NCBI GenBank assembly: GCA_003574685.1
Contig: QOCQ01000008.1
Span: 1-64,000, forward strand
Length of the DNA stretch: 64,000 nucleotides
Direction of reading: 5' to 3'
DNA from: Rhodospirillaceae bacterium SYSU D60007
Lineage (GTDB): Bacteria > Pseudomonadota > Alphaproteobacteria > Reyranellales > Reyranellaceae
Under the pieces are notes generated by a model. It searched no databases and was not told the DNA's origin. It saw nothing but the letters and a program-made list of their open reading frames with translations. The translations under genes were made by a program, and so were the position numbers. Shown piece by piece: positions 1 through 64,000 of the stretch (positions within the stretch are counted from its first letter, which is position 1; each line of letters opens with the position of its first letter).

Positions 1-45
1 CGGCATCGCAACCCTCCACCCGCAGGGCCGCAATGCTTGCCAAAT

Positions 46-82
46 CCGTCCACCATGTCTCCGTACACCCGTCCACCATGTC
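46..82. repeat. Tandem 14-bp repeat, possible insertion-sequence end
   Basis: The 14-mer CCGTCCACCATGTC occurs at 46-59 and again at 69-82, a period of 23 bases, each copy followed by a pyrimidine-rich CCG-containing stretch. Paired repeats of the form 'CCA-ATGTC-TCCG' are typical of the ends of some IS3/IS481-type elements, so this may be the right-hand end of an element lying to the left of the window. No transposase is visible inside the window. The repeat is directly seen; the IS interpretation is inference. Confidence 0.3.
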
Positions 83-184
83 CCCCGTCAGCACAACAAG
101 CTCACCATGAAGGCTATTTCGATGCTGCGCTTGCATGATCCCTCGCGGCGCCGATTTCGCCCATCGACATTTTGCTGATTCGGT

Positions 185-228
185 TTGCATTGGCCTGAAC
201 GTCTGTGAAAATAAGAGCGATTCGCATT
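185..228 (+). promoter_or_regulatory. Putative promoter with Fur-box-like site before the TonB receptor
   Basis: A -35-like TTGCAT (185-190) is followed after 17 bases by an AT-rich AAAATA (208-213). Overlapping this -10-like element is an imperfect 19-base palindrome, AATAAGAGCGATTCGCATT (210-228). Against the 7-1-7 Fur-type pattern TGAGAAT-N-ATTCTCA it matches 4 of 7 in the left arm and 6 of 7 in the right. It lies 31 bases before the receptor start codon, where a repressor site would be expected for an iron-regulated receptor. The palindrome is seen; Fur control is inference. Confidence 0.35.
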
Positions 229-259
229 CGCAAGTGCAGCCAGACGTTTTGGGGGAGCA

Positions 260-2329
260 ATGACACGCACGACAAGCCGGAGCGGCCGCGGGCTGGCGTT
301 TGTCCTCTTGTCAGTGGCAGGTGCGGGGGGCGCGGGGCCGGTGCTGGCGCAGGGGCCGGATGTGATCACCCTCGATCCGGTTACCGTCTCCGGCGAGAAG
401 GTGGAGCGATCGCTGCGCGATACCTCCAGCAGTGTCAGCGTCTTCGGCCCGTCCGCCCTGGACCGCAAGCGGCCCGGGCTCAGCACCACCAACGAGGTGC
501 TGGATCGCATACCCAACGTGACACCCACGGAATCCAGCAACCTGGCGCCGGCGATCCGCGGCATCGACGGCACCGGTCCGGCGCAGGGCGTCGATGCCTT
601 TGTCGGCGGCATCCGCCCGCGCGTCACCTACACGGTCGATGGCCGGCCGCTCAGCTTCAACGAGGCGATCTTCGGCGACCTCTCGCTATGGGATGTCGAG
701 CGCGTCGAGGTGTTCCGCGGCCCGCAGAGCACGTTGCAGGGACGCAACTCGATTGCCGGCGCCATCGTGGTGAAGACCCGCGACCCGAGCCTGTCCGAAA
801 CCGAAATCGGCGGGCGCGTCATGGTCGGCAACCAGAGCCAGCACCAGTTCTCGGCCGTGGCTTCCGCGCCGGTCGTCACCAACGAACTGGGTTTCCGCCT
901 GTCCGCCGACTACAAGGCCTGGGAGAGCTTCGTCAAAGGATTCCAGGGCTATGACGGTGTGAAGCACCCTGGCAAGTACGAGGCGCTGAACCTGCGCAGC
1001 AAAATCCTGATCCGTCCGGAGGCGCTGCCGGACTTCTCGACGCTGGTGACGCTGACCCACCAGGATTATCGCGGACCGCAGACCGACAATGTCCTGCGGC
1101 CATTCGACAAGCATGTGGCCGCTTTTCCACTGCAACCCGTCTTCGAGCCGAGCGCGACCGCCGGCGTGGTGGAGACGACATGGAAGCTGTCGGAGACGCT
1201 GACCTTCCAGAACACGCTCTCCTACGCGGACATACGGGTGAAACGCCTGGCGCCGCCGCTCCAGGGCCTCGCCTCCATCCACAGTCGCGAGTTCCTGTTC
1301 GAGCCGCGCCTGCAATTCACCGGGCTTGACGGCAGGCTGAAGGGGTTCGGCGGCCTCTACTTCTTCCGCGCCAACCAGGACGACTGGCTGGATTTCAACG
1401 GCATGAACCGCTTCGACGACCGCACGACGACGATGGCCGCCTATGGCGAGGCTACGCTGCGCGTGTTCGGCAATCTCGACGTGACGCTGGGCGGACGCCT
1501 GGAACGCGAGCATCGGCGGCGCGTCGGCGGCATCCCGCCGCTGTTCGACGTCGATCTGGACGAGACCTATACCGTGTTCCTGCCCAAGTTCGGCCTTGCC
1601 TGGCATGCCACCGACACGCTCACCGTCGGCGCGGTGGTTTCGCGCGGCTACAACGCGGGCGGTGCGGGGGTGAGCTTCAATCCGCCCTTCGTTACCTATA
1701 CTTACGAACCGGAATACGTCTGGAACTACGAGGCCTTCGCGCGGGCCGAGTTGTTCGACAAGCGCCTGCAACTCACGGGCAATATCTTCCTCGCCCGCTA
1801 CAGGGACATGCAGCTTCCCTTTGCGTTGAGTCCGGTTTCCACCGAGATCCGCAATGCCGACCGCGTCACCACCTATGGCGCGGAGTTCGGGGCGCGATGG
1901 CTGGCACTGCCGGGGCTGGAGCTGTTCGCCGAAGTCGGTCTGCTGAAGACGAAGATCACGAAATATCCGGCCTCGGGCGTGGAGGGCGAAGCATTGCCGC
2001 GATCACCGGCATTCACCGCGACAGCCGGCGTCAGCTATCAGCACAGCAGCGGCTTCGATGTAAGCCTCGATGCGCGCTATTCCTCTTCCTACTACTCAAG
2101 CGCCAATCCCAGCGTGGCCCACCCGGACAATCCACGCGGCAAGGTCGACCCCTATGCCGTGGTCAACGCGCAGGCCGGATACAGTTTCGGCAACGCACGT
2201 GTGTTCGCGTTCGTCAACAACGTGTTCAACTCGGGCAAGCCGGTCGCCTTCTGGCCCTTCGGCGTGACCGAGGAGGCTAACATCCTCCGCCCCCTCACCT
2301 TCGGCGTCGGGGTGCAAGCAATCTTCTGA
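260..2329 (+). CDS. TonB-dependent outer-membrane receptor
   Basis: A 689-residue gated outer-membrane transporter, the kind that uses TonB/ExbBD energy to import siderophores, haem, cobalamin or other bulky ligands. Residues 1-31 form a signal peptide ending VLAQ, followed by a TonB-box-like segment (DVITLDPVTVSGEK) and a plug domain over about residues 45-160 that includes IRGIDGTGP and VDGRPLSFNE. The remainder is beta-barrel-like with alternating aromatic residues and ends in the expected C-terminal Phe (VQAIF). The start at 260 has a strong ribosome site (GGGGGAG) about six bases upstream. No siderophore or TonB genes are adjacent, so the ligand is unknown. The possible Fur box upstream favours an iron-related ligand, but that is inference. 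Confidence 0.9.
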   Translation: MTRTTSRSGRGLAFVLLSVAGAGGAGPVLAQGPDVITLDPVTVSGEKVERSLRDTSSSVSVFGPSALDRKRPGLSTTNEVLDRIPNVTPTESSNLAPAIRGIDGTGPAQGVDAFVGGIRPRVTYTVDGRPLSFNEAIFGDLSLWDVERVEVFRGPQSTLQGRNSIAGAIVVKTRDPSLSETEIGGRVMVGNQSQHQFSAVASAPVVTNELGFRLSADYKAWESFVKGFQGYDGVKHPGKYEALNLRSKILIRPEALPDFSTLVTLTHQDYRGPQTDNVLRPFDKHVAAFPLQPVFEPSATAGVVETTWKLSETLTFQNTLSYADIRVKRLAPPLQGLASIHSREFLFEPRLQFTGLDGRLKGFGGLYFFRANQDDWLDFNGMNRFDDRTTTMAAYGEATLRVFGNLDVTLGGRLEREHRRRVGGIPPLFDVDLDETYTVFLPKFGLAWHATDTLTVGAVVSRGYNAGGAGVSFNPPFVTYTYEPEYVWNYEAFARAELFDKRLQLTGNIFLARYRDMQLPFALSPVSTEIRNADRVTTYGAEFGARWLALPGLELFAEVGLLKTKITKYPASGVEGEALPRSPAFTATAGVSYQHSSGFDVSLDARYSSSYYSSANPSVAHPDNPRGKVDPYAVVNAQAGYSFGNARVFAFVNNVFNSGKPVAFWPFGVTEEANILRPLTFGVGVQAIF

Positions 2330-2345
2330 CGCTCGCATCGCGCTG

Positions 2346-2371
2346 GACCGCCGTCACACGCTGCGGCGGTC
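2346..2371. terminator. Weak hairpin after the TonB receptor
   Basis: GACCGCCG (2346-2353) pairs perfectly with CGGCGGTC (2364-2371) across a 10-base loop, 16 bases beyond the receptor stop codon. There is no T-run, so intrinsic termination is doubtful; it may only mark the transcript end. The rest of 2330-2493 shows nothing recognisable. Confidence 0.25.
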
Positions 2372-2493
2372 GGTCGCATGCGGCGGGCTGCGATTCGTGA
2401 CCGGGCGTTTACCCTTGCAGGATGCGCCCGGTGCCCCTATCCAGCTAAGTGCATGCGGCTGCGAAGTGGTCCGCACTTCGGAACACGGAAGAT

Positions 2494-3249
2494 ATGGGTG
2501 GAGACGTCATTCTCGAAACGCACGGGCTGACGAAGGAGTTCGCTGGCTTCGTCGCCGTGAAGAACGTGGACCTTCAGGTCCGGCGCGGGTCGGTACACGC
2601 CCTGATCGGACCGAACGGGGCCGGCAAGACGACGTGTTTCAATCTCCTCAGCAAGTTCCTGTCCCCGACGCGCGGCACGATTACTTACAATGGCCGCAAT
2701 ATCACGTCGGCGAAGGCGGCTGACATCGCACGTATGGGACTGGTGCGCTCGTTCCAGATTTCGGCGGTGTTTCCTCACCTTAGCGTCCTGGAAAACGTGC
2801 GGGTGTCCCTGCAGCGCCCGCTCGGCACCTCCTTCTACTTCTGGCAGTCCGAGCGTTCGCTGGAGAAACTCAATGCGCGGGCGCTGGAGCTGATCGAAGC
2901 CGTCGGCCTGGCCGGCTATGCGACGATTCCGGCCGTCGAGATGCCTTACGGCCGCAAGCGAGCCCTTGAGATCGCCACCACGCTGGCGCTGGAGCCGGAA
3001 ATGATGCTGCTCGACGAGCCGATGGCCGGACTCGGCCACGAGGACATCGCGCGCATCAGCGCGCTGATCAGGAAGGTGGCTGCCGGTCGTACCGTGCTGA
3101 TGGTCGAGCACAATATGAGCGTCGTGGCCGATCTGTCGGACACGATTACGGTCTTGCAGCGGGGCGAGGTTCTCGCCGAAGGCCCTTACGCCGAGGTTTC
3201 AAAGGATCCGCGCGTGGTCGAAGCCTATGTCGGAACGGGCCATGCCTGA
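2494..3249 (+). CDS. livG: Branched-chain amino acid-type ABC transporter ATP-binding protein LivG
   Basis: A cytoplasmic ATPase (251 residues) that drives a HAAT-family importer for branched-chain amino acids, amides or related solutes. It shows Walker A (GPNGAGKTT), a Q-loop region, and Walker B (MMLLDEPMAGLG) followed by the switch His in VEHNM. The signature segment reads MPYGRKRALEIATTLA, so the usual SGGQ is replaced by YGRKR, which is common in LivG proteins. An in-frame ATG at 2449 would add 15 residues of no family character, so I place the start at 2494. It opens a five-gene cluster (livG, livF, binding protein, livH, livM) and overlaps livF. The substrate cannot be fixed from sequence. 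Confidence 0.9.
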   Translation: MGGDVILETHGLTKEFAGFVAVKNVDLQVRRGSVHALIGPNGAGKTTCFNLLSKFLSPTRGTITYNGRNITSAKAADIARMGLVRSFQISAVFPHLSVLENVRVSLQRPLGTSFYFWQSERSLEKLNARALELIEAVGLAGYATIPAVEMPYGRKRALEIATTLALEPEMMLLDEPMAGLGHEDIARISALIRKVAAGRTVLMVEHNMSVVADLSDTITVLQRGEVLAEGPYAEVSKDPRVVEAYVGTGHA

Positions 3250-3958
3250 GGCGGCGTCGGTCGATTACCTCGAGGTCAGCGGGCTGAACGCCTGGTACGG
3301 TGAGTCGCATGTCCTGCACGGCGCGGACTTCTCGGTCCGGCGCGGCGAGGTCGTGACCCTGCTGGGCCGCAATGGCGCCGGCAAGACGACGACGCTGAAA
3401 TCGATCATGGGTATTGTCGCGCGACGCACCGGTACGGCCCGGTTCGAAGGCCGCGAGCTGCTGGGCTTGCCGTCCGACCAGGTCGCCCGGCTGGGCATTG
3501 CCTTCTGCCCCGAGGAGCGCGGCATCTTCGCCAGCCTCGATGTCGAGGAAAACCTGCTGCTGCCACCGAAGGTGCGCGACGGCGGCATGACCGTGGACGA
3601 GATCTATCAGCTCTTTCCCAACCTGGAGGAGCGGCGGCGCAGCCAGGGAACCAAGCTGTCGGGCGGTGAGCAGCAGATGCTGGCGATCGGCCGCATCCTG
3701 CGGACCGGCGCGACACTGCTGTTGCTCGATGAGCCGACCGAAGGCCTGGCGCCGGTCATCGTCCAGAAGATCGGCCAGGTCATTCGCGAGCTGAAGGCGC
3801 GTGGTCTGACCATCCTGCTGGTCGAGCAGAACTTCCGGTTCGCCGCCACTGTTGCCGACCGGCACTACGTCATGGAAGACGGCCGGGTGATCGACCAGTT
3901 CCGCAACGATGAAGTCGAAACCAATATCGACAAGCTCCACGAATATCTCGGCGTATGA
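3242..3958 (+). CDS. livF: Branched-chain amino acid-type ABC transporter ATP-binding protein LivF
   Basis: The second ATPase of the importer, pairing with LivG under the LivH/LivM membrane pore. From the 3242 ATG it is 238 residues, with Walker A GRNGAGKTT, the signature LSGGEQQMLAIGR and Walker B LLLLDEPTEGLAP followed by VEQN. An alternative ATG at 3227 would overlap livG more deeply. I prefer 3242 because a purine-rich GGAACGGG lies just upstream and the overlap then shrinks to eight bases, which suggests translational coupling. It resembles LivF rather than LivG by its short length and canonical signature motif. Confidence 0.9.
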   Translation: MPEAASVDYLEVSGLNAWYGESHVLHGADFSVRRGEVVTLLGRNGAGKTTTLKSIMGIVARRTGTARFEGRELLGLPSDQVARLGIAFCPEERGIFASLDVEENLLLPPKVRDGGMTVDEIYQLFPNLEERRRSQGTKLSGGEQQMLAIGRILRTGATLLLLDEPTEGLAPVIVQKIGQVIRELKARGLTILLVEQNFRFAATVADRHYVMEDGRVIDQFRNDEVETNIDKLHEYLGV

Positions 3959-4003
3959 CGTTTGCGGCGTCGGGAGGCGTGATTCCAGATTCAGGAGGGT
4001 GAG

Positions 4004-5212
4004 ATGAAAAAAGGCTTGTGGACAAGCTGCGTCGCAGCGCTGCTGGCAGCAACGCCGGCCGCGGCGCAGGTTTCCGATGACGTCGTGAAGCTCGGCGTGA
4101 TGAACGACCAGTCGGGCCTCTACGCCGACATTACCGGCCAGGGCTCGGTGATCGCCGCCCGTATGGCGGTCGAGGATGCCGGCGGCAAGGTGCTCGGCAA
4201 GCCGATCGAGGTGATTTTCGCCGACCACCAGAACAAGCCCGATGTCGGCTCCAGCATTGCCAATCGCTGGATCGACGCCGAGCAGGTGGACACCATCGTC
4301 GACGTGCCGACCTCCTCGGTGGGCCTGGCTGTCCAGCAGATCACCAAGACCAAGAAGCGGATCTTCCTGATGTCGGGCCCTGCCTCGTCCGACCTGACCG
4401 GCAAGGCCTGCTCGCCCTACGGCTTCCACTGGACCTATGACACCTACATGCTGGCCAACGGCACCGGCAATGCGCTGGTGAAGGCGGGCGGCGATACCTG
4501 GTTCTTCCTGACGTCGGACTACGCCTTCGGCCATGCGCTGGAGCGCGACACCGGCGCCGCGGTCAAGGCGGCCGGCGGCAAGGTGCTGGGCGCCGTGCGC
4601 CATCCGCTGAACACGTCGGACTTCTCGTCGTTCCTGCTGCAGGCGCAGGCGTCCAAGGCCAAGGTGATCGGGCTGGCCAACGCCGGCGGCGATACCATCA
4701 ACTCGATCAAGCAGGCGGCCGAGTTCGGCATCGTCTCCGGCGGGCAGCGGCTGGCCGGTCTGCTGGTGTTCGTCACCGACGTGCACGCGCTGGGGCTGAA
4801 GACGGCGCAGGGCCTGGTGGTGACCGAAAGCTTCTACTGGGATCTCAACGACGAGACCCGCGCTTTCAGCAAGCGCTTCATGGAGAAGAGCGGCGGCAAG
4901 CCGCCGAGCATGGTGCAGGCCGGCGTCTACAGCGCCGTCGCCCACTACCTGAAGGCCATCAAGGAGGCGGGAACCGACGATGCCGACAAGGTCGCGGCCA
5001 AGATGCGCGAGATGAAGGTCAACGACTTCATGACCAAGGACGGCGAGATCCGCATCGACGGCCGGGTGATGCGCAACGCCTACCTCTTCCAGGTCAAGAA
5101 GCCGGAAGAATCCAAGGGCCCGTGGGACTACTACAAGCTGCTGGCCACGATCAAGCCGGAGGATGCATTCCGGCCGCTCGACCAGGGCGACTGCCCCCTG
5201 GTCAAGAAGTAG
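4004..5212 (+). CDS. ABC transporter periplasmic substrate-binding protein (LivK-like)
   Basis: A 402-residue periplasmic binding protein of the type I, leucine-binding-protein-like family that delivers ligand to LivHM. It begins with a classic signal peptide (MKKGLWTSCVAALLAATPAAAQ), so the mature protein starts near residue 22-23. The core opens with VVKLGVMNDQSGLYADITG, the usual first strand and ligand loop of this family. Ribosome site AGGAGGGTGAG sits directly before the ATG. Family members bind amino acids, amides, urea or aromatic acids, and nothing visible here chooses between them. It lies between the ATPase pair and the permease pair, which makes it the dedicated receptor for this operon. 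Confidence 0.88.
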   Translation: MKKGLWTSCVAALLAATPAAAQVSDDVVKLGVMNDQSGLYADITGQGSVIAARMAVEDAGGKVLGKPIEVIFADHQNKPDVGSSIANRWIDAEQVDTIVDVPTSSVGLAVQQITKTKKRIFLMSGPASSDLTGKACSPYGFHWTYDTYMLANGTGNALVKAGGDTWFFLTSDYAFGHALERDTGAAVKAAGGKVLGAVRHPLNTSDFSSFLLQAQASKAKVIGLANAGGDTINSIKQAAEFGIVSGGQRLAGLLVFVTDVHALGLKTAQGLVVTESFYWDLNDETRAFSKRFMEKSGGKPPSMVQAGVYSAVAHYLKAIKEAGTDDADKVAAKMREMKVNDFMTKDGEIRIDGRVMRNAYLFQVKKPEESKGPWDYYKLLATIKPEDAFRPLDQGDCPLVKK

Positions 5213-5226
5213 CCCGCAGGTGCGGG
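5213..5226 (+). other. Small intercistronic stem-loop before livH
   Basis: CCCGC and GCGGG (5213-5217 and 5222-5226) can pair around a four-base loop, in the 28-base gap between the binding-protein stop and livH. Such stem-loops often protect the abundant upstream binding-protein mRNA. The stem is short and the role is inferred. Confidence 0.25.
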
Positions 5227-5240
5227 GAGGAGCCTGACCG

Positions 5241-6122
5241 ATGTTCGAACTGCTGGGGATTCCGCCGCAGGCGCTCTTCGGACAGCTCCTTCTCGGCCTG
5301 ATCAACGGTGCGTTCTACGCCTTGCTCAGCCTCGGGCTGGCCGTGATCTTCGGCCTGCTCAACGTCATCAACTTTATCCATGGCGCCCAGTACATGATGG
5401 GCGCCTTCGTCGCGTGGATGCTGCTGAACTGGGCGGGTATAGGGTTCTGGCCTGCTCTCCTCATCGCGCCGGTGGTGGTGGCGATTACCGGCATTGTGAT
5501 CGAACGCCTGCTGCTGCGGCGGCTGTACCACCTCGACCATCTGTATGGCCTGCTGCTGACCTTCGGCATTGCCATCATCATCGAGGGCCTGTTCCGGTAT
5601 CGCTTCGGCTCCTCGGGCCAGCCTTACGATAATCCGCTGCCCGGGGGCCACAATCTCGGCTTCATGTACCTGCCGAACTACCGCGGCCTGGTCGTGGTCG
5701 CCTCCCTGCTGATCTGCTTCGGCACGTGGTTCGTGATCGAGCGAACGCGGCTCGGCTCCTATCTTCGCGCCGCGACCGAGAATCCCACGCTGGTGCGCGC
5801 CTTCGGGATCAACGTGCCGCGGATGATCACCCTGACCTACGGCTTCGGCGTTGGTCTTGCGGCACTGGCCGGCGTCATGGCGGCGCCGATCTATCAGGTC
5901 AGCCCGCTGATGGGGTCGAACCTGATCATTGTCGTGTTCGCGGTGGTGGTGATCGGCGGCATGGGCTCGATCATGGGCTCGATCGTGGCCGGCTTCGGGC
6001 TGGGCGTGATCGAGGGGCTCACCAAGGTGTTTTATCCGGAAGCGTCGAACACGGTGATCTTCGTGATCATGGCGATCGTGCTGCTGATCAAGCCCGCAGG
6101 GCTGTTCGGGACTCCCCGGTGA
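5241..6122 (+). CDS. livH: Branched-chain amino acid-type ABC transporter permease LivH
   Basis: An inner-membrane permease of 293 residues with about eight hydrophobic segments. Typical LivH features are LINGAFYALLSLGLAVIFGL near residues 18-37 and NVINFIHGAQYMMGA just after. Together with LivM it forms the translocation pore for the cluster. The ribosome site GGGAGGAG lies eight bases before the ATG. It is separated from livM by only four bases, consistent with one transcript. Length and motifs are normal for the family. Confidence 0.92.
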   Translation: MFELLGIPPQALFGQLLLGLINGAFYALLSLGLAVIFGLLNVINFIHGAQYMMGAFVAWMLLNWAGIGFWPALLIAPVVVAITGIVIERLLLRRLYHLDHLYGLLLTFGIAIIIEGLFRYRFGSSGQPYDNPLPGGHNLGFMYLPNYRGLVVVASLLICFGTWFVIERTRLGSYLRAATENPTLVRAFGINVPRMITLTYGFGVGLAALAGVMAAPIYQVSPLMGSNLIIVVFAVVVIGGMGSIMGSIVAGFGLGVIEGLTKVFYPEASNTVIFVIMAIVLLIKPAGLFGTPR

Positions 6123-6126
6123 AGCG

Positions 6127-7125
6127 ATGCAGATGACGATGTCTCCCACCGCGCGGCTGATCCTGGCGGCCGTCATTGCGCTCCTGGCGCTGGCGGCGCC
6201 GTATGTCATCTACCCCGTCTTCCTGATGAAGGCGCTGTGCTTTGCGCTGTTCGCCTGCGCCTTCAATCTGCTGATTGGTTATGTCGGCCTGCTGTCGTTC
6301 GGGCATGCGGCCTATTTCGGTATGGCGGCGTACATTACCGCCTACTCCGTCAAGGCCTGGGGCTGGCCGACGGAGATCGGCATCCTCGCCGGCACGGCCG
6401 TGGCCGCCGTGATGGGCGTGGTTGTGGGCGTGCTGGCGATCCGGCGCCACGGCATCTATTTCGCCATGATCACGCTGGCGCTGGCACAGATGGTCTACTT
6501 CTTCTGCCTGCAGGCGAAGTTCACCGGCGGCGAGGACGGCATCCAGGCGGTGCCGCGGCGGCCGCTGCTGGGCGTGCTCGACATCACGGACAACCACGTC
6601 CTCTACTACGTGGTGCTGGCGATCTTCGTGGCGGCTTTTGCCGTGATCTATCGCACGATCCACTCGCCGTTCGGGCAGGTGCTGAAGGCGATCCGCGAGA
6701 ACGAGACCCGGGCCGTGTCGCTGGGCTATCGCGTCGAGCGCTACAAGCTGATGGCGCTCACCCTCTCGGCGGCGCTGGCGGGGTTGGCGGGCAGCACCAA
6801 GGCGATCGTGTTCCAGCTCGCCTCGCTGACCGACGTGCAATGGCAGATGTCGGGCGAGGTCGTGCTGATGACGCTGGTGGGCGGCATGGGCACGATCTTT
6901 GGCCCGGTGGTGGGCGCTTTCGTGATCGTCGGCATGCAGAACTATCTGGCCGAGGCCGGCGAATGGGTGCTGGTGATCCAGGGCGTGATCTTCGTGGTGG
7001 TGGTGCTGGCGTTCCGCCGCGGCATCGTCGGCGAGCTGGCGCCGCGTCTGGCACGGCTGGTGCGGCCCGGCGCCCAGGCGACGGATACCCCGCAACCGGC
7101 GCGCTTGACTTCGGACGCGCGATAA
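6127..7125 (+). CDS. livM: Branched-chain amino acid-type ABC transporter permease LivM
   Basis: The second inner-membrane permease (332 residues) of the importer. It has many hydrophobic segments, the LivM-type sequence NLLIGYVGLLSFGHAAYFGM around residues 46-65, and the conserved cytoplasmic loop containing AIRENETRAVSLGY that contacts the ATPases. ATG codons at 6133 and 6139 are also possible starts. The gene ends only 15 bases before mnmG, so the tRNA-modification gene may be read through from the transporter operon. Confidence 0.9.
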   Translation: MQMTMSPTARLILAAVIALLALAAPYVIYPVFLMKALCFALFACAFNLLIGYVGLLSFGHAAYFGMAAYITAYSVKAWGWPTEIGILAGTAVAAVMGVVVGVLAIRRHGIYFAMITLALAQMVYFFCLQAKFTGGEDGIQAVPRRPLLGVLDITDNHVLYYVVLAIFVAAFAVIYRTIHSPFGQVLKAIRENETRAVSLGYRVERYKLMALTLSAALAGLAGSTKAIVFQLASLTDVQWQMSGEVVLMTLVGGMGTIFGPVVGAFVIVGMQNYLAEAGEWVLVIQGVIFVVVVLAFRRGIVGELAPRLARLVRPGAQATDTPQPARLTSDAR

Positions 7126-7140
7126 TCACTGTGCGCCGCC

Positions 7141-9093
7141 ATGACCGGCGGCGCCTCCCCCTCCCGCAGTAGCTATGACGTGATTGTCGTCGGTGGCGGC
7201 CATGCCGGCACCGAGGCGGCGGCCGCGGCCGCGCGTATGGGTGCGCGCACCCTGCTTGCCACGCACGATGTCAGCACCATCGGCGAGATGTCGTGCAATC
7301 CGGCGATCGGCGGGCTGGGCAAAGGGCACCTGGTGCGGGAGATCGATGCGCTGGACGGGGTGATGGCCCGCGCCATTGACCGGGCCGGCATCCAGTTCCG
7401 CACGCTCAATGCCAGCAAGGGGCCGGCCGTGCGCGGGCCGCGCGCGCAAGCCGATCGGGCGCTTTATCGCCGGGCCGTGCAGGAGCTGCTGGCGGAGCAG
7501 GCCGGCCTCGAAATCCGGGCGGTATCCGTAGAGGACATCGTGCTGGATGGTGCAGGCCGGGCCTGTGGCGTGCTGACGGATTGCGGGACGCAACTCCGGG
7601 CCGGTGCCGTGGTGGTGACGACCGGCACCTTCCTGCGGGGCCTGATCCATTGCGGCGAGGTGAAGATCCCGGCGGGACGGGCGCGCGGCCAACGGCACAG
7701 TGGCGGTCCTGCCGATCTACCCGCCTCGACCGCCACTAGCTCTTTCGAGCCTCTGGAAGCGCCATCGACAGGACTGGCTGCAACGCTCGCGCGTTTCGGG
7801 TTCAGGCTTGGTCGCCTCAAGACAGGAACGCCGCCGCGCCTGGATGGCCGTACCATCGATTGGGCCGAGCTTGAGGAGCAGCGAGGCGATAATCCACCGC
7901 TTCCGTTCTCCTATCTGTCATCTGAGATTACGGTTCCGCAGATTTCGTGTTTCCTTACTTCCACGACTCCGGAAGTTCACGGTACCATTCGGGCGAATCT
8001 GCATCGCGCACCGATGTATTCGGGGCAGATCGAATCGACGGGACCCCGTTACTGTCCTTCCATCGAGGACAAGGTCGTGCGGTTTGGCCTGCGCGAGCGA
8101 CACCAGATTTTCCTTGAGCCGGAAGGGCTGGACGACATCACGGTCTACCCCAACGGCATCTCGACGTCGTTGCCCAGAGAAGTCCAGGCGGAGTTCGTCA
8201 GGGCCATTCCCGGCCTCGAGCGGGCGGTCATCCTGCGGCCGGGCTACGCGATCGAGTACGACTATGTGGACCCGCGCGAGCTTTGGCCCAGCTTGGAGAC
8301 AAGGCGGATCCCGGGGCTGTTTCTGGCTGGCCAGATCAACGGCACGACAGGTTACGAAGAGGCCGCCGGGCAAGGCATCGTCGCCGGCATCAATGCAGCG
8401 CTGTCGACCGGCGGCGGCGACACCTTCGTGCCGGACAGGGCTGATGCGTATATCGGCGTGATGGTCGATGACCTGGTAACGCAGGGCGCACCGGAACCCT
8501 ATCGAATGTTCACCTCGCGCGCGGAGTATCGCCTCAAGCTGCGTGCCGATAACGCCGACCAGCGACTGACACCGCTGGGTCTTGCCGTTGGATGTGTGGG
8601 CAGTGTCCGGCGGCAGGCCTGGACAGAGAAGGCGGACGGGCTGAAGGCTGCGCGAGAACTGGCCGTATCGCTGGTCATGAGCCCGGCGGCGTTGGCGCGT
8701 CAGGGCATTGCGGTCAACCATGACGGGGTGCTGCGCAGCGCCTTGGACGTGCTGGCCTATCCCGGTATGTCAGTGGCACGGCTGAAGTCGGTTTGGCCGG
8801 ACTTGGGAAAGTTGCCTCCAGTGATCGTGGAGCAGCTTGAGATTGACGCCCTGTATCAAGGGTATCTCACCCGACAGCAGGCCGATATTGAAGCCTATCG
8901 CCGGGACGAGGAACTCCAGCTTCCGGCAGACCTCGACTACGAAGCCATTGGCAGCCTGTCGGCAGAGGCGCGGCAGAAGTTGATGGCGCAGCGCCCTGCG
9001 ACCCTCGGTCAGGCAGCGCGAATTGCCGGGGTCACGCCGACTGCCTTGGTGGCGCTGCTCAAGCACGTTCGTCGCCGTTCGCGCGCCGCCTGA
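7141..9093 (+). CDS. mnmG: tRNA uridine-5-carboxymethylaminomethyl modification enzyme MnmG (GidA)
   Basis: An FAD-dependent enzyme that, with MnmE, installs the (carboxymethyl)aminomethyl group at wobble U34 of several tRNAs. The FAD-binding motif GGGHAGTEA starts at residue 18. Hallmark motifs follow: [43 protein letters not shown] and [12 protein letters not shown]. At 650 residues it is longer than E. coli MnmG. Between the AGR after KIP and GRLKTG there are 43 residues where E. coli MnmG has about 20, so residues near 182-212 hold an in-frame insertion of about 23, rich in Pro, Ser, Thr and Ala. Third-codon-position GC also falls at about this point (roughly 80 percent in the first 40 codons, 54 percent over 7861-8004). 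No clear ribosome site precedes the ATG. Confidence 0.93.
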
Positions 9094-9101
9094 GGCGCCG
9101 A

Positions 9102-9117
9102 GGTTCCACGTGAAACA
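9102..9117. other. parS: parS centromere site 1
   Basis: GGTTCCACGTGAAACA matches 15 of 16 positions of the universal ParB-binding sequence TGTTCCACGTGAAACA. It spans the proposed GTG start of rsmG and lies in the mnmG-rsmG junction, about 1.7 kb before the parB gene. ParB binds such sites to nucleate the partition complex that ParA segregates. Confidence 0.9.
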
Positions 9118-9781
9118 TCTTCGCCGGGGGGAAAGCTCCGTTTCACGTGAAACATCGGATGCCGAAGCAGTTCGCCGACGTGCCGAATCGCTAGGCATCG
9201 CGTTCGCCGACGACTCTTGGGATCGCCTCCGGCTTCACGTGGAAACCCTTCTGAAGTGGCAGCCCCGGATCAACCTGGTGGCCAAGAGCACGCTTGCCGA
9301 TATCTGGCACCGACATGTGCTCGACAGTCTCCAGCTCGTGCCGCTTTTACCCGGCACTGCCCGGTCGGTCATCGACCTCGGCTCCGGCGCCGGGTTTCCC
9401 GGGCTGGTCCTTTCTGCCGCCCGCCCGGTCCTCGATGTTTCCCTGGTTGAGGCGGACCACCGCAAATCCGCCTTCCTCCTGGAGGCGTCGCGTGTCGCCG
9501 GTACTTCAGTGAAGGTGATTACCCAGCGGATCGAGGCGGTGTCTCCGACGCCCGTCGACATCGTGACCGCCCGCGCCCTGGCGCCGCTGCCCAAGCTGCT
9601 CGAATGGGCGGCCAAATTTCAACATGGCCACACTATTTGCCTTTTCCACAAGGGCGAGGGGCTGGACAGCGAATTGACCGAAGCCGCCCGGCACTGGATG
9701 ATGGACCTTGACCGCGTGCCGAGTGTGACGGCGCCCGGCGCCGCGATCGTAAGGGTCGCCCGCTTGCGACCCCGACGCTGA
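9110..9781 (+). CDS. rsmG: 16S rRNA m7G527 methyltransferase RsmG (GidB)
   Basis: A SAM-dependent methyltransferase (223 residues) that modifies G527 (E. coli numbering) in the 530 loop of 16S rRNA; its loss gives low-level streptomycin resistance. The SAM site VIDLGSGAGFPGLVLS and the upstream LLKWQPRINLVAKS are typical. The GTG at 9110 has GAGG seven bases upstream and follows mnmG by 16 bases. A longer frame from 9023 runs inside mnmG and adds unconserved sequence. The first residues are encoded by the two parS sites (HVKH and VSRET), which explains their odd composition. The gene sits between mnmG and parA as in most alphaproteobacteria. Confidence 0.92.
   Translation: MKHLRRGESSVSRETSDAEAVRRRAESLGIAFADDSWDRLRLHVETLLKWQPRINLVAKSTLADIWHRHVLDSLQLVPLLPGTARSVIDLGSGAGFPGLVLSAARPVLDVSLVEADHRKSAFLLEASRVAGTSVKVITQRIEAVSPTPVDIVTARALAPLPKLLEWAAKFQHGHTICLFHKGEGLDSELTEAARHWMMDLDRVPSVTAPGAAIVRVARLRPRR
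9139..9154. other. parS: parS centromere site 2
   Basis: CGTTTCACGTGAAACA matches 15 of 16 positions of the parS consensus TGTTTCACGTGAAACA, including the full 14-base palindrome GTTTCACGTGAAAC. Its centre is 37 bases from that of site 1. It lies inside the rsmG coding sequence, where it encodes VSRET. Confidence 0.92.
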
Positions 9782-9908
9782 GCGACGCCCTACCACGAGG
9801 CGCGCGGTCCTCGTCCCGCCCGGTTTGCTGGGCATTGCGCTGCGTCCAACCTGAAGGCAAAGGCTTCTGACCAAACCAGAATAGCGCAGCCTCCTCTGTA
9901 GAGTACCG

Positions 9909-10763
9909 ATGGCCGACGCCCCCTCACCTCTGCCCTCGGTCGTACCGTCTGACGCCGCCGCGCCGACGCCCCCTCATGTCTACGCGTTGGCGAACCAGAA
10001 AGGCGGCGTTGGCAAGACGACCACGGCGATCAATCTGGCCACCGCCCTTGCGGCGGTCGGCCAGAAAGTGCTTTTGGTTGACCTCGACCCCCAAGGCAAC
10101 GCCTCCACCGGCGTGGGAATCAATCCCGCCACCCGCACCACTGGCAGCTACGAACTGTTATGCGGGCTGACCGATCTGGCAGGGGCCGTCGCACCCTCCC
10201 GCATCCCGAACCTCGATGTGGTGCCAGCCAGCGTCGACCTCGCCGGTGCGGAGCTGGAGCTGATCGATCTTGAGCGTCGGGAATACCGCCTGCGCGACGC
10301 GCTGGAGGGCCGCACCGGCCGCTGGGATGTGGTTCTCGTCGACTGTCCACCCTCGCTCGGCCTTTTGACGGTCAATGCGCTAGTGGCCGCCGAGGCGGTC
10401 CTGGTGCCGCTACAGTGCGAGTTCTTTGCGCTGGAAGGTCTGGGTCAGCTTACGCGCACGATCGAGCGCGTGCGCCGGGCGCTCAACCCAGGATTGTATA
10501 TTGCCGGCGTCATCCTGACGATGATGGACCGCCGCAACACGCTTGCGCAGCAGGTCGAACGCGACGTGCGCGACCACTTCGCCGATGTCGTGTTCGGTAC
10601 GACCATTCCACGTAATGTGCGCGTATCCGAAGCCCCCTCGCACGGTCTACCGGTGCTGCTCTACGATCATGCCTGTACCGGATCGCAGGCATACATTCTG
10701 CTGGCCAGCGAGCTCCTGCACCGCCGGCGAAGCGGCGTACCTGCCCGGCCCGAGGCCGCGTGA
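9909..10763 (+). CDS. parA: Chromosome-partitioning ATPase ParA
   Basis: A Walker-type ATPase of 284 residues that binds DNA when ATP-loaded and pulls or positions the ParB-parS complex. The deviant Walker A KGGVGKTT lies at residues 31-38, followed by VDLDPQGNASTG and the Walker B-like segment VVLVDCPPSLG. A Pro- and Ala-rich stretch of about 20 residues precedes the fold. The 127-base gap after rsmG has no clear promoter. The gene is followed after about 40 bases by parB, forming the chromosomal parAB operon. Confidence 0.95.
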   Translation: MADAPSPLPSVVPSDAAAPTPPHVYALANQKGGVGKTTTAINLATALAAVGQKVLLVDLDPQGNASTGVGINPATRTTGSYELLCGLTDLAGAVAPSRIPNLDVVPASVDLAGAELELIDLERREYRLRDALEGRTGRWDVVLVDCPPSLGLLTVNALVAAEAVLVPLQCEFFALEGLGQLTRTIERVRRALNPGLYIAGVILTMMDRRNTLAQQVERDVRDHFADVVFGTTIPRNVRVSEAPSHGLPVLLYDHACTGSQAYILLASELLHRRRSGVPARPEAA

Positions 10764-10805
10764 GGTGAACTACAACCTGAACGTGTGGCTGCCGGGATGT
10801 CTGTC

Positions 10806-11834
10806 ATGACCAAGGAACCCCAGAAGCGCGGTCTGGGCCGCGGATTGGCAGCCTTGCTGGGCGATGACGCTCAGTTGGCTCCCGCGGCCGCGGCCGGCGC
10901 ACCCATGGCCAGCGTGTCTGGCCGGGATGCGCCACCGACTGCCGCCCGCAGCGGCACGACCACCTTGCCCATTGCCTGGCTGAAGGCCGGCCGCTTCCAG
11001 CCGCGTACAGGCTTTGATCCGGCCCGCATCAGCGAGCTGGCCGACAGCATCAGGGCCCACGGCCTGGTGCAACCGATCCTTGTGCGGCCTGTGCCAGGCG
11101 AGGTGGATCGCTACGAGATCGTAGCCGGCGAGCGCCGCTGGCGCGCGGCCCAGGAGGCGCAGCTCCACGAAGTGCCCGTTGTGGTGCGCCCGCTGGAGGA
11201 CCGGCAGGCACTTGAAATCGCGCTCATCGAAAACCTCCAGCGAACCGATCTGTCACCGATCGAGGAGGCGCGGGGTTATCGCCGCCTGCTGGATGAGTTC
11301 CGCAATACCCAGGAGCAGCTCGCCGAAACGATCGGCAAGAGCCGCAGCCACGTGACCAACATGCTGCGGCTGCTGGAGCTGCCGGCGCCGGTTCAGGCGC
11401 TGGTGGAGCAAGGAAAACTGGACATGGGCCACGCCCGTGCGCTGATCGGCACGCCAGAGCCGGCATTCCTGGCCGAGGTTATCGTCAGCCACGACTACTC
11501 CGTACGGACGGCCGAACAGCTCGCCGGTGCTGCCAAGGACGCGGCCAAGGCTGGATGGGATGGCCGGGGCCTGCCGCCCGCGTGGACCGTGCCTTCCGCC
11601 GATACGGGCGCAGCCCGTCGTGGCCGTACCACCAGCGGGCCGCAGCCCTCCAGTGGCGCAGCGAAAGCCAAAAGCGCCGAAACGCGTGCACTGGAGCGCT
11701 CGCTGGAGGAGTCACTCGGGCTCAAGGTCGCAATCGACGTCACCGGTCCGCGCGAGCAGGCCCAGCTCACGATCTGGACCGAGAACTTCGATCAGCTTGA
11801 CGACGTCGTAGAACGCCTCACACGAAAGCGCTAA
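10806..11834 (+). CDS. parB: Chromosome-partitioning protein ParB
   Basis: A CTP-dependent DNA clamp that loads at parS and spreads. From the 10806 ATG it is 342 residues, beginning [20 protein letters not shown], the usual ParA-interacting N terminus. The CTP-binding motifs GERRWRA and [14 protein letters not shown] are intact, and the helix-turn-helix region reads [26 protein letters not shown] lies eight bases before this ATG; an ATG at 10797 and a GTG at 10785 are alternative starts without such a site. A low-complexity Ala/Ser/Gly linker precedes the C-terminal dimerisation domain. Its targets, two parS sites, are within 1.7 kb upstream. Confidence 0.95.
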
Positions 11835-11862
11835 CCAGCAGGGCTCCAGGAGGCGTGGCCCA

Positions 11863-11897
11863 GGCAGGAAGAGGTGTGTCGTGTCTTCTTCTCTGCC
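11863..11897. terminator. Possible hairpin between parB and the convergent gene
   Basis: GGCAG-GAAGA (11863-11872) can pair with TCTTC and CTGCC (11884-11888 and 11893-11897), with a four-base bulge. It lies in the convergent gap between parB and the minus-strand gene ending at 11937. There is no long T-run, so this is weak evidence. Confidence 0.2.
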
Positions 11898-11936
11898 GCA
11901 GATGACGCGTTACTGGAGTGACGATCCCCAGCCGAA

Positions 11937-13656
11937 TTACAATTTCGGTTTGGATGGCGCGGGCGCGGCGTAGCCAGGCGGGACGACGAACGGCATGAAG
12001 AGCGTGAGATCATAAACTGCGACGTCGAGATCCTTGCCGATCGAGGCGCTTACCATGGGCCCGCATTCCTTCATCGCTGCCATGACCTTCGGGAGATTGT
12101 CCTTGTCACGGGGGCTGAGCTTAGAGAATGCCAGCGAAGGCCGGTAAGGTCCCCACGGATCGCCGGTCCAGTTTCCGTCCACCACGTGCCCTCTCGCACC
12201 CTTGGGCATATAAAGGTGGCAGTGCTCTGGCCTCTTGCCATTCCAGGACAGGCTATACTTGGAATCGAGATCGGGTGCGCCCATACTTGGCCTTCAGAAG
12301 CTCCTTTACCTTGTTCAGGTTCTGGTCGCCCTTCATGTCGGCGCCCAGGGCAAAGGTGCGGGCCACCGCCAATACGGTGTTGTTCGAGGCGCTTCCCTTG
12401 AACAAGACAATCGCCTCAGAGTTGTCGGCATTGTGAAAAGCCTTGTAGGCGTCGAACAGGTCTGGCGAGGTCTTGCCGTGCGAACTGTCCGCCGAGACGT
12501 AGGCCACCCTGAAGTGCGCGCGGATGATCTTCTCAGCTTCCTCGATTGACATGCCGGGACGGACGCCGATCACGTCGGCCTTGCGTAGCAGCTCTCGCTG
12601 ACGTTCCACGGCGGCCTGTTCGGTGCTTGCGGTGGCGGCGGCCGCCGCCTCCTTCTCCCGCTCGTTCTTCTTGTGCGTTGACCATACATCTTCGGGCACC
12701 GGGAATTGCGAACCGGCGATGCTCTTCAGGACCTCCCGGCGCGGACCCAGCACCTTGGCGCCCAGCACCTTCGCCCAGATCAGCCAACTGCGCTCGCGGT
12801 GATCAATGCGCTCGATCTCGATCTCAACCACGGTGCGCAGGCCGGGCGTGTAGTGCTCGAATTCGGCGCGGCATTGCTCGGCCGCCGCCTTGGCTTGTTT
12901 GGCGTCCATGCCCTTGCGGCGGAACTTGTAGTCATGGCAGTCCCAGACGGGCTTTCTCCACATGTGCTCTGCCGTCCTTGCGTCCAGTGGCAGCGCCGGA
13001 ATGACGATGCTGCGATCAAATGCCAGCACGATCGGCTTTTCGATCCTGACGTAGACGGTTTCGGCAAAAGCGGATGATGGCATGGCCGCCCACAGGGTGG
13101 GCACGGGGTTCACGAATTCGCGCGCACCCAGCGGCTCTGACTTCAGCAGAGCCTCGCGGCTGATTCTTCCGACCCCTTCCTTGCCGATCCGCTGGTCCGG
13201 CCAGAACGCCAGCAACTCGCTGCGGGACTTCGTCTTCAGAGTGCCGCTAGCGTACTCGAGTCCTTCCAGCGGCTGGTCCAGCGAAAACGTCACCCGGGTT
13301 GGCATCGCGCTCGCGGCCTGGGTCCAGTATTTCTTGTAGGTGGGTAGCAGCTCGTCGCGCGCGAAGCTCACGACCCGGCCCTTGATCTGGGATTCGGAGA
13401 ACACGAACACGTGCTTGGACACCTTCGCGCGCCCTAGGTTCTGGACGAGTCCGTAGTAGTACTGGTCCTTCTGCATCTGCAGCTCGGTCTGGCGGCGCAT
13501 GAATTCATCGCCGAAGGCATCCGGCGCATGCTTGTAGAGCAGCAGCGACAGCGGGAAGCTGGTGAGCGACGGATCCGGCGGGCGGTCTTGGGCCGCGGCC
13601 GGAACGGCAAGGATCGTCAGAGCCAGCGTGACTGGGAAGAATCGGTGCAGGATCAT
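11937..13656 (-). pseudogene. Secreted protein of unknown function, interrupted by a single-base frameshift
   Basis: Two minus-strand frames make one protein: a long N-terminal part from 13656, and a C-terminal part ending at 11937. Near 12280-12282 the reading frame changes inside a GGG (minus strand). Removing one G would join AKYG to APDLDSKYS smoothly, giving about 570 residues. The start at 13656 has AAGGGGG five bases upstream and encodes a signal peptide (MILHRFFPVTLALTILAVPAAAQ), so the product is exported. Near residue 370 the motif DVIGVRPGMSIEEAEKII resembles a small repeat seen in other envelope proteins of unknown role. I do not recognise the family. The frameshift may be real or a sequencing error. 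Confidence 0.7.
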
Positions 13657-13698
13657 GCTCACCCCCTTCGCATGCAGAGCGCGCACAACGCCATCGAC

Positions 13699-13719
13699 CG
13701 CAGACGCCTGCCGTCTGCG
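13699..13719. other. Perfect 8-bp hairpin in the leader of the 13656 gene
   Basis: CGCAGACG (13699-13706) and CGTCTGCG (13712-13719) form a perfect stem around a five-base loop, about 45 bases before the minus-strand start codon. An A7 run follows on the plus strand, so on the gene's own strand the T-run precedes the hairpin and this is not a normal terminator. The rest of 13657-13903 shows nothing clear. Confidence 0.3.
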
Positions 13720-13903
13720 ACTAAAAAAAGCAGCACTACGCCGTGTTACCGCTTCACCCTGCTTTCAGACACGCCTCTGCCGCCGCGGCGCTGCACGGCC
13801 CGCGGGCACGATCGGCCGAAACCAAGGTGTTCCCCAAAATCAGTTTCTTACATCAAGCTGACAAAGGCAAGAGGATCCCGCGCGCCGCGCTGCGGCCCAG
13901 GCA

Positions 13904-14932
13904 CTAGACGGCGCCGTGGCGAATGAGACTGCGCGCGCAGTCGAGGATCGAGTCCTCGACCGGCCGGGGCGTCCAGCCCAGCAGGCGCTGCGCCTTTTCC
14001 GATGAGTAGTTGCGCCGCCTGTCGAGCTCGGGCGTGATGAACCGCAGCGACGAATCGAACACCGTCGCCAGGCGGATGAGCCAGTTCGGGACAGGACGCG
14101 TCGGCACTTTGCGCGCCTGCGGACCCAGCCGCGCGCGCAGGATATCAGCCATCTCACTGATCCAGAGAAAGCGGCCGGTGGCGATGAATCGCTCACCCGC
14201 TGCTTGCGTCGCCGACATGGCGCGAACATGCAGGTCGGCAACGTCGCGGACATCAACCAGGGGGAATCCCAGCCGCGGCAAGCCGGGCGCCGCGCCGCGC
14301 AGCAGCCGCTCAATCACCTGCACCGAGAAGGAGTAGTCGCGGCCCAGCACCGGGCCGATCACCACGACCGGGTTAATCGTCGTAAGGGTCATATCGCCGC
14401 CGTTCTCGCGCATGAAGGCCCAGGCGGCCTGCTCGGCAAGGGTCTTGGAGCGGGCATAGGGCGAGGCTTCCGGATGCTGCGGATCGGTCCAGTGCTCCTC
14501 GGTGAGCGGATCAGGCCTCGGCAAGGCTGGCGTGAGCGTGATGGCGGCGACCGACGAGGTCATCACCACGCGCCGCACCCCGGCGGCAGCGCTGGCACGC
14601 AGGACGCGCAACGTGCCATCGCGGGCCGGCGTGATGAGCTCGCGCGCGTCGCGCGGCTGGCGCGGCGGCAACGGCGAGGCCACGTGCAGCACACAGGTGC
14701 ATCCCTGTACCGCGTCGGTCCAGCCGCGGTCTTCGGTGAGCTGTGTTTCCACCAGCGCCAGCCGATCGCCGGGATCGACTTCCGTCGCGATCATGGACCG
14801 GACGGCTTCGGCACGCCTGAGATCCCGGATCGTGGCGCGTACGGCGTAACCGCGCTTCAACAACTCGATAACGCACCAGGCACCGATAAAACCGGAGCCG
14901 CCAGTGACGAGCACTGTGCTGTCGCTGCCCAG
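13904..14932 (-). CDS. NAD(P)-dependent epimerase/reductase (dihydroflavonol-4-reductase-like extended SDR)
   Basis: An extended short-chain dehydrogenase/reductase of about 342 residues. The nucleotide-binding motif TGGSGFIG is at the N terminus, MTSSVAAI provides the catalytic Ser, and ASPYARSKTLAE gives the YxxxK pair. Such proteins reduce aldehydes or ketones, or epimerise sugars; dihydroflavonol-reductase-like members often act on small aldehydes. The start is uncertain: a GTG at 14914 begins directly at LVTGG with no nearby ribosome site, while a CTG at 14932 follows GGAGG by six bases and adds the usual few residues before the fold, so I prefer the CTG. It is divergent from the cyclase gene. 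Confidence 0.75.
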   Translation of the reverse strand: MGSDSTVLVTGGSGFIGAWCVIELLKRGYAVRATIRDLRRAEAVRSMIATEVDPGDRLALVETQLTEDRGWTDAVQGCTCVLHVASPLPPRQPRDARELITPARDGTLRVLRASAAAGVRRVVMTSSVAAITLTPALPRPDPLTEEHWTDPQHPEASPYARSKTLAEQAAWAFMRENGGDMTLTTINPVVVIGPVLGRDYSFSVQVIERLLRGAAPGLPRLGFPLVDVRDVADLHVRAMSATQAAGERFIATGRFLWISEMADILRARLGPQARKVPTRPVPNWLIRLATVFDSSLRFITPELDRRRNYSSEKAQRLLGWTPRPVEDSILDCARSLIRHGAV

Positions 14933-15083
14933 GATTTTCCTCCCTCGCCGGGGCTGTCAGCCTACCGCAAACCAGCAAAATGAGCATTCATCAGCACGAC
15001 CACCGCCGCCACCCCTCCCTTGCCAGCGGTCTCACGGCGGGCCACATGAGCGTCGTCTCTGGTCCATCGAGCCGGTCTGCCTC

Positions 15084-16304
15084 ATGCACGATGTGCAGTC
15101 GTCCGTTTCGCTTCAGAACTGGCTGATCGCCGAGGGCCTGCGCGGCGTCGGTGACGTCAGGCTGGTGCAGGGGCTCTGTGAGCGGCTCCTGGCGGCGGGC
15201 GTGCAGTTGCTCCGGGTTTTCCTGGGCTCTGACGTTCTGCATCCCACCAAGGAAGCGCGCGCCCTTCGCTGGCGTCGTGGCACCGGCCTTGTCGACACCG
15301 ATGCGGTGCGCGGCGTCAACGAGATTCCAGACGATGCGTGGCGCGCCAGCCCCTTTTACACGATGCTCGAGCACGGGAAGGCCGAGCTGCGCCTGAAGGT
15401 CGATGACGCGGCGCTTGCCGACCGATTTCCCATCCTTTCGGATCTGCGGCAGGAGGGTGCCACCGAGTATGTGGCGTTCCTCGTGCCGCTGGACGGCATG
15501 TTGCGCTTCGGTGAGGTGGAGGAAATCTATACCTCGTTCGCGACCGACCGGCCCGGAGGCTTTCGCGAGTCCGAGATCGCGCTGCTGCGCTCTGTGATGC
15601 CGCCGCTGGCGCTGGCCGTGCATACCCAGCGGATGGGAGTCGCCGGCCGCACCTTGCTTGATACCTATCTGGGCAGCGATGCGGCTGACCGGATCCTTGC
15701 CGGCAATATCGTGCGCGGGCAGGCCGAATCCATCCGCGCGGTGATCTGGTCCAGCGACCTTGCCAACTTCACGCGCGTGGCGGATGAAATTCCGGCGGAC
15801 CAGATGCTGGCGTTGCTGAACGCCTATGCCGAAGTCGTGGTCGACGCCATCGAAACGCGCGGTGGCGACGTGCTGAAGTTTATCGGCGACGGCATTCTGG
15901 CGATCTTTCGCGATGACGAACCCTTCTCTGCCTGCGGGCGGGCATTGGAGGCGGCGCGTGCGATGCTGACCGGTGTTGACGCGCTGAAGGCCCGCCGCCG
16001 GGCCGCCGGCCTGCCGGTGACGGGCGTTACTCTGGCACTACATGTCGGCGAGGTGCTCTACGGCAACTATGGAAGCGCCACGCGGCTTGACTTCACCGTG
16101 CTTGGCCCCGCCGTCAACGAGACCGAGCGTATCGCGGCGCTGAGCCGCTCGATCGACCAGCCGGTGATCATGTCGTCGGCCTTTGCGGTCGAATGCGGTC
16201 CGCGCCGGCGCGAGCTGGTATCGCTGGGCCGCTATGCCCTGCGTGGCGTGGCGCGCCCGCAGGAACTATTTACTTTCGACATCGAAGCTGCCGCTACATC
16301 ATAG
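15084..16304 (+). CDS. Class III adenylate/guanylate cyclase with N-terminal sensory-type domain
   Basis: A 406-residue cytoplasmic nucleotide cyclase, presumably making cAMP. The N-terminal ~185 residues (opening LQNWLIAEGLRGVG and including HPTKEARALRWRRG) form the domain that usually precedes the catalytic part in this alphaproteobacterial subfamily. The catalytic domain shows first metal Asp225 in WSSDLANFT, Lys265 and second metal Asp269 in LKFIGDGI, and the transition-state pair Asn345 and Arg349 in GPAVNETER. I chose the ATG at 15084 because the upstream reading frame is proline-rich and unconserved. The signal sensed is unknown. A HAD-type gene follows after 25 bases and may be cotranscribed. 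Confidence 0.85.
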   Translation: MHDVQSSVSLQNWLIAEGLRGVGDVRLVQGLCERLLAAGVQLLRVFLGSDVLHPTKEARALRWRRGTGLVDTDAVRGVNEIPDDAWRASPFYTMLEHGKAELRLKVDDAALADRFPILSDLRQEGATEYVAFLVPLDGMLRFGEVEEIYTSFATDRPGGFRESEIALLRSVMPPLALAVHTQRMGVAGRTLLDTYLGSDAADRILAGNIVRGQAESIRAVIWSSDLANFTRVADEIPADQMLALLNAYAEVVVDAIETRGGDVLKFIGDGILAIFRDDEPFSACGRALEAARAMLTGVDALKARRRAAGLPVTGVTLALHVGEVLYGNYGSATRLDFTVLGPAVNETERIAALSRSIDQPVIMSSAFAVECGPRRRELVSLGRYALRGVARPQELFTFDIEAAATS

Positions 16305-16329
16305 ACTCCGGCGCAGCGAGGGAACGCGG

Positions 16330-17046
16330 ATGGCTTCAGATATCAGGGCCTGCATTTTTGATGTGTTCGGGACCGTCGTCGACTGGCGGACCAGCGTCAG
16401 CAAGGATCTGGCTGCCTTTGCGGAAAGCAAGGGCATCCCGGGCATCGACTGGCTGGCCTTTGCGGTCGCCTGGCGCAAGCTCTACCAGCCGGCCATGGAA
16501 GAGGTGCGCAGTGGCCGGCGCGGCTGGACCGTCCTTGACGTGCTGCACCGCGAGAGCCTGGTGAAGCTGATCGGCGAGTTCGCGGTGAAGGGGCTGAGCG
16601 ACGCCGACATCGATCACATGAACCGCGCATGGCACCGGCTTGACCCGTGGCCTGATGCGGTGCCCGGCCTGACACGGCTGAAGACGAAGCACATCATCGC
16701 GCCCTGCTCCAACGGCAACATCGCGCTGATGGTCAATATGGCCAAACGTGCCGGATTGCCGTGGGATTGCGTACTGGGTGCCGAGACGGCACGCGCCTAC
16801 AAGCCGATGCCGGAAGCCTATCTCTCCGCCTGCCGCATGCTCGACCTCAAGCCGGCGCAAGTCCTGATGGTCGCTGCGCACAACGGCGATCTCAAGGCCG
16901 CCAAGGCGCAAGGTCTCGCGACCGCCTTCGTGCCGCGTCCCACGGAACACGGACCGGGACAGACGACCGACCTTGCGGCCGATCCGGCCTGCGTCGACAT
17001 CGCGGCCGACAGCTTCACCGACCTTGCGCAGAAGCTCGGCTGCTGA
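16330..17046 (+). CDS. Haloacid dehalogenase type II-like hydrolase
   Basis: A 238-residue HAD-superfamily enzyme most like L-2-haloacid dehalogenases. FDVFGTVVDW near residues 10-19 holds the nucleophile Asp11 and the following helix. The motif II Ser lies in CSNGNIALM, the Lys of motif III in ETARAYKPMPEAY, and the acidic motif is replaced by VAAHNGDLKAAKAQG, as in type II dehalogenases. The ATG at 16330 has GAGGGA upstream; a longer frame from 16183 overlaps the cyclase and is not conserved. True substrate could be a 2-haloacid or a phosphate ester. It converges on holA. Confidence 0.82.
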   Translation: MASDIRACIFDVFGTVVDWRTSVSKDLAAFAESKGIPGIDWLAFAVAWRKLYQPAMEEVRSGRRGWTVLDVLHRESLVKLIGEFAVKGLSDADIDHMNRAWHRLDPWPDAVPGLTRLKTKHIIAPCSNGNIALMVNMAKRAGLPWDCVLGAETARAYKPMPEAYLSACRMLDLKPAQVLMVAAHNGDLKAAKAQGLATAFVPRPTEHGPGQTTDLAADPACVDIAADSFTDLAQKLGC

Positions 17047-17055
17047 CGGCGGGGC

Positions 17056-18141
17056 TCACCGCCGCGCCCTTGCTCGCTGGATATTGCGCGCACCCTGGGC
17101 GATACGAAGGGTGGCGCGGCGCACGATCGCCTCGTCGGGCAGCCCGGTCGTCTTGCACTGCTCCTCGGCCTCCAGCAGAAGGCCAAGCAGCTCGGCAAGC
17201 CGCAATGTCGGCCAGGCGCGCGCCTGGCGGTGCAGCGCCGGGATGCGCGTGAAGTGCGGCTTCGGCCAAATCCGGCGCAGCACATCGTCCGCGCTGCGCC
17301 CTGACTCAACAGCGCCGGCCAGCAGGTGCAGCAGCGTGGCGTGGCGAAGGAAGCCGCGGACGGCGCTGGCCGGTCCCATGCCCTCGGCGAACACGCGGTC
17401 CAGTGCGCGGTCCAGAGCAGCGTAGTCGCCATCGAAGGCGGCGTAGATCGCGTCGTCGAGGCCGATGGCTGCAGTATCGCCGACGATCGCCACCGCGTCT
17501 GCGTATGTCACGGTACGCGCTGCAGGGCTCGCATCCTTGTTGGGAATGCCCTTGTACAGCGCCAGCTTCTCCAGCTCGCTGCGCGACAGCCCCCTGTCAC
17601 CGCCCAGGTTATTGACAAGGTACTCGCGGGCCTCAACGTCAACGCGCAATCCAACCGGGCCCAACACCGAGTCGATCAGGTCCTCCAGCGTCTGCTCGCT
17701 GTCCAGGAAGCAGGCGATGGCGGCGCCGGCTTCTGCACCCGCCACGAGCTGGCGCAGCGTCGAGGTCGGTGCAAGATTGCCGCCTTCCACCACGATCAGC
17801 GCATCGCCCGCTGATGCCGCCAGCACGGTCTCAACTGCCGACACGATTTTATCTTTATCGCCCGCCGGGCGCACGCGTACCACGCGCCGGCCGCCGATCA
17901 GCGAGAGAGCCTGAAACTCGTCCGCAAGCCGCGCCGGATCGTCCTCGATCTGCGAACCGCTCAGCTCGACCGCCCGAAAGGCGTCGGTGAGGTCCGGGCA
18001 GACTGCCTGCGCCAGCATCCGCGCACGCTCGGCGATCAGGCCCTCGTCGTTGCCGTAGCACAGGGCGACCCGCAGCGCCGTATTCGGCTGGCGCACATAG
18101 CTCGTGACAAAGGCGGCAGCCTGCCCGGCCTTGATGTCCAT
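17056..18141 (-). CDS. holA: DNA polymerase III delta subunit HolA
   Basis: The clamp-loader subunit that opens the beta sliding clamp during replication. It has 361 residues and the AAA+-like delta fold without a functional Walker A: N-terminal TALRVALCYGNDEGLIAERARML, then FRAVELSG and GRRVVRVRPAGDKDKI. The central region includes DRGLSRSELEKLALYKG, typical of delta. It starts three bases after the lptE stop region, so the two are cotranscribed as lptE-holA, the order normal for alphaproteobacteria, where leuS usually stands just upstream. Here leuS is 7 kb away beyond tamA-tamB. Confidence 0.88.
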   Translation of the reverse strand: MDIKAGQAAAFVTSYVRQPNTALRVALCYGNDEGLIAERARMLAQAVCPDLTDAFRAVELSGSQIEDDPARLADEFQALSLIGGRRVVRVRPAGDKDKIVSAVETVLAASAGDALIVVEGGNLAPTSTLRQLVAGAEAGAAIACFLDSEQTLEDLIDSVLGPVGLRVDVEAREYLVNNLGGDRGLSRSELEKLALYKGIPNKDASPAARTVTYADAVAIVGDTAAIGLDDAIYAAFDGDYAALDRALDRVFAEGMGPASAVRGFLRHATLLHLLAGAVESGRSADDVLRRIWPKPHFTRIPALHRQARAWPTLRLAELLGLLLEAEEQCKTTGLPDEAIVRRATLRIAQGARNIQRARARR

Positions 18142-18143
18142 GC

Positions 18144-18722
18144 TCAGAGGCCCCGGCGGTGGGCGTAGAATACGGCCAGCTTGGCACGGATATCGTCAGC
18201 CAACTGGCGCGTGGCACGGGCGCGCGCGCTATCCTCGGCGGCAATCGTGGCGTATTGCGACTCCAGGGTATTGTAGCGGGAGATCGCGCGGCTGTAGCCG
18301 GTGGTAAGGATATTGCCCTGCGGATCGCGCACGTCATAGTCGGCGATCAGGCGCAGATTGGTGGCGGTCGAGAATTCGTCACTGCGAGTAAGGACCGACT
18401 CTTTCTGTTCGTTGAGCCGTACCACGAGGTAGTAAACTGGCTGGCTCGGCTCCCCACGCGGGTTGAGGCGATCCAGAAGCTGGTTGCGCAGCAGCTGGCC
18501 AACGCGGTCGGAGATGGTCGTCACCCGCGTGCCGGACATGTCGCTCTGGACACCGCCCGCTGCCTGCTGGCCGGCGGGTGGGGTGCCTGTACGTTCGGCA
18601 TACATCGGCTCAAAGCCGCAGGCCGCCAGCAGCAGGATAGCCAGCATCAGGGGGGCTGCCCTGCGCAAACCGATTTCAGAGCAATGCAAAAGTCCAGGCA
18701 CGATCCGCCTCGCAAGTGCCAC
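18144..18722 (-). CDS. lptE: LPS-assembly lipoprotein LptE
   Basis: An outer-membrane lipoprotein that plugs LptD and helps insert lipopolysaccharide. The lipobox LLAAC-G is at about residues 31-36 after a hydrophobic stretch (APLMLAILLL), followed by GFEPMYAERTG, the typical alphaproteobacterial LptE N terminus. The rest contains RNQLLDRLNPRGEP and YDVRDPQGNIL, also family-like. The start codon is uncertain: GTG at 18722, an internal GTG seven codons on, or TTG at 18668 would all leave a usable signal peptide. It is immediately followed by holA. Confidence 0.85.
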   Translation of the reverse strand: MALARRIVPGLLHCSEIGLRRAAPLMLAILLLAACGFEPMYAERTGTPPAGQQAAGGVQSDMSGTRVTTISDRVGQLLRNQLLDRLNPRGEPSQPVYYLVVRLNEQKESVLTRSDEFSTATNLRLIADYDVRDPQGNILTTGYSRAISRYNTLESQYATIAAEDSARARATRQLADDIRAKLAVFYAHRRGL

Positions 18723-18786
18723 ACGTGCAAAGCTTTACCGCGATGGGCGCCAAGTCGCTATCGTGGCGTGCGACCGGGAAGACACG

Positions 18787-20748
18787 ATGGAACCTCCACG
18801 CCGCTGCCCCATATCTTTCAGCAGGATCCCCTGCCGCATCGACGGCCTGTCCGCGGCCGCGGTGCGGCGCCTCTTGCAGCCTGCCGGGGCGATAGTCCTG
18901 GTGCTGATGACGGCGACGGCGACCGCACAGACGCCCGAGGCTCCGCCTGCCGGTGCACCGCCGGCGGCAACGCCGGCCCGGCACACAGGCAAAGTCGTTG
19001 TCAGGTTGCACGTCACGGGTGACGAGGCCATGCGCGAGCCGCTGCAAAAGATCGTCACGGCCGCCGGCGAAGAGCAGGACAGCGGCGGGACGGCCGCGAC
19101 CATCCTGCAACGGGCGCAGGCGCAGCGTGACCTCGTGATCCGGACGCTGCGCTCGCACGCCTACTACGCAAGTCGGGTCGAGGCCCGTGCCGCCGGCATG
19201 CCGATCGACGACATCTCGGCCGCCGATGCCATCGATGCACTTCCCGCCGGTGCCGACGTGCCGCTTGAGGTGAACGTCGAAACCGGTCCGCGTTTCATCA
19301 CGCGACGTATGGACGTTCAGCTCCAGGGCGCGCCTGGCCTGGCGCTGGCGCGGGACAAGTTCCCGCTGGCACTCGGCCAGCCGGCAGAAGCGGCCAAAAT
19401 CCTGGCAACGGACGACGAAATCCTGACCCAGCTTCAGCGCGAGGGCCGCGCGCTGGCACGAATCGTCAAGCGGGACGTCGTGATCGATCACGATGCCCAG
19501 GCTGCCTATATCACGTGGCAGGTCGATCCCGGACCCGTTGCGACCATGGGACCTGTGAGCTTCAGCGGTCTCCAGCGGACAGAACAGGATTTCCTGGCCC
19601 GCCGCGTGCCGTTCCAGCCGGGCGAACGGTTTCATCCTGACAAGCTGGACGAGCTGCGGCGCCGCATGAACGATCTCGGGATCTTCAGCAGCATTCGCAT
19701 CGTTCGTGCCGACGCACTCGACCCGCAGGGTCAGCTCCAAATCGAAGTCCAGGTCACCGAGCGGCTCCCACGCACCATCGGCTTCTCCGTCAGCTACGCA
19801 ACGTCCGAGGGTGGCGGCGTGCGCGCCTACTGGCAGCATCGAAACCTCAGTGGCGAAGCCGATTCGCTGCGGCTCGCGGCCGAGGCGACGGGCCTGATCG
19901 AGCGCGACCTGCTGGACACGGGATTTGCCATTACCGCGGACTACCGCAAGCCTGACTTCCTGCGGGTCGAACAGGCGCTGCTCGCGCGGGCCGCCGTGCT
20001 GCGCGAGATCAACGACGCCTATCGCCGCCGCTCCGTGCTCGGTGGCGCCGGCCTGGAACGGACGATCAACAAGGGGTTTGTCATCCGCGGCGGGCTGGAG
20101 CTGGAGAGCGAGATCGTGGAGACGGCTGAGCGGCGCGATACGTACTTCCTTCTCAGCGGCCCTGTGGGTCTGACGCTCGACCGCTCCAACAGTCTGCTCG
20201 ACCCCAGTCGCGGGTACCGCCTGGCGCTGGATGTCATTCCGTATTTCGAGCTGCGCAATCTGACGAAACCCTTCGTGAAGATGCGCGCCACCGGCAGCAC
20301 CTATGTCGACCTGTCCGGCGGCGGATCGACCGTGGTTGCCCTGCGTGCCTCCGTCGGCGTCATGCCCGGCGCAACAAAGAATGCTGTGCCACCGGACAAG
20401 CGCTTTTATGCAGGTGGCGGCGGTTCGGTCCGCGGCTTCGACTATCAGAGTGCCGGGCCGCGTGATGCCGACCACCGGCCGCTGGGCGGCGAGAGCGTGG
20501 TGGAGGGCAGCGTTGAGCTGCGGCAGCGGCTGACGGAGACGTTTGGCGCTGTGGCCTTCGTCGATGCAGGCACTGCCTATCGCGGGGCGTTGCCGGGCAA
20601 AGGCGAAGGCCCGCGCATCGGCGCCGGCCTGGGTGTGCGGTACTATAGCGATTTCGGGCCGATCCGCGCCGATATCGGCGTGCCGCTCAACCGGCGCCCC
20701 GGCGATTCCCGCTTTGGCCTGTATATCAGTATAGGACAAGCCTTCTGA
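18787..20748 (+). CDS. tamA: Autotransporter/outer-membrane assembly protein TamA (Omp85 family)
   Basis: The Omp85-family half of the translocation and assembly module, which with TamB inserts selected outer-membrane proteins or moves phospholipids. The 653-residue product has a long signal peptide ending near ATATAQ (residue 48), a Pro/Ala linker, POTRA repeats to about residue 330, and a C-terminal 16-strand barrel. The Omp85 signature GGGGSVRGFDYQSAGPRD lies near residues 540-557 and the chain ends in Phe (GQAF). GGGAAG lies just before the 18787 ATG; the longer frame from 18463 overlaps lptE on the other strand and is not conserved. It is translationally coupled to tamB. Confidence 0.88.
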   Translation: MEPPRRCPISFSRIPCRIDGLSAAAVRRLLQPAGAIVLVLMTATATAQTPEAPPAGAPPAATPARHTGKVVVRLHVTGDEAMREPLQKIVTAAGEEQDSGGTAATILQRAQAQRDLVIRTLRSHAYYASRVEARAAGMPIDDISAADAIDALPAGADVPLEVNVETGPRFITRRMDVQLQGAPGLALARDKFPLALGQPAEAAKILATDDEILTQLQREGRALARIVKRDVVIDHDAQAAYITWQVDPGPVATMGPVSFSGLQRTEQDFLARRVPFQPGERFHPDKLDELRRRMNDLGIFSSIRIVRADALDPQGQLQIEVQVTERLPRTIGFSVSYATSEGGGVRAYWQHRNLSGEADSLRLAAEATGLIERDLLDTGFAITADYRKPDFLRVEQALLARAAVLREINDAYRRRSVLGGAGLERTINKGFVIRGGLELESEIVETAERRDTYFLLSGPVGLTLDRSNSLLDPSRGYRLALDVIPYFELRNLTKPFVKMRATGSTYVDLSGGGSTVVALRASVGVMPGATKNAVPPDKRFYAGGGGSVRGFDYQSAGPRDADHRPLGGESVVEGSVELRQRLTETFGAVAFVDAGTAYRGALPGKGEGPRIGAGLGVRYYSDFGPIRADIGVPLNRRPGDSRFGLYISIGQAF

Positions 20749-23700
20749 TGCGCTGGCGGCGGCTCCTGCTACGCGGTGCGGCGATCACTGTCGGCGTTCT
20801 GCTTGTGCTCTTTGGTGCGCTGCAAACCGGTGTCGGCCAGCGCCTGCTGTTCGATACTGTCGCGTCACTTGCCTCGTCACCGGAGCGAACTGTCAGGCTG
20901 AAAGGACCGTCCGGATTCTTTCCCACTAACCTCAGCCTCGAGCAGGTTGAAGTCGCCGATGCCAAGGGTGTCTGGCTCGCCGCCACCAACGTCGAGGTTT
21001 CATGGTCGCTGCTGCCGTTGTTCGGCGGCCGCGTCGATATTGACACCGTGCGCGCCGCTCGCCTCGACGTTCATCGGGCACCGGAAAGTCCGGAAACGCA
21101 GCCTCGGGAGGAGCAACCCTCGGAAGGGCCTCCCCGGCTGCCGCGCATCTCGCTGGGCAAGCTTGTCATCTCGGAGCTGTATCTCGGAAAGGCGCTGACC
21201 GGCACGGACTCTCTCTGGCAGGTCGAGGCGTCGGCGCGGCTCGACGGCCCGGGAGGCGATAACCTTCTGCTGCTCACCGCAGCGCGTCGTGACGACCGGC
21301 AAGGCCGCCTGGCATTGCAGGTCCACTACGAGGGGACCGGCAGCCGGCTGACCGTGGAAGGTGATTTCGAGGAAGGCGAAGGCGGCGTGCTGGCTGCGGT
21401 GCTCGGCCGTCCCGATCTGCCACGCACATCCGGGCGCGTCACGGCCGAGGTCTCAGGCGAGCGTGGTCAGGCACAGGTTGCGCTGGATGCGGGCGATGCG
21501 CTGCATATCAGCGGTTCCGGGCAAGTACGGCCCGAAGGGAACGGCCGGCATGTCGCCGCGTCCCTGGAGATCCGGGGCGGCCGGTTGCCTGATCCGATGT
21601 GGGCGGCAGCCCTGGCGCAGCCTGCCACGATCGAGGCCGACTTGCTGCTGGGTCCGGCGGATGCCGTCGATGTACGGTCGCTGCGCCTGGCGGCGGCACC
21701 ATTGGAGGCGACGGCCAGCGGTCGCTACGAGCCCGGCACCGGCCGCCTCCAGCTTCACCTGTCCGCGACAGGCGGCGATCCTGCCATGCTGGCAGCCCTT
21801 GTGCCGGGTGCTGGCTGGCGCGACCTGCGTCTTCAGATCGAGGCCGAGGGCCGGCTGGCGGCGCTCGATGCGACCCTCTCCCTGCAGGCAGCGGAACTTC
21901 GCACCGCCCAGGCCACGGCAGCCGACGTCGATGTTTCCGTGTCAACCCGCGGAGCCAATCTCGAAGCAGGCCCTGCGCTTCGCGCCAGTGTGCGAGGGGC
22001 GCTGGCATCCCTTTCGGCGCGGTCGGACAAGGGCGAGCTGTCGGCCAGCGCCATGCGGCTTGATGCAACGGTCGAACGCACAACGGCCGGTGCCATCGCC
22101 GTTCCTTCACTCAATTTGACATCGTCGCTGCTCACGGCGGCAGGTTCTGGCAGGCTCAGCGCCGACCGCACACTTGCTGCCGACGTCACGCTCGATGTCC
22201 CCGATTTGTCGGCACTGAATCCGATGCTCGACTGGCCCGTTGCCGGCGCCGCACACGTCGTTGCGCGCGCGAGCGGCACGACCAGGCGGCCGGCCGTCAC
22301 CGCCGAGGCCACCGTACGCGACGCGACGGTGCCCAGCGTGCCGCCGGCCCTGCTGACTCCTGTTGTCACGGCAACCCTCAACGGTGCGTTCGGCCGCGAC
22401 GGAAGCTGGCAGCTCGAGCGGGCGAGCATCGCCTCCGACGCGATGTCGATCGAGGGGCGGGGCAGCGGACGTAACGACACAGGCACGATCGATGTCAGCT
22501 TTGCCTTTCCGAATCTGGGAGCTCTCGATCCACGCGTCACGGGCCGCCTGAATGGCGATATCCACGTCGAGGCCACTGCCGATCGGCGAAACGCGCGCGT
22601 CACGGCGCAGATCGTCCAGGCGCAGGTCGACCGTACCAGCATCGAGCGGCTCGATCTGGACGTCGGCCTGGCGCTGCAGCAGGACGGCTTCGAAGCGACG
22701 CTGGCGATGAACGGCGCCACGGGCGAGCGGCCGATCCGCGCCAACGGCCGCGTTATCGCCACGCAGGGCGAGCGCCTGTCGATCCCCACCTTCGAGGCGT
22801 CGCTCGGCACGACCACCCTTTCGATCCGCGACCTTCTGGTCGACCGCAATTCGGCCGATGGCTCGGCGCATCTGGTGGTCGAGAACCTGAAGGAGCTGGG
22901 CGCACTGATCGACGACCCGTCCGCGGCGGGCCGGCTGGAGTTAAGCGTGGTGCCGGATCCGACGGCAAGCGAAAGCCGGCTGAAGATCACGCTGCGCGGT
23001 ACCGGCCTGTCGCTTGGCGGCACCGGTACCGGCACGCTGACGGGCGATGGCACCATCGCCGACCCGCTGGGCCGCGCCGCGTTTGACGTGAAAGTCACAG
23101 CCGAAGCCCTGCGCGGCGTGGCCGACCTGCGCAAGGTGGCTCTGGAAGCTTCCGGCGATCGCACCGCGATCGCAGCGACGATTGATGCCGCGGGCGCCGG
23201 CACCGCCGCCGATGTCGCCCTCAAGGCGCAGTTCGGCGACGAAACCATCCTCGACATCGAGAAGTTCAGGGGCAGCTATGCCGGCCAGCCGATCAGCCTG
23301 GCGCAGGCAGCTCGTATCCGTGTGTCGCCGACTCGCACCCATATCGAGCCGCTCCGGCTTACCGTCGCCGGCGGCCAGGTGCGAATTGGCGGCACGATTG
23401 ATGAGACGAACAGCGACCTTGCGCTCAATATAGGCGCCCTTGCGTTGGCCGATGTGGCACGGCTGGCAGGGCTCGATCTGCAAGTGAGCGGCGCGCTCCA
23501 GGCGGAGCTGCACATGAAGGGTGCTCGCGATCGTCCGCAGATCGATGCCACGTACAGCATCCGCGATGCGCGTCTGCGCGACATAGCGACGGCGTCGGTG
23601 CCGCCGATGTCGCTGACTGGCAAGGCCACGCTGCGCGATCAGGCGCTGAATGCCGACGCGCGGCTCGCGGCCGGCGCCAGCAACCTTGCCCTGAACGTGT

Positions 23701-25043
23701 CGGCAAGGCTGCCGCCACAGGGAGGCGCGCCCGATGGACAGGTGAAGGTGACTGGCCCTGTTGATCTCGCGATCTTTGCCAGCCTGCTCGGCCCGGACAT
23801 CCAGCAGGTGCGCGGCCGCGCGATCTTCGACGTGGCCTTGGCCAGCCGCGGCGGACAGCCGCGCGGCACGGGGACGGTGCGGCTGGAGGGCCTGGGACTT
23901 GCGCTGCCCTCGCAAGGCCTCGAGCTGGCACAGGGCACAGGGCTCATCCGGTTGGCCGAAGACCGTATCATTCTGGAGCGGCTTGCGTTCCCCGCGGTAG
24001 GCAAGGGCGATATCGCGGCCAGCGGCGAGGTGCGTCTCAACAAGGCGATGTCCTTGCCGATTGACCTGCGCGTCGAGACGCGTCACGCGCGGCTTGCCAA
24101 CCGCCGCCATCTCGTGGCGGAGATCACGGCGTCACTGCGGTTGACCGGCTCCGTGGCCGAAGGGTTGAACCTGCAGGGCCCGATCCGTATCGACCGGGCA
24201 GAGATCGGCCTGGCGCTGGGCAATGCCGCCAAGGCGGTACCCGTCGTGCCGGTGCGGGAGGTCGGCGCCGGCGCACCGAAACAAGGGAAGCGATCGGCGC
24301 CGTCCAAGCCGATGGCCCTCGATCTTAAGATAAGCGCGCCGCGTGCGGTCTTCGTGCGCGGCAAGGGTCTGGATGCCGAGGTCGAAGGCAACCTTAACGT
24401 GACGGGAACCACCGCCAATCCGGTGGTCACCGGAGGGCTGAGTCTGCGGCGCGGCACTTACACGGTGCTGGGACGGCCGCTGCGCTTCACGCGGGCCAAC
24501 ATCACTTTCGTCAACGCCAACCGCATCGAGCCGGCGCTGGACCTGCTGGCGACCACACGCAGCGGCGACACCAGCATCGAGATCGCGATCACCGGCACGG
24601 CATCGGAGCCGAAGATCGCCCTCACATCCACGCCGCAGCTTCCCCAGGACGAGATCATGGCGCGCTTCCTGTTCAACAAGGGTGCCGCCGAACTGGGACC
24701 CTCGGAGCTGGTGCAGGTGGCACAGGCGATCGCGGAACTGACCGGCAATGATTCTTCGGGCGGCGCCATCGACTCGGCCCGCCGCGCCCTGGGGCTGGAC
24801 CGGCTGAACATCGGGCAGTCCGACACGCAAGGTACAAATGCCGGAGGCAACGGTGTGTCCGGCGCCGGCGTCGAGGGCGGACGCTATATTGCGCCGGGCG
24901 TCTATGTCGGCGGCCGGCAGGGCCTTCAGGGAGATACCAGAGGCGTCGTGCAGATCGAGGTCATCCCGCACGTGAAGGTCGAAGGCGAGTTCGGCACCAA
25001 CTCCACCGGCCGCGCGGGCATCGCGCTGGAGTACGATTACTGA
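20748..25043 (+). CDS. tamB: Translocation and assembly module inner-membrane protein TamB (DUF490)
   Basis: A 1431-residue AsmA-like envelope protein anchored by one N-terminal membrane segment (residues ~9-26) and spanning the periplasm as a long hydrophobic beta-groove. Repetitive short beta segments (for example LEVSWSLLPL-type and GRVDIDTVRAARLDV) fill the middle. The C-terminal TamB/DUF490 domain is clear, with LPQDEIMARFLFNKGAAELGPSE and an ending in aromatic residues (YDY) as expected for docking to TamA. Its ATG overlaps the tamA stop (TGATG), so the pair is coupled. It converges on leuS with only three bases between the stops. Confidence 0.9.
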   Translation: MRWRRLLLRGAAITVGVLLVLFGALQTGVGQRLLFDTVASLASSPERTVRLKGPSGFFPTNLSLEQVEVADAKGVWLAATNVEVSWSLLPLFGGRVDIDTVRAARLDVHRAPESPETQPREEQPSEGPPRLPRISLGKLVISELYLGKALTGTDSLWQVEASARLDGPGGDNLLLLTAARRDDRQGRLALQVHYEGTGSRLTVEGDFEEGEGGVLAAVLGRPDLPRTSGRVTAEVSGERGQAQVALDAGDALHISGSGQVRPEGNGRHVAASLEIRGGRLPDPMWAAALAQPATIEADLLLGPADAVDVRSLRLAAAPLEATASGRYEPGTGRLQLHLSATGGDPAMLAALVPGAGWRDLRLQIEAEGRLAALDATLSLQAAELRTAQATAADVDVSVSTRGANLEAGPALRASVRGALASLSARSDKGELSASAMRLDATVERTTAGAIAVPSLNLTSSLLTAAGSGRLSADRTLAADVTLDVPDLSALNPMLDWPVAGAAHVVARASGTTRRPAVTAEATVRDATVPSVPPALLTPVVTATLNGAFGRDGSWQLERASIASDAMSIEGRGSGRNDTGTIDVSFAFPNLGALDPRVTGRLNGDIHVEATADRRNARVTAQIVQAQVDRTSIERLDLDVGLALQQDGFEATLAMNGATGERPIRANGRVIATQGERLSIPTFEASLGTTTLSIRDLLVDRNSADGSAHLVVENLKELGALIDDPSAAGRLELSVVPDPTASESRLKITLRGTGLSLGGTGTGTLTGDGTIADPLGRAAFDVKVTAEALRGVADLRKVALEASGDRTAIAATIDAAGAGTAADVALKAQFGDETILDIEKFRGSYAGQPISLAQAARIRVSPTRTHIEPLRLTVAGGQVRIGGTIDETNSDLALNIGALALADVARLAGLDLQVSGALQAELHMKGARDRPQIDATYSIRDARLRDIATASVPPMSLTGKATLRDQALNADARLAAGASNLALNVSARLPPQGGAPDGQVKVTGPVDLAIFASLLGPDIQQVRGRAIFDVALASRGGQPRGTGTVRLEGLGLALPSQGLELAQGTGLIRLAEDRIILERLAFPAVGKGDIAASGEVRLNKAMSLPIDLRVETRHARLANRRHLVAEITASLRLTGSVAEGLNLQGPIRIDRAEIGLALGNAAKAVPVVPVREVGAGAPKQGKRSAPSKPMALDLKISAPRAVFVRGKGLDAEVEGNLNVTGTTANPVVTGGLSLRRGTYTVLGRPLRFTRANITFVNANRIEPALDLLATTRSGDTSIEIAITGTASEPKIALTSTPQLPQDEIMARFLFNKGAAELGPSELVQVAQAIAELTGNDSSGGAIDSARRALGLDRLNIGQSDTQGTNAGGNGVSGAGVEGGRYIAPGVYVGGRQGLQGDTRGVVQIEVIPHVKVEGEFGTNSTGRAGIALEYDY

Positions 25044-25046
25044 CGA

Positions 25047-27662
<2,616 letters not shown>

Positions 27663-27792
27663 GATACTTGCTCCCGTAAGCACCAACAGCGCCGTCCGGG
27701 CATCCCGGCGACGCAAAATCCGAACCGCAGCGCATGCCGCGCCCGGCGGATGCCGTCAAGCGACTTTGTCGCCGCCGTCGGCGACCCGACGC

Positions 27793-29250
27793 TCACTTGC
27801 CGATGCAGAAGTCGCGGAAGATGACGTCGAGCAGGTCCTCGACACCGACCCGGCCGGTGATGCGGCCCAGTGCACGGGCGGCAAGGCGCACGTCCTCGGC
27901 CACCAGCTCGGGCGGCGCGGTGTCGCCGGAGGGCGCGGCCAGCGCGCGGTCCAGTGCGGCAAGGCAGTGCGCCAGCGCCTCACGGTGGCGGGCGCGGGTA
28001 AGGGGTGGTGGTGCGAGCAGGCTGTCGGCAGCTTCCACCCCCTCGCCCATCAGCGCCGCGACGGCGCCCGTCAGGCGCTTCAGCAGCGCCGGTATGCCCG
28101 CGCCCGTTTGCGCTGAAATCCCGAGGAAAGGCTGCCGTGGTTCGGGCCAGCCGGGCAGCAGGTCGATCTTGTTGACCACCACGATGTCTGCCTTTGGCGA
28201 CCATCGACCCAGCACCGCCGTCGCGGCACCGGCTTCCGCCGCCCAGTCCAGCGGCCGTGCGTCAGCATCGGCGGCGGGCACGACCAGCAGCCGCAGATCG
28301 GCGTCTTCGGCGCGCATCAGGGCGCGGCGCACCCCCTCGAGCTCGATGGGATCGCCGGCCTCGCGTAGTCCCGCAGTGTCGGCCAGGGTCACGGGATAGC
28401 CATCGAGATCGAGATGCACGTCGATCACATCGCGGGTCGTGCCGGCGATGGTCGAGACGATCGCTGCATCGCGCCGTGCGATCACGTTCAGCAGCGAGGA
28501 CTTGCCGGCATTCGACGGGCCCACGATGGCGATGGAAATGCCTTCGCGCAGCCGCTCACCGCGATGATCATCGAGATGCTGCGCGATGGCGCTGCGCAAC
28601 GCCACGAGGTCAGGGCGTACGGCGGCCGCAACACCTTGCGGCAAATCCTCGTCGGGAAAGTCGATATCGGCTTCCAGATGCGCGAGCGCCCGCAGCAGCG
28701 TGGTGCGCCAGTCCTCGTAGAGCCGTCCCAGGGCGCCATCGAACTGGCGCAGCGCCTGGCGCCGCTGGGCGGCGGTTTCGGCCGAGACGAGGTCGGCCAC
28801 CGCCTCTGCCTCGGTGAGGTCGAGCTTGCCGTGCTCGAAGGCGCGGCGGGTGAATTCGCCCGGCTCGGCCAGACGGCAGAAACCCAGCCGGGCGATTGCT
28901 GCGAGGGCCGCCTCGATCACGGCCCGGCCACCGTGTAGATGGAACTCGACCACGTCTTCGCCGGTATAGGAGCGCGGCGCGGCAAAGCGCATCGCCAGTC
29001 CGCGGTCGATGACCTCGCCGGTCGCAGGATCGAGGAAGGGCCGCAGCACCGGCCGGCGCAGCGGCGGCAATGCCGGGTCGCGCGCCGAATGGCCACGCTC
29101 AAAGGCGCCCGGCTCGGTGAGGAACATAAAGGCGTCGTCGGCGCGCGGCCCGGACAGCCGGATCACCGCGACGCCGGCACCGCCGCGGCGTGGCGCCAGA
29201 CCGGTTGCCAGGGCGTAGATCGTATCAGCTGCCGGCGCGCTCAGTCCCAT
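27793..29250 (-). CDS. mnmE: tRNA modification GTPase MnmE (TrmE)
   Basis: A potassium-dependent GTPase that partners MnmG in modifying wobble uridine U34. It has 485 residues: an N-terminal formyl-THF-binding domain (IYALATGLAPRRGGAGVAVIRLSG), a helical domain, and an inserted G domain with GPSNAGKS (244-251), GTTRD, DTAG (291-294) and NKID (360-363). The C terminus is the invariant FCIGK. The start region overlaps the DUF2244 gene by 10 bases, and the gene lies upstream of leuS on the same strand. It is 18 kb from mnmG and in the opposite orientation, whereas the two are usually adjacent in this class. Confidence 0.95.
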   Translation of the reverse strand: MGLSAPAADTIYALATGLAPRRGGAGVAVIRLSGPRADDAFMFLTEPGAFERGHSARDPALPPLRRPVLRPFLDPATGEVIDRGLAMRFAAPRSYTGEDVVEFHLHGGRAVIEAALAAIARLGFCRLAEPGEFTRRAFEHGKLDLTEAEAVADLVSAETAAQRRQALRQFDGALGRLYEDWRTTLLRALAHLEADIDFPDEDLPQGVAAAVRPDLVALRSAIAQHLDDHRGERLREGISIAIVGPSNAGKSSLLNVIARRDAAIVSTIAGTTRDVIDVHLDLDGYPVTLADTAGLREAGDPIELEGVRRALMRAEDADLRLLVVPAADADARPLDWAAEAGAATAVLGRWSPKADIVVVNKIDLLPGWPEPRQPFLGISAQTGAGIPALLKRLTGAVAALMGEGVEAADSLLAPPPLTRARHREALAHCLAALDRALAAPSGDTAPPELVAEDVRLAARALGRITGRVGVEDLLDVIFRDFCIGK

Positions 29251-29741
29251 CGATGGTCATAGACGGGCGTGCGGGCGCGGGCCAGGGCGGCCCGCAACGC
29301 CTGGGCCAGTTCCAGTCGTTCGTCGGGCGCCAGGAAGCGCCCGACCACAAGGCGCGTACCCCGCGAGATCAGTGTCAGATGACTGTCGTGCTCCGGGGGG
29401 TCGTCCATGTCGACGCGCAGCCAATAGGGATCCAGCCGCGCTTCTTCGATCAGTCCCTCGGGATCGATGCGCGTCACGGTCAAAGTGCTGTCGGTGAGAC
29501 GCAGCGTTTCTGTCAGCCGGCCGCTCCGGTAGTTGAGGCGGAACAGGATGGCCACCAGTGCCACGTCCAGCCCCATAAAGCCGACCACCGGCCAGGCGCC
29601 CAGCAGGAAGACGGGGACTCCGATCATCAGGTTGGCCGCCACCAGCGCACCGATGAGCAGACGGAACCCCCGCCGCGAGAGGCTGCGGTGCGGTACCAGG
29701 GTGGCGTCGAAATGGATGGCTTGTGCGGCTGCCTCGCTCAT
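29241..29741 (-). CDS. DUF2244 domain integral membrane protein
   Basis: A 166-residue inner-membrane protein of the DUF2244 family. It opens with HFDATLVPHRSLSRRGF, followed by two adjacent transmembrane segments over about residues 27-67 and a soluble C-terminal part (RIDPEGLIEEARLDPYWLRV). The function is unknown. In many alphaproteobacteria this family stands beside nth, as it does here in divergent orientation, and also beside cytochrome oxidase genes. It overlaps mnmE by 10 bases, so the two are probably cotranscribed. Confidence 0.82.
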   Translation of the reverse strand: MSEAAAQAIHFDATLVPHRSLSRRGFRLLIGALVAANLMIGVPVFLLGAWPVVGFMGLDVALVAILFRLNYRSGRLTETLRLTDSTLTVTRIDPEGLIEEARLDPYWLRVDMDDPPEHDSHLTLISRGTRLVVGRFLAPDERLELAQALRAALARARTPVYDHRWD

Positions 29742-29818
29742 CGCTACACCTTAGCCCCCATCAAGCCCGCCTGCCACGGGTCGGGTGTCTTGCACGGGAT
29801 GGCTGCGTGGGGGGAGGA

Positions 29819-30466
29819 ATGGCCCAGCTCAAGTCCGAGCAGGTCGAGGCGTTCTACCGGCGCCTTCAGGAGCGCGACCCCGAGCCGAAGGGCGAGCTGG
29901 AGCACGGCAACATCTATCAGTTGCTGGTCTCGGTCGTGCTGTCGGCGCAGGCTACTGACGCCGGCGTCAACAAGGCGACGCGACCGCTGTTCGCCACGGT
30001 GAAAACGCCACAGCAAATGCTTGATCTCGGCGAGGCAGGGCTGATCCGCTACATCAAGACCATCGGGCTCTATCGCGGCAAGGCGAAGAACGTCATCGCG
30101 CTCTCGAAGATCCTGATCGAGAAGCATGGCGGGCCAGTGCCGCACGACCGGGCGGCGCTGGAAGCCATGCCCGGCGTCGGCCGCAAGACAGCCAACGTGG
30201 TTCTCAATATCGCCTTCGGCGAGCCCACGATCGCCGTGGATACGCACGTCTTCCGCGTCGCCAACCGCACTGGCCTCGCGCCGGGCAAGACGCCGCTGGA
30301 AGTCGAGCAGAAGCTGCTGAAGCGGACGCCAGCAAGGTACCTGCGTCATGCCCATCACTGGCTGATCCTGCACGGCCGTTACGTCTGCAAGGCGCGCGTG
30401 CCCGCCTGTCCGACCTGCGTGGTGGCGGATATCTGCGGCTTCAAAGGCAAGACGGCGCCAGTCTGA
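29819..30466 (+). CDS. nth: Endonuclease III (DNA glycosylase/AP lyase)
   Basis: A base-excision repair enzyme that removes oxidised pyrimidines and cleaves the abasic site. It is 215 residues from the ATG at 29819, which has a strong site (GGGGGAGGA). The helix-hairpin-helix MPGVGRKTANVVLN holds catalytic Lys123, and Asp141 lies in AVDTHVFRVANR. The iron-sulphur loop has the exact C-X6-C-X2-C-X5-C spacing (Cys190, 197, 200, 206). An earlier frame from 29723 reads through the divergent DUF2244 start and is not supported. Confidence 0.95.
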   Translation: MAQLKSEQVEAFYRRLQERDPEPKGELEHGNIYQLLVSVVLSAQATDAGVNKATRPLFATVKTPQQMLDLGEAGLIRYIKTIGLYRGKAKNVIALSKILIEKHGGPVPHDRAALEAMPGVGRKTANVVLNIAFGEPTIAVDTHVFRVANRTGLAPGKTPLEVEQKLLKRTPARYLRHAHHWLILHGRYVCKARVPACPTCVVADICGFKGKTAPV

Positions 30467-30571
30467 CGCAGAAAAACCGCCCCGCCGCATGGCACCCTTG
30501 CCATGGAGGGCAGCGCTTGCCTGTGGACGGCTGGTAAACAATCGTTTAGCCAACGCTCTGCCTTAACCACC

Positions 30572-31789
30572 ATGGATCGCCCGACAATGACGGATCGCCT
30601 GGCCTTCTCCGGCCTCACGGTTCTCGACTTCAGCCAGGGCGTCGCCGGCCCGCACGCCACCATGCTGCTGGCCCTGCACGGCGCCGATGTCATCAAGATC
30701 GAGCCGCTCGAAGGCGACTGGGGTCGCGGGCTGGGCGAGCTGAAGGGCGACCACTGCGCGCACTCCGTCGCGTTCAACCGCGGCAAGCGCTCCATTGCGC
30801 TGGACCTGAAATCACCCGACGGCATCGCGGCGGTAAGGCGGATCGCCGCGAAGGCGGCGGTGGTGGTCGAAAGCTTTCGGCCGGGCGTGATCGGCCGGCT
30901 TGGTTTCGGCTACGAGGACATGAAGAAGATCAATCCGGGCGTCGTCTATTGCTCGGTGTCGGGCTTCGGCCAGACTGGTCCTTACAGCAAGCGGCCGACC
31001 GTCGACGGCCTCATCCAGGCCTTCAGCGGCATGATGGTGATGAACAAGCTGCCCGACGGCACGCCGTGGCGCCAGGGCATGATCGCGGTCGATGTCACCA
31101 CCGGCCTCTACACGTTCCAGGCGCTGTCGACCGCCATCCTGCGGCAGTTCCGTTTTGGCGAAGGCAGCTACATCGACTCCAGCCTGATGCGTGCCGCCGC
31201 GGCGTACCAGGGCGCCAAGCTGATGGAATGGGTGTTCTCGAACGGCAATCCGCAGCCGCTCTACATGCCGGCCGGCAGCTACAAGACAAGCAACGGCTAC
31301 ATGATGCTGAGCGCCATGCGCCCGCATCACTTCCGCAAGCTCTTCGAGTTGATCGGCCGCGAGGACGTGGCGAACGATCCAGACCTCCAGACACACGAGA
31401 GCCGTATCCGCAACGCGCCGAAGATCGCGAAAGCGCTCAACGAGACGATGCCGACGCGCACGACGGAGGAGTGGATCGCGCTGCTGCAGCCCAACGAGGT
31501 GTTCTGCGAACGCGTGGCCAACTACTCCGACTATCTCGACCATCCGCACGTCAAGGAAACCGGCGCCGTGGACTGGATCGAACAGGACGGTTTCGCGCGC
31601 CTGCCGGTCGCCAATATCCCCGGCCTGCCGCCGGCGCGCGAGGACCCGGTTCGTCATCACGCGCCGCATATCGGCGAGCATACCCGGGACATCCTGGGCG
31701 AGGTGGGCTACTCCTCCGCCGAGATTGACGCCATGGTGGCGCGCAAGGCGATCATCGCGCCGATTTCGCGGGCGCAGGCCGCGGAATGA
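30572..31789 (+). CDS. CaiB/BaiF family CoA transferase
   Basis: A family III acyl-CoA transferase of 405 residues. The N-terminal Rossmann-like part is typical: LTVLDFSQGVAGPHATMLLALHGADVIKIEP, then NRGKRSIALDLK. Where formyl-CoA transferase has its catalytic Asp169, my alignment gives Arg in YIDSSLMRAAAAY, so the usual acyl-anhydride mechanism should not be assumed. This sequence type is common among uncharacterised homologues. Starts at 30572 and 30587 are both possible; the longer frame from 30503 is not supported. It converges with the HtrA-like protease, with three bases between the stops. Substrate unknown. Confidence 0.85.
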   Translation: MDRPTMTDRLAFSGLTVLDFSQGVAGPHATMLLALHGADVIKIEPLEGDWGRGLGELKGDHCAHSVAFNRGKRSIALDLKSPDGIAAVRRIAAKAAVVVESFRPGVIGRLGFGYEDMKKINPGVVYCSVSGFGQTGPYSKRPTVDGLIQAFSGMMVMNKLPDGTPWRQGMIAVDVTTGLYTFQALSTAILRQFRFGEGSYIDSSLMRAAAAYQGAKLMEWVFSNGNPQPLYMPAGSYKTSNGYMMLSAMRPHHFRKLFELIGREDVANDPDLQTHESRIRNAPKIAKALNETMPTRTTEEWIALLQPNEVFCERVANYSDYLDHPHVKETGAVDWIEQDGFARLPVANIPGLPPAREDPVRHHAPHIGEHTRDILGEVGYSSAEIDAMVARKAIIAPISRAQAAE

Positions 31790-31792
31790 TCG

Positions 31793-33211
31793 TTAGCCCA
31801 GGCTGAGCGGCAGGAAGACCTTTTCCTCGCCGCGCCGCACCAGCAGCGCCGCGCGATTGCCGCTCTTGCGCGCGAGGGCGCGTAGCTTCTCGACGGTGCT
31901 CACCGCCTCGCCATTGACGGCCAGAATGACGTCGCCCGGCTGCATGCCGGCGTGTGCGGCAGGACCCGACACGGCTTCGACCACCAGTCCGCTGCTTTCC
32001 TTGATGGCGCGCGCTTCGCGCGGCGATAGTGGCCGCACTGAAAGGCCCAGACCTTCGTCGTTTGCTGCAGGCCTGGAGGCTTGGGGGAGCGGCGGCAGTT
32101 TCAGTTCGCCGACTTCCACCTCCAGCGTCGCTGGCCGATCCTGACGCCAGACCTGCAGCGACACGCGGGTACCCGGCGCAATATCGGCGATGCGCGGTGG
32201 AAGCTCCGTGGCCCGCTGTACCGGCGTTCCATCGATTTTCAGAACGACATCGCCTGTGCGCAATCCGGCCTTCGCCGCCGGCCCATCCTTCTGCACGCTG
32301 TTGACGAGCGCGCCGGCCGGGTTGGGCAGCCGGAACGCCTCCGCAAGGGGTTGCGTCACCTCCTGCACGGCGGCGCCGAGCCAGCCTCGACGGACCTCGC
32401 CCTGCGCCAACAGCTTTTCAGCCACCTTCATCGCGACATCGATCGGCACCGCGAACGAGAGCCCCTGAAAGCCACCGGTGTCGCTGTAAATCTGCGCGTT
32501 AATCCCCACCACTTCGCCGTCCACGCTGAACAGCGGCCCGCCGGAATTACCGGGGTTCACCGGCACATCGGTCTGTATGAACGGCACGTAGGGCTGGCGT
32601 GGCAGGTTCCGCGCCACCGCCGAGACGATGCCGGCCGTGGCGGTGCTGTCGAAGCCATAGGGCGAGCCGATCGCCAGCACCCAGCTTCCCACGCGAATGT
32701 CGCTGGCATCGCCGATCGCAACAGTTGGCAGATCCCGGGCGTCGATCTTGAGGACCGCCACGTCGGCGGGTCGATCGAGACCAACAATCTCGGCGGCGAA
32801 CGTGCGCTGATCGCTCAGTCGTACAGTCACTGCAGAAGCACCGGCGATTACGTGCGCGCTGGTCAGGATCACGCCATCCGGCCTGATGATGAAGCCCGAG
32901 CCCAACCCGAAGACAGGCGTCTGGCCCGCGCGTGGCGAGGCGGGCGCCTTTGTCTCGCCCTCGGCAGGAGGCCCGTTGCCCTCGACCGACACATTTACAA
33001 CCGCCGGGCCGTAGTGTTCGACGATCCCGGAAAAATCGGGCCCGACGGCCGGTGTGCTGCGTGCGGCCGACGATACCGGCGGGTTGAACCAGTCCGCGGC
33101 GCGCGCAACGGGTGCCACCGTCCCGTCGCTGTCCAACCAAACGATACCGCCGGCCAGTGCGGCGATCACACCGCCTGCGACAAGGCTGCGGATAGGCTTC
33201 CGACTGGGCAT
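31793..33211 (-). CDS. HtrA/DegP-like periplasmic serine protease with two PDZ domains
   Basis: An envelope quality-control protease of 472 residues. The N terminus (RSLVAGGVIAALAGGIVWL) is a signal anchor or signal peptide. The trypsin-like domain has His120 in ILTSAH, Asp150 in LDRPAD, and Ser223 in NPGNSGGPLF. Two PDZ domains follow, the first near WLGAAVQEVTQPLAEA and the second near LSVRPLSPREARAIKESS. GGAGGGCGAG immediately precedes the ATG at 33211, which I prefer to the longer frame from 33265. The short linker and lack of a long Q-linker make it closer to DegS/DegQ-type enzymes than to a classic DegP. Confidence 0.9.
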   Translation of the reverse strand: MPSRKPIRSLVAGGVIAALAGGIVWLDSDGTVAPVARAADWFNPPVSSAARSTPAVGPDFSGIVEHYGPAVVNVSVEGNGPPAEGETKAPASPRAGQTPVFGLGSGFIIRPDGVILTSAHVIAGASAVTVRLSDQRTFAAEIVGLDRPADVAVLKIDARDLPTVAIGDASDIRVGSWVLAIGSPYGFDSTATAGIVSAVARNLPRQPYVPFIQTDVPVNPGNSGGPLFSVDGEVVGINAQIYSDTGGFQGLSFAVPIDVAMKVAEKLLAQGEVRRGWLGAAVQEVTQPLAEAFRLPNPAGALVNSVQKDGPAAKAGLRTGDVVLKIDGTPVQRATELPPRIADIAPGTRVSLQVWRQDRPATLEVEVGELKLPPLPQASRPAANDEGLGLSVRPLSPREARAIKESSGLVVEAVSGPAAHAGMQPGDVILAVNGEAVSTVEKLRALARKSGNRAALLVRRGEEKVFLPLSLG

Positions 33212-33342
33212 CTCGCCCTCCAGGCGTACTCGGATGTCCACTACGTGTTTCCAGGCCCAACCCAAATCCAGCTTGCTGCGACGGGCCGCCGCGGGAGGCG
33301 ATGGTGACCTTCGCGTGAAATGAGGCCGCGGCAGATCATACG

Positions 33343-33753
33343 TCAGGGATGCAATTTCATTCCCTTCAAGACCTTGTCGACCACCTTGCGATCGGCGTGG
33401 AGTGCCACGCCCACGAGGTCGAGCCCCTCTGCGGCGACGGATGCGACTGCGGCGCGGTTGGCGGCATCGTGACCGGTGGCGAACAGCTCTCGCGTGTAGA
33501 TTGCGATCCGTTCGTTGCGCTCCAGCGCCCGGCGATGCGCTGCCTTCAGGTCCTCACTGGTGCCGGCAAATATCAGGATCGGCTGGCGCGACATGGCGAG
33601 ATAGATGTTGCCGGACGCGTCGTGATAGGCGTCGCCGATCAGTGCCGGATTGCCGCCAACGACGGCGCTGGTCAGGAAGGCCGCGACGTTGAGCTTCTGC
33701 CAGGTGGCGATCTCCTGATGCACGGCGATGGCGATCTTGGTATCGAACTGCAT
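33343..33753 (-). CDS. DUF2000 family protein
   Basis: A 136-residue protein of the DUF2000 family. It opens MQFDTKIAIAVHQEIATWQKLNVAAFL, includes VVGGNPALIGDAYHDASGN and LFATGHDAANRAAVA, and lacks a signal peptide. Members adopt a small alpha/beta fold related to peptidyl-tRNA hydrolase-like proteins, but the function is unknown. The start at 33753 matches the family N terminus; the longer frame to 33936 overlaps the divergent AraC-type gene. The two genes are divergent across about 84 bases, so the regulator may control it. Confidence 0.8.
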   Translation of the reverse strand: MQFDTKIAIAVHQEIATWQKLNVAAFLTSAVVGGNPALIGDAYHDASGNIYLAMSRQPILIFAGTSEDLKAAHRRALERNERIAIYTRELFATGHDAANRAAVASVAAEGLDLVGVALHADRKVVDKVLKGMKLHP

Positions 33754-33837
33754 GGTGAACCCCTGAGGCTGCGGCTCCGGAATTAACTGCGGCCGGCTAT
33801 GCGCTCTTGTACGTTCTTGCGGATGCAGGGGCTGGCA

Positions 33838-34660
33838 ATGCTGACACGCACCACCGACTGGGTATGCTACCGCCAGCCGCGGCGCGGCATCGAAACCTTG
33901 CAGGCGTTCTTCGCAGGCCACGCCTTCGACCGGCACCCCATGACACGCTGGCCGTGGGCCAGACCGACGGCGGCGTGCAGCGCTTCCGCTACCGCGGCCG
34001 GCAGCATGACAGCACGCCCGGCGGCATGATCGTGCTGCATCCTGGCGAAGCGCATGACGGCGAATGCGGTGGCGGCGAGGCTTTGCCTACCGGATCGTCT
34101 ATCTCGATCCCGGCTACGGTTCCGACCTGTTGCGCGAAGCAGGCCTTGGTCCGCATTTGCCGTTCGCGGCAAAGCCAGTGCTGTTCGATGCCCGCTTGCA
34201 GCACGCGTTCGGCTTCCTGTGGTCGGCGCTCGGGCATGACAGCAGCGGCGAGACGTTGCGCCAGGACGATGCGCTGGTCGCACTCTGGCGCGCCCTCGCG
34301 GGCGATCGCGTCCGATTTTCTGGTGCAGCACTGGATCGCTTGAGAATGGCGCGTGAAGCGCTGGCGGATGCCCCCGATCGCTCATGGTCGCTGGATGAGC
34401 TGGCGTCGATCGCCGGGCTCAGCCGCTTCGCCTTGTGCCGCGCCTTTCGCGGGGCCTACGGCGTGTCGCCACACGCCTGGCTCCTCGAACGGCGTTTGAC
34501 GCGTGCACGCCATTATCTCGCGGCCGGCGTGCCGGCGGCCGAAGCCGCACTCGCCGCCGGCTTTGCCGACCAGAGCCATCTCACACGCCACCTCAAGCGC
34601 CGGTTCGGCATGGCGCCCGGACGCTTTGCGCGTGCGATTGGCCGGACTGATGTGGCCTAG
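33838..34660 (+). pseudogene. AraC-family transcriptional regulator with two single-base frameshifts
   Basis: Three successive reading frames reconstruct one AraC regulator of about 275 residues. Frame 1 from 33838 gives MLTRTTDWVCYRQPRRG to AFFAGHAFDRH. After a CCCC run at 33936-33939 the sequence continues in another frame as PHDTLAVGQTDGGVQRFRYRG and VLHPGEAHDGECGGGE, the cupin-like ligand-binding domain. Near 34074-34082 it changes frame again to GFAYRIVYLDPGYG and runs through an intact C-terminal double helix-turn-helix (WSLDELASIAGLSRFALCRAF and PAAEAALAAGFADQSHLTRHLKRRFG). Both shifts look like the loss of one base in a C or G run. The DNA-binding half is intact. AGGGG lies seven bases before the start. 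Either a recent pseudogene or sequencing error. Confidence 0.75.
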
Positions 34661-34740
34661 CTCAGCCAGCCACAACCCCACATCAACAGGATGATGGGGA
34701 TCGGCACGCCAAGAAGCCACAGAATCGCTGCGCGGCCCAT
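34657..34740 (-). CDS. 27-residue hydrophobic small protein
   Basis: A complete small open reading frame reading MGRAAILWLLGVPIPIILLM and continuing to a WGCGWLS terminus, then TAG. It would form a single transmembrane helix with an N-terminal Arg. From memory, near-identical 25-30-residue 'MGR-LLWLLGVPIPIILL' peptides are common in alphaproteobacterial genomes, often unannotated, which supports it being real. Its stop overlaps the stop of the AraC gene on the other strand. GAAGG lies nine bases before the ATG. The function is unknown; a membrane-associated regulatory peptide is possible. Confidence 0.65.
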   Translation of the reverse strand: MGRAAILWLLGVPIPIILLMWGCGWLS

Positions 34741-34858
34741 GTTCGATACCTTCGTGCGTTGGCTTGACGGGAACGCACTTTTGGTCGTCCCGGTTCCGGG
34801 CGCCCCGGTCACCAGAGGCAAGACGTGCTAACGTCGCTGCATACAAGGGAGGCAGACG

Positions 34859-35881
34859 ATGCTCGAGACGACCCTGGCCGGCAGCCTGCCCAAGCCGTCG
34901 TGGCTGGCGCAGCCCGGCGTGCTATGGGCGCCCTGGACGCTGGGGGGCGAGCCGCTGCAGGAGGCGAAGCTTGATGCGACGACCCTGTCCGTCGTCGAGC
35001 AGCAGCGCTGCGGGCTCGATATCGTGAGCGACGGCGAGCAGGCGCGGCAACACTTCGTCCACGGTTTCCTGGCGGAGATCGATGGCGTCGATTTCGCGCG
35101 CAAGAAGCGCATTGGCATCCGCAACAATCGCTACGAGGCCGATTGCCCTACCGTCATCGGCGCGTTGAGGCGGCGGAAATCTGTGCATGCCGTAGAAGCG
35201 CGGGCGGCGCGCGCGGCTGCCACGCGCAAGCTGAAATTCACCCTGCCGGGGCCGATGACCATCGTCGATACGCTCGCCAACGAGCACTATCGCGACAAGG
35301 TTGAGATGGCATTCGCCTTCGCAGCGCTGCTCAACGAGGAGGCGCTGGAGCTTCAGGAGATCGGCGTCGATGTCGTGCAGTTCGACGAGCCGGCGTTCAA
35401 CGTCTACCTCGACGAGGTGCCGGAATGGGGCATCGAGGCACTGCACCGGGCGGCCCAGGGCCTGACGTGCAGGACGGCCGTGCACATCTGCTACGGCTAT
35501 GGCATCGAGGCCAACATCAAATGGAAGGCGACGCTGGGCGAGCAGTGGCGGCAATACGAGCGCACCTTTCCGCATCTTGACCGCAGCCGCATCGACCAGG
35601 TGTCGCTGGAATGCGCCAACGCGCGGGTACCGCTGGAGCTGATCGGGCTGCTGCGGACAAAGACCGTGCTTGTAGGGGCGATCGACGTGGCGAACGATGC
35701 CGTCGAAACGCCGGAGCAGGTCGCAGCCACGATCCGTGCGGCCATGAAGCACGTGGATGCCGAGCGCATCCAGCCCTGCACCAATTGCGGCATGGCGCCG
35801 ATGGCCCGCGACGTCGCCTACGCCAAGCTGCGCGCACTCGCCGCCGGCGCCGCGATCGTCCGGAAGGAGCTGGGGCGTTGA
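34859..35881 (+). CDS. Core-MetE-type cobalamin-independent methyltransferase-like protein
   Basis: A 340-residue protein matching only the C-terminal catalytic barrel of MetE. The zinc ligands are present: His209 and Cys211 in AVHICYGYG, Glu251 in SLECAN, and Cys310 in CTNCGMAP. DEPAF near residues 176-180 is also conserved. Full MetE is about 750 residues with a duplicated N-terminal half, absent here, so this is a short core form. Core-MetE proteins make methionine from homocysteine with a methyl donor other than the folate triglutamate, reported in some cases to be methylcobalamin-linked. AAGGGAGG precedes the ATG. It converges on the MBL hydrolase with one base between stops. Confidence 0.82.
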   Translation: MLETTLAGSLPKPSWLAQPGVLWAPWTLGGEPLQEAKLDATTLSVVEQQRCGLDIVSDGEQARQHFVHGFLAEIDGVDFARKKRIGIRNNRYEADCPTVIGALRRRKSVHAVEARAARAAATRKLKFTLPGPMTIVDTLANEHYRDKVEMAFAFAALLNEEALELQEIGVDVVQFDEPAFNVYLDEVPEWGIEALHRAAQGLTCRTAVHICYGYGIEANIKWKATLGEQWRQYERTFPHLDRSRIDQVSLECANARVPLELIGLLRTKTVLVGAIDVANDAVETPEQVAATIRAAMKHVDAERIQPCTNCGMAPMARDVAYAKLRALAAGAAIVRKELGR

Positions 35882-35882
35882 T

Positions 35883-36923
35883 TCAAAGCGCTCGGGTTTC
35901 GCCCAGCCGCATCGCCCAGATGTCCTCGTCGGCATATCCGGCAGCGCGGGCGGCCGTGCGCAAGCGGCGCGGCGGCTCGAAGGCGGGCTCGCCCGACAGC
36001 ACGATGGCGCCGTAGTGCATGCCGGCGATACTGCGTGCCCCCAGCATGCGCGCCATTTCGACCGCCTCCTCAGGCGTGGCATGGCTACGCCGGAAGATCG
36101 GCCGCGGCTCGTAGGCACCGATGCCCAGGATCGCGAGATCGAAGGGACCATGGCGCTGGCCGATCTCGGCGAAGACGGGGCCGAATGCGCTGTCGCCGCC
36201 GAAGTAGAGACGTCTGCCGCCACCCTCCAGCGCAAAGCCACACCATAGCGTGCGGTTGCGATCGAACAGGCCGCGCCCCGAGAAGTGAACGGCCGGCGTC
36301 GCAGTCACCCGCAGCGGCGCGTTGCCGCTTCGACCAAGCATGACCGTGTGATGCCAGTCGACTTCGGTGACGTCGTAGCCCAGCTCGAGCAGCCGCGGGC
36401 CCATGCCGAGCGGCACGACGACGCGTGCGTTGCGCGGGAAGCGCCGGTCCGAAAGTGTGGCAACGTCGAAATGATCGTAGTGGTTGTGCGAGATCAGCAC
36501 GACGTCGAGCGCCGGCAGATCGCTGACCGCAAGGGCCGGCGGCGTGTAGCGGCGAGGACCGAAGCCTTCGATCGGGGCCGCGTAGTCGGCAAGAAACGGA
36601 TCGGTGAGGATTGTGCGTCCGTCGAGCCGGATCAGAAAGCAGGCGTGACCCAGCCAGGTGACGCTGTCTCGGCCCTGATGGCGGCGCAAGCCTTCGCGCA
36701 CGGCGCCGCGCGACAGGACAAACCCTTCAGGTACGGCCGGCCGCCGCGGCACATGACGGGTCAGCCAGAGATAGCGCAGGATCACCCAGAGATGACCCAG
36801 CCCGCCGTGATCCGGTGCGCTGCCGGGCGGGTTGCGAAAGCCGCGCCGCGTGTGATGTGCCGGCCGCGCATCGGCATCGAAACGCGGCTGTGGAAGGCGG
36901 GACGGCTGCACGTCGTCAGGCAT
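35883..36923 (-). CDS. MBL-fold metallohydrolase (UlaG/NAPE-PLD-like)
   Basis: A 346-residue metallo-beta-lactamase-fold hydrolase. The dinuclear metal motif SHNHYDH lies at residues 145-151, preceded by VTWLGHACFLIRLDGRTILTDP, with later ligands in TPAVHFSGR, YFGGDSAFG and MHYGA. The HHTRRGFRNPPGSAPD segment at the N terminus is typical of NAPE-hydrolysing phospholipase-D-like members. That family acts on phospholipids or cyclic phosphodiesters, and no substrate is proven here. I start at the ATG of 36923; the frame extends to 37253 but would overlap the cyclase gene. It follows the cyclase by 41 bases and is probably cotranscribed with it. Confidence 0.82.
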   Translation of the reverse strand: MPDDVQPSRLPQPRFDADARPAHHTRRGFRNPPGSAPDHGGLGHLWVILRYLWLTRHVPRRPAVPEGFVLSRGAVREGLRRHQGRDSVTWLGHACFLIRLDGRTILTDPFLADYAAPIEGFGPRRYTPPALAVSDLPALDVVLISHNHYDHFDVATLSDRRFPRNARVVVPLGMGPRLLELGYDVTEVDWHHTVMLGRSGNAPLRVTATPAVHFSGRGLFDRNRTLWCGFALEGGGRRLYFGGDSAFGPVFAEIGQRHGPFDLAILGIGAYEPRPIFRRSHATPEEAVEMARMLGARSIAGMHYGAIVLSGEPAFEPPRRLRTAARAAGYADEDIWAMRLGETRAL

Positions 36924-36964
36924 ACCCGGCGAAGATGGGGATGCCCGGGTGCCTTTGCCATGAC

Positions 36965-38065
36965 CTACGGCGATTCCCGGCCCGTTCCGGCGGTTCCGCT
37001 GCGGACCTTTGCTGCCTGTTCCTCCAGGTTCTTCGACAGGTCGGGATCGAGTGTCCCGGCGCCCTCTCCGCCTGCCTGATCGCGCTCGAACTGCGCTTCC
37101 TTGTCGAGTTCCTGCGCGATGCGGCGGCGCATGGTGTCCAGCTTTTCGCTGTGCTCCGGCGGCACGCTGCCATAGAGGCACCGCTGGCCGACCACCACGT
37201 AGGGCATGACGAGGATGGGCTGGCTGGCGATGAACTGGTGGCACATGTCGCACAGGACACCGGCGTTACAGGTGCTGCGGCTCAGCAGCCTTTCGAAGCT
37301 GTCGCGGGCCGGCCTGTGCGCCAGCGCGTCGATCCAGATCAGCGGATACTCGCTGTCGTTCAGGATGCCGCGCAGCACCCGTCCCTCATCGACCTGCAGG
37401 TTGAGGCGGTCCATCAGGTGGTAGCGCACCATCATGTCCGCCAGCACGTAGGCGAGCTCCACCGAGACAACGAAGCGGCGCGGCGAGGCCAGCTCCGTCA
37501 GGCGGAAGCCGAGATCGATCGAGGGACCGACGAAGTCGCGCTGGTGCGGCAGGGTATCCCGCTCGAAGCGCGCGATGCGCAGCAGGGTCGCGTCGTCCTG
37601 CGACTCGCCTTCCGCCGCATAGGAGCCGACCAGCGGGATCTCCTTGTTCATGTTGGGAAAGCCCGCCAGCCATGCTGTTGCCTTCAGACGCAGGCGTCCG
37701 CCGCTGCGCCGCTGCAAATCGTCATCCTGCTGCGCCAGCACATCCTTGAACGCCAGCACGGCACTCAGGCACTGCAGCGGATGGGTGATCTCCTTGACGA
37801 ACAGCAGCTCATCGCCGGCGGACTTCCAGAATACCGGCTCGGGCCCCGGTGTCGCCTCCGGCAGGTCATGGCGGTAGCGGTCGGAGACGCGCAGCCAGCT
37901 TCGCGCCACCGCCGCCTGCGTCTCGATGTAGAACCAGTGAATGATCGGCAGCCACGCCTCGATCTTGTCGGAGGCCGGCTGATACTTGAACGACGTCGAG
38001 CCCTGGATGTCGAAGCTGAGGAACAGCCGAAGCCGCGGCGTCAGGAAATCGTACGGCTCCGGCAT
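36965..38065 (-). CDS. Divergent class III nucleotidyl cyclase with C-terminal Cys cluster
   Basis: A 366-residue protein I identify as a class III cyclase from its active-site residues. Metal Asp19 is in SFDIQGST, Lys81 and metal Asp85 in FWKSAGDELLF, and Asp177, Asp184 and Arg188 in DFVGPSIDLGFRL. Aligned with mammalian adenylyl cyclase, these fit both metal Asps, the adenine-selecting Lys and Asp, and the transition-state Arg; the transition-state Asn position is Asp184. The N-terminal domain is therefore probably active on ATP, though altered. Residues 266-276 form C-X5-C-X2-C-H, a possible metal site, followed by a charged tail. No membrane segment. It lies 22 bases after the ImmA/IrrE gene. 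Not a match to any named family I can recall in full, so the function is inferred. Confidence 0.7.
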   Translation of the reverse strand: MPEPYDFLTPRLRLFLSFDIQGSTSFKYQPASDKIEAWLPIIHWFYIETQAAVARSWLRVSDRYRHDLPEATPGPEPVFWKSAGDELLFVKEITHPLQCLSAVLAFKDVLAQQDDDLQRRSGGRLRLKATAWLAGFPNMNKEIPLVGSYAAEGESQDDATLLRIARFERDTLPHQRDFVGPSIDLGFRLTELASPRRFVVSVELAYVLADMMVRYHLMDRLNLQVDEGRVLRGILNDSEYPLIWIDALAHRPARDSFERLLSRSTCNAGVLCDMCHQFIASQPILVMPYVVVGQRCLYGSVPPEHSEKLDTMRRRIAQELDKEAQFERDQAGGEGAGTLDPDLSKNLEEQAAKVRSGTAGTGRESP

Positions 38066-38087
38066 AAAAGGACGCGGGTGAGGGGTG

Positions 38088-38597
38088 TCAGACCAGCCCG
38101 AGGCCCTTCGCCCGGATCGTCGCGGCGCGGGTCGAGACGCCGAACAGGGCTGCGATCTTCTCCGCGTGGCCGTTCCAGGCCTGCCAGGCTTCGCGGAACT
38201 GCGCCGACGGCATCAGCAGGCCGGCCGCGAACCAGTTGGCTTCCCACTCCACCCGATCGCTGCCGTACCGCTTGGCGGCCATGGGCGCGCAGCAGCGCGG
38301 GAAATGCAGGAAGTAATGGCCAAGCTCGTGGGCGATCGTGAAGCGGTCGCGTGCTGCGCCAGTATAGGCAGGGAGCGTAATGGTGAACCTGCCCTGGCAC
38401 TCCACGACAATGGAGCCGTCGTCGAAATCCGCGTCGTCCAGCGGCTTGTAGCAGACCTTGCCGCCCAGCCGCTCGACCAGCGGCTCCAGCGGCTCACCCG
38501 GCTGCAGACCCGCATCGCAGGCGAACTTCTCGGCCGCAGCGATAATGGCCGCCTTGCTGGCGTTGCAGGGTGAGGGCGAGGCGTGCTCGGCGCTCAT
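38088..38597 (-). CDS. ImmA/IrrE family metallopeptidase
   Basis: A 169-residue zinc peptidase of the ImmA/IrrE (COG2856) family. The zinc motif AHELGHYFLH spans residues 89-98, and the third ligand region is EWEANWFAAGLLMP near 117-130. A C-terminal LFGVSTRAATIRAKGLG is the usual final helix pair. Relatives cleave repressors (ImmA, IrrE/PprI) in response to stress or DNA damage, frequently in mobile or defence loci. The 38597 ATG is chosen because the frame to 38687 adds unconserved residues. It is the first gene of a putative operon with the cyclase and the MBL hydrolase, 111 bases downstream of purH. There is no adjacent repressor, so its substrate may be the cyclase or an unlinked protein. 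Confidence 0.85.
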   Translation of the reverse strand: MSAEHASPSPCNASKAAIIAAAEKFACDAGLQPGEPLEPLVERLGGKVCYKPLDDADFDDGSIVVECQGRFTITLPAYTGAARDRFTIAHELGHYFLHFPRCCAPMAAKRYGSDRVEWEANWFAAGLLMPSAQFREAWQAWNGHAEKIAALFGVSTRAATIRAKGLGLV

Positions 38598-38708
38598 GCT
38601 CACGTCCGGTGCGGTTTCAGGCGCTGCCAATCTAGCAGACACTGAACAATATGGGAACTGGTCCGGCAAGTTGCTATAGACCGGCAATCAGCATTCTAAA
38701 ACAGCGAC

Positions 38709-40322
<1,614 letters not shown>

Positions 40323-40412
40323 GGCGGCTTCCGGCAGCGGCGGACGAGAGGGCGGCCGCTCTATAACCGCTGGCGGCGCCTCACTCCAGCGGCGCATCTT
40401 CGCAGGTCCGGA

Positions 40413-41663
40413 CTACCCCTCCGCGGCGCCTTCCAGCAGCTTCACCTTGTAACCGTGGCTGGCGAGCGCCTCCATGATCTCCCGCACATGGGCGCGGTCG
40501 CGCGTCTCCAGGATGATGTCGAGCTCGGCGCCCTTGGCGGCGACGCCGCCAAACAGGCGCTGGTGCTGCACCTCGATGATATTGCCGCCGGTAAGGCCGA
40601 TCTGCGTGGCCACGGCCGCGAGCGCGCCGGGTCGGTCATTGATCTTGATGCGCAGGCGCACGATGCGGCCGTCGCGCACCAGCCCTCGCATCAGGATCGA
40701 GGCCAGCAGCCGGGTGTCGATATTGCCGCCAGTCAGCACGACGCCGACGGTGCGGCCGGCGAAGGCCTCGCGTTGCGCCAGGATGGCGGCCAGCCCGGCG
40801 GCGCCGGCGCCCTCGGTGACGGTCTTCTCGATTTCGAGGAACATCACGATGGCGCGCTCGATGTGCTCCTCGTCGACCAGCACCACCTCGTCGACCAGCC
40901 GCCGGCAGATCGCCATGGGCAGCGCACCAGTGTCGCGTACCGCGATGCCCTCGGCGATGGTTTCGCCGCCTACCGTCACGGGCTGGCCGTGCAGGTGTTG
41001 GTAGAGCGCGGGATAGCCTGCCGTCTCGACACCGACCATGCGTATGGCAGGCGTGATTGCCTTTGCGGCCACGGCGCAGCCCGAGATCAGCCCGGCGCCG
41101 CCTACCGGCACCACCAGCGTGTCAATGCCGGGCGCGTCCTGCAGCATCTCCAGCGCTACCGTGCCCTGGCCGGCCACGATCGCGGGATCATCGTAGGGAT
41201 GGACGAACACCAGCCCCTCGGCCTGCGCCAGGCGGCGCGCCTCGTCGCCGGCTTCGGCCAGCGTATCGCCGTGCAGCACCACGCGGGCGCCATGGCCCTG
41301 CGTGTGGCGCACCTTGGTGTAGGGCGTGAACGAGGGCATCACGATGGTCGCGGGGATGCCGAGCTTGCCGGCATGATAGGCGACGCCCTGCGCATGGTTG
41401 CCGGCCGACATGGCGATTACGCCGCGACGGCGCTCCTCGGCTGACAGGCCGGCCAGCTTCACCAGCGCGCCGCGCTCCTTGAAGGAGGCGGTGAATTGCA
41501 GGTTCTCGAACTTGACCCAGACGGTGCAGCCCAGCTCCTGCGACAGCGTACGCGAAAGCAGAGTCGGCGTACGCGCCACGCGTCCGGCCAGCAGACCCGC
41601 CGCAGCCTCGATATCAGCGAAGCTGACGACGGGCGTTTGGGTAGTGGTCGGGGTGTCCTTCAT
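40413..41663 (-). CDS. ilvA: Threonine ammonia-lyase with ACT domain
   Basis: A PLP-dependent enzyme of 416 residues that deaminates threonine to 2-oxobutanoate, the first step towards isoleucine. Lys62 in FTASFKERGA binds PLP, and GTGPVSAGNHAQGVAYHAGKLG-type glycine loop reads SAGNHAQGVAYHA here. A single C-terminal ACT domain starts near residue 335 (RIVRLRIKINDRPGALAAVA), so it may be feedback-regulated. Short catabolic TdcB lacks this domain; the two-ACT IlvA has one more. Overlap of its ATG with the preceding CoA-transferase stop (ATGA) indicates translational coupling. Confidence 0.88.
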   Translation of the reverse strand: MKDTPTTTQTPVVSFADIEAAAGLLAGRVARTPTLLSRTLSQELGCTVWVKFENLQFTASFKERGALVKLAGLSAEERRRGVIAMSAGNHAQGVAYHAGKLGIPATIVMPSFTPYTKVRHTQGHGARVVLHGDTLAEAGDEARRLAQAEGLVFVHPYDDPAIVAGQGTVALEMLQDAPGIDTLVVPVGGAGLISGCAVAAKAITPAIRMVGVETAGYPALYQHLHGQPVTVGGETIAEGIAVRDTGALPMAICRRLVDEVVLVDEEHIERAIVMFLEIEKTVTEGAGAAGLAAILAQREAFAGRTVGVVLTGGNIDTRLLASILMRGLVRDGRIVRLRIKINDRPGALAAVATQIGLTGGNIIEVQHQRLFGGVAAKGAELDIILETRDRAHVREIMEALASHGYKVKLLEGAAEG

Positions 41664-42868
41664 GACTGCGCCCTGGAGGGATCGACCATCGCGCCCTTGC
41701 GTTTGAGCGCGCGGATGTCGTCCTCGGCTACGCCTGCTTCACGCAGCACGGCGGCCGAATCTTCGCCCAGCAGCGGCGCGCCGCGGCCCTGTGTTGAGGG
41801 GGTGGCGCTGAAGATGACGGGCGGCGCCAGTGTGGTGATCTCGCCTTCGCTATGGTGGCGCGTCTTCTGGAACAGGCCGCGCCATCTGAGATGCGGGTCG
41901 TCGAACAGGTCATCAAGGGATTTCACCGGCATGCACGGCACCTCGGCCGCTTCCAGCGCCGCCATCCATTCGGCCACCGTCTTCTGCGGCGCCAGGCTGT
42001 CGATCAGGGCGTAGAGCTCTTCGACATGCCGGCTGCGCTCGTTCATGGTCGCGAAACGGGGCTGCGCCATCACCTCGGGCTTTCCGGCAATCTCGAAGAA
42101 CCGCTGCCAGTGGCGGTCGGTGTAGGGCAGGATCGCCAGCCAGCCGTCGCTGGCGCGATAGGGCTTGCGGCTGCGGGTCAGCGCGCGCGGGTAGCCGAGC
42201 GGACCATCATCGCGGAACGTGCGCTCCCACAGATGCTCGAGCATCAGCCAGGTGGTCATGGTCTCGAACATCGGCACCTCGACCTTCTGGCCCTGGCCGG
42301 TGCGGACCTTATGCATCAGGGCGCAGAGCGCCGCATAGGCCAGGGTCAGCCCGACGGTCTTGTCGGCCATCACGGTGGGTGCATAGCGCGGGATGCCGTC
42401 GCCGGTCGCCATCAGCGAGGCCACGCCGGACAGGGCCTGGATCGCATCGTCGTAGGCGGGCAGATGGCCATAAGGGCCATCGGAGGTATAGCCGCAGGCG
42501 CCGACGTAGCAGATGCCCGGGTTGACTCGGCGGACCTCGTCGTAGCCGAGCCCCAGGCGGGCCATGGCCTGTGGCCGGATGGAGTAGATGAGGGCATCGG
42601 CACCAGCGATCACCTTCAGTAGCGCCGCGCGCGCGTCAGGCTGCTTCAGGTCCAGACACAGCGAACGCTTGCCCCGGTTGACGAACATATGATGGGCGCC
42701 CATGCCGGGATTGGCCTTGGAGGGACCCTGGTGGCGCGTGGTGTCGCCCTCTGGCGGCTCCACCTTGATCACCTCGGCGCCCTGCTCGGCCAGCAGCATT
42801 GTGGCGTAGGGACCCAGCGCCACTACGGTCATGTCCACGATCTTCAGCCCGTCCAGCGCACCCGGCAT
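41660..42868 (-). CDS. CaiB/BaiF family CoA transferase
   Basis: A second family III CoA transferase (402 residues). The N terminus (DGLKIVDMTVVALGPYATMLLAEQGAEVIKVEPPEGD) and FVNRGKRSLCLDLKQ are typical. The position of the formyl-CoA transferase catalytic Asp appears as Glu in KVEVPMFETMTTWLMLEHL, a subtype common in proteobacteria. The family moves CoA between carboxylic acids in carnitine, oxalate, benzylsuccinate or bile-acid metabolism; no substrate can be assigned. GGGAGA precedes the ATG at 42868. It overlaps ilvA by four bases, and is divergent from scoA, with which it may share control. Confidence 0.85.
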   Translation of the reverse strand: MPGALDGLKIVDMTVVALGPYATMLLAEQGAEVIKVEPPEGDTTRHQGPSKANPGMGAHHMFVNRGKRSLCLDLKQPDARAALLKVIAGADALIYSIRPQAMARLGLGYDEVRRVNPGICYVGACGYTSDGPYGHLPAYDDAIQALSGVASLMATGDGIPRYAPTVMADKTVGLTLAYAALCALMHKVRTGQGQKVEVPMFETMTTWLMLEHLWERTFRDDGPLGYPRALTRSRKPYRASDGWLAILPYTDRHWQRFFEIAGKPEVMAQPRFATMNERSRHVEELYALIDSLAPQKTVAEWMAALEAAEVPCMPVKSLDDLFDDPHLRWRGLFQKTRHHSEGEITTLAPPVIFSATPSTQGRGAPLLGEDSAAVLREAGVAEDDIRALKRKGAMVDPSRAQS

Positions 42869-42962
42869 TCTCTGTTCTCCCGACTTCCCGACGCCGGAGG
42901 ATGATGGCGGTGCGGGCATCCGAAGACGAGCACCAAGTTGGCCCGCGGCCGGGGCGCTCGCA

Positions 42963-42990
42963 TTGACTTCCCTTCGTTCCGCGCCATAAA
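42963..42990 (+). promoter_or_regulatory. Sigma-70-type promoter for scoAB
   Basis: TTGACT (42963-42968) and CATAAA (42985-42990) are separated by 16 bases, about 45 bases before the scoA start. It is the clearest -35/-10 pair in the 166-base divergent gap that begins at the minus-strand CoA transferase start. Activity is inferred from sequence only. Confidence 0.5.
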
Positions 42991-43034
42991 ACCCGTGATG
43001 CAGCGCAGCATGCGCAAGAGGCACAGGTCCCGAT

Positions 43035-43739
43035 ATGGCGAACAAGGTCTACAAGGACGCCAAATCCGCGCTCGAAGGCGTGGTCCGCGACGGCATGATG
43101 GTCATGTGCGGCGGCTTTGGGCTTTGCGGCATCCCGGAGAAGCTGATCCTGGCGCTGCGCGACTCCGGCGTGAAGAACCTGACCTGCGTCAGCAATAACG
43201 CGGGCGTCGACGGGGCCGGGCTCGGATTGCTGCTCGAAACGCGGCAGATCAAAAAGATGATTTCGTCCTATGTCGGCGAGAACAAGATCTTCGCCCAGCA
43301 ATACCTGGCGGGGGAGCTGGAGCTGGAGTTCAATCCGCAGGGCACCATGTCGGAGCGGATTCGTGCCGGCGGTGCAGGCATCCCTGCGTTCTTCACGCCC
43401 ACCGGCGTCGGCACCATCATCGCCGAAGGCAAGGAAGTGCGCGAGTTCAACGGCCGCAGCTACGTGATGGAAACCGGCCTGTTCGCCGACCTGTCGCTGG
43501 TGAAGGCATGGAAAGCCGATACCGCCGGCAATCTCGTCTATCGCAAGGCAGCGCGGAACTTCAATCCGATGATGGCCACGGCCGCGCGCATCACCATCGC
43601 CGAAGTCGAGGAGGTCGTACCGGCCGGCGCCATCGACCCGGACCACGTGCACACGCCCGGCATCTTCGTGAAGCGGCTGATCTGTGGCGCGCCCTACGAG
43701 AAGAAGATCGAGCAGCGTACGATCCGCAAGGCGGCGTGA
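43035..43739 (+). CDS. scoA: Succinyl-CoA:3-ketoacid CoA-transferase subunit A
   Basis: The alpha half of a family I CoA transferase that activates acetoacetate with succinyl-CoA in ketone-body use. It has 234 residues and the motif [19 protein letters not shown], followed by [17 protein letters not shown] and [16 protein letters not shown]. The catalytic Glu is in subunit B. It is followed by scoB after a 43-base gap with a good ribosome site. Divergent from the CaiB-type transferase. The family includes other keto acid transferases, but the sequence fits SCOT best. Confidence 0.9.
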
Positions 43740-43782
43740 CGGCGACCGGCTGATTTCGCCGGCAACATTCAAGGAGGCAGAC

Positions 43783-44442
43783 ATGGCCTGGAATCGCGAC
43801 CAGATCGCAGCCCGCGCCGCCAGGGAGCTGCAGGACGGATTCTACGTGAACCTCGGTATCGGCATCCCGACCCTGGTGTCGAACTACGTGCCCGAGGACA
43901 TGGACGTGACGCTGCAAAGCGAGAACGGCATGCTGGGTGTGGGGCCTTTCCCGCTGGAGAACGAGGTTGATCCCGACATCATCAATGCCGGCAAGCAGAC
44001 CGTCACTGAAGTCAAGGGAACGGCCTACTTCTCCTCGGCCGACTCCTTTGCGATGATCCGCGGCGGCCATATCGACCTGTCGATCCTGGGCGCGATGGAA
44101 GTGGCCGAGAATGGCGATCTCGCCAACTGGATGATCCCCGGCAAGATGGTCAAGGGCATGGGCGGCGCCATGGATCTCGTGGCCGGGGTCAAGCGCGTCA
44201 TTGTCGTGATGGAGCATGTCTCCAAGGACGGGCAGTCGAAGCTTCTGAAAAAATGCACCCTGCCGCTGACCGGCGCGCGCGTCGTCGACCGGGTAATCAC
44301 CGAGCTGGGCGTATTCGATGTCGACAAGCACGGCGACGGCGGTGTGACGCTCGTTGAGCTGGCTGACGGTGTGAGCGTCGACGAGGTCAAGGCCAAGACC
44401 CAGGCAAAGCTGGCGGTAGGTGCGGGGGTGAAGGCGGCCTGA
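43783..44442 (+). CDS. scoB: Succinyl-CoA:3-ketoacid CoA-transferase subunit B
   Basis: The beta half (219 residues) of the same enzyme. Catalytic Glu47 is in [14 protein letters not shown], and [15 protein letters not shown] and MKG-type [19 protein letters not shown] are conserved. AAGGAGG is seven bases before the ATG at 43783; the longer frame from 43684 overlaps scoA and is not supported. With scoA and the following SRPBCC gene (19-base gap) it appears to be one transcript. Confidence 0.92.
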
Positions 44443-44460
44443 ACCGCCCCTGGCGCATCC

Positions 44461-44901
44461 ATGTTCCAGCGCCACATCGAGACCGCCATCGACATCATGG
44501 CGCCGCCGGAGCGCGTCTGGAGCATTCTCACCGATTTCCCGGCCTATCCCTCGTGGAATCCTTTCATCGTCTCGGCCTATGGCAAGGCGGCCGCCGGGGC
44601 TTGGCTCGAGGTGCACATCCAGCCACCCGGCAAGCGCGCCCTGATGTTCCGGCCCACCGTTCTCGTGGCCGAGCCGGACCGCGAACTGCGCTGGCGCGGG
44701 CGGCTGCTGGTGCCCGGCCTGTTCGACGGCGAGCACTTCTTCCGAATCGAGGACCGCAGCGGGACCGTGCATTTCATTCAGGGAGAGACGTTCTCCGGCC
44801 TGCTGGTCGGGCTGGTGCGCGGTACGCTCAACGCCACGCGAACCGGACTTGAAGCGATGAACGCGGCCCTGAAGGAGCGCGCCGAAAGGTCACGGGCCTG
44901 A
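44461..44901 (+). CDS. SRPBCC (START-like) domain protein
   Basis: A 146-residue single-domain protein with the helix-grip fold that binds lipids, polyketides or other hydrophobic ligands. It begins FQRHIETAIDIMAPPERVWSIL, then FPAYPSWNPFI, the usual polyketide-cyclase/dehydrase-like N terminus, and ends with the long C-terminal helix (LNATRTGLEAMNAALKERAE). No signal peptide. It follows scoB by 18 bases, so a role in the same CoA or ketoacid metabolism is possible but unproven. A GC-rich palindrome follows the stop (44904-44919). Confidence 0.8.
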   Translation: MFQRHIETAIDIMAPPERVWSILTDFPAYPSWNPFIVSAYGKAAAGAWLEVHIQPPGKRALMFRPTVLVAEPDRELRWRGRLLVPGLFDGEHFFRIEDRSGTVHFIQGETFSGLLVGLVRGTLNATRTGLEAMNAALKERAERSRA

Positions 44902-45005
44902 GAGCCCTGCCGGCAGGGCATGGCCACTCGCGGAAATTCGCGCTAGGGTGACGATTGGCGGTTCCGGGCGCCGGAGGGCGCCGGAAAGTCACGGGATCAA
45001 GCGCG

Positions 45006-48000
45006 GTGGGCATCTACGACCTCTGTATCCGTCGCCCGGTGTTCGCCACCGTGCTCAGCCTCATGCTGGTGCTGCTGGGCGTAGTGTCCTTCCAGCGTCT
45101 CGCGGTGCGCGAGTACCCCAACATCGACGAGCCGATCGTCTCGATCCAGACAGTCTACCGCGGCGCCAGCCCGGAGATCATCGAGGCGCAGGTGACCCAG
45201 GTGCTGGAGGAGTCGATCGCCGGCATCGAGGGCATCGACGTGCTCACCTCCAAGAGCCGGCCGGAGCAGAGCAACATCACGGTGCGCTTCCGGCTGGGAG
45301 TAGACCCTGATGTCGCCGCGAGCGATGTACGCGACCGGGTGGCTCGCGTGCGGCGCAAATTGCCGGACGAGATCGAGGAGCCGGTGATCGCAAAGGTCGA
45401 GGCGGACGCACGGCCGATCATGTTCCTGCCTTTCACCAGCTCGCGTCACACGACACTGGAAATCTCCGACTATGCCGACCGCTATGTGAAGCCGGAGCTG
45501 CAGAACCTGCCCGGCGTATCGGGCATCAACATCTATGGCGAACGCCGCTACTCGATGCGCATCTGGATAGACCGTACGCGGCTTGCCGCCTACGGGCTGA
45601 CCGTGCAGGACATCGAGAGCGCGCTGCGCCAGCAGAACGTCGAGATTCCTTCCGGGCGGATCGAGAGCATCGACCGGGAGTTCACGATTCTGTCGCGCAC
45701 CGGCCTGGTAACGCCCGCGGAATTCGAGCGGATCATCGTCAAGCAGTCGTCCGGTTTCCTGGTGCGGCTTGGCGACGTGGCACGGGCGGAGATCGGCGCC
45801 GTCGATGAGCGGCGTACCACCCGCTACAACGGCCACACGGCCGTCACGCTCGGCATCGTCAAACAGGCGACCGCCAATCCGCTGGAGGTTGCGCGGGCGG
45901 TACGCGAGCGGCTGCCAGATCTGCGCGAACGTCTTCCGGAGGGCATGCAGATCGATGTCGCTTACGACACCTCGGTGTTCATCGAAGAGTCCATAAAGTC
46001 GGTATTCTGGACGATACTCGAGGCGCTGGGGCTGGTGGTCATCGTCATCCTTATTTTCCTGCGGTCAGTGCGCGCGTCGCTCATTCCGCTGGTGACCATC
46101 CCGGTGTCGCTGATCGGTACGTTCACGATCATGTTCGCGCTCGGCTTCACTGTGAACACGCTGACCCTGCTCGCGATGGTGCTGGCGATCGGTCTGGTCG
46201 TCGATGATGCGATCGTGGTGCTGGAAAATGTGCATCGCCATATCGAGGAGGGCATGCGGCCGATACAGGCGGCCGTTAAGGGCACGGGCGAGATCGTATT
46301 CGCTGTCGTGGCTATGACCCTGACCCTGGTGGCAGTTTATGCGCCGGTGGCCTTCACGCCGGGCCGTACCGGCACATTGTTCATCGAATTCGCGCTCACG
46401 CTGGCGGGGGCCGTGCTGATCTCCGGCTTCATCGCACTGACGCTGACACCGATGATGTGCTCGCGGCTGCTGCGGGAGCACGAGTCGCATGGGCGCTTGT
46501 ACAATCTGCTGGAACGGGGGTTTGACGGGCTCGCACGCGGCTATCGCAGCGCGTTGACGGCGGCCCTCGCCGCGCGCCCTGTGATCGTGCTGCTGCTGCT
46601 GGGCACGATCGGCGGCGGCGCCTTGCTCTATGCCAACCTGAAATCCGAGCTGTCGCCCGTCGAGGACCGCGGCGTGCTGCTGGTGATCGGCACGGCGCCG
46701 GAGGGAGCGACCATCGACTATTCGAGTCGATACGCGCAGGAATTCGAGCCGATCGGTCTCAGCCTGCCGGAAGTGCACTCGACCTATGCGGTTGCCGGCT
46801 CGCCGACGGTTACCGACGTGATCTCGTTCATGCGGCTGAAGCCGTGGAACGAGCGCGAACGCAAGCAGCAGGAGATCGCCGAATCGATCCGTCCGGCCGT
46901 AGACAAGATTGTCGGCGTGCGCGCCTTCGTGAACAACCCGCCGTCGCTGGGCCAGAGCTTCCGCAGCCGGCCGGTGGAGTTCGTCATTCTGAGCTCGCGG
47001 CCTTTCGAGGAAATCGAAGAGCAGGTCGAGCGCCTGATGAACGTGATTCGCGAGAATCCCGGGCTGACGGGGCTGGACCATGACCTGCGCCTCAACAAGC
47101 CGCAGATCGACATCCGCATGCAGCGGGACAAGATTGCCGATCTGGGCATCTCGGTGGAGGCGACCGGACGCACGCTGGAGACGCTGTTCGGCGGTCGCCA
47201 GGTGACCCGGTTCAACATGAACGGCAAGCAGTATGACGTCATCGTGCAGGTCGAGCGCGCCGATCGTCAGAACCCGCATGACCTGTCGCAGGTTTATGTC
47301 CGTGCGCGCGGCGGCGAGATGGTTCAGCTCTCCAACATCGTCGATGTCGGCGAGACGGTGGCGCCCAAGGAGCTGAACCGCTTCATGCAGCTTCGCTCGG
47401 TTACCATTACCGCCAATCTGGCGCCCGGATACTCGCTGGGCGAGGCGCTGGACTACCTCGAGCGGAAAGCCAGGGAGACGCTGCCGCGCGACTTCCAGAC
47501 CGACTATGACGGCTCATCGCGCGAGTTCAAGGAATCGGGCGCCAGCCTGATGATCGTGTTCCTGCTGGCTCTGACCTTCATTTTCCTGGTCCTGTCGGCG
47601 CAGTTCGAGAGCTTCTCCGATCCGCTGATCATCATGATCTCGGTGCCGCTCTCCATGACGGGCGCCTTTGCCGCGCTTATCCTCGCGGGCTGCACCCTGA
47701 ACATCTATAGCCAGATCGGCCTTGTCACCCTCATCGGCCTGATCACCAAGCACGGCATCCTGATTGTGGAATTCGCCAACCAGCGGCGCGAACGGCTGGG
47801 CGAAAGCATCCATCAGGCGGTGGTCGAGGCGGCCGTGATCCGCTTGCGGCCCATCCTGATGACCACCGGCGCCATGGTGCTGGGCGCCTTGCCGCTGGCG
47901 CTTGCCGGTGGCGCCGGTGCGGAAAGCCGGCACCAGATCGGCTGGGTGATCGTGGGCGGCATGACCTTCGGCACCGTGTTGACGCTGTTCGTCGTGCCGA

Positions 48001-48080
48001 CCGTCTACACCTTCCTGGCACGCCAGCGCCGCGCCAGCGAGGATATTGAAGCGGCGCCCGCGCACGCCAGTAGCGACTAG
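45006..48080 (+). CDS. RND-family efflux permease (HAE1-type)
   Basis: An inner-membrane proton-driven multidrug pump, 1024 residues from the GTG at 45006. It has the twelve-segment RND layout with two periplasmic loops. The proton-relay Asp pair is in GLVVDDAIVVLEN near residue 398, and the TM10 Lys in GLITKHGILIVEFANQ. An upstream TTG at 44955 is possible, but the GTG start matches the family opening VGIYDLCIRRPVFATVL. No membrane-fusion or outer-membrane partner gene is adjacent, so its partners are encoded elsewhere. Its TAG stop lies within the left terminal repeat of the MITE-like element, so the last residues may have been changed by that insertion. Confidence 0.88.
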   Translation: MGIYDLCIRRPVFATVLSLMLVLLGVVSFQRLAVREYPNIDEPIVSIQTVYRGASPEIIEAQVTQVLEESIAGIEGIDVLTSKSRPEQSNITVRFRLGVDPDVAASDVRDRVARVRRKLPDEIEEPVIAKVEADARPIMFLPFTSSRHTTLEISDYADRYVKPELQNLPGVSGINIYGERRYSMRIWIDRTRLAAYGLTVQDIESALRQQNVEIPSGRIESIDREFTILSRTGLVTPAEFERIIVKQSSGFLVRLGDVARAEIGAVDERRTTRYNGHTAVTLGIVKQATANPLEVARAVRERLPDLRERLPEGMQIDVAYDTSVFIEESIKSVFWTILEALGLVVIVILIFLRSVRASLIPLVTIPVSLIGTFTIMFALGFTVNTLTLLAMVLAIGLVVDDAIVVLENVHRHIEEGMRPIQAAVKGTGEIVFAVVAMTLTLVAVYAPVAFTPGRTGTLFIEFALTLAGAVLISGFIALTLTPMMCSRLLREHESHGRLYNLLERGFDGLARGYRSALTAALAARPVIVLLLLGTIGGGALLYANLKSELSPVEDRGVLLVIGTAPEGATIDYSSRYAQEFEPIGLSLPEVHSTYAVAGSPTVTDVISFMRLKPWNERERKQQEIAESIRPAVDKIVGVRAFVNNPPSLGQSFRSRPVEFVILSSRPFEEIEEQVERLMNVIRENPGLTGLDHDLRLNKPQIDIRMQRDKIADLGISVEATGRTLETLFGGRQVTRFNMNGKQYDVIVQVERADRQNPHDLSQVYVRARGGEMVQLSNIVDVGETVAPKELNRFMQLRSVTITANLAPGYSLGEALDYLERKARETLPRDFQTDYDGSSREFKESGASLMIVFLLALTFIFLVLSAQFESFSDPLIIMISVPLSMTGAFAALILAGCTLNIYSQIGLVTLIGLITKHGILIVEFANQRRERLGESIHQAVVEAAVIRLRPILMTTGAMVLGALPLALAGGAGAESRHQIGWVIVGGMTFGTVLTLFVVPTVYTFLARQRRASEDIEAAPAHASSD

Positions 48081-48232
48081 TGTGGTGGCCCGTAGATAAC
48101 TTCTGTCATCCCAAGCACCCCATCATCCCGAGCGCCAGCGAGGGATCTCCCGCGGCTTGAGGAACAGTGCGTCAACCGCTCTGGATGACGGGGAACACTG
48201 TAGGCAGAGGTAATTCTGGAACACCACACTAG
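48077..48232. mobile_element. MITE-like element with terminal inverted repeats
   Basis: About 156 bases bounded by perfect 11-base inverted repeats, CTAGTGTGGTG (48077-48087) and CACCACACTAG (48222-48232). The similarity extends inwards to about 25 bases (48080-48105 against 48205-48229), imperfectly. Both ends contain a TA dinucleotide, compatible with a TA target duplication. The interior holds a segment around 48124-48155 resembling the common dispersed repeat 'ATCCCGAGCG-AGCGAGGGATC'. No transposase is inside. It fills the gap between the RND and MFS genes and provides the RND stop codon. Confidence 0.6.
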
Positions 48233-48245
48233 CCAGGGTCCGCTC

Positions 48246-49778
48246 TCAGACGTGCCGCGCCCGGGCACGGCCGGCGACGAACAGGATGACGGGTACGGCC
48301 AGGGCGGAGGCCAGCGTGTACATGCCGAAGGCATTGAGATAGCCGATCATCGCTGCCTGACGGTTGATCTCCTTCGCCAGCCGCGCCAGTCCGGTGACGG
48401 AGTCGATGGACCAGCCGCCGGTCACGACAGGCAGCGACAGCACGGGATTGAACGGGTTGATCAGTTCGACCATGCGGCCATAGTTGGCGCCGGTCGCGCG
48501 CACGATTTCGGCCACGCAGAACGAGATGAAGAAGCTTGAGCCGATATTGCGCAGCAGATGATAGACGGCGGTGGTTTCCGCGAGATGGCGCGTCTCGATC
48601 GTGGCGAAGGTGGCGAGCGTCAGCGGCACCCAGATCACGCCGACTGCGATCCCTTGCAGCACGCTGTTCGCCATCAAGGTGCCCATGTCCACTTCGAGGT
48701 TGATGTTCATCAGCCACAGGCCTGAAGCGACCTGCAGGCCGAAGCCGCCGATCAGCCCGATGCGCGGATCGAGCCTGCCGATGAAGATGGTCAGGAAGAA
48801 CCCGAACGTCGCGCCGACGCCGCGGGCGGCGATCACCTCGCCGATGAGCCGGTCCGGAAATCCCGCGTGCTGCTGCAGCAGCGGAGGCAGCAGCACCATG
48901 GGCGTGAAATTCAACATGCCGTAGATCGCCACCAGGATCAGGCCCAGCGCATAGTTGCGATCCAGCAGCAAGCGCAGGTTCAGAAACGGTGACTTCGCGG
49001 TCAGGCTATGCGCCAGGAAGACATAGAAGGCAAGCCCCGCGACCAGGGCTTCGATGACGATCTCGGGCGATTCGAACCAGTCAAGACGCTGGCCCCGCGA
49101 GAGCACAAGCTGCACGCCGGCAATGGCCACCGACAGCGACAGGAAACCAGTCCAGTCCAGTGTCGTGCGTCCTGTGGGGGCGTCCGGAGGCAGGGTGAGC
49201 CGCAAGCCGACGAATGACAGCAGCCCCACCGGCACCACCATGTAGAACGCCCAGCGCCAGCTATAGAGCTCGGACAGCAGCCCGCCCACCGTCGGTCCGA
49301 TGACGGGGCCGATCACGACAGCCATGCCGAAGATCGACGTGACCATCCCAGCCTGGCGCTTGGGGAAGCTGTCCAGCAGGATGGTCTGCGACAGGGGAAT
49401 CACCGGCGCGCCCAAGCCGCCCTGCAGAATGCGCCACAGCACCAGGGCTTCCAGCGACTCGGCAGCGCCGCACAGGAAGGTCATGGCCGAGAAGGCAAAC
49501 ACCGACCACACCATCACATTGCGCCGGCCGAAGCGCGCAACCAGCCAGCCCGTCATCGGCGTCACCACGGCGGTGGCCAGGATATTGAACGTCATCGCCC
49601 AGGCGATCTCGTCCTGGGTGGCCGACATGGCGCCCTGCATCTGCGGCAGCAGGGTCGAGGCGATCAGCAGGGTTGTGGCGTAGAGCGTCGAGCCCAGCAT
49701 AACCGCCACCAGGATCATGACCCGCCGGCCCAGCGAAAAAGCCGGGGGCGGCTCTGCAACGGCGGCGCTTGCGGTCAT
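48246..49778 (-). CDS. DHA2-family MFS drug exporter (EmrB-like)
   Basis: A 510-residue, 14-segment major-facilitator exporter of the drug:H+ antiporter-2 family. Motif A appears as GWLVARFGRRNVMVWS, and motif C as GMAVVIGPVIGPTVGGLLSE near residues 155-174. With the EmrA-like adaptor 520 bases away it should form an emrAB-type pump exporting hydrophobic compounds through an outer-membrane channel. It is divergent from marR-emrA across a 64-base AT-rich gap that probably holds the operator. Substrate unknown. Confidence 0.9.
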   Translation of the reverse strand: MTASAAVAEPPPAFSLGRRVMILVAVMLGSTLYATTLLIASTLLPQMQGAMSATQDEIAWAMTFNILATAVVTPMTGWLVARFGRRNVMVWSVFAFSAMTFLCGAAESLEALVLWRILQGGLGAPVIPLSQTILLDSFPKRQAGMVTSIFGMAVVIGPVIGPTVGGLLSELYSWRWAFYMVVPVGLLSFVGLRLTLPPDAPTGRTTLDWTGFLSLSVAIAGVQLVLSRGQRLDWFESPEIVIEALVAGLAFYVFLAHSLTAKSPFLNLRLLLDRNYALGLILVAIYGMLNFTPMVLLPPLLQQHAGFPDRLIGEVIAARGVGATFGFFLTIFIGRLDPRIGLIGGFGLQVASGLWLMNINLEVDMGTLMANSVLQGIAVGVIWVPLTLATFATIETRHLAETTAVYHLLRNIGSSFFISFCVAEIVRATGANYGRMVELINPFNPVLSLPVVTGGWSIDSVTGLARLAKEINRQAAMIGYLNAFGMYTLASALAVPVILFVAGRARARHV

Positions 49779-49842
49779 CGTCGGCGAGATAGTAAATTAG
49801 TCAATAGTAACCCAGCTTACCAATTAGATCGAGGGATTTGCC
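49779..49842. promoter_or_regulatory. Shared promoter/operator between emrB-like and marR genes
   Basis: This AT-rich 64-base gap stands out from the GC-rich surroundings. TAGTAA occurs at 49790-49795 and 49805-49810 (15-base spacing), and GTAA-N6-TTAC pairs the second copy with TTACCA at 49817-49822. Such a repeat cluster between divergent promoters is a likely MarR binding region. Exact promoter elements are not clear. Confidence 0.5.
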
Positions 49843-50301
49843 GTGACGCCCGAAAAGGACGGGTATATCGGCTATCTTGTGTCCGACGTGGCGCGTCTGA
49901 TGCGCACCGTGTTCGACCGCCGCGTCCGCCGCCTGGGTCTGACCCGCAGCCAGTGGCTGCTGTTGACCCGCCTGCACCGGCGGCCCGGCGCCAGCCAGAC
50001 AGAGCTGGCCGAGATGCTTGAGGTCGAAAAGGCCAGCGCCGGTCGCATGCTCGACCGCATGGAGCGCGACGGCTGGATCGTGCGCAAGGCTGATCCTGCC
50101 GACCGGCGCATCAAACGCATCCATCTCACACGCGAGGCGGAGCGGGTGCATGCCCGCATGTGGGTGGTGGCACAGGCCACGGTCGAGGATGCCCTGGGCA
50201 ATCTGAGCGCGGGCGAGCGCACGCAACTCGCGCGGCTGATGTCACGGGTTAAGGCCCGCCTGTCCGACATGGCCGATACCGGCGGGGGCGCTGGCCCATG
50301 A
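49843..50301 (+). CDS. MarR-family transcriptional regulator
   Basis: A 152-residue winged-helix repressor, presumably of the adjoining efflux genes. The family core is RSQWLLLTRLHRRPGASQTELAEML followed by VEKASAGRMLDRMERDGWIVRKADPADRRIKRIHLT, the recognition helix and wing. It begins with GTG preceded by GAGGGA. The stop overlaps the start of the adaptor gene (ATGA), so marR-emrA is one transcript, with the emrB-like gene divergent. Aromatic or hydrophobic drug ligands are usual for this type. Confidence 0.9.
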   Translation: MTPEKDGYIGYLVSDVARLMRTVFDRRVRRLGLTRSQWLLLTRLHRRPGASQTELAEMLEVEKASAGRMLDRMERDGWIVRKADPADRRIKRIHLTREAERVHARMWVVAQATVEDALGNLSAGERTQLARLMSRVKARLSDMADTGGGAGP

Positions 50302-51395
50302 GGTTCGTGTTCCGCCGTCCCCGCTCCCTGCTGCGGCCGCTGCTGCTGCTGGGTGTACCGCTGCTGGTGATTGCGGCCGCAATCGTGGTGTGGCTGGGCG
50401 GTGGTCGCTATGTCAGCACCGAGAACGCCTACGTGAAGGCAGACATCGTGCAGATCGCGCCCGAGATTGCCGGCCGTGTGCTTCACGTCGAGGTCCATGA
50501 TCATCAGTCGGTCAAGGCCGGCGACGTCCTGCTGCGGCTTGATCCGCAGCCTTTCAGGCTGGCGCTCGAGCAGGCCGAGGCGGAGCTGGATGCCGCCCGC
50601 TCGCACGTCGAGACGCTGCGCGCCACGTGGCGTGAGGTGATGAGCGAATTGGCCGAAGCCGAGTCGCGCGCAGCCCATCTCGGCCGCCAGGCGGCACGAC
50701 AGGCCGAGCTTGCGGCCAAGGGCGTGGTATCCGCCACCACGCAGGAGCAGGCGGAGATCGAGGCCATAACGGCCCGGGACCGTGTCGAGGTTGTCCGCCG
50801 CCGGCTGCATCGTGTTCTGACAGCCCTGAACGGCGACCCCAAGCTCGATCGCGAGGCGCATCCGCTGGTGCGGGAGAAGCGCGCCGCCCGCGACCGCGTG
50901 GCGCTCGACCATGCTCGTACCGTGATCCGCGCGCCGGTGTCGGGCATTGCCGTGAACGTCAAGGTGCAGGTGGGCGAACAGGTGCGCGCGGCCGTACCGC
51001 TCTTTGCGCTCGTGGCCGACAACCGGCCCTGGGTGGAAGCGAACTTCAAGGAAACGCAACTGACGAACGTGCGCATCGGACAACGCGCCACGGTCGTGCT
51101 CGACATCTATCCCGATGTGGAATGGGAGGCCGTGGTCGAGAGCCTCAGCCCCGCCACCGGTGCAGAGTTTGCCGTACTGCCGCCGCAGAATGCGTCCGGC
51201 AACTGGGTTAAGGTGGTGCAGCGTCTGCCGGTGAAGCTGCGCCTGCTGGCGCGCGATCGTGAGCCGGCCTTGCGCGCCGGCATGACCGCAACGGTTGAGA
51301 TCGATACCGAACGGCAGCGCACCATGGCCGATATCGTGGCCCTGTTTGTCGGCTCAACCTCCGCCTCGCCGGCCGGACCTGACCGTTACCCGTAG
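50298..51395 (+). CDS. HlyD/EmrA-type membrane-fusion protein
   Basis: A 365-residue periplasmic adaptor anchored by a single N-terminal helix (residues ~12-36). The lipoyl-like halves read VLHVEVHDHQSVKAGDVLLRLDP and RAPVSGIAVNVKVQVGEQV, flanking a helical hairpin of about 120 residues. It links the MFS exporter to an outer-membrane channel. No TolC-type gene is nearby. It overlaps the marR stop by four bases and its 3' end overlaps the convergent YgjP-like gene by ten bases. Confidence 0.9.
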   Translation: MRFVFRRPRSLLRPLLLLGVPLLVIAAAIVVWLGGGRYVSTENAYVKADIVQIAPEIAGRVLHVEVHDHQSVKAGDVLLRLDPQPFRLALEQAEAELDAARSHVETLRATWREVMSELAEAESRAAHLGRQAARQAELAAKGVVSATTQEQAEIEAITARDRVEVVRRRLHRVLTALNGDPKLDREAHPLVREKRAARDRVALDHARTVIRAPVSGIAVNVKVQVGEQVRAAVPLFALVADNRPWVEANFKETQLTNVRIGQRATVVLDIYPDVEWEAVVESLSPATGAEFAVLPPQNASGNWVKVVQRLPVKLRLLARDREPALRAGMTATVEIDTERQRTMADIVALFVGSTSASPAGPDRYP

Positions 51396-52090
51396 CGCAT
51401 CAGCGAGTGGCCGTGCGCGCGCAGCCATGCCTTGCAGGCTGCCACATCGCCTGACGTGAGCCTCTGTGCCAGCGCCCAGAAGCGGGCGCTGTGGTCGTGG
51501 TGCACGAGATGCGCCACCTCATGCGCGACGACATAATCCATCACCTCAGGCGGCACGAACACCAGCCGCAGCGAGAAGCAGATTGCACCGGATTTGGCGC
51601 AGCTTCCCCATTGCGTGGCGGTGTCGCGCAGCACGATGCGCGCTACCCGCCGCTCGATGCGGGCCGCCTTGTCGTGCGCCAGCGGCACCAGGCGCGCGCG
51701 CAACTGCGTGCGCAGCCAGTCGCCCACACGGCGCGAGACGTGCTCAGCGCCGCCTGCGACGCAAAGCTCGCCATCCTCGATCCAGACGGTGCCGCGCATG
51801 GCCGGCTGATGGCGAATCCTGTGCGGCACATCGAATATGGGAATGGTATTGCCATCGGCGAACGGCACGGGCGACAGCCGCCGCTTGAGCCGCGCCGCAA
51901 TCCAGCCCGCATGCTGGCGTGCAAAGTCCAGGGCCGCGGTCCGCGACATGCGCAGCGGCACAACCAGCTTCACATGGCCCGTCCGCGGATCCACGCGCAG
52001 CGCCACCCGGCGCGCCTGTACGCTCGACTCATAGGCGACCGTCAGCGTCTCGCCAGCGTGCTCGATATCGACAGAGTGCAGACGCTGCAT
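51386..52090 (-). CDS. YgjP-like zinc metallopeptidase (DUF45/M48-type)
   Basis: A 234-residue cytoplasmic metallopeptidase of the YgjP/WSS1-like SprT group. HEVAH at residues 190-194 in DYVVAHEVAHLVHHDH supplies the zinc ligands, and HSARFW the downstream ligand region. The preceding RDTATQWGSCAKSGAICFSLRL motif is diagnostic. Relatives of SprT/Wss1 act on DNA-protein crosslinks, but YgjP itself is not characterised. It is divergent from hisA across about 120 bases. Confidence 0.82.
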   Translation of the reverse strand: MQRLHSVDIEHAGETLTVAYESSVQARRVALRVDPRTGHVKLVVPLRMSRTAALDFARQHAGWIAARLKRRLSPVPFADGNTIPIFDVPHRIRHQPAMRGTVWIEDGELCVAGGAEHVSRRVGDWLRTQLRARLVPLAHDKAARIERRVARIVLRDTATQWGSCAKSGAICFSLRLVFVPPEVMDYVVAHEVAHLVHHDHSARFWALAQRLTSGDVAACKAWLRAHGHSLMRYG

Positions 52091-52211
52091 GGCGCTACAC
52101 TACGACGGCAGCCTGTCCGTTCAATGAGGATAACGCCGGCACTTTGCAACTGGCCGGCGATCCGCTAGACAGCCCCGCCGCCGCAGCCGGCGGCCCAGAA
52201 GCAGGCGCTCC

Positions 52212-52940
52212 ATGATCCTTTTTCCCGCCATCGACCTGAAGGACGGCAAATGCGTGCGCCTGCTGCGCGGCGACATGAAAAAGGCGACGATCTTCGACGT
52301 AGCGCCGGCAGACCAGGCGCGCCGCTTCATCGAGGCTGGCTGCGAATGGCTGCATCTGGTTGACCTGAACGGGGCGGTCGAAGGTCGCCCTGTCAACCGC
52401 GAGGCGGTCGTTGCCATTCTGGACGCGGTGGATCACCTCCCCGTACAGCTCGGCGGCGGCATCCGCAGCCTCGAAACCGTGGCCCTGTGGCTGGAGGCGG
52501 GCGTGCGCCGCGTCATCCTCGGGACCGTGGCGGTGAGGGATCCCTCGATCGTTAAGGACGCGTGCCGGCAATGGCCCGGCCGCATCGCCGTAGGTATCGA
52601 TGCCCGCGACGGGCTGGTGGCGGTCGATGGCTGGACGAAGCAATCGACTGTCAAGGCGCTCGACCTTGCCCTGCGCTTCGAGGACGCGGGCGTTTCAGCG
52701 ATCATCTACACCGACATCAATCGCGATGGTGCGATGGGCGGCGTCAATGTGGACCAGACCGTCACCCTGGCGCTGCATCTGACGACGCCGGTGATTGCCT
52801 CCGGCGGCGTGGCGAGCCTCGATGATTTGCGCGAGCTGAAACAGCACGAAAACGCCGGCATTGTTGGCGTCGTTGCCGGCCGCTCGCTTTACGACGGCCG
52901 CATCGGCCTGGCGGATGCGCTGAAAGTGCTGAAGGGATAG
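52212..52940 (+). CDS. hisA: Phosphoribosylformimino-5-aminoimidazole carboxamide ribotide isomerase HisA
   Basis: A (beta/alpha)8 isomerase of histidine synthesis (242 residues), turning ProFAR into PRFAR, the HisF substrate. Asp8 in FPAIDLKDGKCVRL is catalytic, and the second catalytic Asp lies near AVGIDARDG. YTDINRDGAMGG and GGVASLDDLREL are typical phosphate-binding segments. In most alphaproteobacteria hisA is flanked by hisH and hisF; here hisH and hisB are absent and hisF is separated by the sigma/anti-sigma pair. Confidence 0.95.
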   Translation: MILFPAIDLKDGKCVRLLRGDMKKATIFDVAPADQARRFIEAGCEWLHLVDLNGAVEGRPVNREAVVAILDAVDHLPVQLGGGIRSLETVALWLEAGVRRVILGTVAVRDPSIVKDACRQWPGRIAVGIDARDGLVAVDGWTKQSTVKALDLALRFEDAGVSAIIYTDINRDGAMGGVNVDQTVTLALHLTTPVIASGGVASLDDLRELKQHENAGIVGVVAGRSLYDGRIGLADALKVLKG

Positions 52941-52957
52941 ACGCTCAGGTCCGCCCC

Positions 52958-53665
52958 TCAGTCGGCTGGCTTCATCTGCCCCTGCAGCACCACCGGACCG
53001 GTGGGCTGTCCGGTAGGCGATCCGCCGGCGGGCTCCACCGACACGGCGAAGCGCTCACGGAGCTGGGCCGGCGACAGATGGCCCGGATCAAGCCGGATCG
53101 TGCGCACCTGGTCCATCAGACCGACGGCAACAGGGGCCGGCGCAGCGGTCGAAATGGACCAGAGTTGCAGGCTGCGACCTTCCGGAATGGGCGCGATCTC
53201 CAGCGGGATCAGCGTTACGCGCCCGTCCGTGTAGGCGTGCATGACCGCGCCGGGCCGGCCGGTATCCGTAGTCAGCACGGCGACGAAGGCTGGCTGGTCA
53301 GTTCTTTGCGGCGTGGCAGCGATCATCACCGCCAGCACGGCGGCGGCCGCAGCGGTCGCCAGCGAGAGGCCGCGCCAGAAAGCAAGGCTCTCCCAGAGCC
53401 CGTACCACCATCGCGGCGCGGAAGTCGCCGGCGCCCGCGCGGGCGCGATGCTGCCGGCGATGCGGTTCCACAGCGCCTCGCCCGCCGGTTCGGGCCTCGC
53501 CGTCGCGTCAAGGTCGGCCAGCCGTGCACGCCAGGCGGCCACCGCCCCGGCAAAGGCCGCGTCCGCAGCCAGCAACCGCTCGGCCTCTGCCAGCTCGGCG
53601 CCGTCGAGCGAGCCCAGCACATATTCGGCGGCCAGCGCGTCGCGGCCTTCGTCGCGCCCGTTCAT
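52958..53665 (-). CDS. Anti-sigma factor (RskA-type, zinc-finger-less)
   Basis: A membrane anti-sigma factor of 235 residues. The N-terminal domain (LAAEYVLGSLDGAELAEAERLL) is the short anti-sigma helix bundle, and a transmembrane helix spans about 115-135 (LATAAAAAVLAVMIAAT). A C-terminal RskA-type domain follows, including LIPLEIAPIPEGRSLQLWSI. It should sequester the adjacent ECF sigma factor until an envelope signal releases it. The start at 53665 overlaps the sigma stop by four bases (ATGA); the frame to 53707 is less likely. Confidence 0.85.
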   Translation of the reverse strand: MNGRDEGRDALAAEYVLGSLDGAELAEAERLLAADAAFAGAVAAWRARLADLDATARPEPAGEALWNRIAGSIAPARAPATSAPRWWYGLWESLAFWRGLSLATAAAAAVLAVMIAATPQRTDQPAFVAVLTTDTGRPGAVMHAYTDGRVTLIPLEIAPIPEGRSLQLWSISTAAPAPVAVGLMDQVRTIRLDPGHLSPAQLRERFAVSVEPAGGSPTGQPTGPVVLQGQMKPAD

Positions 53666-54207
53666 TCCAGGCACTCCCGCAGGGCCAGCGCGCCCCGGCG
53701 GATCCATGACTTCACGGTTCCCAGCGGCACGCCTTCGCGCGCTGCCAGCTCGCTGTGGCTCAGCCCGTGCACATAGGTCAGCACGATCAGCTTGCGCGCC
53801 CGGGTCTCAAGGCGCTCCAGGCATCGGCGCAGGCTGGATGCGTCCGACAGCCGCGTCATGACTTCATCGCAACTCTCCTCCGCGAAGCCGTCCGCCGCAT
53901 CCTCGTCGCCGTCGATGGCAAGCTTCTTCTCGTCGCGCAGCACGCTGATCGCACGGTGTCGCACGATGGCGTAGATCCATGTGCGTGCGGCGCCTCGGGC
54001 CGGATCGAAACTGGCGGCTCGTCGCCAGATCTGCACGAAGGCATCGTGGACAACCTCTTCTGCGACCGCGCGGCGCCGCACGATCCGCTGCGCGACTCCG
54101 ATCATGCGCGCGGCCTCAAGATCGTAAAGCGCGCGCAGGGCCGCGGCGTCGCCGTCGGCACAGCGGCGCAGCATTCCTTCCAGGTCGAATTCGGCGGCTT
54201 GCGGCAT
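53662..54207 (-). CDS. ECF-type RNA polymerase sigma factor
   Basis: A 181-residue alternative sigma factor. Region 2 is present ([26 protein letters not shown], then [19 protein letters not shown] with the -10 recognition helix), as is region 4 ([40 protein letters not shown]), with the -35 helix-turn-helix. GGGGGAGAC precedes the ATG at 54207. It overlaps the anti-sigma gene, the usual coupled layout. Target promoters are unknown; I found no convincing self-promoter upstream. It is transcribed against hisA-hisF, inside the his locus. Confidence 0.9.
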
Positions 54208-54395
54208 GTCTCCCCCGCCGGCGGGGAACCGGCGGGCGCAATCATGGCAAGCTTCCCGAACAGCCACAAATCACCTTCGCGAGCCCCGGGCCGGATGGTC
54301 CGGGCATCAGGATTACGCGCGGACGCGGTTCTTTGGATGCAGGCTGGCCGGGATTCCGCTTGTCTCGGGGTCACGGGGCGGCTAGCACGCAGCGC

Positions 54396-55169
54396 ATGCT
54401 GAAGGTCCGCATCATCCCTTGCCTGGACGTGCACGCCGGCCGCGTCGTGAAGGGCGTGAACTTCGTCGATCTGGTCGATGCCGGCGACCCGGTCGAGCAG
54501 GCGCGCGTCTATGATGCCGCCGGCGCCGACGAGCTGACGTTTCTCGACATCACCGCCAGCCACGAGAACCGCGACACCATCCACGACGTGGTCGCCCGTA
54601 CCGCCGAGCAGTGCTTCATGCCGCTGACGGTGGGCGGCGGTGTGCGCACCATCGAGGACATCCGCAAGCTTCTTCTGGCCGGCGCCGACAAGGTCTCGAT
54701 CAACTCCGCCGCCGTGGCGCGCCCGGAGTTTGTCAAGGAGGCCGCCGAAAAGTACGGCGATCAGTGCATCGTCGTGGCGATCGACGCCAAGCGCACGGCG
54801 CCGCGCCGGTGGGAGGTCTTCACCCATGGCGGCCGCCGCGCGACCGGGCTCGATGCGGTCCAATGGGCGAAGCGCATGACCGAGAGTGGCGCCGGCGAGA
54901 TCCTGCTGACCTCGATGGACCGCGACGGCACGAAAGCGGGGTTCGACCTCGAGCTGACGCGGGCTGTGGCCGATGCCGTGCCGGTGCCGGTGATCGCCTC
55001 GGGCGGTGTCGGCTCGCTCGACCATCTCGTCGACGGCGTCGTGAGGGGACATGCCAGCGCCGTGCTGGCGGCCTCGATCTTCCATTTCGGCACGTTCACC
55101 ATCACACAGGCGAAGACACATCTGGCGCAGCACGGCGTTCCCGTTCGACAAACCGGCAAAATCGCGTAG
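54396..55169 (+). CDS. hisF: Imidazole glycerol phosphate synthase cyclase subunit HisF
   Basis: The cyclase subunit (257 residues) that, with HisH glutaminase, makes imidazole glycerol phosphate and AICAR from PRFAR. Asp11 in [16 protein letters not shown] and Asp130 in VVAIDAKR are the catalytic pair. [27 protein letters not shown] is characteristic of the family. The true start is the ATG at 54396; the longer frame from 53979 runs inside the opposite-strand sigma gene. AICAR released here feeds PurH, encoded about 14 kb away. Confidence 0.95.
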
Positions 55170-55248
55170 GATTGCAAGCGGGAAGGCAAGAGCTGCAGAA
55201 CCGACCAGGCAAGGCCGGCGCGTCTCCCCCGACGCGGACTTGCGGACC

Positions 55249-55650
55249 ATGGCCAAGCGACAGAAGAAAAAAGCCACCAAGGCGAGAAAAGGCTCCAAGA
55301 AGGCTCTGCGCGAGCTGGCGCCCGACGAGGCGCTGCACATGCTCGACCGGCTGTACGCGACGATCGAGAGCCGCAAGGGCGCCGATCCGCAGACCTCCTA
55401 CACGGCCCGCCTGATGGCACGCGGCCGGGAAAAGCTCGCGCAGAAGCTGGGCGAAGAGGCCACTGAGACGGTGATCGAGGCGATCAAGGGCGACGCCGAC
55501 AAGCTGGTGCTGGAAAGCGCCGACCTGCTCTATCACCTGCTGGCGCTGTGGGCGACGGTGGGCGTGAAACCCGACCAGGTCTGGGCCGAGCTGGCGCGCC
55601 GGGAAGGCGTTTCCGGCCTCGCCGAGAAGGCGAAGCGGCCGGCGGCCTGA
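55249..55650 (+). CDS. hisE: Phosphoribosyl-ATP pyrophosphatase HisE
   Basis: A 133-residue MazG-like enzyme hydrolysing phosphoribosyl-ATP to phosphoribosyl-AMP in histidine synthesis. The catalytic Glu/Asp cluster is in [21 protein letters not shown] and [12 protein letters not shown]. The first ~20 residues ([17 protein letters not shown]) are a strongly basic extension not normal for HisE. Start at 55249. It follows hisF by about 80 bases and precedes a HAD-type hydrolase by two bases, so the three are likely one transcript. Confidence 0.93.
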
Positions 55651-55652
55651 CC

Positions 55653-56372
55653 ATGCCCGCGCTGCCCGCTGCCATCCTGTTCGACCTCGATGACACAATC
55701 ATCCAGGCCTATGCCCGTCCCGAGGAGGCGTGGGGTCGCTTGCTGGCGCGATTCGGCGACGCGTTTGGGGACGGCGAGGACACCCTCGCCCGCGTGCAGC
55801 GCGCCATCCTGGAGGAGGCACGAACATTCTGGGGCGACCCGGCAAACGCCGCGAAGTGGCGGCTGGACATTGCGGCGGCGCGCCGACTGGTGGTGCGCCG
55901 GGCCCTCGCACGGCTGCGGCGGCCTGATGATGCGCTTGCGGATCGCATCGGCGATGCCTTCACGGAGATGCGGCGCGCGGAATACAGGCTGTTCCCCGAC
56001 GCGCTGGAAACGCTGCGCCGGCTGCGCGCTGCCGGCGTGCGGCTGGCGCTGGTAACCAACGGACAGGCCGAGGCCCAGCGGGCGAAGGTGGCGCGCTTCG
56101 ATCTGGAATGGCGGTTCGATCACATCCAGATCGAGGGCGAGTTCGGCAAAGGCAAGCCCGAGCCGGAAGTCTACCGCCATGTGCTGGATCGGCTATGCGT
56201 GACGGCGCGCGAGTCCTGGATGGTGGGCGACAACATCGAGTGGGAGGTCGTCGCCCCGCAGCGTCTGGGCATGCGCGGCATCTGGTACGACCCGCACAAC
56301 CAGGGCCTTCCGGCCGGCTCGCCCGTCCGCCCCGACCGCATCATCGCCCGCCTGGCCGACATCCTGGACTGA
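55653..56372 (+). CDS. HAD-superfamily hydrolase (phosphoglycolate phosphatase/YjjG-like)
   Basis: A 239-residue HAD phosphatase. Motif I is ILFDLDDTIIQ (residues 8-18), motif II LVTNGQAEAQRAKV, motif III lies in GKGKPEPEVYRHVL, and the acidic motif in MVGDNIEWEV. The cap domain is helical (subtype I). It lies two bases after hisE, so it might supply histidinol-phosphatase or another his-linked activity, but phosphoglycolate or nucleotide phosphatase is equally possible. A strong hairpin terminator follows. Confidence 0.85.
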   Translation: MPALPAAILFDLDDTIIQAYARPEEAWGRLLARFGDAFGDGEDTLARVQRAILEEARTFWGDPANAAKWRLDIAAARRLVVRRALARLRRPDDALADRIGDAFTEMRRAEYRLFPDALETLRRLRAAGVRLALVTNGQAEAQRAKVARFDLEWRFDHIQIEGEFGKGKPEPEVYRHVLDRLCVTARESWMVGDNIEWEVVAPQRLGMRGIWYDPHNQGLPAGSPVRPDRIIARLADILD

Positions 56373-56375
56373 CGC

Positions 56376-56402
56376 AAAACTTCCCCCGCCGGGGGAAGTT
56401 TT
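56376..56402. terminator. Bidirectional intrinsic terminator
   Basis: AAAACTTCCCCC (56376-56387) pairs with GGGGGAAGTTTT (56391-56402), a perfect 12-bp stem with loop GCC and T- or A-runs on each side. It lies between the hisE-HAD transcript and the convergent OmpA-like gene and can end both. The best terminator in the window. Confidence 0.9.
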
Positions 56403-56420
56403 ATGGCTTCTTCTGAAGCG

Positions 56421-57398
56421 TCAGCGCTTGACGAGCTCGACGCGGCGGTTGCGGGCGCGGCCTTCTTCCGAATCGTTGGTCGACACCGGCGCGAGGTCGG
56501 CGACGCCGGCTGAAGATAGGCGCCTGGCGTCCACGCCATGCTTGACGAGGTCTGCGACCACCGCCTGTGCCCGCTTCTCCGACAGATCGCGGTTGATGCC
56601 GAAATCGCCTTCGCTGTCGGTGTGGCCGACCACCAGCAGCCGGAGCTTCGTATCCTTCTTCATGAGCTTGACGACTTCGTCCAGCGACTCACGCGACTGC
56701 GCGGTCAGCTTGGAGCTGCCGGTATCGAACTCGATACCGTAGAGCGCGATGCTGCCGTTGCGATCAAGCTCGCGGCCGATGGCCTCGGCCGTCACGACGC
56801 CGCCACCCGCCGGCGGGCCGCCCGTGGCGCAGCGCGCTGATTGGCCATCGGCCGCCGTCTTGCACTGCGCCAGCTCCTTGCGCAGATCGGCGAGCGCCTT
56901 CTCGGCATCGGCACGGACCTTGGCGACGGCGCCCTCGGTGTCGGCGGGCGACTCTCCGGGCTTTTGGCCGGCCGCGGCTTTCTGGACTTCCGCCCGGGCT
57001 GCCGCGATCTGCCCCTCGGTTTCGCGCTTCAGCGCCGCCATGGCGCGTTCGGCTTCCGCCTGTGCGGTCGCCAGCTTCTGGTCGCCCTCGGCCCGCGCCA
57101 GCGCCACGGCCTTGTTGGCCTCATCCCGCGCCGACGTCAGCGCCGCCTCGGCATCCTGGCGTGCCTTGGCCACCGCCTTCTCGGAGTCCGCCTTCGCCGC
57201 CGCGGCCGCATTCCTGGCACGCTCGATTTCCTTGCGCGCCTCGGCCAGTGCCATTTCGGCCGCGTCACGCTCGGCTGTCACGCGCGTCAATTCGGCTTGT
57301 GGGGCATTGGCCTGTGAAGAGCCTTCCGGCGCCCACACCGCCAGTGCCCCTCCCACAATCGCGAGGGCCGCCAGGGCCCCACCCATGGTCCAGTTCAT
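56421..57398 (-). CDS. OmpA/MotB-domain protein with long Ala/Glu-rich coiled coil
   Basis: A 325-residue envelope protein. Residues 5-23 form a hydrophobic anchor, residues 35-190 an Ala/Glu/Arg/Lys-rich coiled coil with ARAEAEKALAEAR-like heptads, and about 205-325 an OmpA-like peptidoglycan-binding domain (ALYGIEFDTGSSKLTAQS, VGHTDSEGDFGINRDLSEKRA, RNRRVELVKR). The coiled coil probably spans the periplasm to the cell wall. Cys residues at CKTAADGQSARC could form a disulphide. Convergent with the HAD gene over the terminator at 56376. Cell-envelope structural role inferred. Confidence 0.82.
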   Translation of the reverse strand: MNWTMGGALAALAIVGGALAVWAPEGSSQANAPQAELTRVTAERDAAEMALAEARKEIERARNAAAAAKADSEKAVAKARQDAEAALTSARDEANKAVALARAEGDQKLATAQAEAERAMAALKRETEGQIAAARAEVQKAAAGQKPGESPADTEGAVAKVRADAEKALADLRKELAQCKTAADGQSARCATGGPPAGGGVVTAEAIGRELDRNGSIALYGIEFDTGSSKLTAQSRESLDEVVKLMKKDTKLRLLVVGHTDSEGDFGINRDLSEKRAQAVVADLVKHGVDARRLSSAGVADLAPVSTNDSEEGRARNRRVELVKR

Positions 57399-57430
57399 GA
57401 CATGCTCCCTGACTGTTCCGCCGCGACGCC

Positions 57431-57787
57431 TCAGCGGCGTCGATCCGACGGCAATTTGTCGGTTGGCCGCAGCATGAGCCGTTCAACGCGGCCGCCACCC
57501 TTGAGGTGTGTCTCAAGGATCTCGTCGATGTCACCCTTGCTTTCGTAGCCGTACCAGATGCCTTCGGGATAGATGACCATTGTCGGTCCCAGCTCACACC
57601 GGTCGAGGCAGCCGGCCGCGTTGATGCGTACGTTCTTCAGCCCGAGATCTTTGGCACGGTTCTTCATGTAATCGCGAAGCTGCTCGGAGTTTTTCTCTGC
57701 GCAACAGCCGCGCGGATGACCTGCCGGCCGCCGGTTGGTGCAGCAGAAGACGTGGGTACGGTAATAAGGCGCGGGGTCGGCCGTCAT
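57431..57787 (-). CDS. Thioredoxin-like [2Fe-2S] ferredoxin
   Basis: A 118-residue soluble protein with the thioredoxin-like [2Fe-2S] fold, as in NuoE's C-terminal half or shethna-type proteins. Six Cys are arranged as C15-C16, C28-C29 (CCTNRRPAGHPRGCC) and C60-X3-C64 (GCLDRCELGP); the cluster ligands are usually one of the first pair, one of the second and the last two. The start at 57787 is preferred to an upstream GTG because the family begins about ten residues before the first Cys. A perfect 15-base palindrome lies just upstream. It follows the DUF6489 gene by 23 bases. Confidence 0.82.
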   Translation of the reverse strand: MTADPAPYYRTHVFCCTNRRPAGHPRGCCAEKNSEQLRDYMKNRAKDLGLKNVRINAAGCLDRCELGPTMVIYPEGIWYGYESKGDIDEILETHLKGGGRVERLMLRPTDKLPSDRRR

Positions 57788-57810
57788 GTCGGTATCTGAT
57801 ACCGGGGTCA

Positions 57811-58068
57811 CTACTTCTTCTGGCCGCCGGCCATGGCTGCCAGATTCTGCCAGAACATCTGCTGCACCTGCTGCATCTGCTCGACGCCCTGCATCGAGGC
57901 CGGCAACCACGTCTTGAAGATCTCGGACGGATCCATGGCGTTAAGGCTCGATTTCATGCGCTGCTCGATTTCGGCAAGGATGCGGTCCTGCATCGGCTTG
58001 AGGTCGGGAAGCCCGAAGAAGGCGCGGGCCTCCTCGGGTGTGCAGTCGATCTGAACGTTGACTTTCAT
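57811..58068 (-). CDS. DUF6489 family protein
   Basis: An 85-residue soluble protein that fits the DUF6489 family: MKVNVQIDCTPEEARAFFGL at the N terminus, then LAEIEQRMKSSLNAMDPSEIF, and a C-terminal amphipathic Gln/Met-rich helix. The function is unknown. It lies upstream of the ferredoxin and divergent from the diaminopropionate-lyase gene, so the three may form one neighbourhood. The family is largely alphaproteobacterial. Confidence 0.78.
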   Translation of the reverse strand: MKVNVQIDCTPEEARAFFGLPDLKPMQDRILAEIEQRMKSSLNAMDPSEIFKTWLPASMQGVEQMQQVQQMFWQNLAAMAGGQKK

Positions 58069-58170
58069 GCCTCGCCTCCGCTTGGGCGCACATTATGCGA
58101 CGCGCCCCGGCGATGCCAGCGCGGGCGGGCCGTGCTATGCCGGCATTCTGGAACTGGCGGAACACCCTGC

Positions 58171-59424
58171 ATGTCCTTGTCCTGGCTTGCCTCCAACCCA
58201 CGCGCCCGTCGCAACCGTCCGTATGGCCCTGCGCAGCGCACCATCGTCACTGCCGAGGACCCTGACGCCCTCGTGGCCACGCTCGACGCCTGTCCGATGC
58301 ACCGCCCCACGCCGCTCCATGCCTTGCCGGCGTTGGCGCGCCGCCTTGGTCTGGACAGCGTCTATGTCAAAGATGAGGCACAGCGTTTCGGATTCGGCGC
58401 TTTCAAGGCGCTGGGCGGCGTGTTCGCCGTTGGTTCGATCCTGTGCCGTCACCTCGCCGGGGCCGGGCGGCCGGCAGTCGATTTCGCGGAGCTTGCCCGC
58501 GGGGCGCATCGCGACCTGACCGCGAGCATGGTGTTTACCACCGCCAGCTCGGGCAATCATGGCCGTTCCGTCGCCGCCGGCGCGAAGCTGTTCGGCAGCC
58601 GCTGCGTCATCTTCCTGCCTGGCTTCACCAGCGCGGAGAAGGAAGCGGCCATCCGGGCGCGGGGCGCCGAGGTTGTCCGCGTCGAGGGCGACTACGAAGC
58701 CGCCGTGGCCCGCTGCCGGACCGTGGCGGCCGAGCAGGGCTGGATCATCGTTTCGGATACGTCGTGGGATGGCTACAGCGACATTCCGCGAGACGTTCTG
58801 CGCGGCTACACCGTGCTGGCGCATGAGGCGCTGGCGCAGTTCCTGATGTTGGCCGAAGCCTCGCCGCCCACCCATGTTTTTGTGCAGGCCGGCGTCGGGG
58901 GTCTCGCGGCCGCGGTGATCGGTGTGTTGTGGGAGAAGCTGGGTGAGGCGCGGCCGCGCTTCATTGTGGTGGAACCGCAGAGCGCGGATTGCTGGTTTCA
59001 GAGCAATCTTGCGGGCCGGCCGGCATTGGCCAGCGGCGATGCGCGCACGGTGATGGGTGGCCTGGCCTGTCGCGAAATCTCACCCGACGTCTGGCCATTG
59101 ATCGGTCTGGGGGCCGACTGGTTCATGACCATTCCGGAAGACGCGGTACCGTCGGCCATGCGACAGATGGCCCGCCCGGAACCCCCTGATCCCCTGATCG
59201 TTGCCGGGCCATCAGGCTGCACCGGCATGGCCGCCCTGTTGCGCGTGACGGATGACGCGACCGCAAGAACCGCGCTCGGCCTTGATGGTGCAGCACGCGT
59301 GATGCTGATCAACAGCGAAGGCGCATCGGGCGAGCCCGCGTTCTTCGAACAGGCCACGGGCCTGACGGTTGAAGCGGCAGCGGCCAGGATGACCTCTTCC
59401 TCTCAGGCAAGGAGTCCGGGATGA
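58171..59424 (+). CDS. Diaminopropionate ammonia-lyase-like PLP enzyme
   Basis: A PLP-dependent fold II enzyme of 417 residues, closest to diaminopropionate ammonia-lyase (DpaL/YgeX), which converts 2,3-diaminopropionate to pyruvate and ammonia. Lys79 in [11 protein letters not shown] is the PLP lysine, and [13 protein letters not shown] is the glycine loop. An ATG at 58171 has no strong ribosome site; the longer frame from 58132 adds 13 residues. It overlaps the next gene by four bases (ATGA). Serine/threonine dehydratase activity is the main alternative. Confidence 0.82.
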
Positions 59425-61487
59425 CGACCAGCGAAGGCCGGAACCGGCTTGCCGAAGAAACAAGCCCCTATTTGCTGCAGCACGCCGACAATCCCGTGCA
59501 CTGGTGGCCATGGGGCGAAGCGGCGCTGGCGGAAGCGCGGCGGCTTGACCGTCCGATCCTGCTGTCAGTGGGCTATGCCGCCTGCCACTGGTGCCATGTC
59601 ATGGCGCACGAAAGCTTCGAGAACGCCGATGTCGCGCAGGTGATGAACGAGCTGTTCATCAACATCAAGGTGGACCGCGAGGAGCGTCCCGACATCGATG
59701 CGATCTACCAGCAGGCGCTGGCCCTGCTGGGTCAACAGGGCGGCTGGCCCCTGACGATGTTCTGCACCAGCGGCGGCGAGCCGTTCTGGGGCGGCACCTA
59801 TTTTCCGCAGCCGGCCAAATACGGCAGGCCCTCTTTCACCGACATCCTGCACGGTGTTGCCGATGCCTGGCGTGACAAGAAGGATGCTATCGAGCAGAAC
59901 CGGACGGCGTTGCTGGAAGCGCTCAGGGAACGAGCCCGCAGCCAGGCGCTGGAGGCAATCCCGGGCACGGTGCTGCTGTCGCCGGCGTTGTTCGCCCAGG
60001 CCGCGACCCGCCTGGCCCAGGAGGTCGACATGGTGTGGGGCGGTTTTGGCCAGGCGCCGAAATTCCCCAGCCCCTATGTCTTTGAGCGCCTGTGGCGAAG
60101 CTGGCTGGCAGGCGGCCGGCGCGAGGCAAAGCTGTTCGATGCGGTGACCGTCACGCTGGACCGCATGTGCCAGGGCGGCATCTACGATCATCTCGGCGGT
60201 GGTTTTGCCCGCTACGCCACCGACAGCGAATGGCTGATCCCGCACTTCGAGAAGATGCTCTATGACAACGCGCAGCTCATAGACCTGCTCACCCTTGTCT
60301 GGCAGGAGACGAAAAGTCCCCTCTACCGCAGCCGGATCGCCGAAACCTGCGACTGGGTCCTGCGCGAGATGATTGCTGCCAACGGGGCGTTCGCAGCTAC
60401 TTACGATGCTGACAGCGAAGGCGAGGAGGGCAAGTTCTACGTCTGGCGTGGCAAAGAGATCGACGCCGTGCTGAGCGCGGAGGACAGCCTGTTCTTTCGC
60501 CGCATCTACGACGTGCGCGACGAAGGCAACTGGGAACACGGCAACAATATCCTGCATCGCAATCGCCGTCCGCCGTTGCTGTCCGACGAAGACGAGGCGC
60601 GGCTCGCGGCCCTGAGGCAGAAGCTCAAGGCCGTGCGCGACAAGCGCGTCTGGCCGGGCTGGGACGACAAGGTGCTTGCCGACTGGAACGGTTTGATGAT
60701 CGCGGCGCTGGCCAACGCCGGCGCCGTGTTCGGTCGCCCTGACTGGCGCGATGCAGCGCTGCGTGCTTTCGACGCAATATGGCGCGACATGCGCGGCGAT
60801 GATGGTCGGCTGCTGCATTCCTGGCGCAACGGTACGGCCCGGCACCGCGGCACGCTTGATGATCACGCGAATATGGCACGGGCCGCGCTGGCGCTGTTCG
60901 AGACCGACGGCGAGTCGCGCCATCTGGAAGCGGCGCGACTTCTGGTCGAAGCGCTTGACGCGCATTTCCATGATACGTCCGGTGGCGGCTATTTCTTCAC
61001 CGCCGCCGACGCGGCGGATGTGATCGTTCGCCGCAAGGATGCGCACGATAACGCGGTACCTTCCGGCAACGGCACCATGGTCGGCGTGCTGGCGCGTCTT
61101 TGGGCGCTCACGGGGGAGGAGCGCTTTCGCGATCGCGCCGAGGAGGTGGTCGCCGCCTTCGCCGGCGAGGTCGAACGCAACTTCTTCCCGCTGATGACGC
61201 TCATGAACAATGCGGAACTGTTGCAGGCGCTAACTGAGGTGGTCATCATCGGATCCCCCGTCGACCCCGCTACAGGCGCCCTGACGGCCGTCGTCCACAG
61301 TCGCTCGCTACCCAACAAGGTGATGCGTTCGCTCTCCCCCGACGCGGTCCTGCCGCCGGGCCATCCCGCCGCCGGCAAGGGTCTCGTGGACGGCCGGCCC
61401 GCAGCCTATGTCTGCCGCGAGATGGCCTGCTCGGCACCGGTCGTTGAGCCAACGGAGCTCGCCGCCGCGCTGGAGCAGCGAGTCTAA
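59421..61487 (+). CDS. Thioredoxin-domain/glycosidase-like protein (YyaL, SSP411 family)
   Basis: A 688-residue two-domain protein. The N-terminal thioredoxin-like domain ([21 protein letters not shown]) has a C-H-W-C active site at Cys55-Cys58, followed by [21 protein letters not shown]. The C-terminal half is an (alpha/alpha)6 barrel resembling N-acylglucosamine 2-epimerases and glycosidases ([25 protein letters not shown]). The biochemical function is unknown; thiol redox or cellobiose-epimerase-like activity has been proposed for relatives. Overlaps the upstream lyase, so they are coupled. Confidence 0.88.
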
Positions 61488-61536
61488 GGCAATACCTGTC
61501 AATTTGGGACGTGCCAACGGCACGCTTCAGGCAGCG

Positions 61537-64000
61537 ATGTCTTCGATTATGATGACGCGCCCGCTGCGGTTTGTGTACATGCCCAGGTCTGTCTGCCACT
61601 TCCTCCTCGCCTGTCTTCTGGGGCTGGTCTGTCCGCCGCTTTCCGTGGCGCAGACGCCGCCTGCTACGCTGGGCGAAAAGCCCTTCACGTCGCTGGCCGA
61701 GATCTGGCTGCGCTCGCTGGATCGTCTCGTGCAGGAAGCGAGCCGCCCCGATTTGATCGATGCGGAAGTCGAGCGCCTGCGCAATGAAGCCACGGCCATC
61801 CGGCAGGCGGCGACTCTGGCCGCGAGCCAGGCCCGCAACGAGGCGGCGGCGTTGCGCACCTTGCTTGCGCCGCTGGAAGTGCAACCAGATCGCACACCGG
61901 GCGCAGACCCGAAGGCACCGGCAGGGCAACCTACGGATCAGCCTGGTGAACCCGACGCGGTACGCCAGCAGCGTGAGCGGCTGCGCAGCGATCTTGCGCT
62001 GGTCGAAGGGCGGATCAAGCAGGCCGAGCTGGTCATTGCCCGCGCTGACTTGCTGATCGCACAGCTTGCCAAGGCGCGCAGCGACCGCTTTGCGCGCACG
62101 GTGCTGACCAGGGGACCTTCGCCCCTGTCGCCATCGGCATGGCTGCAGTCAGGCGACGGTGTTGCCGCCGTGTGGACAACCCAGGCCGCCTCCTGGCGCG
62201 CTCTGGTGTCTTCGGGTGTTCTGGGTGCCGCCTTGTTTGAGGCTCGCACCATCGCCAGCCTCGTTGGGCTGATTGCTGCCTGGGCAGGCCTTGCCTGGCT
62301 GCGTCGCCGCCATCACTCCAGCGTGCACACCGGGATCGAGCCGTCCTATCGGGAACGCGTGCTGGCGGCCGCGCTGGATGGCATGGGGATGGTGGCATTG
62401 CCGGTGCTGGCGATCCTGCTGGTGCTTTCGTGGCTGCCCTCGCCACAATCGGATGCGGCGCTGCGCCCGGCCCTGGGATTTCTCGTCAGCGTGGCGCACA
62501 ACGCCATCTTCTTCCTCATCGTCTATGGTCTTTCCGAGGCGAGTCTCACCCCGAAGCGCCCCACCTGGCGGTTGCTGCCGTTTGCCGCGCACAGCGCGAC
62601 CATGTTTTGTAACGGCATCCAGCGGCTGGCCGGATTCGCTGCACTTGCCGGCATGATTCTCGCCCTCATTCCTGGGCTGGATGGCGGCGCGGACATCCAA
62701 GGGCTCGTGGCAATGGCAGGCCTTCTCTACGCAGCGGGCCTGTTCGTATTTGCCTGGCCGGTTCTGCGCTCGGATGCCTGGCAGTCCAGCGAGCAGGCTG
62801 ACGAGGGAACGCCGCGGCTGATTGGCGGCTACTCATGGCTGCTCGGCCGCCTGATCCTGACAGTGCTCCTCGCCTGCATCCTTGGTGCGGCACTCCTCGG
62901 CTATTCGCGGCTTGCCATCCACGCCGGCGACGCATTGCTGGATTCGCTGCTCGTCGTATTCCTGGCGATGACGGTGCATGCCCTCGTCTATGACCTCGTG
63001 GATGCAGTTGGAGCGCCGGATACACCGCCGGGACGCTGGCTGCGACGCGCCTTCGGCCTGGCGCCGGACGCCGCGATCCATGGCCGCTTTGTCGTCGTCC
63101 TGCTGGTCGATCTGGTGCTGCTGGCCTCGCTCGCGATGATCCTGCCGATCCTGTGGGGCGCCAACCCGGACGAGGTCGCCGACAAGGTCGCCGCTTTCTT
63201 CGCCGGCTTCTCGATCGGGCAACACCGGATTTCACCGGTCGACATCGTTGTGGCGCTGCTGGTGTTCGTCGCGGTCTTGGGCGTCGTCCGCGTCGCGCGT
63301 GCCACCTTGCGTGATCGCGTGATGGCACCCATGCAGATGCAGGATGACATCCGCCTCTCGATCGATGCCGTCCTGAACTACACCGGCATCGTCGTGGCCG
63401 TCCTGCTGGCGATCACAGCGCTGGGCATCGACTTTACAAACCTGGCGCTGATCGTCGGCGCTCTCTCGGTCGGCATAGGGCTGGGCCTGCAGAATCTCGC
63501 CAACAACACCATCTCCGGCGTGGTCCTGCTGCTGGAGCGGCCCATCAGGGTGGGGGACCGTGTCACCGTCGGGCCGCACGACGGGATCGTGCGGCGCATC
63601 AATGTGCGCGCCACCGAAATCGTGACGGGACAGCGCGCCACCGTGATCGTTCCGAACAGCCAGTTTCTTCAGAACGCCTTCGTCAACTGGACGCACGCCG
63701 AGAATGTCGGACGGCTCGACGTGCCCGTGACCATCGTCCACGGCAGCGACCCTGACCGGATCGAGACTGCGCTCCGGCAAGCGGCAGAAGAGAACCCGCA
63801 TGTCGTCCCGGTTCCGCGGCCAGTGGTCATGTTCAAGGCCATCGGCGCGCTCGGCCTGGAGTTCGAGTTGCGCTGCCACCTCGACAATCCGGCCAATACG
63901 ATCACGGCACAAAGCATGCTGCACCGCGCCGTGCTGGCAAGGCTGGCCGAAGCCGGTATAGCCGTGGTCTCAACCGCGCCGGTCCAGCCCCCGCCGCCGC
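61537..64000 (+). CDS. DUF3772/MscS mechanosensitive channel, 3'-truncated by window end
   Basis: The first 821 codons of a large MscK/MscS-type channel, with no stop before 64000. The N terminus is a signal peptide (ending LSVAQ), then a DUF3772 periplasmic coiled region (LDRLVQEASRPDLIDAEVE and LIKQAEL-type segments), several membrane segments from about residue 230, and the MscS core near the end: LGIDFTNLALIVGALSVGIG, LGLQNLANNTISGVVLLLE, and PIRVGDRVTVG. The starts at 61537, 61549 and 61579 are all possible. These channels release solutes during osmotic downshock. It follows the YyaL gene by about 50 bases. Confidence 0.85.
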   Translation, partial: MSSIMMTRPLRFVYMPRSVCHFLLACLLGLVCPPLSVAQTPPATLGEKPFTSLAEIWLRSLDRLVQEASRPDLIDAEVERLRNEATAIRQAATLAASQARNEAAALRTLLAPLEVQPDRTPGADPKAPAGQPTDQPGEPDAVRQQRERLRSDLALVEGRIKQAELVIARADLLIAQLAKARSDRFARTVLTRGPSPLSPSAWLQSGDGVAAVWTTQAASWRALVSSGVLGAALFEARTIASLVGLIAAWAGLAWLRRRHHSSVHTGIEPSYRERVLAAALDGMGMVALPVLAILLVLSWLPSPQSDAALRPALGFLVSVAHNAIFFLIVYGLSEASLTPKRPTWRLLPFAAHSATMFCNGIQRLAGFAALAGMILALIPGLDGGADIQGLVAMAGLLYAAGLFVFAWPVLRSDAWQSSEQADEGTPRLIGGYSWLLGRLILTVLLACILGAALLGYSRLAIHAGDALLDSLLVVFLAMTVHALVYDLVDAVGAPDTPPGRWLRRAFGLAPDAAIHGRFVVVLLVDLVLLASLAMILPILWGANPDEVADKVAAFFAGFSIGQHRISPVDIVVALLVFVAVLGVVRVARATLRDRVMAPMQMQDDIRLSIDAVLNYTGIVVAVLLAITALGIDFTNLALIVGALSVGIGLGLQNLANNTISGVVLLLERPIRVGDRVTVGPHDGIVRRINVRATEIVTGQRATVIVPNSQFLQNAFVNWTHAENVGRLDVPVTIVHGSDPDRIETALRQAAEENPHVVPVPRPVVMFKAIGALGLEFELRCHLDNPANTITAQSMLHRAVLARLAEAGIAVVSTAPVQPPPP

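What the first reader, a model, noticed from the sequence alone, without database searches (positions are those of the whole stretch)
35883..38597. Compact ImmA/IrrE peptidase - nucleotidyl cyclase - MBL hydrolase cassette
Three minus-strand genes with gaps of 22 and 41 bases encode a zinc peptidase of the repressor-cleaving ImmA/IrrE family, a divergent class III cyclase, and an MBL-fold hydrolase with an intact SHNHYDH motif. Established knowledge: cyclic-nucleotide signals drive several bacterial defence systems, MBL-fold enzymes can degrade or act on cyclic phosphodiesters or lipids, and IrrE/ImmA proteases transduce stress. Inference: the cassette makes a nucleotide signal, removes it or responds to it, and uses proteolysis for control. 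It lies directly after purH with no phage genes.
Basis: partly seen in the sequence, partly recalled or inferred. Interest (0 to 1): 0.72.

Follow-up and report, generated by a model that had tools for sequence, protein, structure and literature searches.

The report
Mobile ImmA–nucleotide-cyclase gene pair
Next to purH this bacterium carries a two-gene unit, a zinc-peptidase-like ImmA protein plus a divergent enzyme of the adenylate-cyclase fold, that recurs on phages, plasmids and chromosomes of several bacterial phyla and looks like an undescribed cyclic-nucleotide stress or anti-phage signalling module; the third gene of the original finding is a bystander.

Summary
The three genes exist as described, but the conserved unit is two genes. 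The middle protein has no meaningful Pfam, NCBIfam or PADLOC hit, yet a confident model (pLDDT 89.5) has the class III nucleotidyl-cyclase fold (Z about 15). Asp19, Asp85, Asp184 and Arg188 are invariant in 77 of 77 family members and Lys81 is kept in 76; an Asp stands where canonical cyclases have Asn. ImmA lies directly upstream in 63 of 79 sequence clusters, in Proteobacteria, Verrucomicrobiota, Spirochaetota and Planctomycetota, and on phages and plasmids (phiC2, phiCD27, LE1; Leptospira, Tistrella, Mycolicibacterium). The MBL gene is beside it only in the window and one congener; another congener has the pair at purH without it. Three of 103 ImmA copies lack the HE of HExxH and one Caulobacteraceae clade has lost ImmA, while the cyclases checked keep both metal Asp, Asp184 and Arg188 wherever the sequence reaches them. 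I read the cyclase as the output enzyme, probably ATP-using, and ImmA as its regulator. Phage defence is plausible but untested. Not filed as Pycsar: no cyclic-nucleotide receptor was found beside it. Ten paper searches showed no description of the pair.

The parts
38088..38597 (-). ImmA/IrrE (M78) zinc peptidase-like protein, 169 aa, no HTH domain found; first gene of the pair
   Evidence: Pfam PF06114 2e-20; PADLOC best model capP 2.6e-27; His90, Glu91, His94 and Glu117 invariant in the 11-row alignment
38316..38330 (-). HELGH zinc-binding/catalytic motif of ImmA (residues 90-94)
   Evidence: sequence; HExxH kept in 100 of 103 partner copies, with Glu117 in 98 of these 100 and Asp in 2
36965..38065 (-). 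divergent class III nucleotidyl-cyclase-fold protein, 366 aa; cyclase domain about residues 5-251, helical C-terminal part 252-366
   Evidence: AF2 pLDDT 89.5, pTM 0.87; VIA Z 15.6 to 7pdd (rmsd 2.8, 188 aligned) and 15.4 to 3r5g (rmsd 2.8, 183 aligned); hhalign prob 89.9 to canonical cyclases
37994..38023 (-). motif FLSFDIQGST, metal-binding Asp19 (38009-38011)
   Evidence: Asp19 in 77 of 77
37808..37828 (-). motif WKSAGDE: Trp80, base-contact Lys81 and metal-binding Asp85
   Evidence: Lys81 76 of 77, Asp85 77 of 77; register by hhalign
37502..37537 (-). motif DFVGPSIDLGFR: Asp177 (adenine-type Asp), Asp184 in place of the canonical Asn, Arg188
   Evidence: 73 of 77 (other 4 Glu), 77 of 77, 77 of 77
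35883..36923 (-). MBL-fold hydrolase, 346 aa: adjacent bystander, not part of the conserved unit
   Evidence: Lactamase_B_2 6.9e-41; beside the pair only in the window and Vineibacter

Best explanation
A mobile two-gene signalling module: (1) a divergent class III nucleotidyl cyclase and (2) an ImmA-type partner encoded just ahead of it. The cyclase turns a nucleotide, most likely ATP, into a cyclic mononucleotide; ImmA is its regulator. On stress, probably phage infection or DNA damage, ImmA clips or releases the cyclase (in most lineages as an active protease, in a few as a pure binding partner), the cyclase fires, and the product acts on host receptors. Mobile elements carry it as a stress or anti-phage switch; it has settled near purH in this genus and, without ImmA, in Caulobacteraceae. 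Shown by computation: gene pairing, cyclase fold, active-site conservation, presence on phages and plasmids, loss pattern. Inferred: activity, substrate, direction of control, trigger, receptor, defence role.
For: Pairing: ImmA directly upstream in 86 of 114 loci, 63 of 79 clusters at 70% identity, and in 19 of 25 genes from an even sample of 398 genomes of the phylum, counting window and G005; median gap 3.5 bases, 35 of 86 overlap, 10 of them by 4 bases (start codons chosen by my script). ImmA and cyclase distances correlate, r 0.65, best of 1000 shuffles 0.19 (62 pairs). Fold. Active site; Asp19, Lys81, Asp85, Asp184, Arg188 also in 22 of 22 further loci that reach the N-terminus. Regulator rather than effector: the HE of HExxH is lost in 3 of 103 copies (L042, L056, L162) beside cyclases with intact catalytic residues; a solo clade of 9 rows (SH-aLRT 100) nests inside paired lineages and keeps them too, with Glu at 177 in three. 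No third gene recurs in more than 6 of 79 loci. Mobility: phages phiC2, phiCD27, LE1; Leptospira, Tistrella, Mycolicibacterium plasmids; 21 loci on viral contigs, 19 paired.
Against: No activity data. Asp184 replaces the Asn of canonical class III cyclases, so product and rate are uncertain. Mobile elements carry many things besides defence; no PADLOC model matches the cyclase part with strength, and flanks were not compared with a control. Only three copies lack HE, one of them a weak match (L162, 3.5e-14), and 100 of 103 keep HExxH, as an effector protease would. The read-through fusion model gives pTM 0.74, which neither proves nor excludes an ImmA-cyclase complex. Regulation by ImmA rests on the loss pattern alone.
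Confidence: 0.5

Rival explanations
1. Pycsar-like order: the cyclase senses the phage and makes the signal, and ImmA is the effector, a protease that the signal turns on to cut host or phage proteins.
For: Cyclase plus neighbouring effector is the layout of Pycsar (PMC11224242, passages). 100 of 103 ImmA copies keep HExxH. No other candidate effector recurs.
Against: Three ImmA copies have lost the HE of HExxH beside an intact cyclase; solo cyclases exist without ImmA; this ImmA is a bare 169-aa peptidase domain, no nucleotide-binding domain in Pfam.
Confidence: 0.2
2. Toxin-antitoxin-like addiction pair: the cyclase harms the cell (nucleotide drain or cyclic nucleotide) and ImmA neutralises it.
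For: Two close, often overlapping genes, partner first, on plasmids and phages; ImmA-type proteases with Xre partners were listed as TA-like operons, with phages phiC2 and LE1 named (PMC2701414, passages).
Against: Cyclases live without ImmA on Caulobacteraceae chromosomes.
Confidence: 0.15
3. Ordinary host regulation: one more cyclase feeding the cell's cAMP pool under ImmA stress control, with no link to phages.
For: The pair lies near purH in the window and two congeners; the genome has 29 matches to the canonical class III cyclase family; GC as flanks.
Against: Patchy presence: 5 of 61 relatives, absent from the fourth congener searched (G002, 87% complete), 21 of 398 genomes of the phylum; repeated occurrence on phages and plasmids.
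Confidence: 0.12
4. First reader's three-gene cassette in which the MBL enzyme degrades or answers the signal.
For: 41-base gap, same strand.
Against: MBL beside the pair only in the window and one Vineibacter locus; absent from the Reyranella congener that has the pair at purH.
Confidence: 0.03

Closest known systems
[quoted passage not shown]
   Same: Compact operon with a class III-fold cyclase; a uridylate cyclase (8jsz) is among the structural matches.
   Different: No CNBD-TIR or transmembrane effector found beside it; partner is an ImmA peptidase. Lys81/Asp177 are of the adenine-selecting type (that reading is recalled); Pycsar cyclases use other base-selecting residues (PMC11224242, passages), whose positions were not mapped onto this family here.
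CapP/CapH control of CBASS, IrrE/DdrO and ImmA/ImmR pairs
   Same: Zinc peptidase of the same family; capP is the best PADLOC model (2.6e-27).
   Different: No HTH repressor or CD-NTase among the genes scanned beside it; the partner gene is a class III-fold cyclase. (That CapP cleaves CapH and answers ssDNA is recalled; the paper was not held.)
Canonical class III adenylyl cyclases (CyaC, CyaB, Rv1900c)
   Same: Fold, two metal Asp, Lys, Asp, Arg, LKG strand.
   Different: No Pfam hit for the window copy; GDE instead of GDA/GDG, Asp for the usual Asn, GFR for A-x-R, C-terminal helical part, operon with ImmA.
PHROGs phrog_18024 and phrog_6174 (unknown function)
   Same: Same protein family: 77 of 77 and 74 of 77 members match.
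   Different: PHROGs gives no function; the ImmA partner and the cyclase fold are shown here.

Membership tests
Class III nucleotidyl cyclase fold | cyclase-homology-domain fold | tested here: met
   Foldseek 4.9e-8 to 1wc0; VIA Z 15.6, rmsd 2.8, 188 aligned to 7pdd
Class III nucleotidyl cyclase fold | two metal-binding Asp | tested here: met
   Asp19, Asp85 in 77 of 77, register by hhalign
Class III nucleotidyl cyclase fold | Lys/Asp adenine pair and catalytic Arg | tested here: met
   Lys81 76/77, Asp177 73/77, Arg188 77/77; roles of the residues recalled
Canonical class III active site | Asn in the VNxAxR motif | tested here: not met
   Asp184 in 77 of 77. Rv1900c has His there in a weak HMMER alignment (E 0.4), so the Asn does not define the fold family; filed as divergent class III-fold, not canonical
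Class III nucleotidyl cyclase fold | enzymatic activity | not testable with these tools
   needs assay
ImmA/IrrE (M78) peptidase | M78 domain with HExxH and downstream Glu | tested here: met
   Pfam 73.3 bits over cut-off 22; His90, Glu91, His94, Glu117
Pycsar | cyclic-nucleotide receptor/effector gene beside the cyclase | tested here: not met
   Pfam on the window neighbours gives ImmA, MBL, purH, a methionine-synthase-like and a PALP-family gene, no CNBD; no third gene in more than 6 of 79 loci (706 flank ORFs)
Pycsar | match to a PADLOC Pycsar cyclase model | tested here: inconclusive
   none of the 3 PADLOC lines for 77 members at E 0.1 is named Pycsar; I did not check that the library holds such a model
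CBASS with CapP/CapH | CD-NTase and CapH beside CapP | tested here: not met
   absent among the six window genes scanned with Pfam and the three with PADLOC
Toxin-antitoxin pair | one toxic and one neutralising partner | not testable with these tools
   needs expression test; solo cyclases argue against

The most novel reading that the evidence does not exclude
A new cyclic-mononucleotide immune system: a phage-borne and plasmid-borne cyclase of class III fold with an Asp-for-Asn active site, making an adenine (or unusual) cyclic nucleotide under the control of an ImmA partner that has more than once decayed from protease to pseudo-protease, the cyclase itself later being domesticated as a solo host gene.
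Probability: 0.35. Interest if true: 0.85.

Novelty: new variant of a known kind. Interest (0 to 1): 0.66.

Why it matters
It links two well-known parts of bacterial stress and immune signalling, cyclic-nucleotide synthesis and ImmA/IrrE proteolysis, in one portable two-gene unit whose cyclase is annotated only as a hypothetical or unnamed protein in the phages phiC2, phiCD27 and LE1. Its small size makes it easy to test for phage protection and product identity, and the pseudo-protease and solo lineages give natural controls for what ImmA does.

Tried and rejected
Three-gene cassette: rejected, MBL was found beside the pair only in the window and Vineibacter. Pycsar or CBASS membership: not filed, for lack of the receptor gene or CD-NTase. 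A third conserved gene: the recurring flank families (blastp 1e-8, ORFs of 90 aa or more, at most 6 of 79 loci) are mostly Caulobacterales synteny, plus an integrase family in 4 loci (three members confirmed by Pfam) and a histidine kinase in 3 (one confirmed). Defence-island context: 127 of the 307 flank ORFs listed were scanned; Phage_integrase in 5 of 127, single matches to type I, III and IIG methyltransferase, DruA and RmrA models (only the first 25 of 117 and of 67 families are shown), no control made, so not used as proof. ImmA-cyclase complex by folding a natural read-through chain: pTM 0.74, inconclusive because the short linker itself holds the parts together. Promoters and terminators: none found, uninformative. 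GC anomaly: none. The first mixed alignment A5 was discarded because MAFFT laid cyclase N-termini on ImmA. The script tested the wrong Glu; one search repeats the count: 98 of 103 copies (90 distinct sequences) have His, Glu, His and Glu117, L155 and L156 have Asp for Glu117, and L042, L056, L162 lack the HE. L057, counted solo, has an upstream ORF with a marginal ImmA resemblance (E 0.0016 as a search of one sequence). Searches of other representatives against phages and plasmids gave the same 7 and 7 records.

Sampling limits: the genome scan needed one of two motifs, so relatives lacking both would be missed; best 80 of 219 were kept. Loci overlap between searches (L002/L014, L003/L015, L005/L034, L011/L101; several even-sample loci are contigs of the genome scan), so cluster counts are given. 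Rows dropped: L068 and L074 (broken cyclase frames) from A3 and the tree; L091 and L094 (contig ends) in the tree but ungrouped; L107 and the plasmid/phage-record rows from A4.
Full report
Observation. The three minus-strand ORFs are real at the stated places, with gaps of 22 and 41 bases, next to purH. ImmA (169 aa) scores 73.3 bits to Peptidase_M78 (cut-off 22); the MBL protein scores 6.9e-41 to Lactamase_B_2 and holds SHNHYDH. The 366-aa middle protein has no Pfam hit up to E 1, one chance-level NCBIfam line (0.15), and no PADLOC or PDB sequence match, so 'class III cyclase' had to be tested.

The middle protein is a class III-fold cyclase. From an alignment of 76 sequences AlphaFold2 gives pLDDT 89.5 and pTM 0.87. 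Foldseek's best PDB matches are class III cyclases (CyaC 1wc0, 4.9e-8; uridylate cyclase 8jsz at rank 34, 5.3e-6); VIA-align gives Z 15.6 to adenylyl cyclase 9 (7pdd, rmsd 2.8, 188 aligned) and Z 15.4 to CyaB (3r5g, rmsd 2.8, 183 aligned), mostly over residues 5-251. A profile comparison with 19 canonical cyclases picked from the 29 family matches of the same genome gives probability 89.9, E 1.7e-6, and fixes the register: Asp19 and Asp85 on the metal ligands, Lys81 on the Lys of K-x-x-G-D, Asp177 on the Asp before the VN motif, Asp184 on the Asn, Arg188 on the Arg. Across 77 members, window included: Asp19 77, Lys81 76, Asp85 77, Asp177 73 (four Glu), Asp184 77, Arg188 77. In the 25 further loci, three do not reach the N-terminus; the other 22 keep Asp19, Lys81, Asp85, Asp184 and Arg188 (Asp177 in 20, Glu in 2). 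Loci of the genome and viral scans were found by either of two motifs, one with GDE and one with the GPxxD stretch, so those columns are partly selected; Asp19 lies in neither. That the Lys/Asp pair selects adenine is recalled knowledge; it suggests ATP, with the Asn-to-Asp change as a caution.

The unit is ImmA plus cyclase. ImmA lies directly upstream on the same strand in 86 of 114 loci and 63 of 79 clusters at 70% identity. Of the 28 loci without it, L070, L091 and L094 end at contig edges, L074 has ImmA but a split cyclase frame, 20 belong to the Caulobacteraceae-type group and L008, L028, L057 and L112 stand apart. In an even sample of 398 genomes of the window's phylum (Pseudomonadota, judged from its named relatives), 21 carry the family at E 1e-10; of their 25 genes, 19 have ImmA upstream (17 of 23 fetched, plus window and G005); the six without are two from one genome (L145, L158), one broken (L154), one at a contig end (L159), one fragment (L165) and L166. 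Among 61 near relatives the cyclase is found in 5, the window included. The own genome has two matches to the ImmA profile, one weak, so chance adjacency would be far under 1% per locus (inference). Distances of the two proteins correlate (r 0.65 over 62 pairs; best of 1000 shuffles 0.19), which also follows from common inheritance.

The MBL gene is a bystander. A phmmer search finds it in 3 of 114 loci: the window and one Vineibacter locus held twice. In the Reyranella congener the pair abuts purH and no MBL relative lies within the 18 kb held; in Vineibacter the order is methionine-synthase-like gene, MBL, cyclase, ImmA, then about 4.3 kb (a prolyl-oligopeptidase-family gene among it), then purH.

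Where it travels. Plasmids with a match: four Leptospira records, Tistrella, Sphingomonas, Mycolicibacterium; of the five fetched, four are paired and Sphingomonas is solo. Phages with a match: Leptospira LE1 and Clostridioides phiC2 and phiCD27; in the two Clostridioides phages the pair is annotated metallo-protease and hypothetical protein and lies between integrase and endolysin/holin genes, in phiC2 also near an AbiF-like gene. Viral contigs: 21 loci, 19 paired. Genomes: 219 relatives in the species-level collection, best 80 kept. Makarova et al. 2009 names phiC2 and LE1 among phages with COG2856-Xre operons; none of the passages shown mentions this cyclase (PMC2701414, passages).

Who controls whom. 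Of 103 ImmA copies (90 distinct sequences), 98 have His, Glu, His and Glu117, two have Asp for Glu117, and L042, L056 and L162 lack the HE of HExxH; the cyclase beside each of these three has its catalytic residues. In the tree, 62 paired and 13 solo rows need 5 changes; nine Caulobacteraceae-type rows form one clade (SH-aLRT 100) nested among paired lineages. In the wider group of 20 such loci, 19 hold a phosphoribosyltransferase gene that I read as pyrE (name recalled; Pfam Pribosyltran 7e-16 in L045), in 14 of them the next gene upstream. They keep the catalytic residues, with Glu at 177 in three of the nine. So the cyclase can do without ImmA or its protease motif, while I saw no cyclase that reaches those positions and lacks Asp19, Asp85, Asp184 or Arg188. 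This favours ImmA as regulator, by cleavage or binding, over ImmA as effector. Against: few such copies, one weakly matched, and the great majority keep HExxH. C-terminal NUDIX-like parts in L107 and L160 (Pfam), and a PDC-S07 match at the same place in phiCD27's protein L012, where Pfam finds nothing, point to a variable C-terminal sensor or nucleotide-handling part. Folding a natural read-through ImmA-cyclase chain gave pTM 0.74, inconclusive.

Novelty. Ten searches of the paper library for ImmA/IrrE with cyclase, Pycsar, CBASS, LE1, phiC2 and related words (listings seen, and passages of PMC11224242, PMC2701414, PMC9887734 and PMC10952713) showed no description of the pair; subscription papers and preprints are mostly not in that library, so this is weak evidence. 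I file it as a new variant of cyclase-based signalling modules: like Pycsar in outline, not shown to be a member of it.

Noticed in passing
L012:4830-6416, L107:5914-7359, L160:1935-3404: Family members with a C-terminal extra domain: PADLOC PDC-S07 in all three, Pfam NUDIX 1.5e-4 in L107 and 1.3e-7 in L160, no Pfam hit in L012.
   Followed up: partly
L039, L045, L046, L051, L053, L058, L059, L085, L090: Solo cyclase clade of Caulobacteraceae type, mostly beside a phosphoribosyltransferase (pyrE-like) gene, in L085 also next to a RelA/SpoT gene: looks like domestication after loss of ImmA.
   Followed up: partly
L042:5342-5959, L056:5319-5954, L162:937-1626: ImmA copies lacking the HE of HExxH: apparent pseudo-peptidases kept beside an intact cyclase.
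   Followed up: yes
G000 (whole genome); one at window 15744-16247: 29 matches to the canonical class III cyclase family PF00211 in one 5.3-Mb genome, one of them inside the window.
   Followed up: no
L009:1761-8322: Mycolicibacterium plasmid: the pair sits with a second ImmA gene, a DUF5131 (Gp37/Gp68) gene plus tcmP, and a Mov34/MPN gene, possibly a defence cluster.
   Followed up: partly
L068, L074, L154: Cyclase genes with the reading frame broken; ImmA still present in L068 and L074.
   Followed up: no
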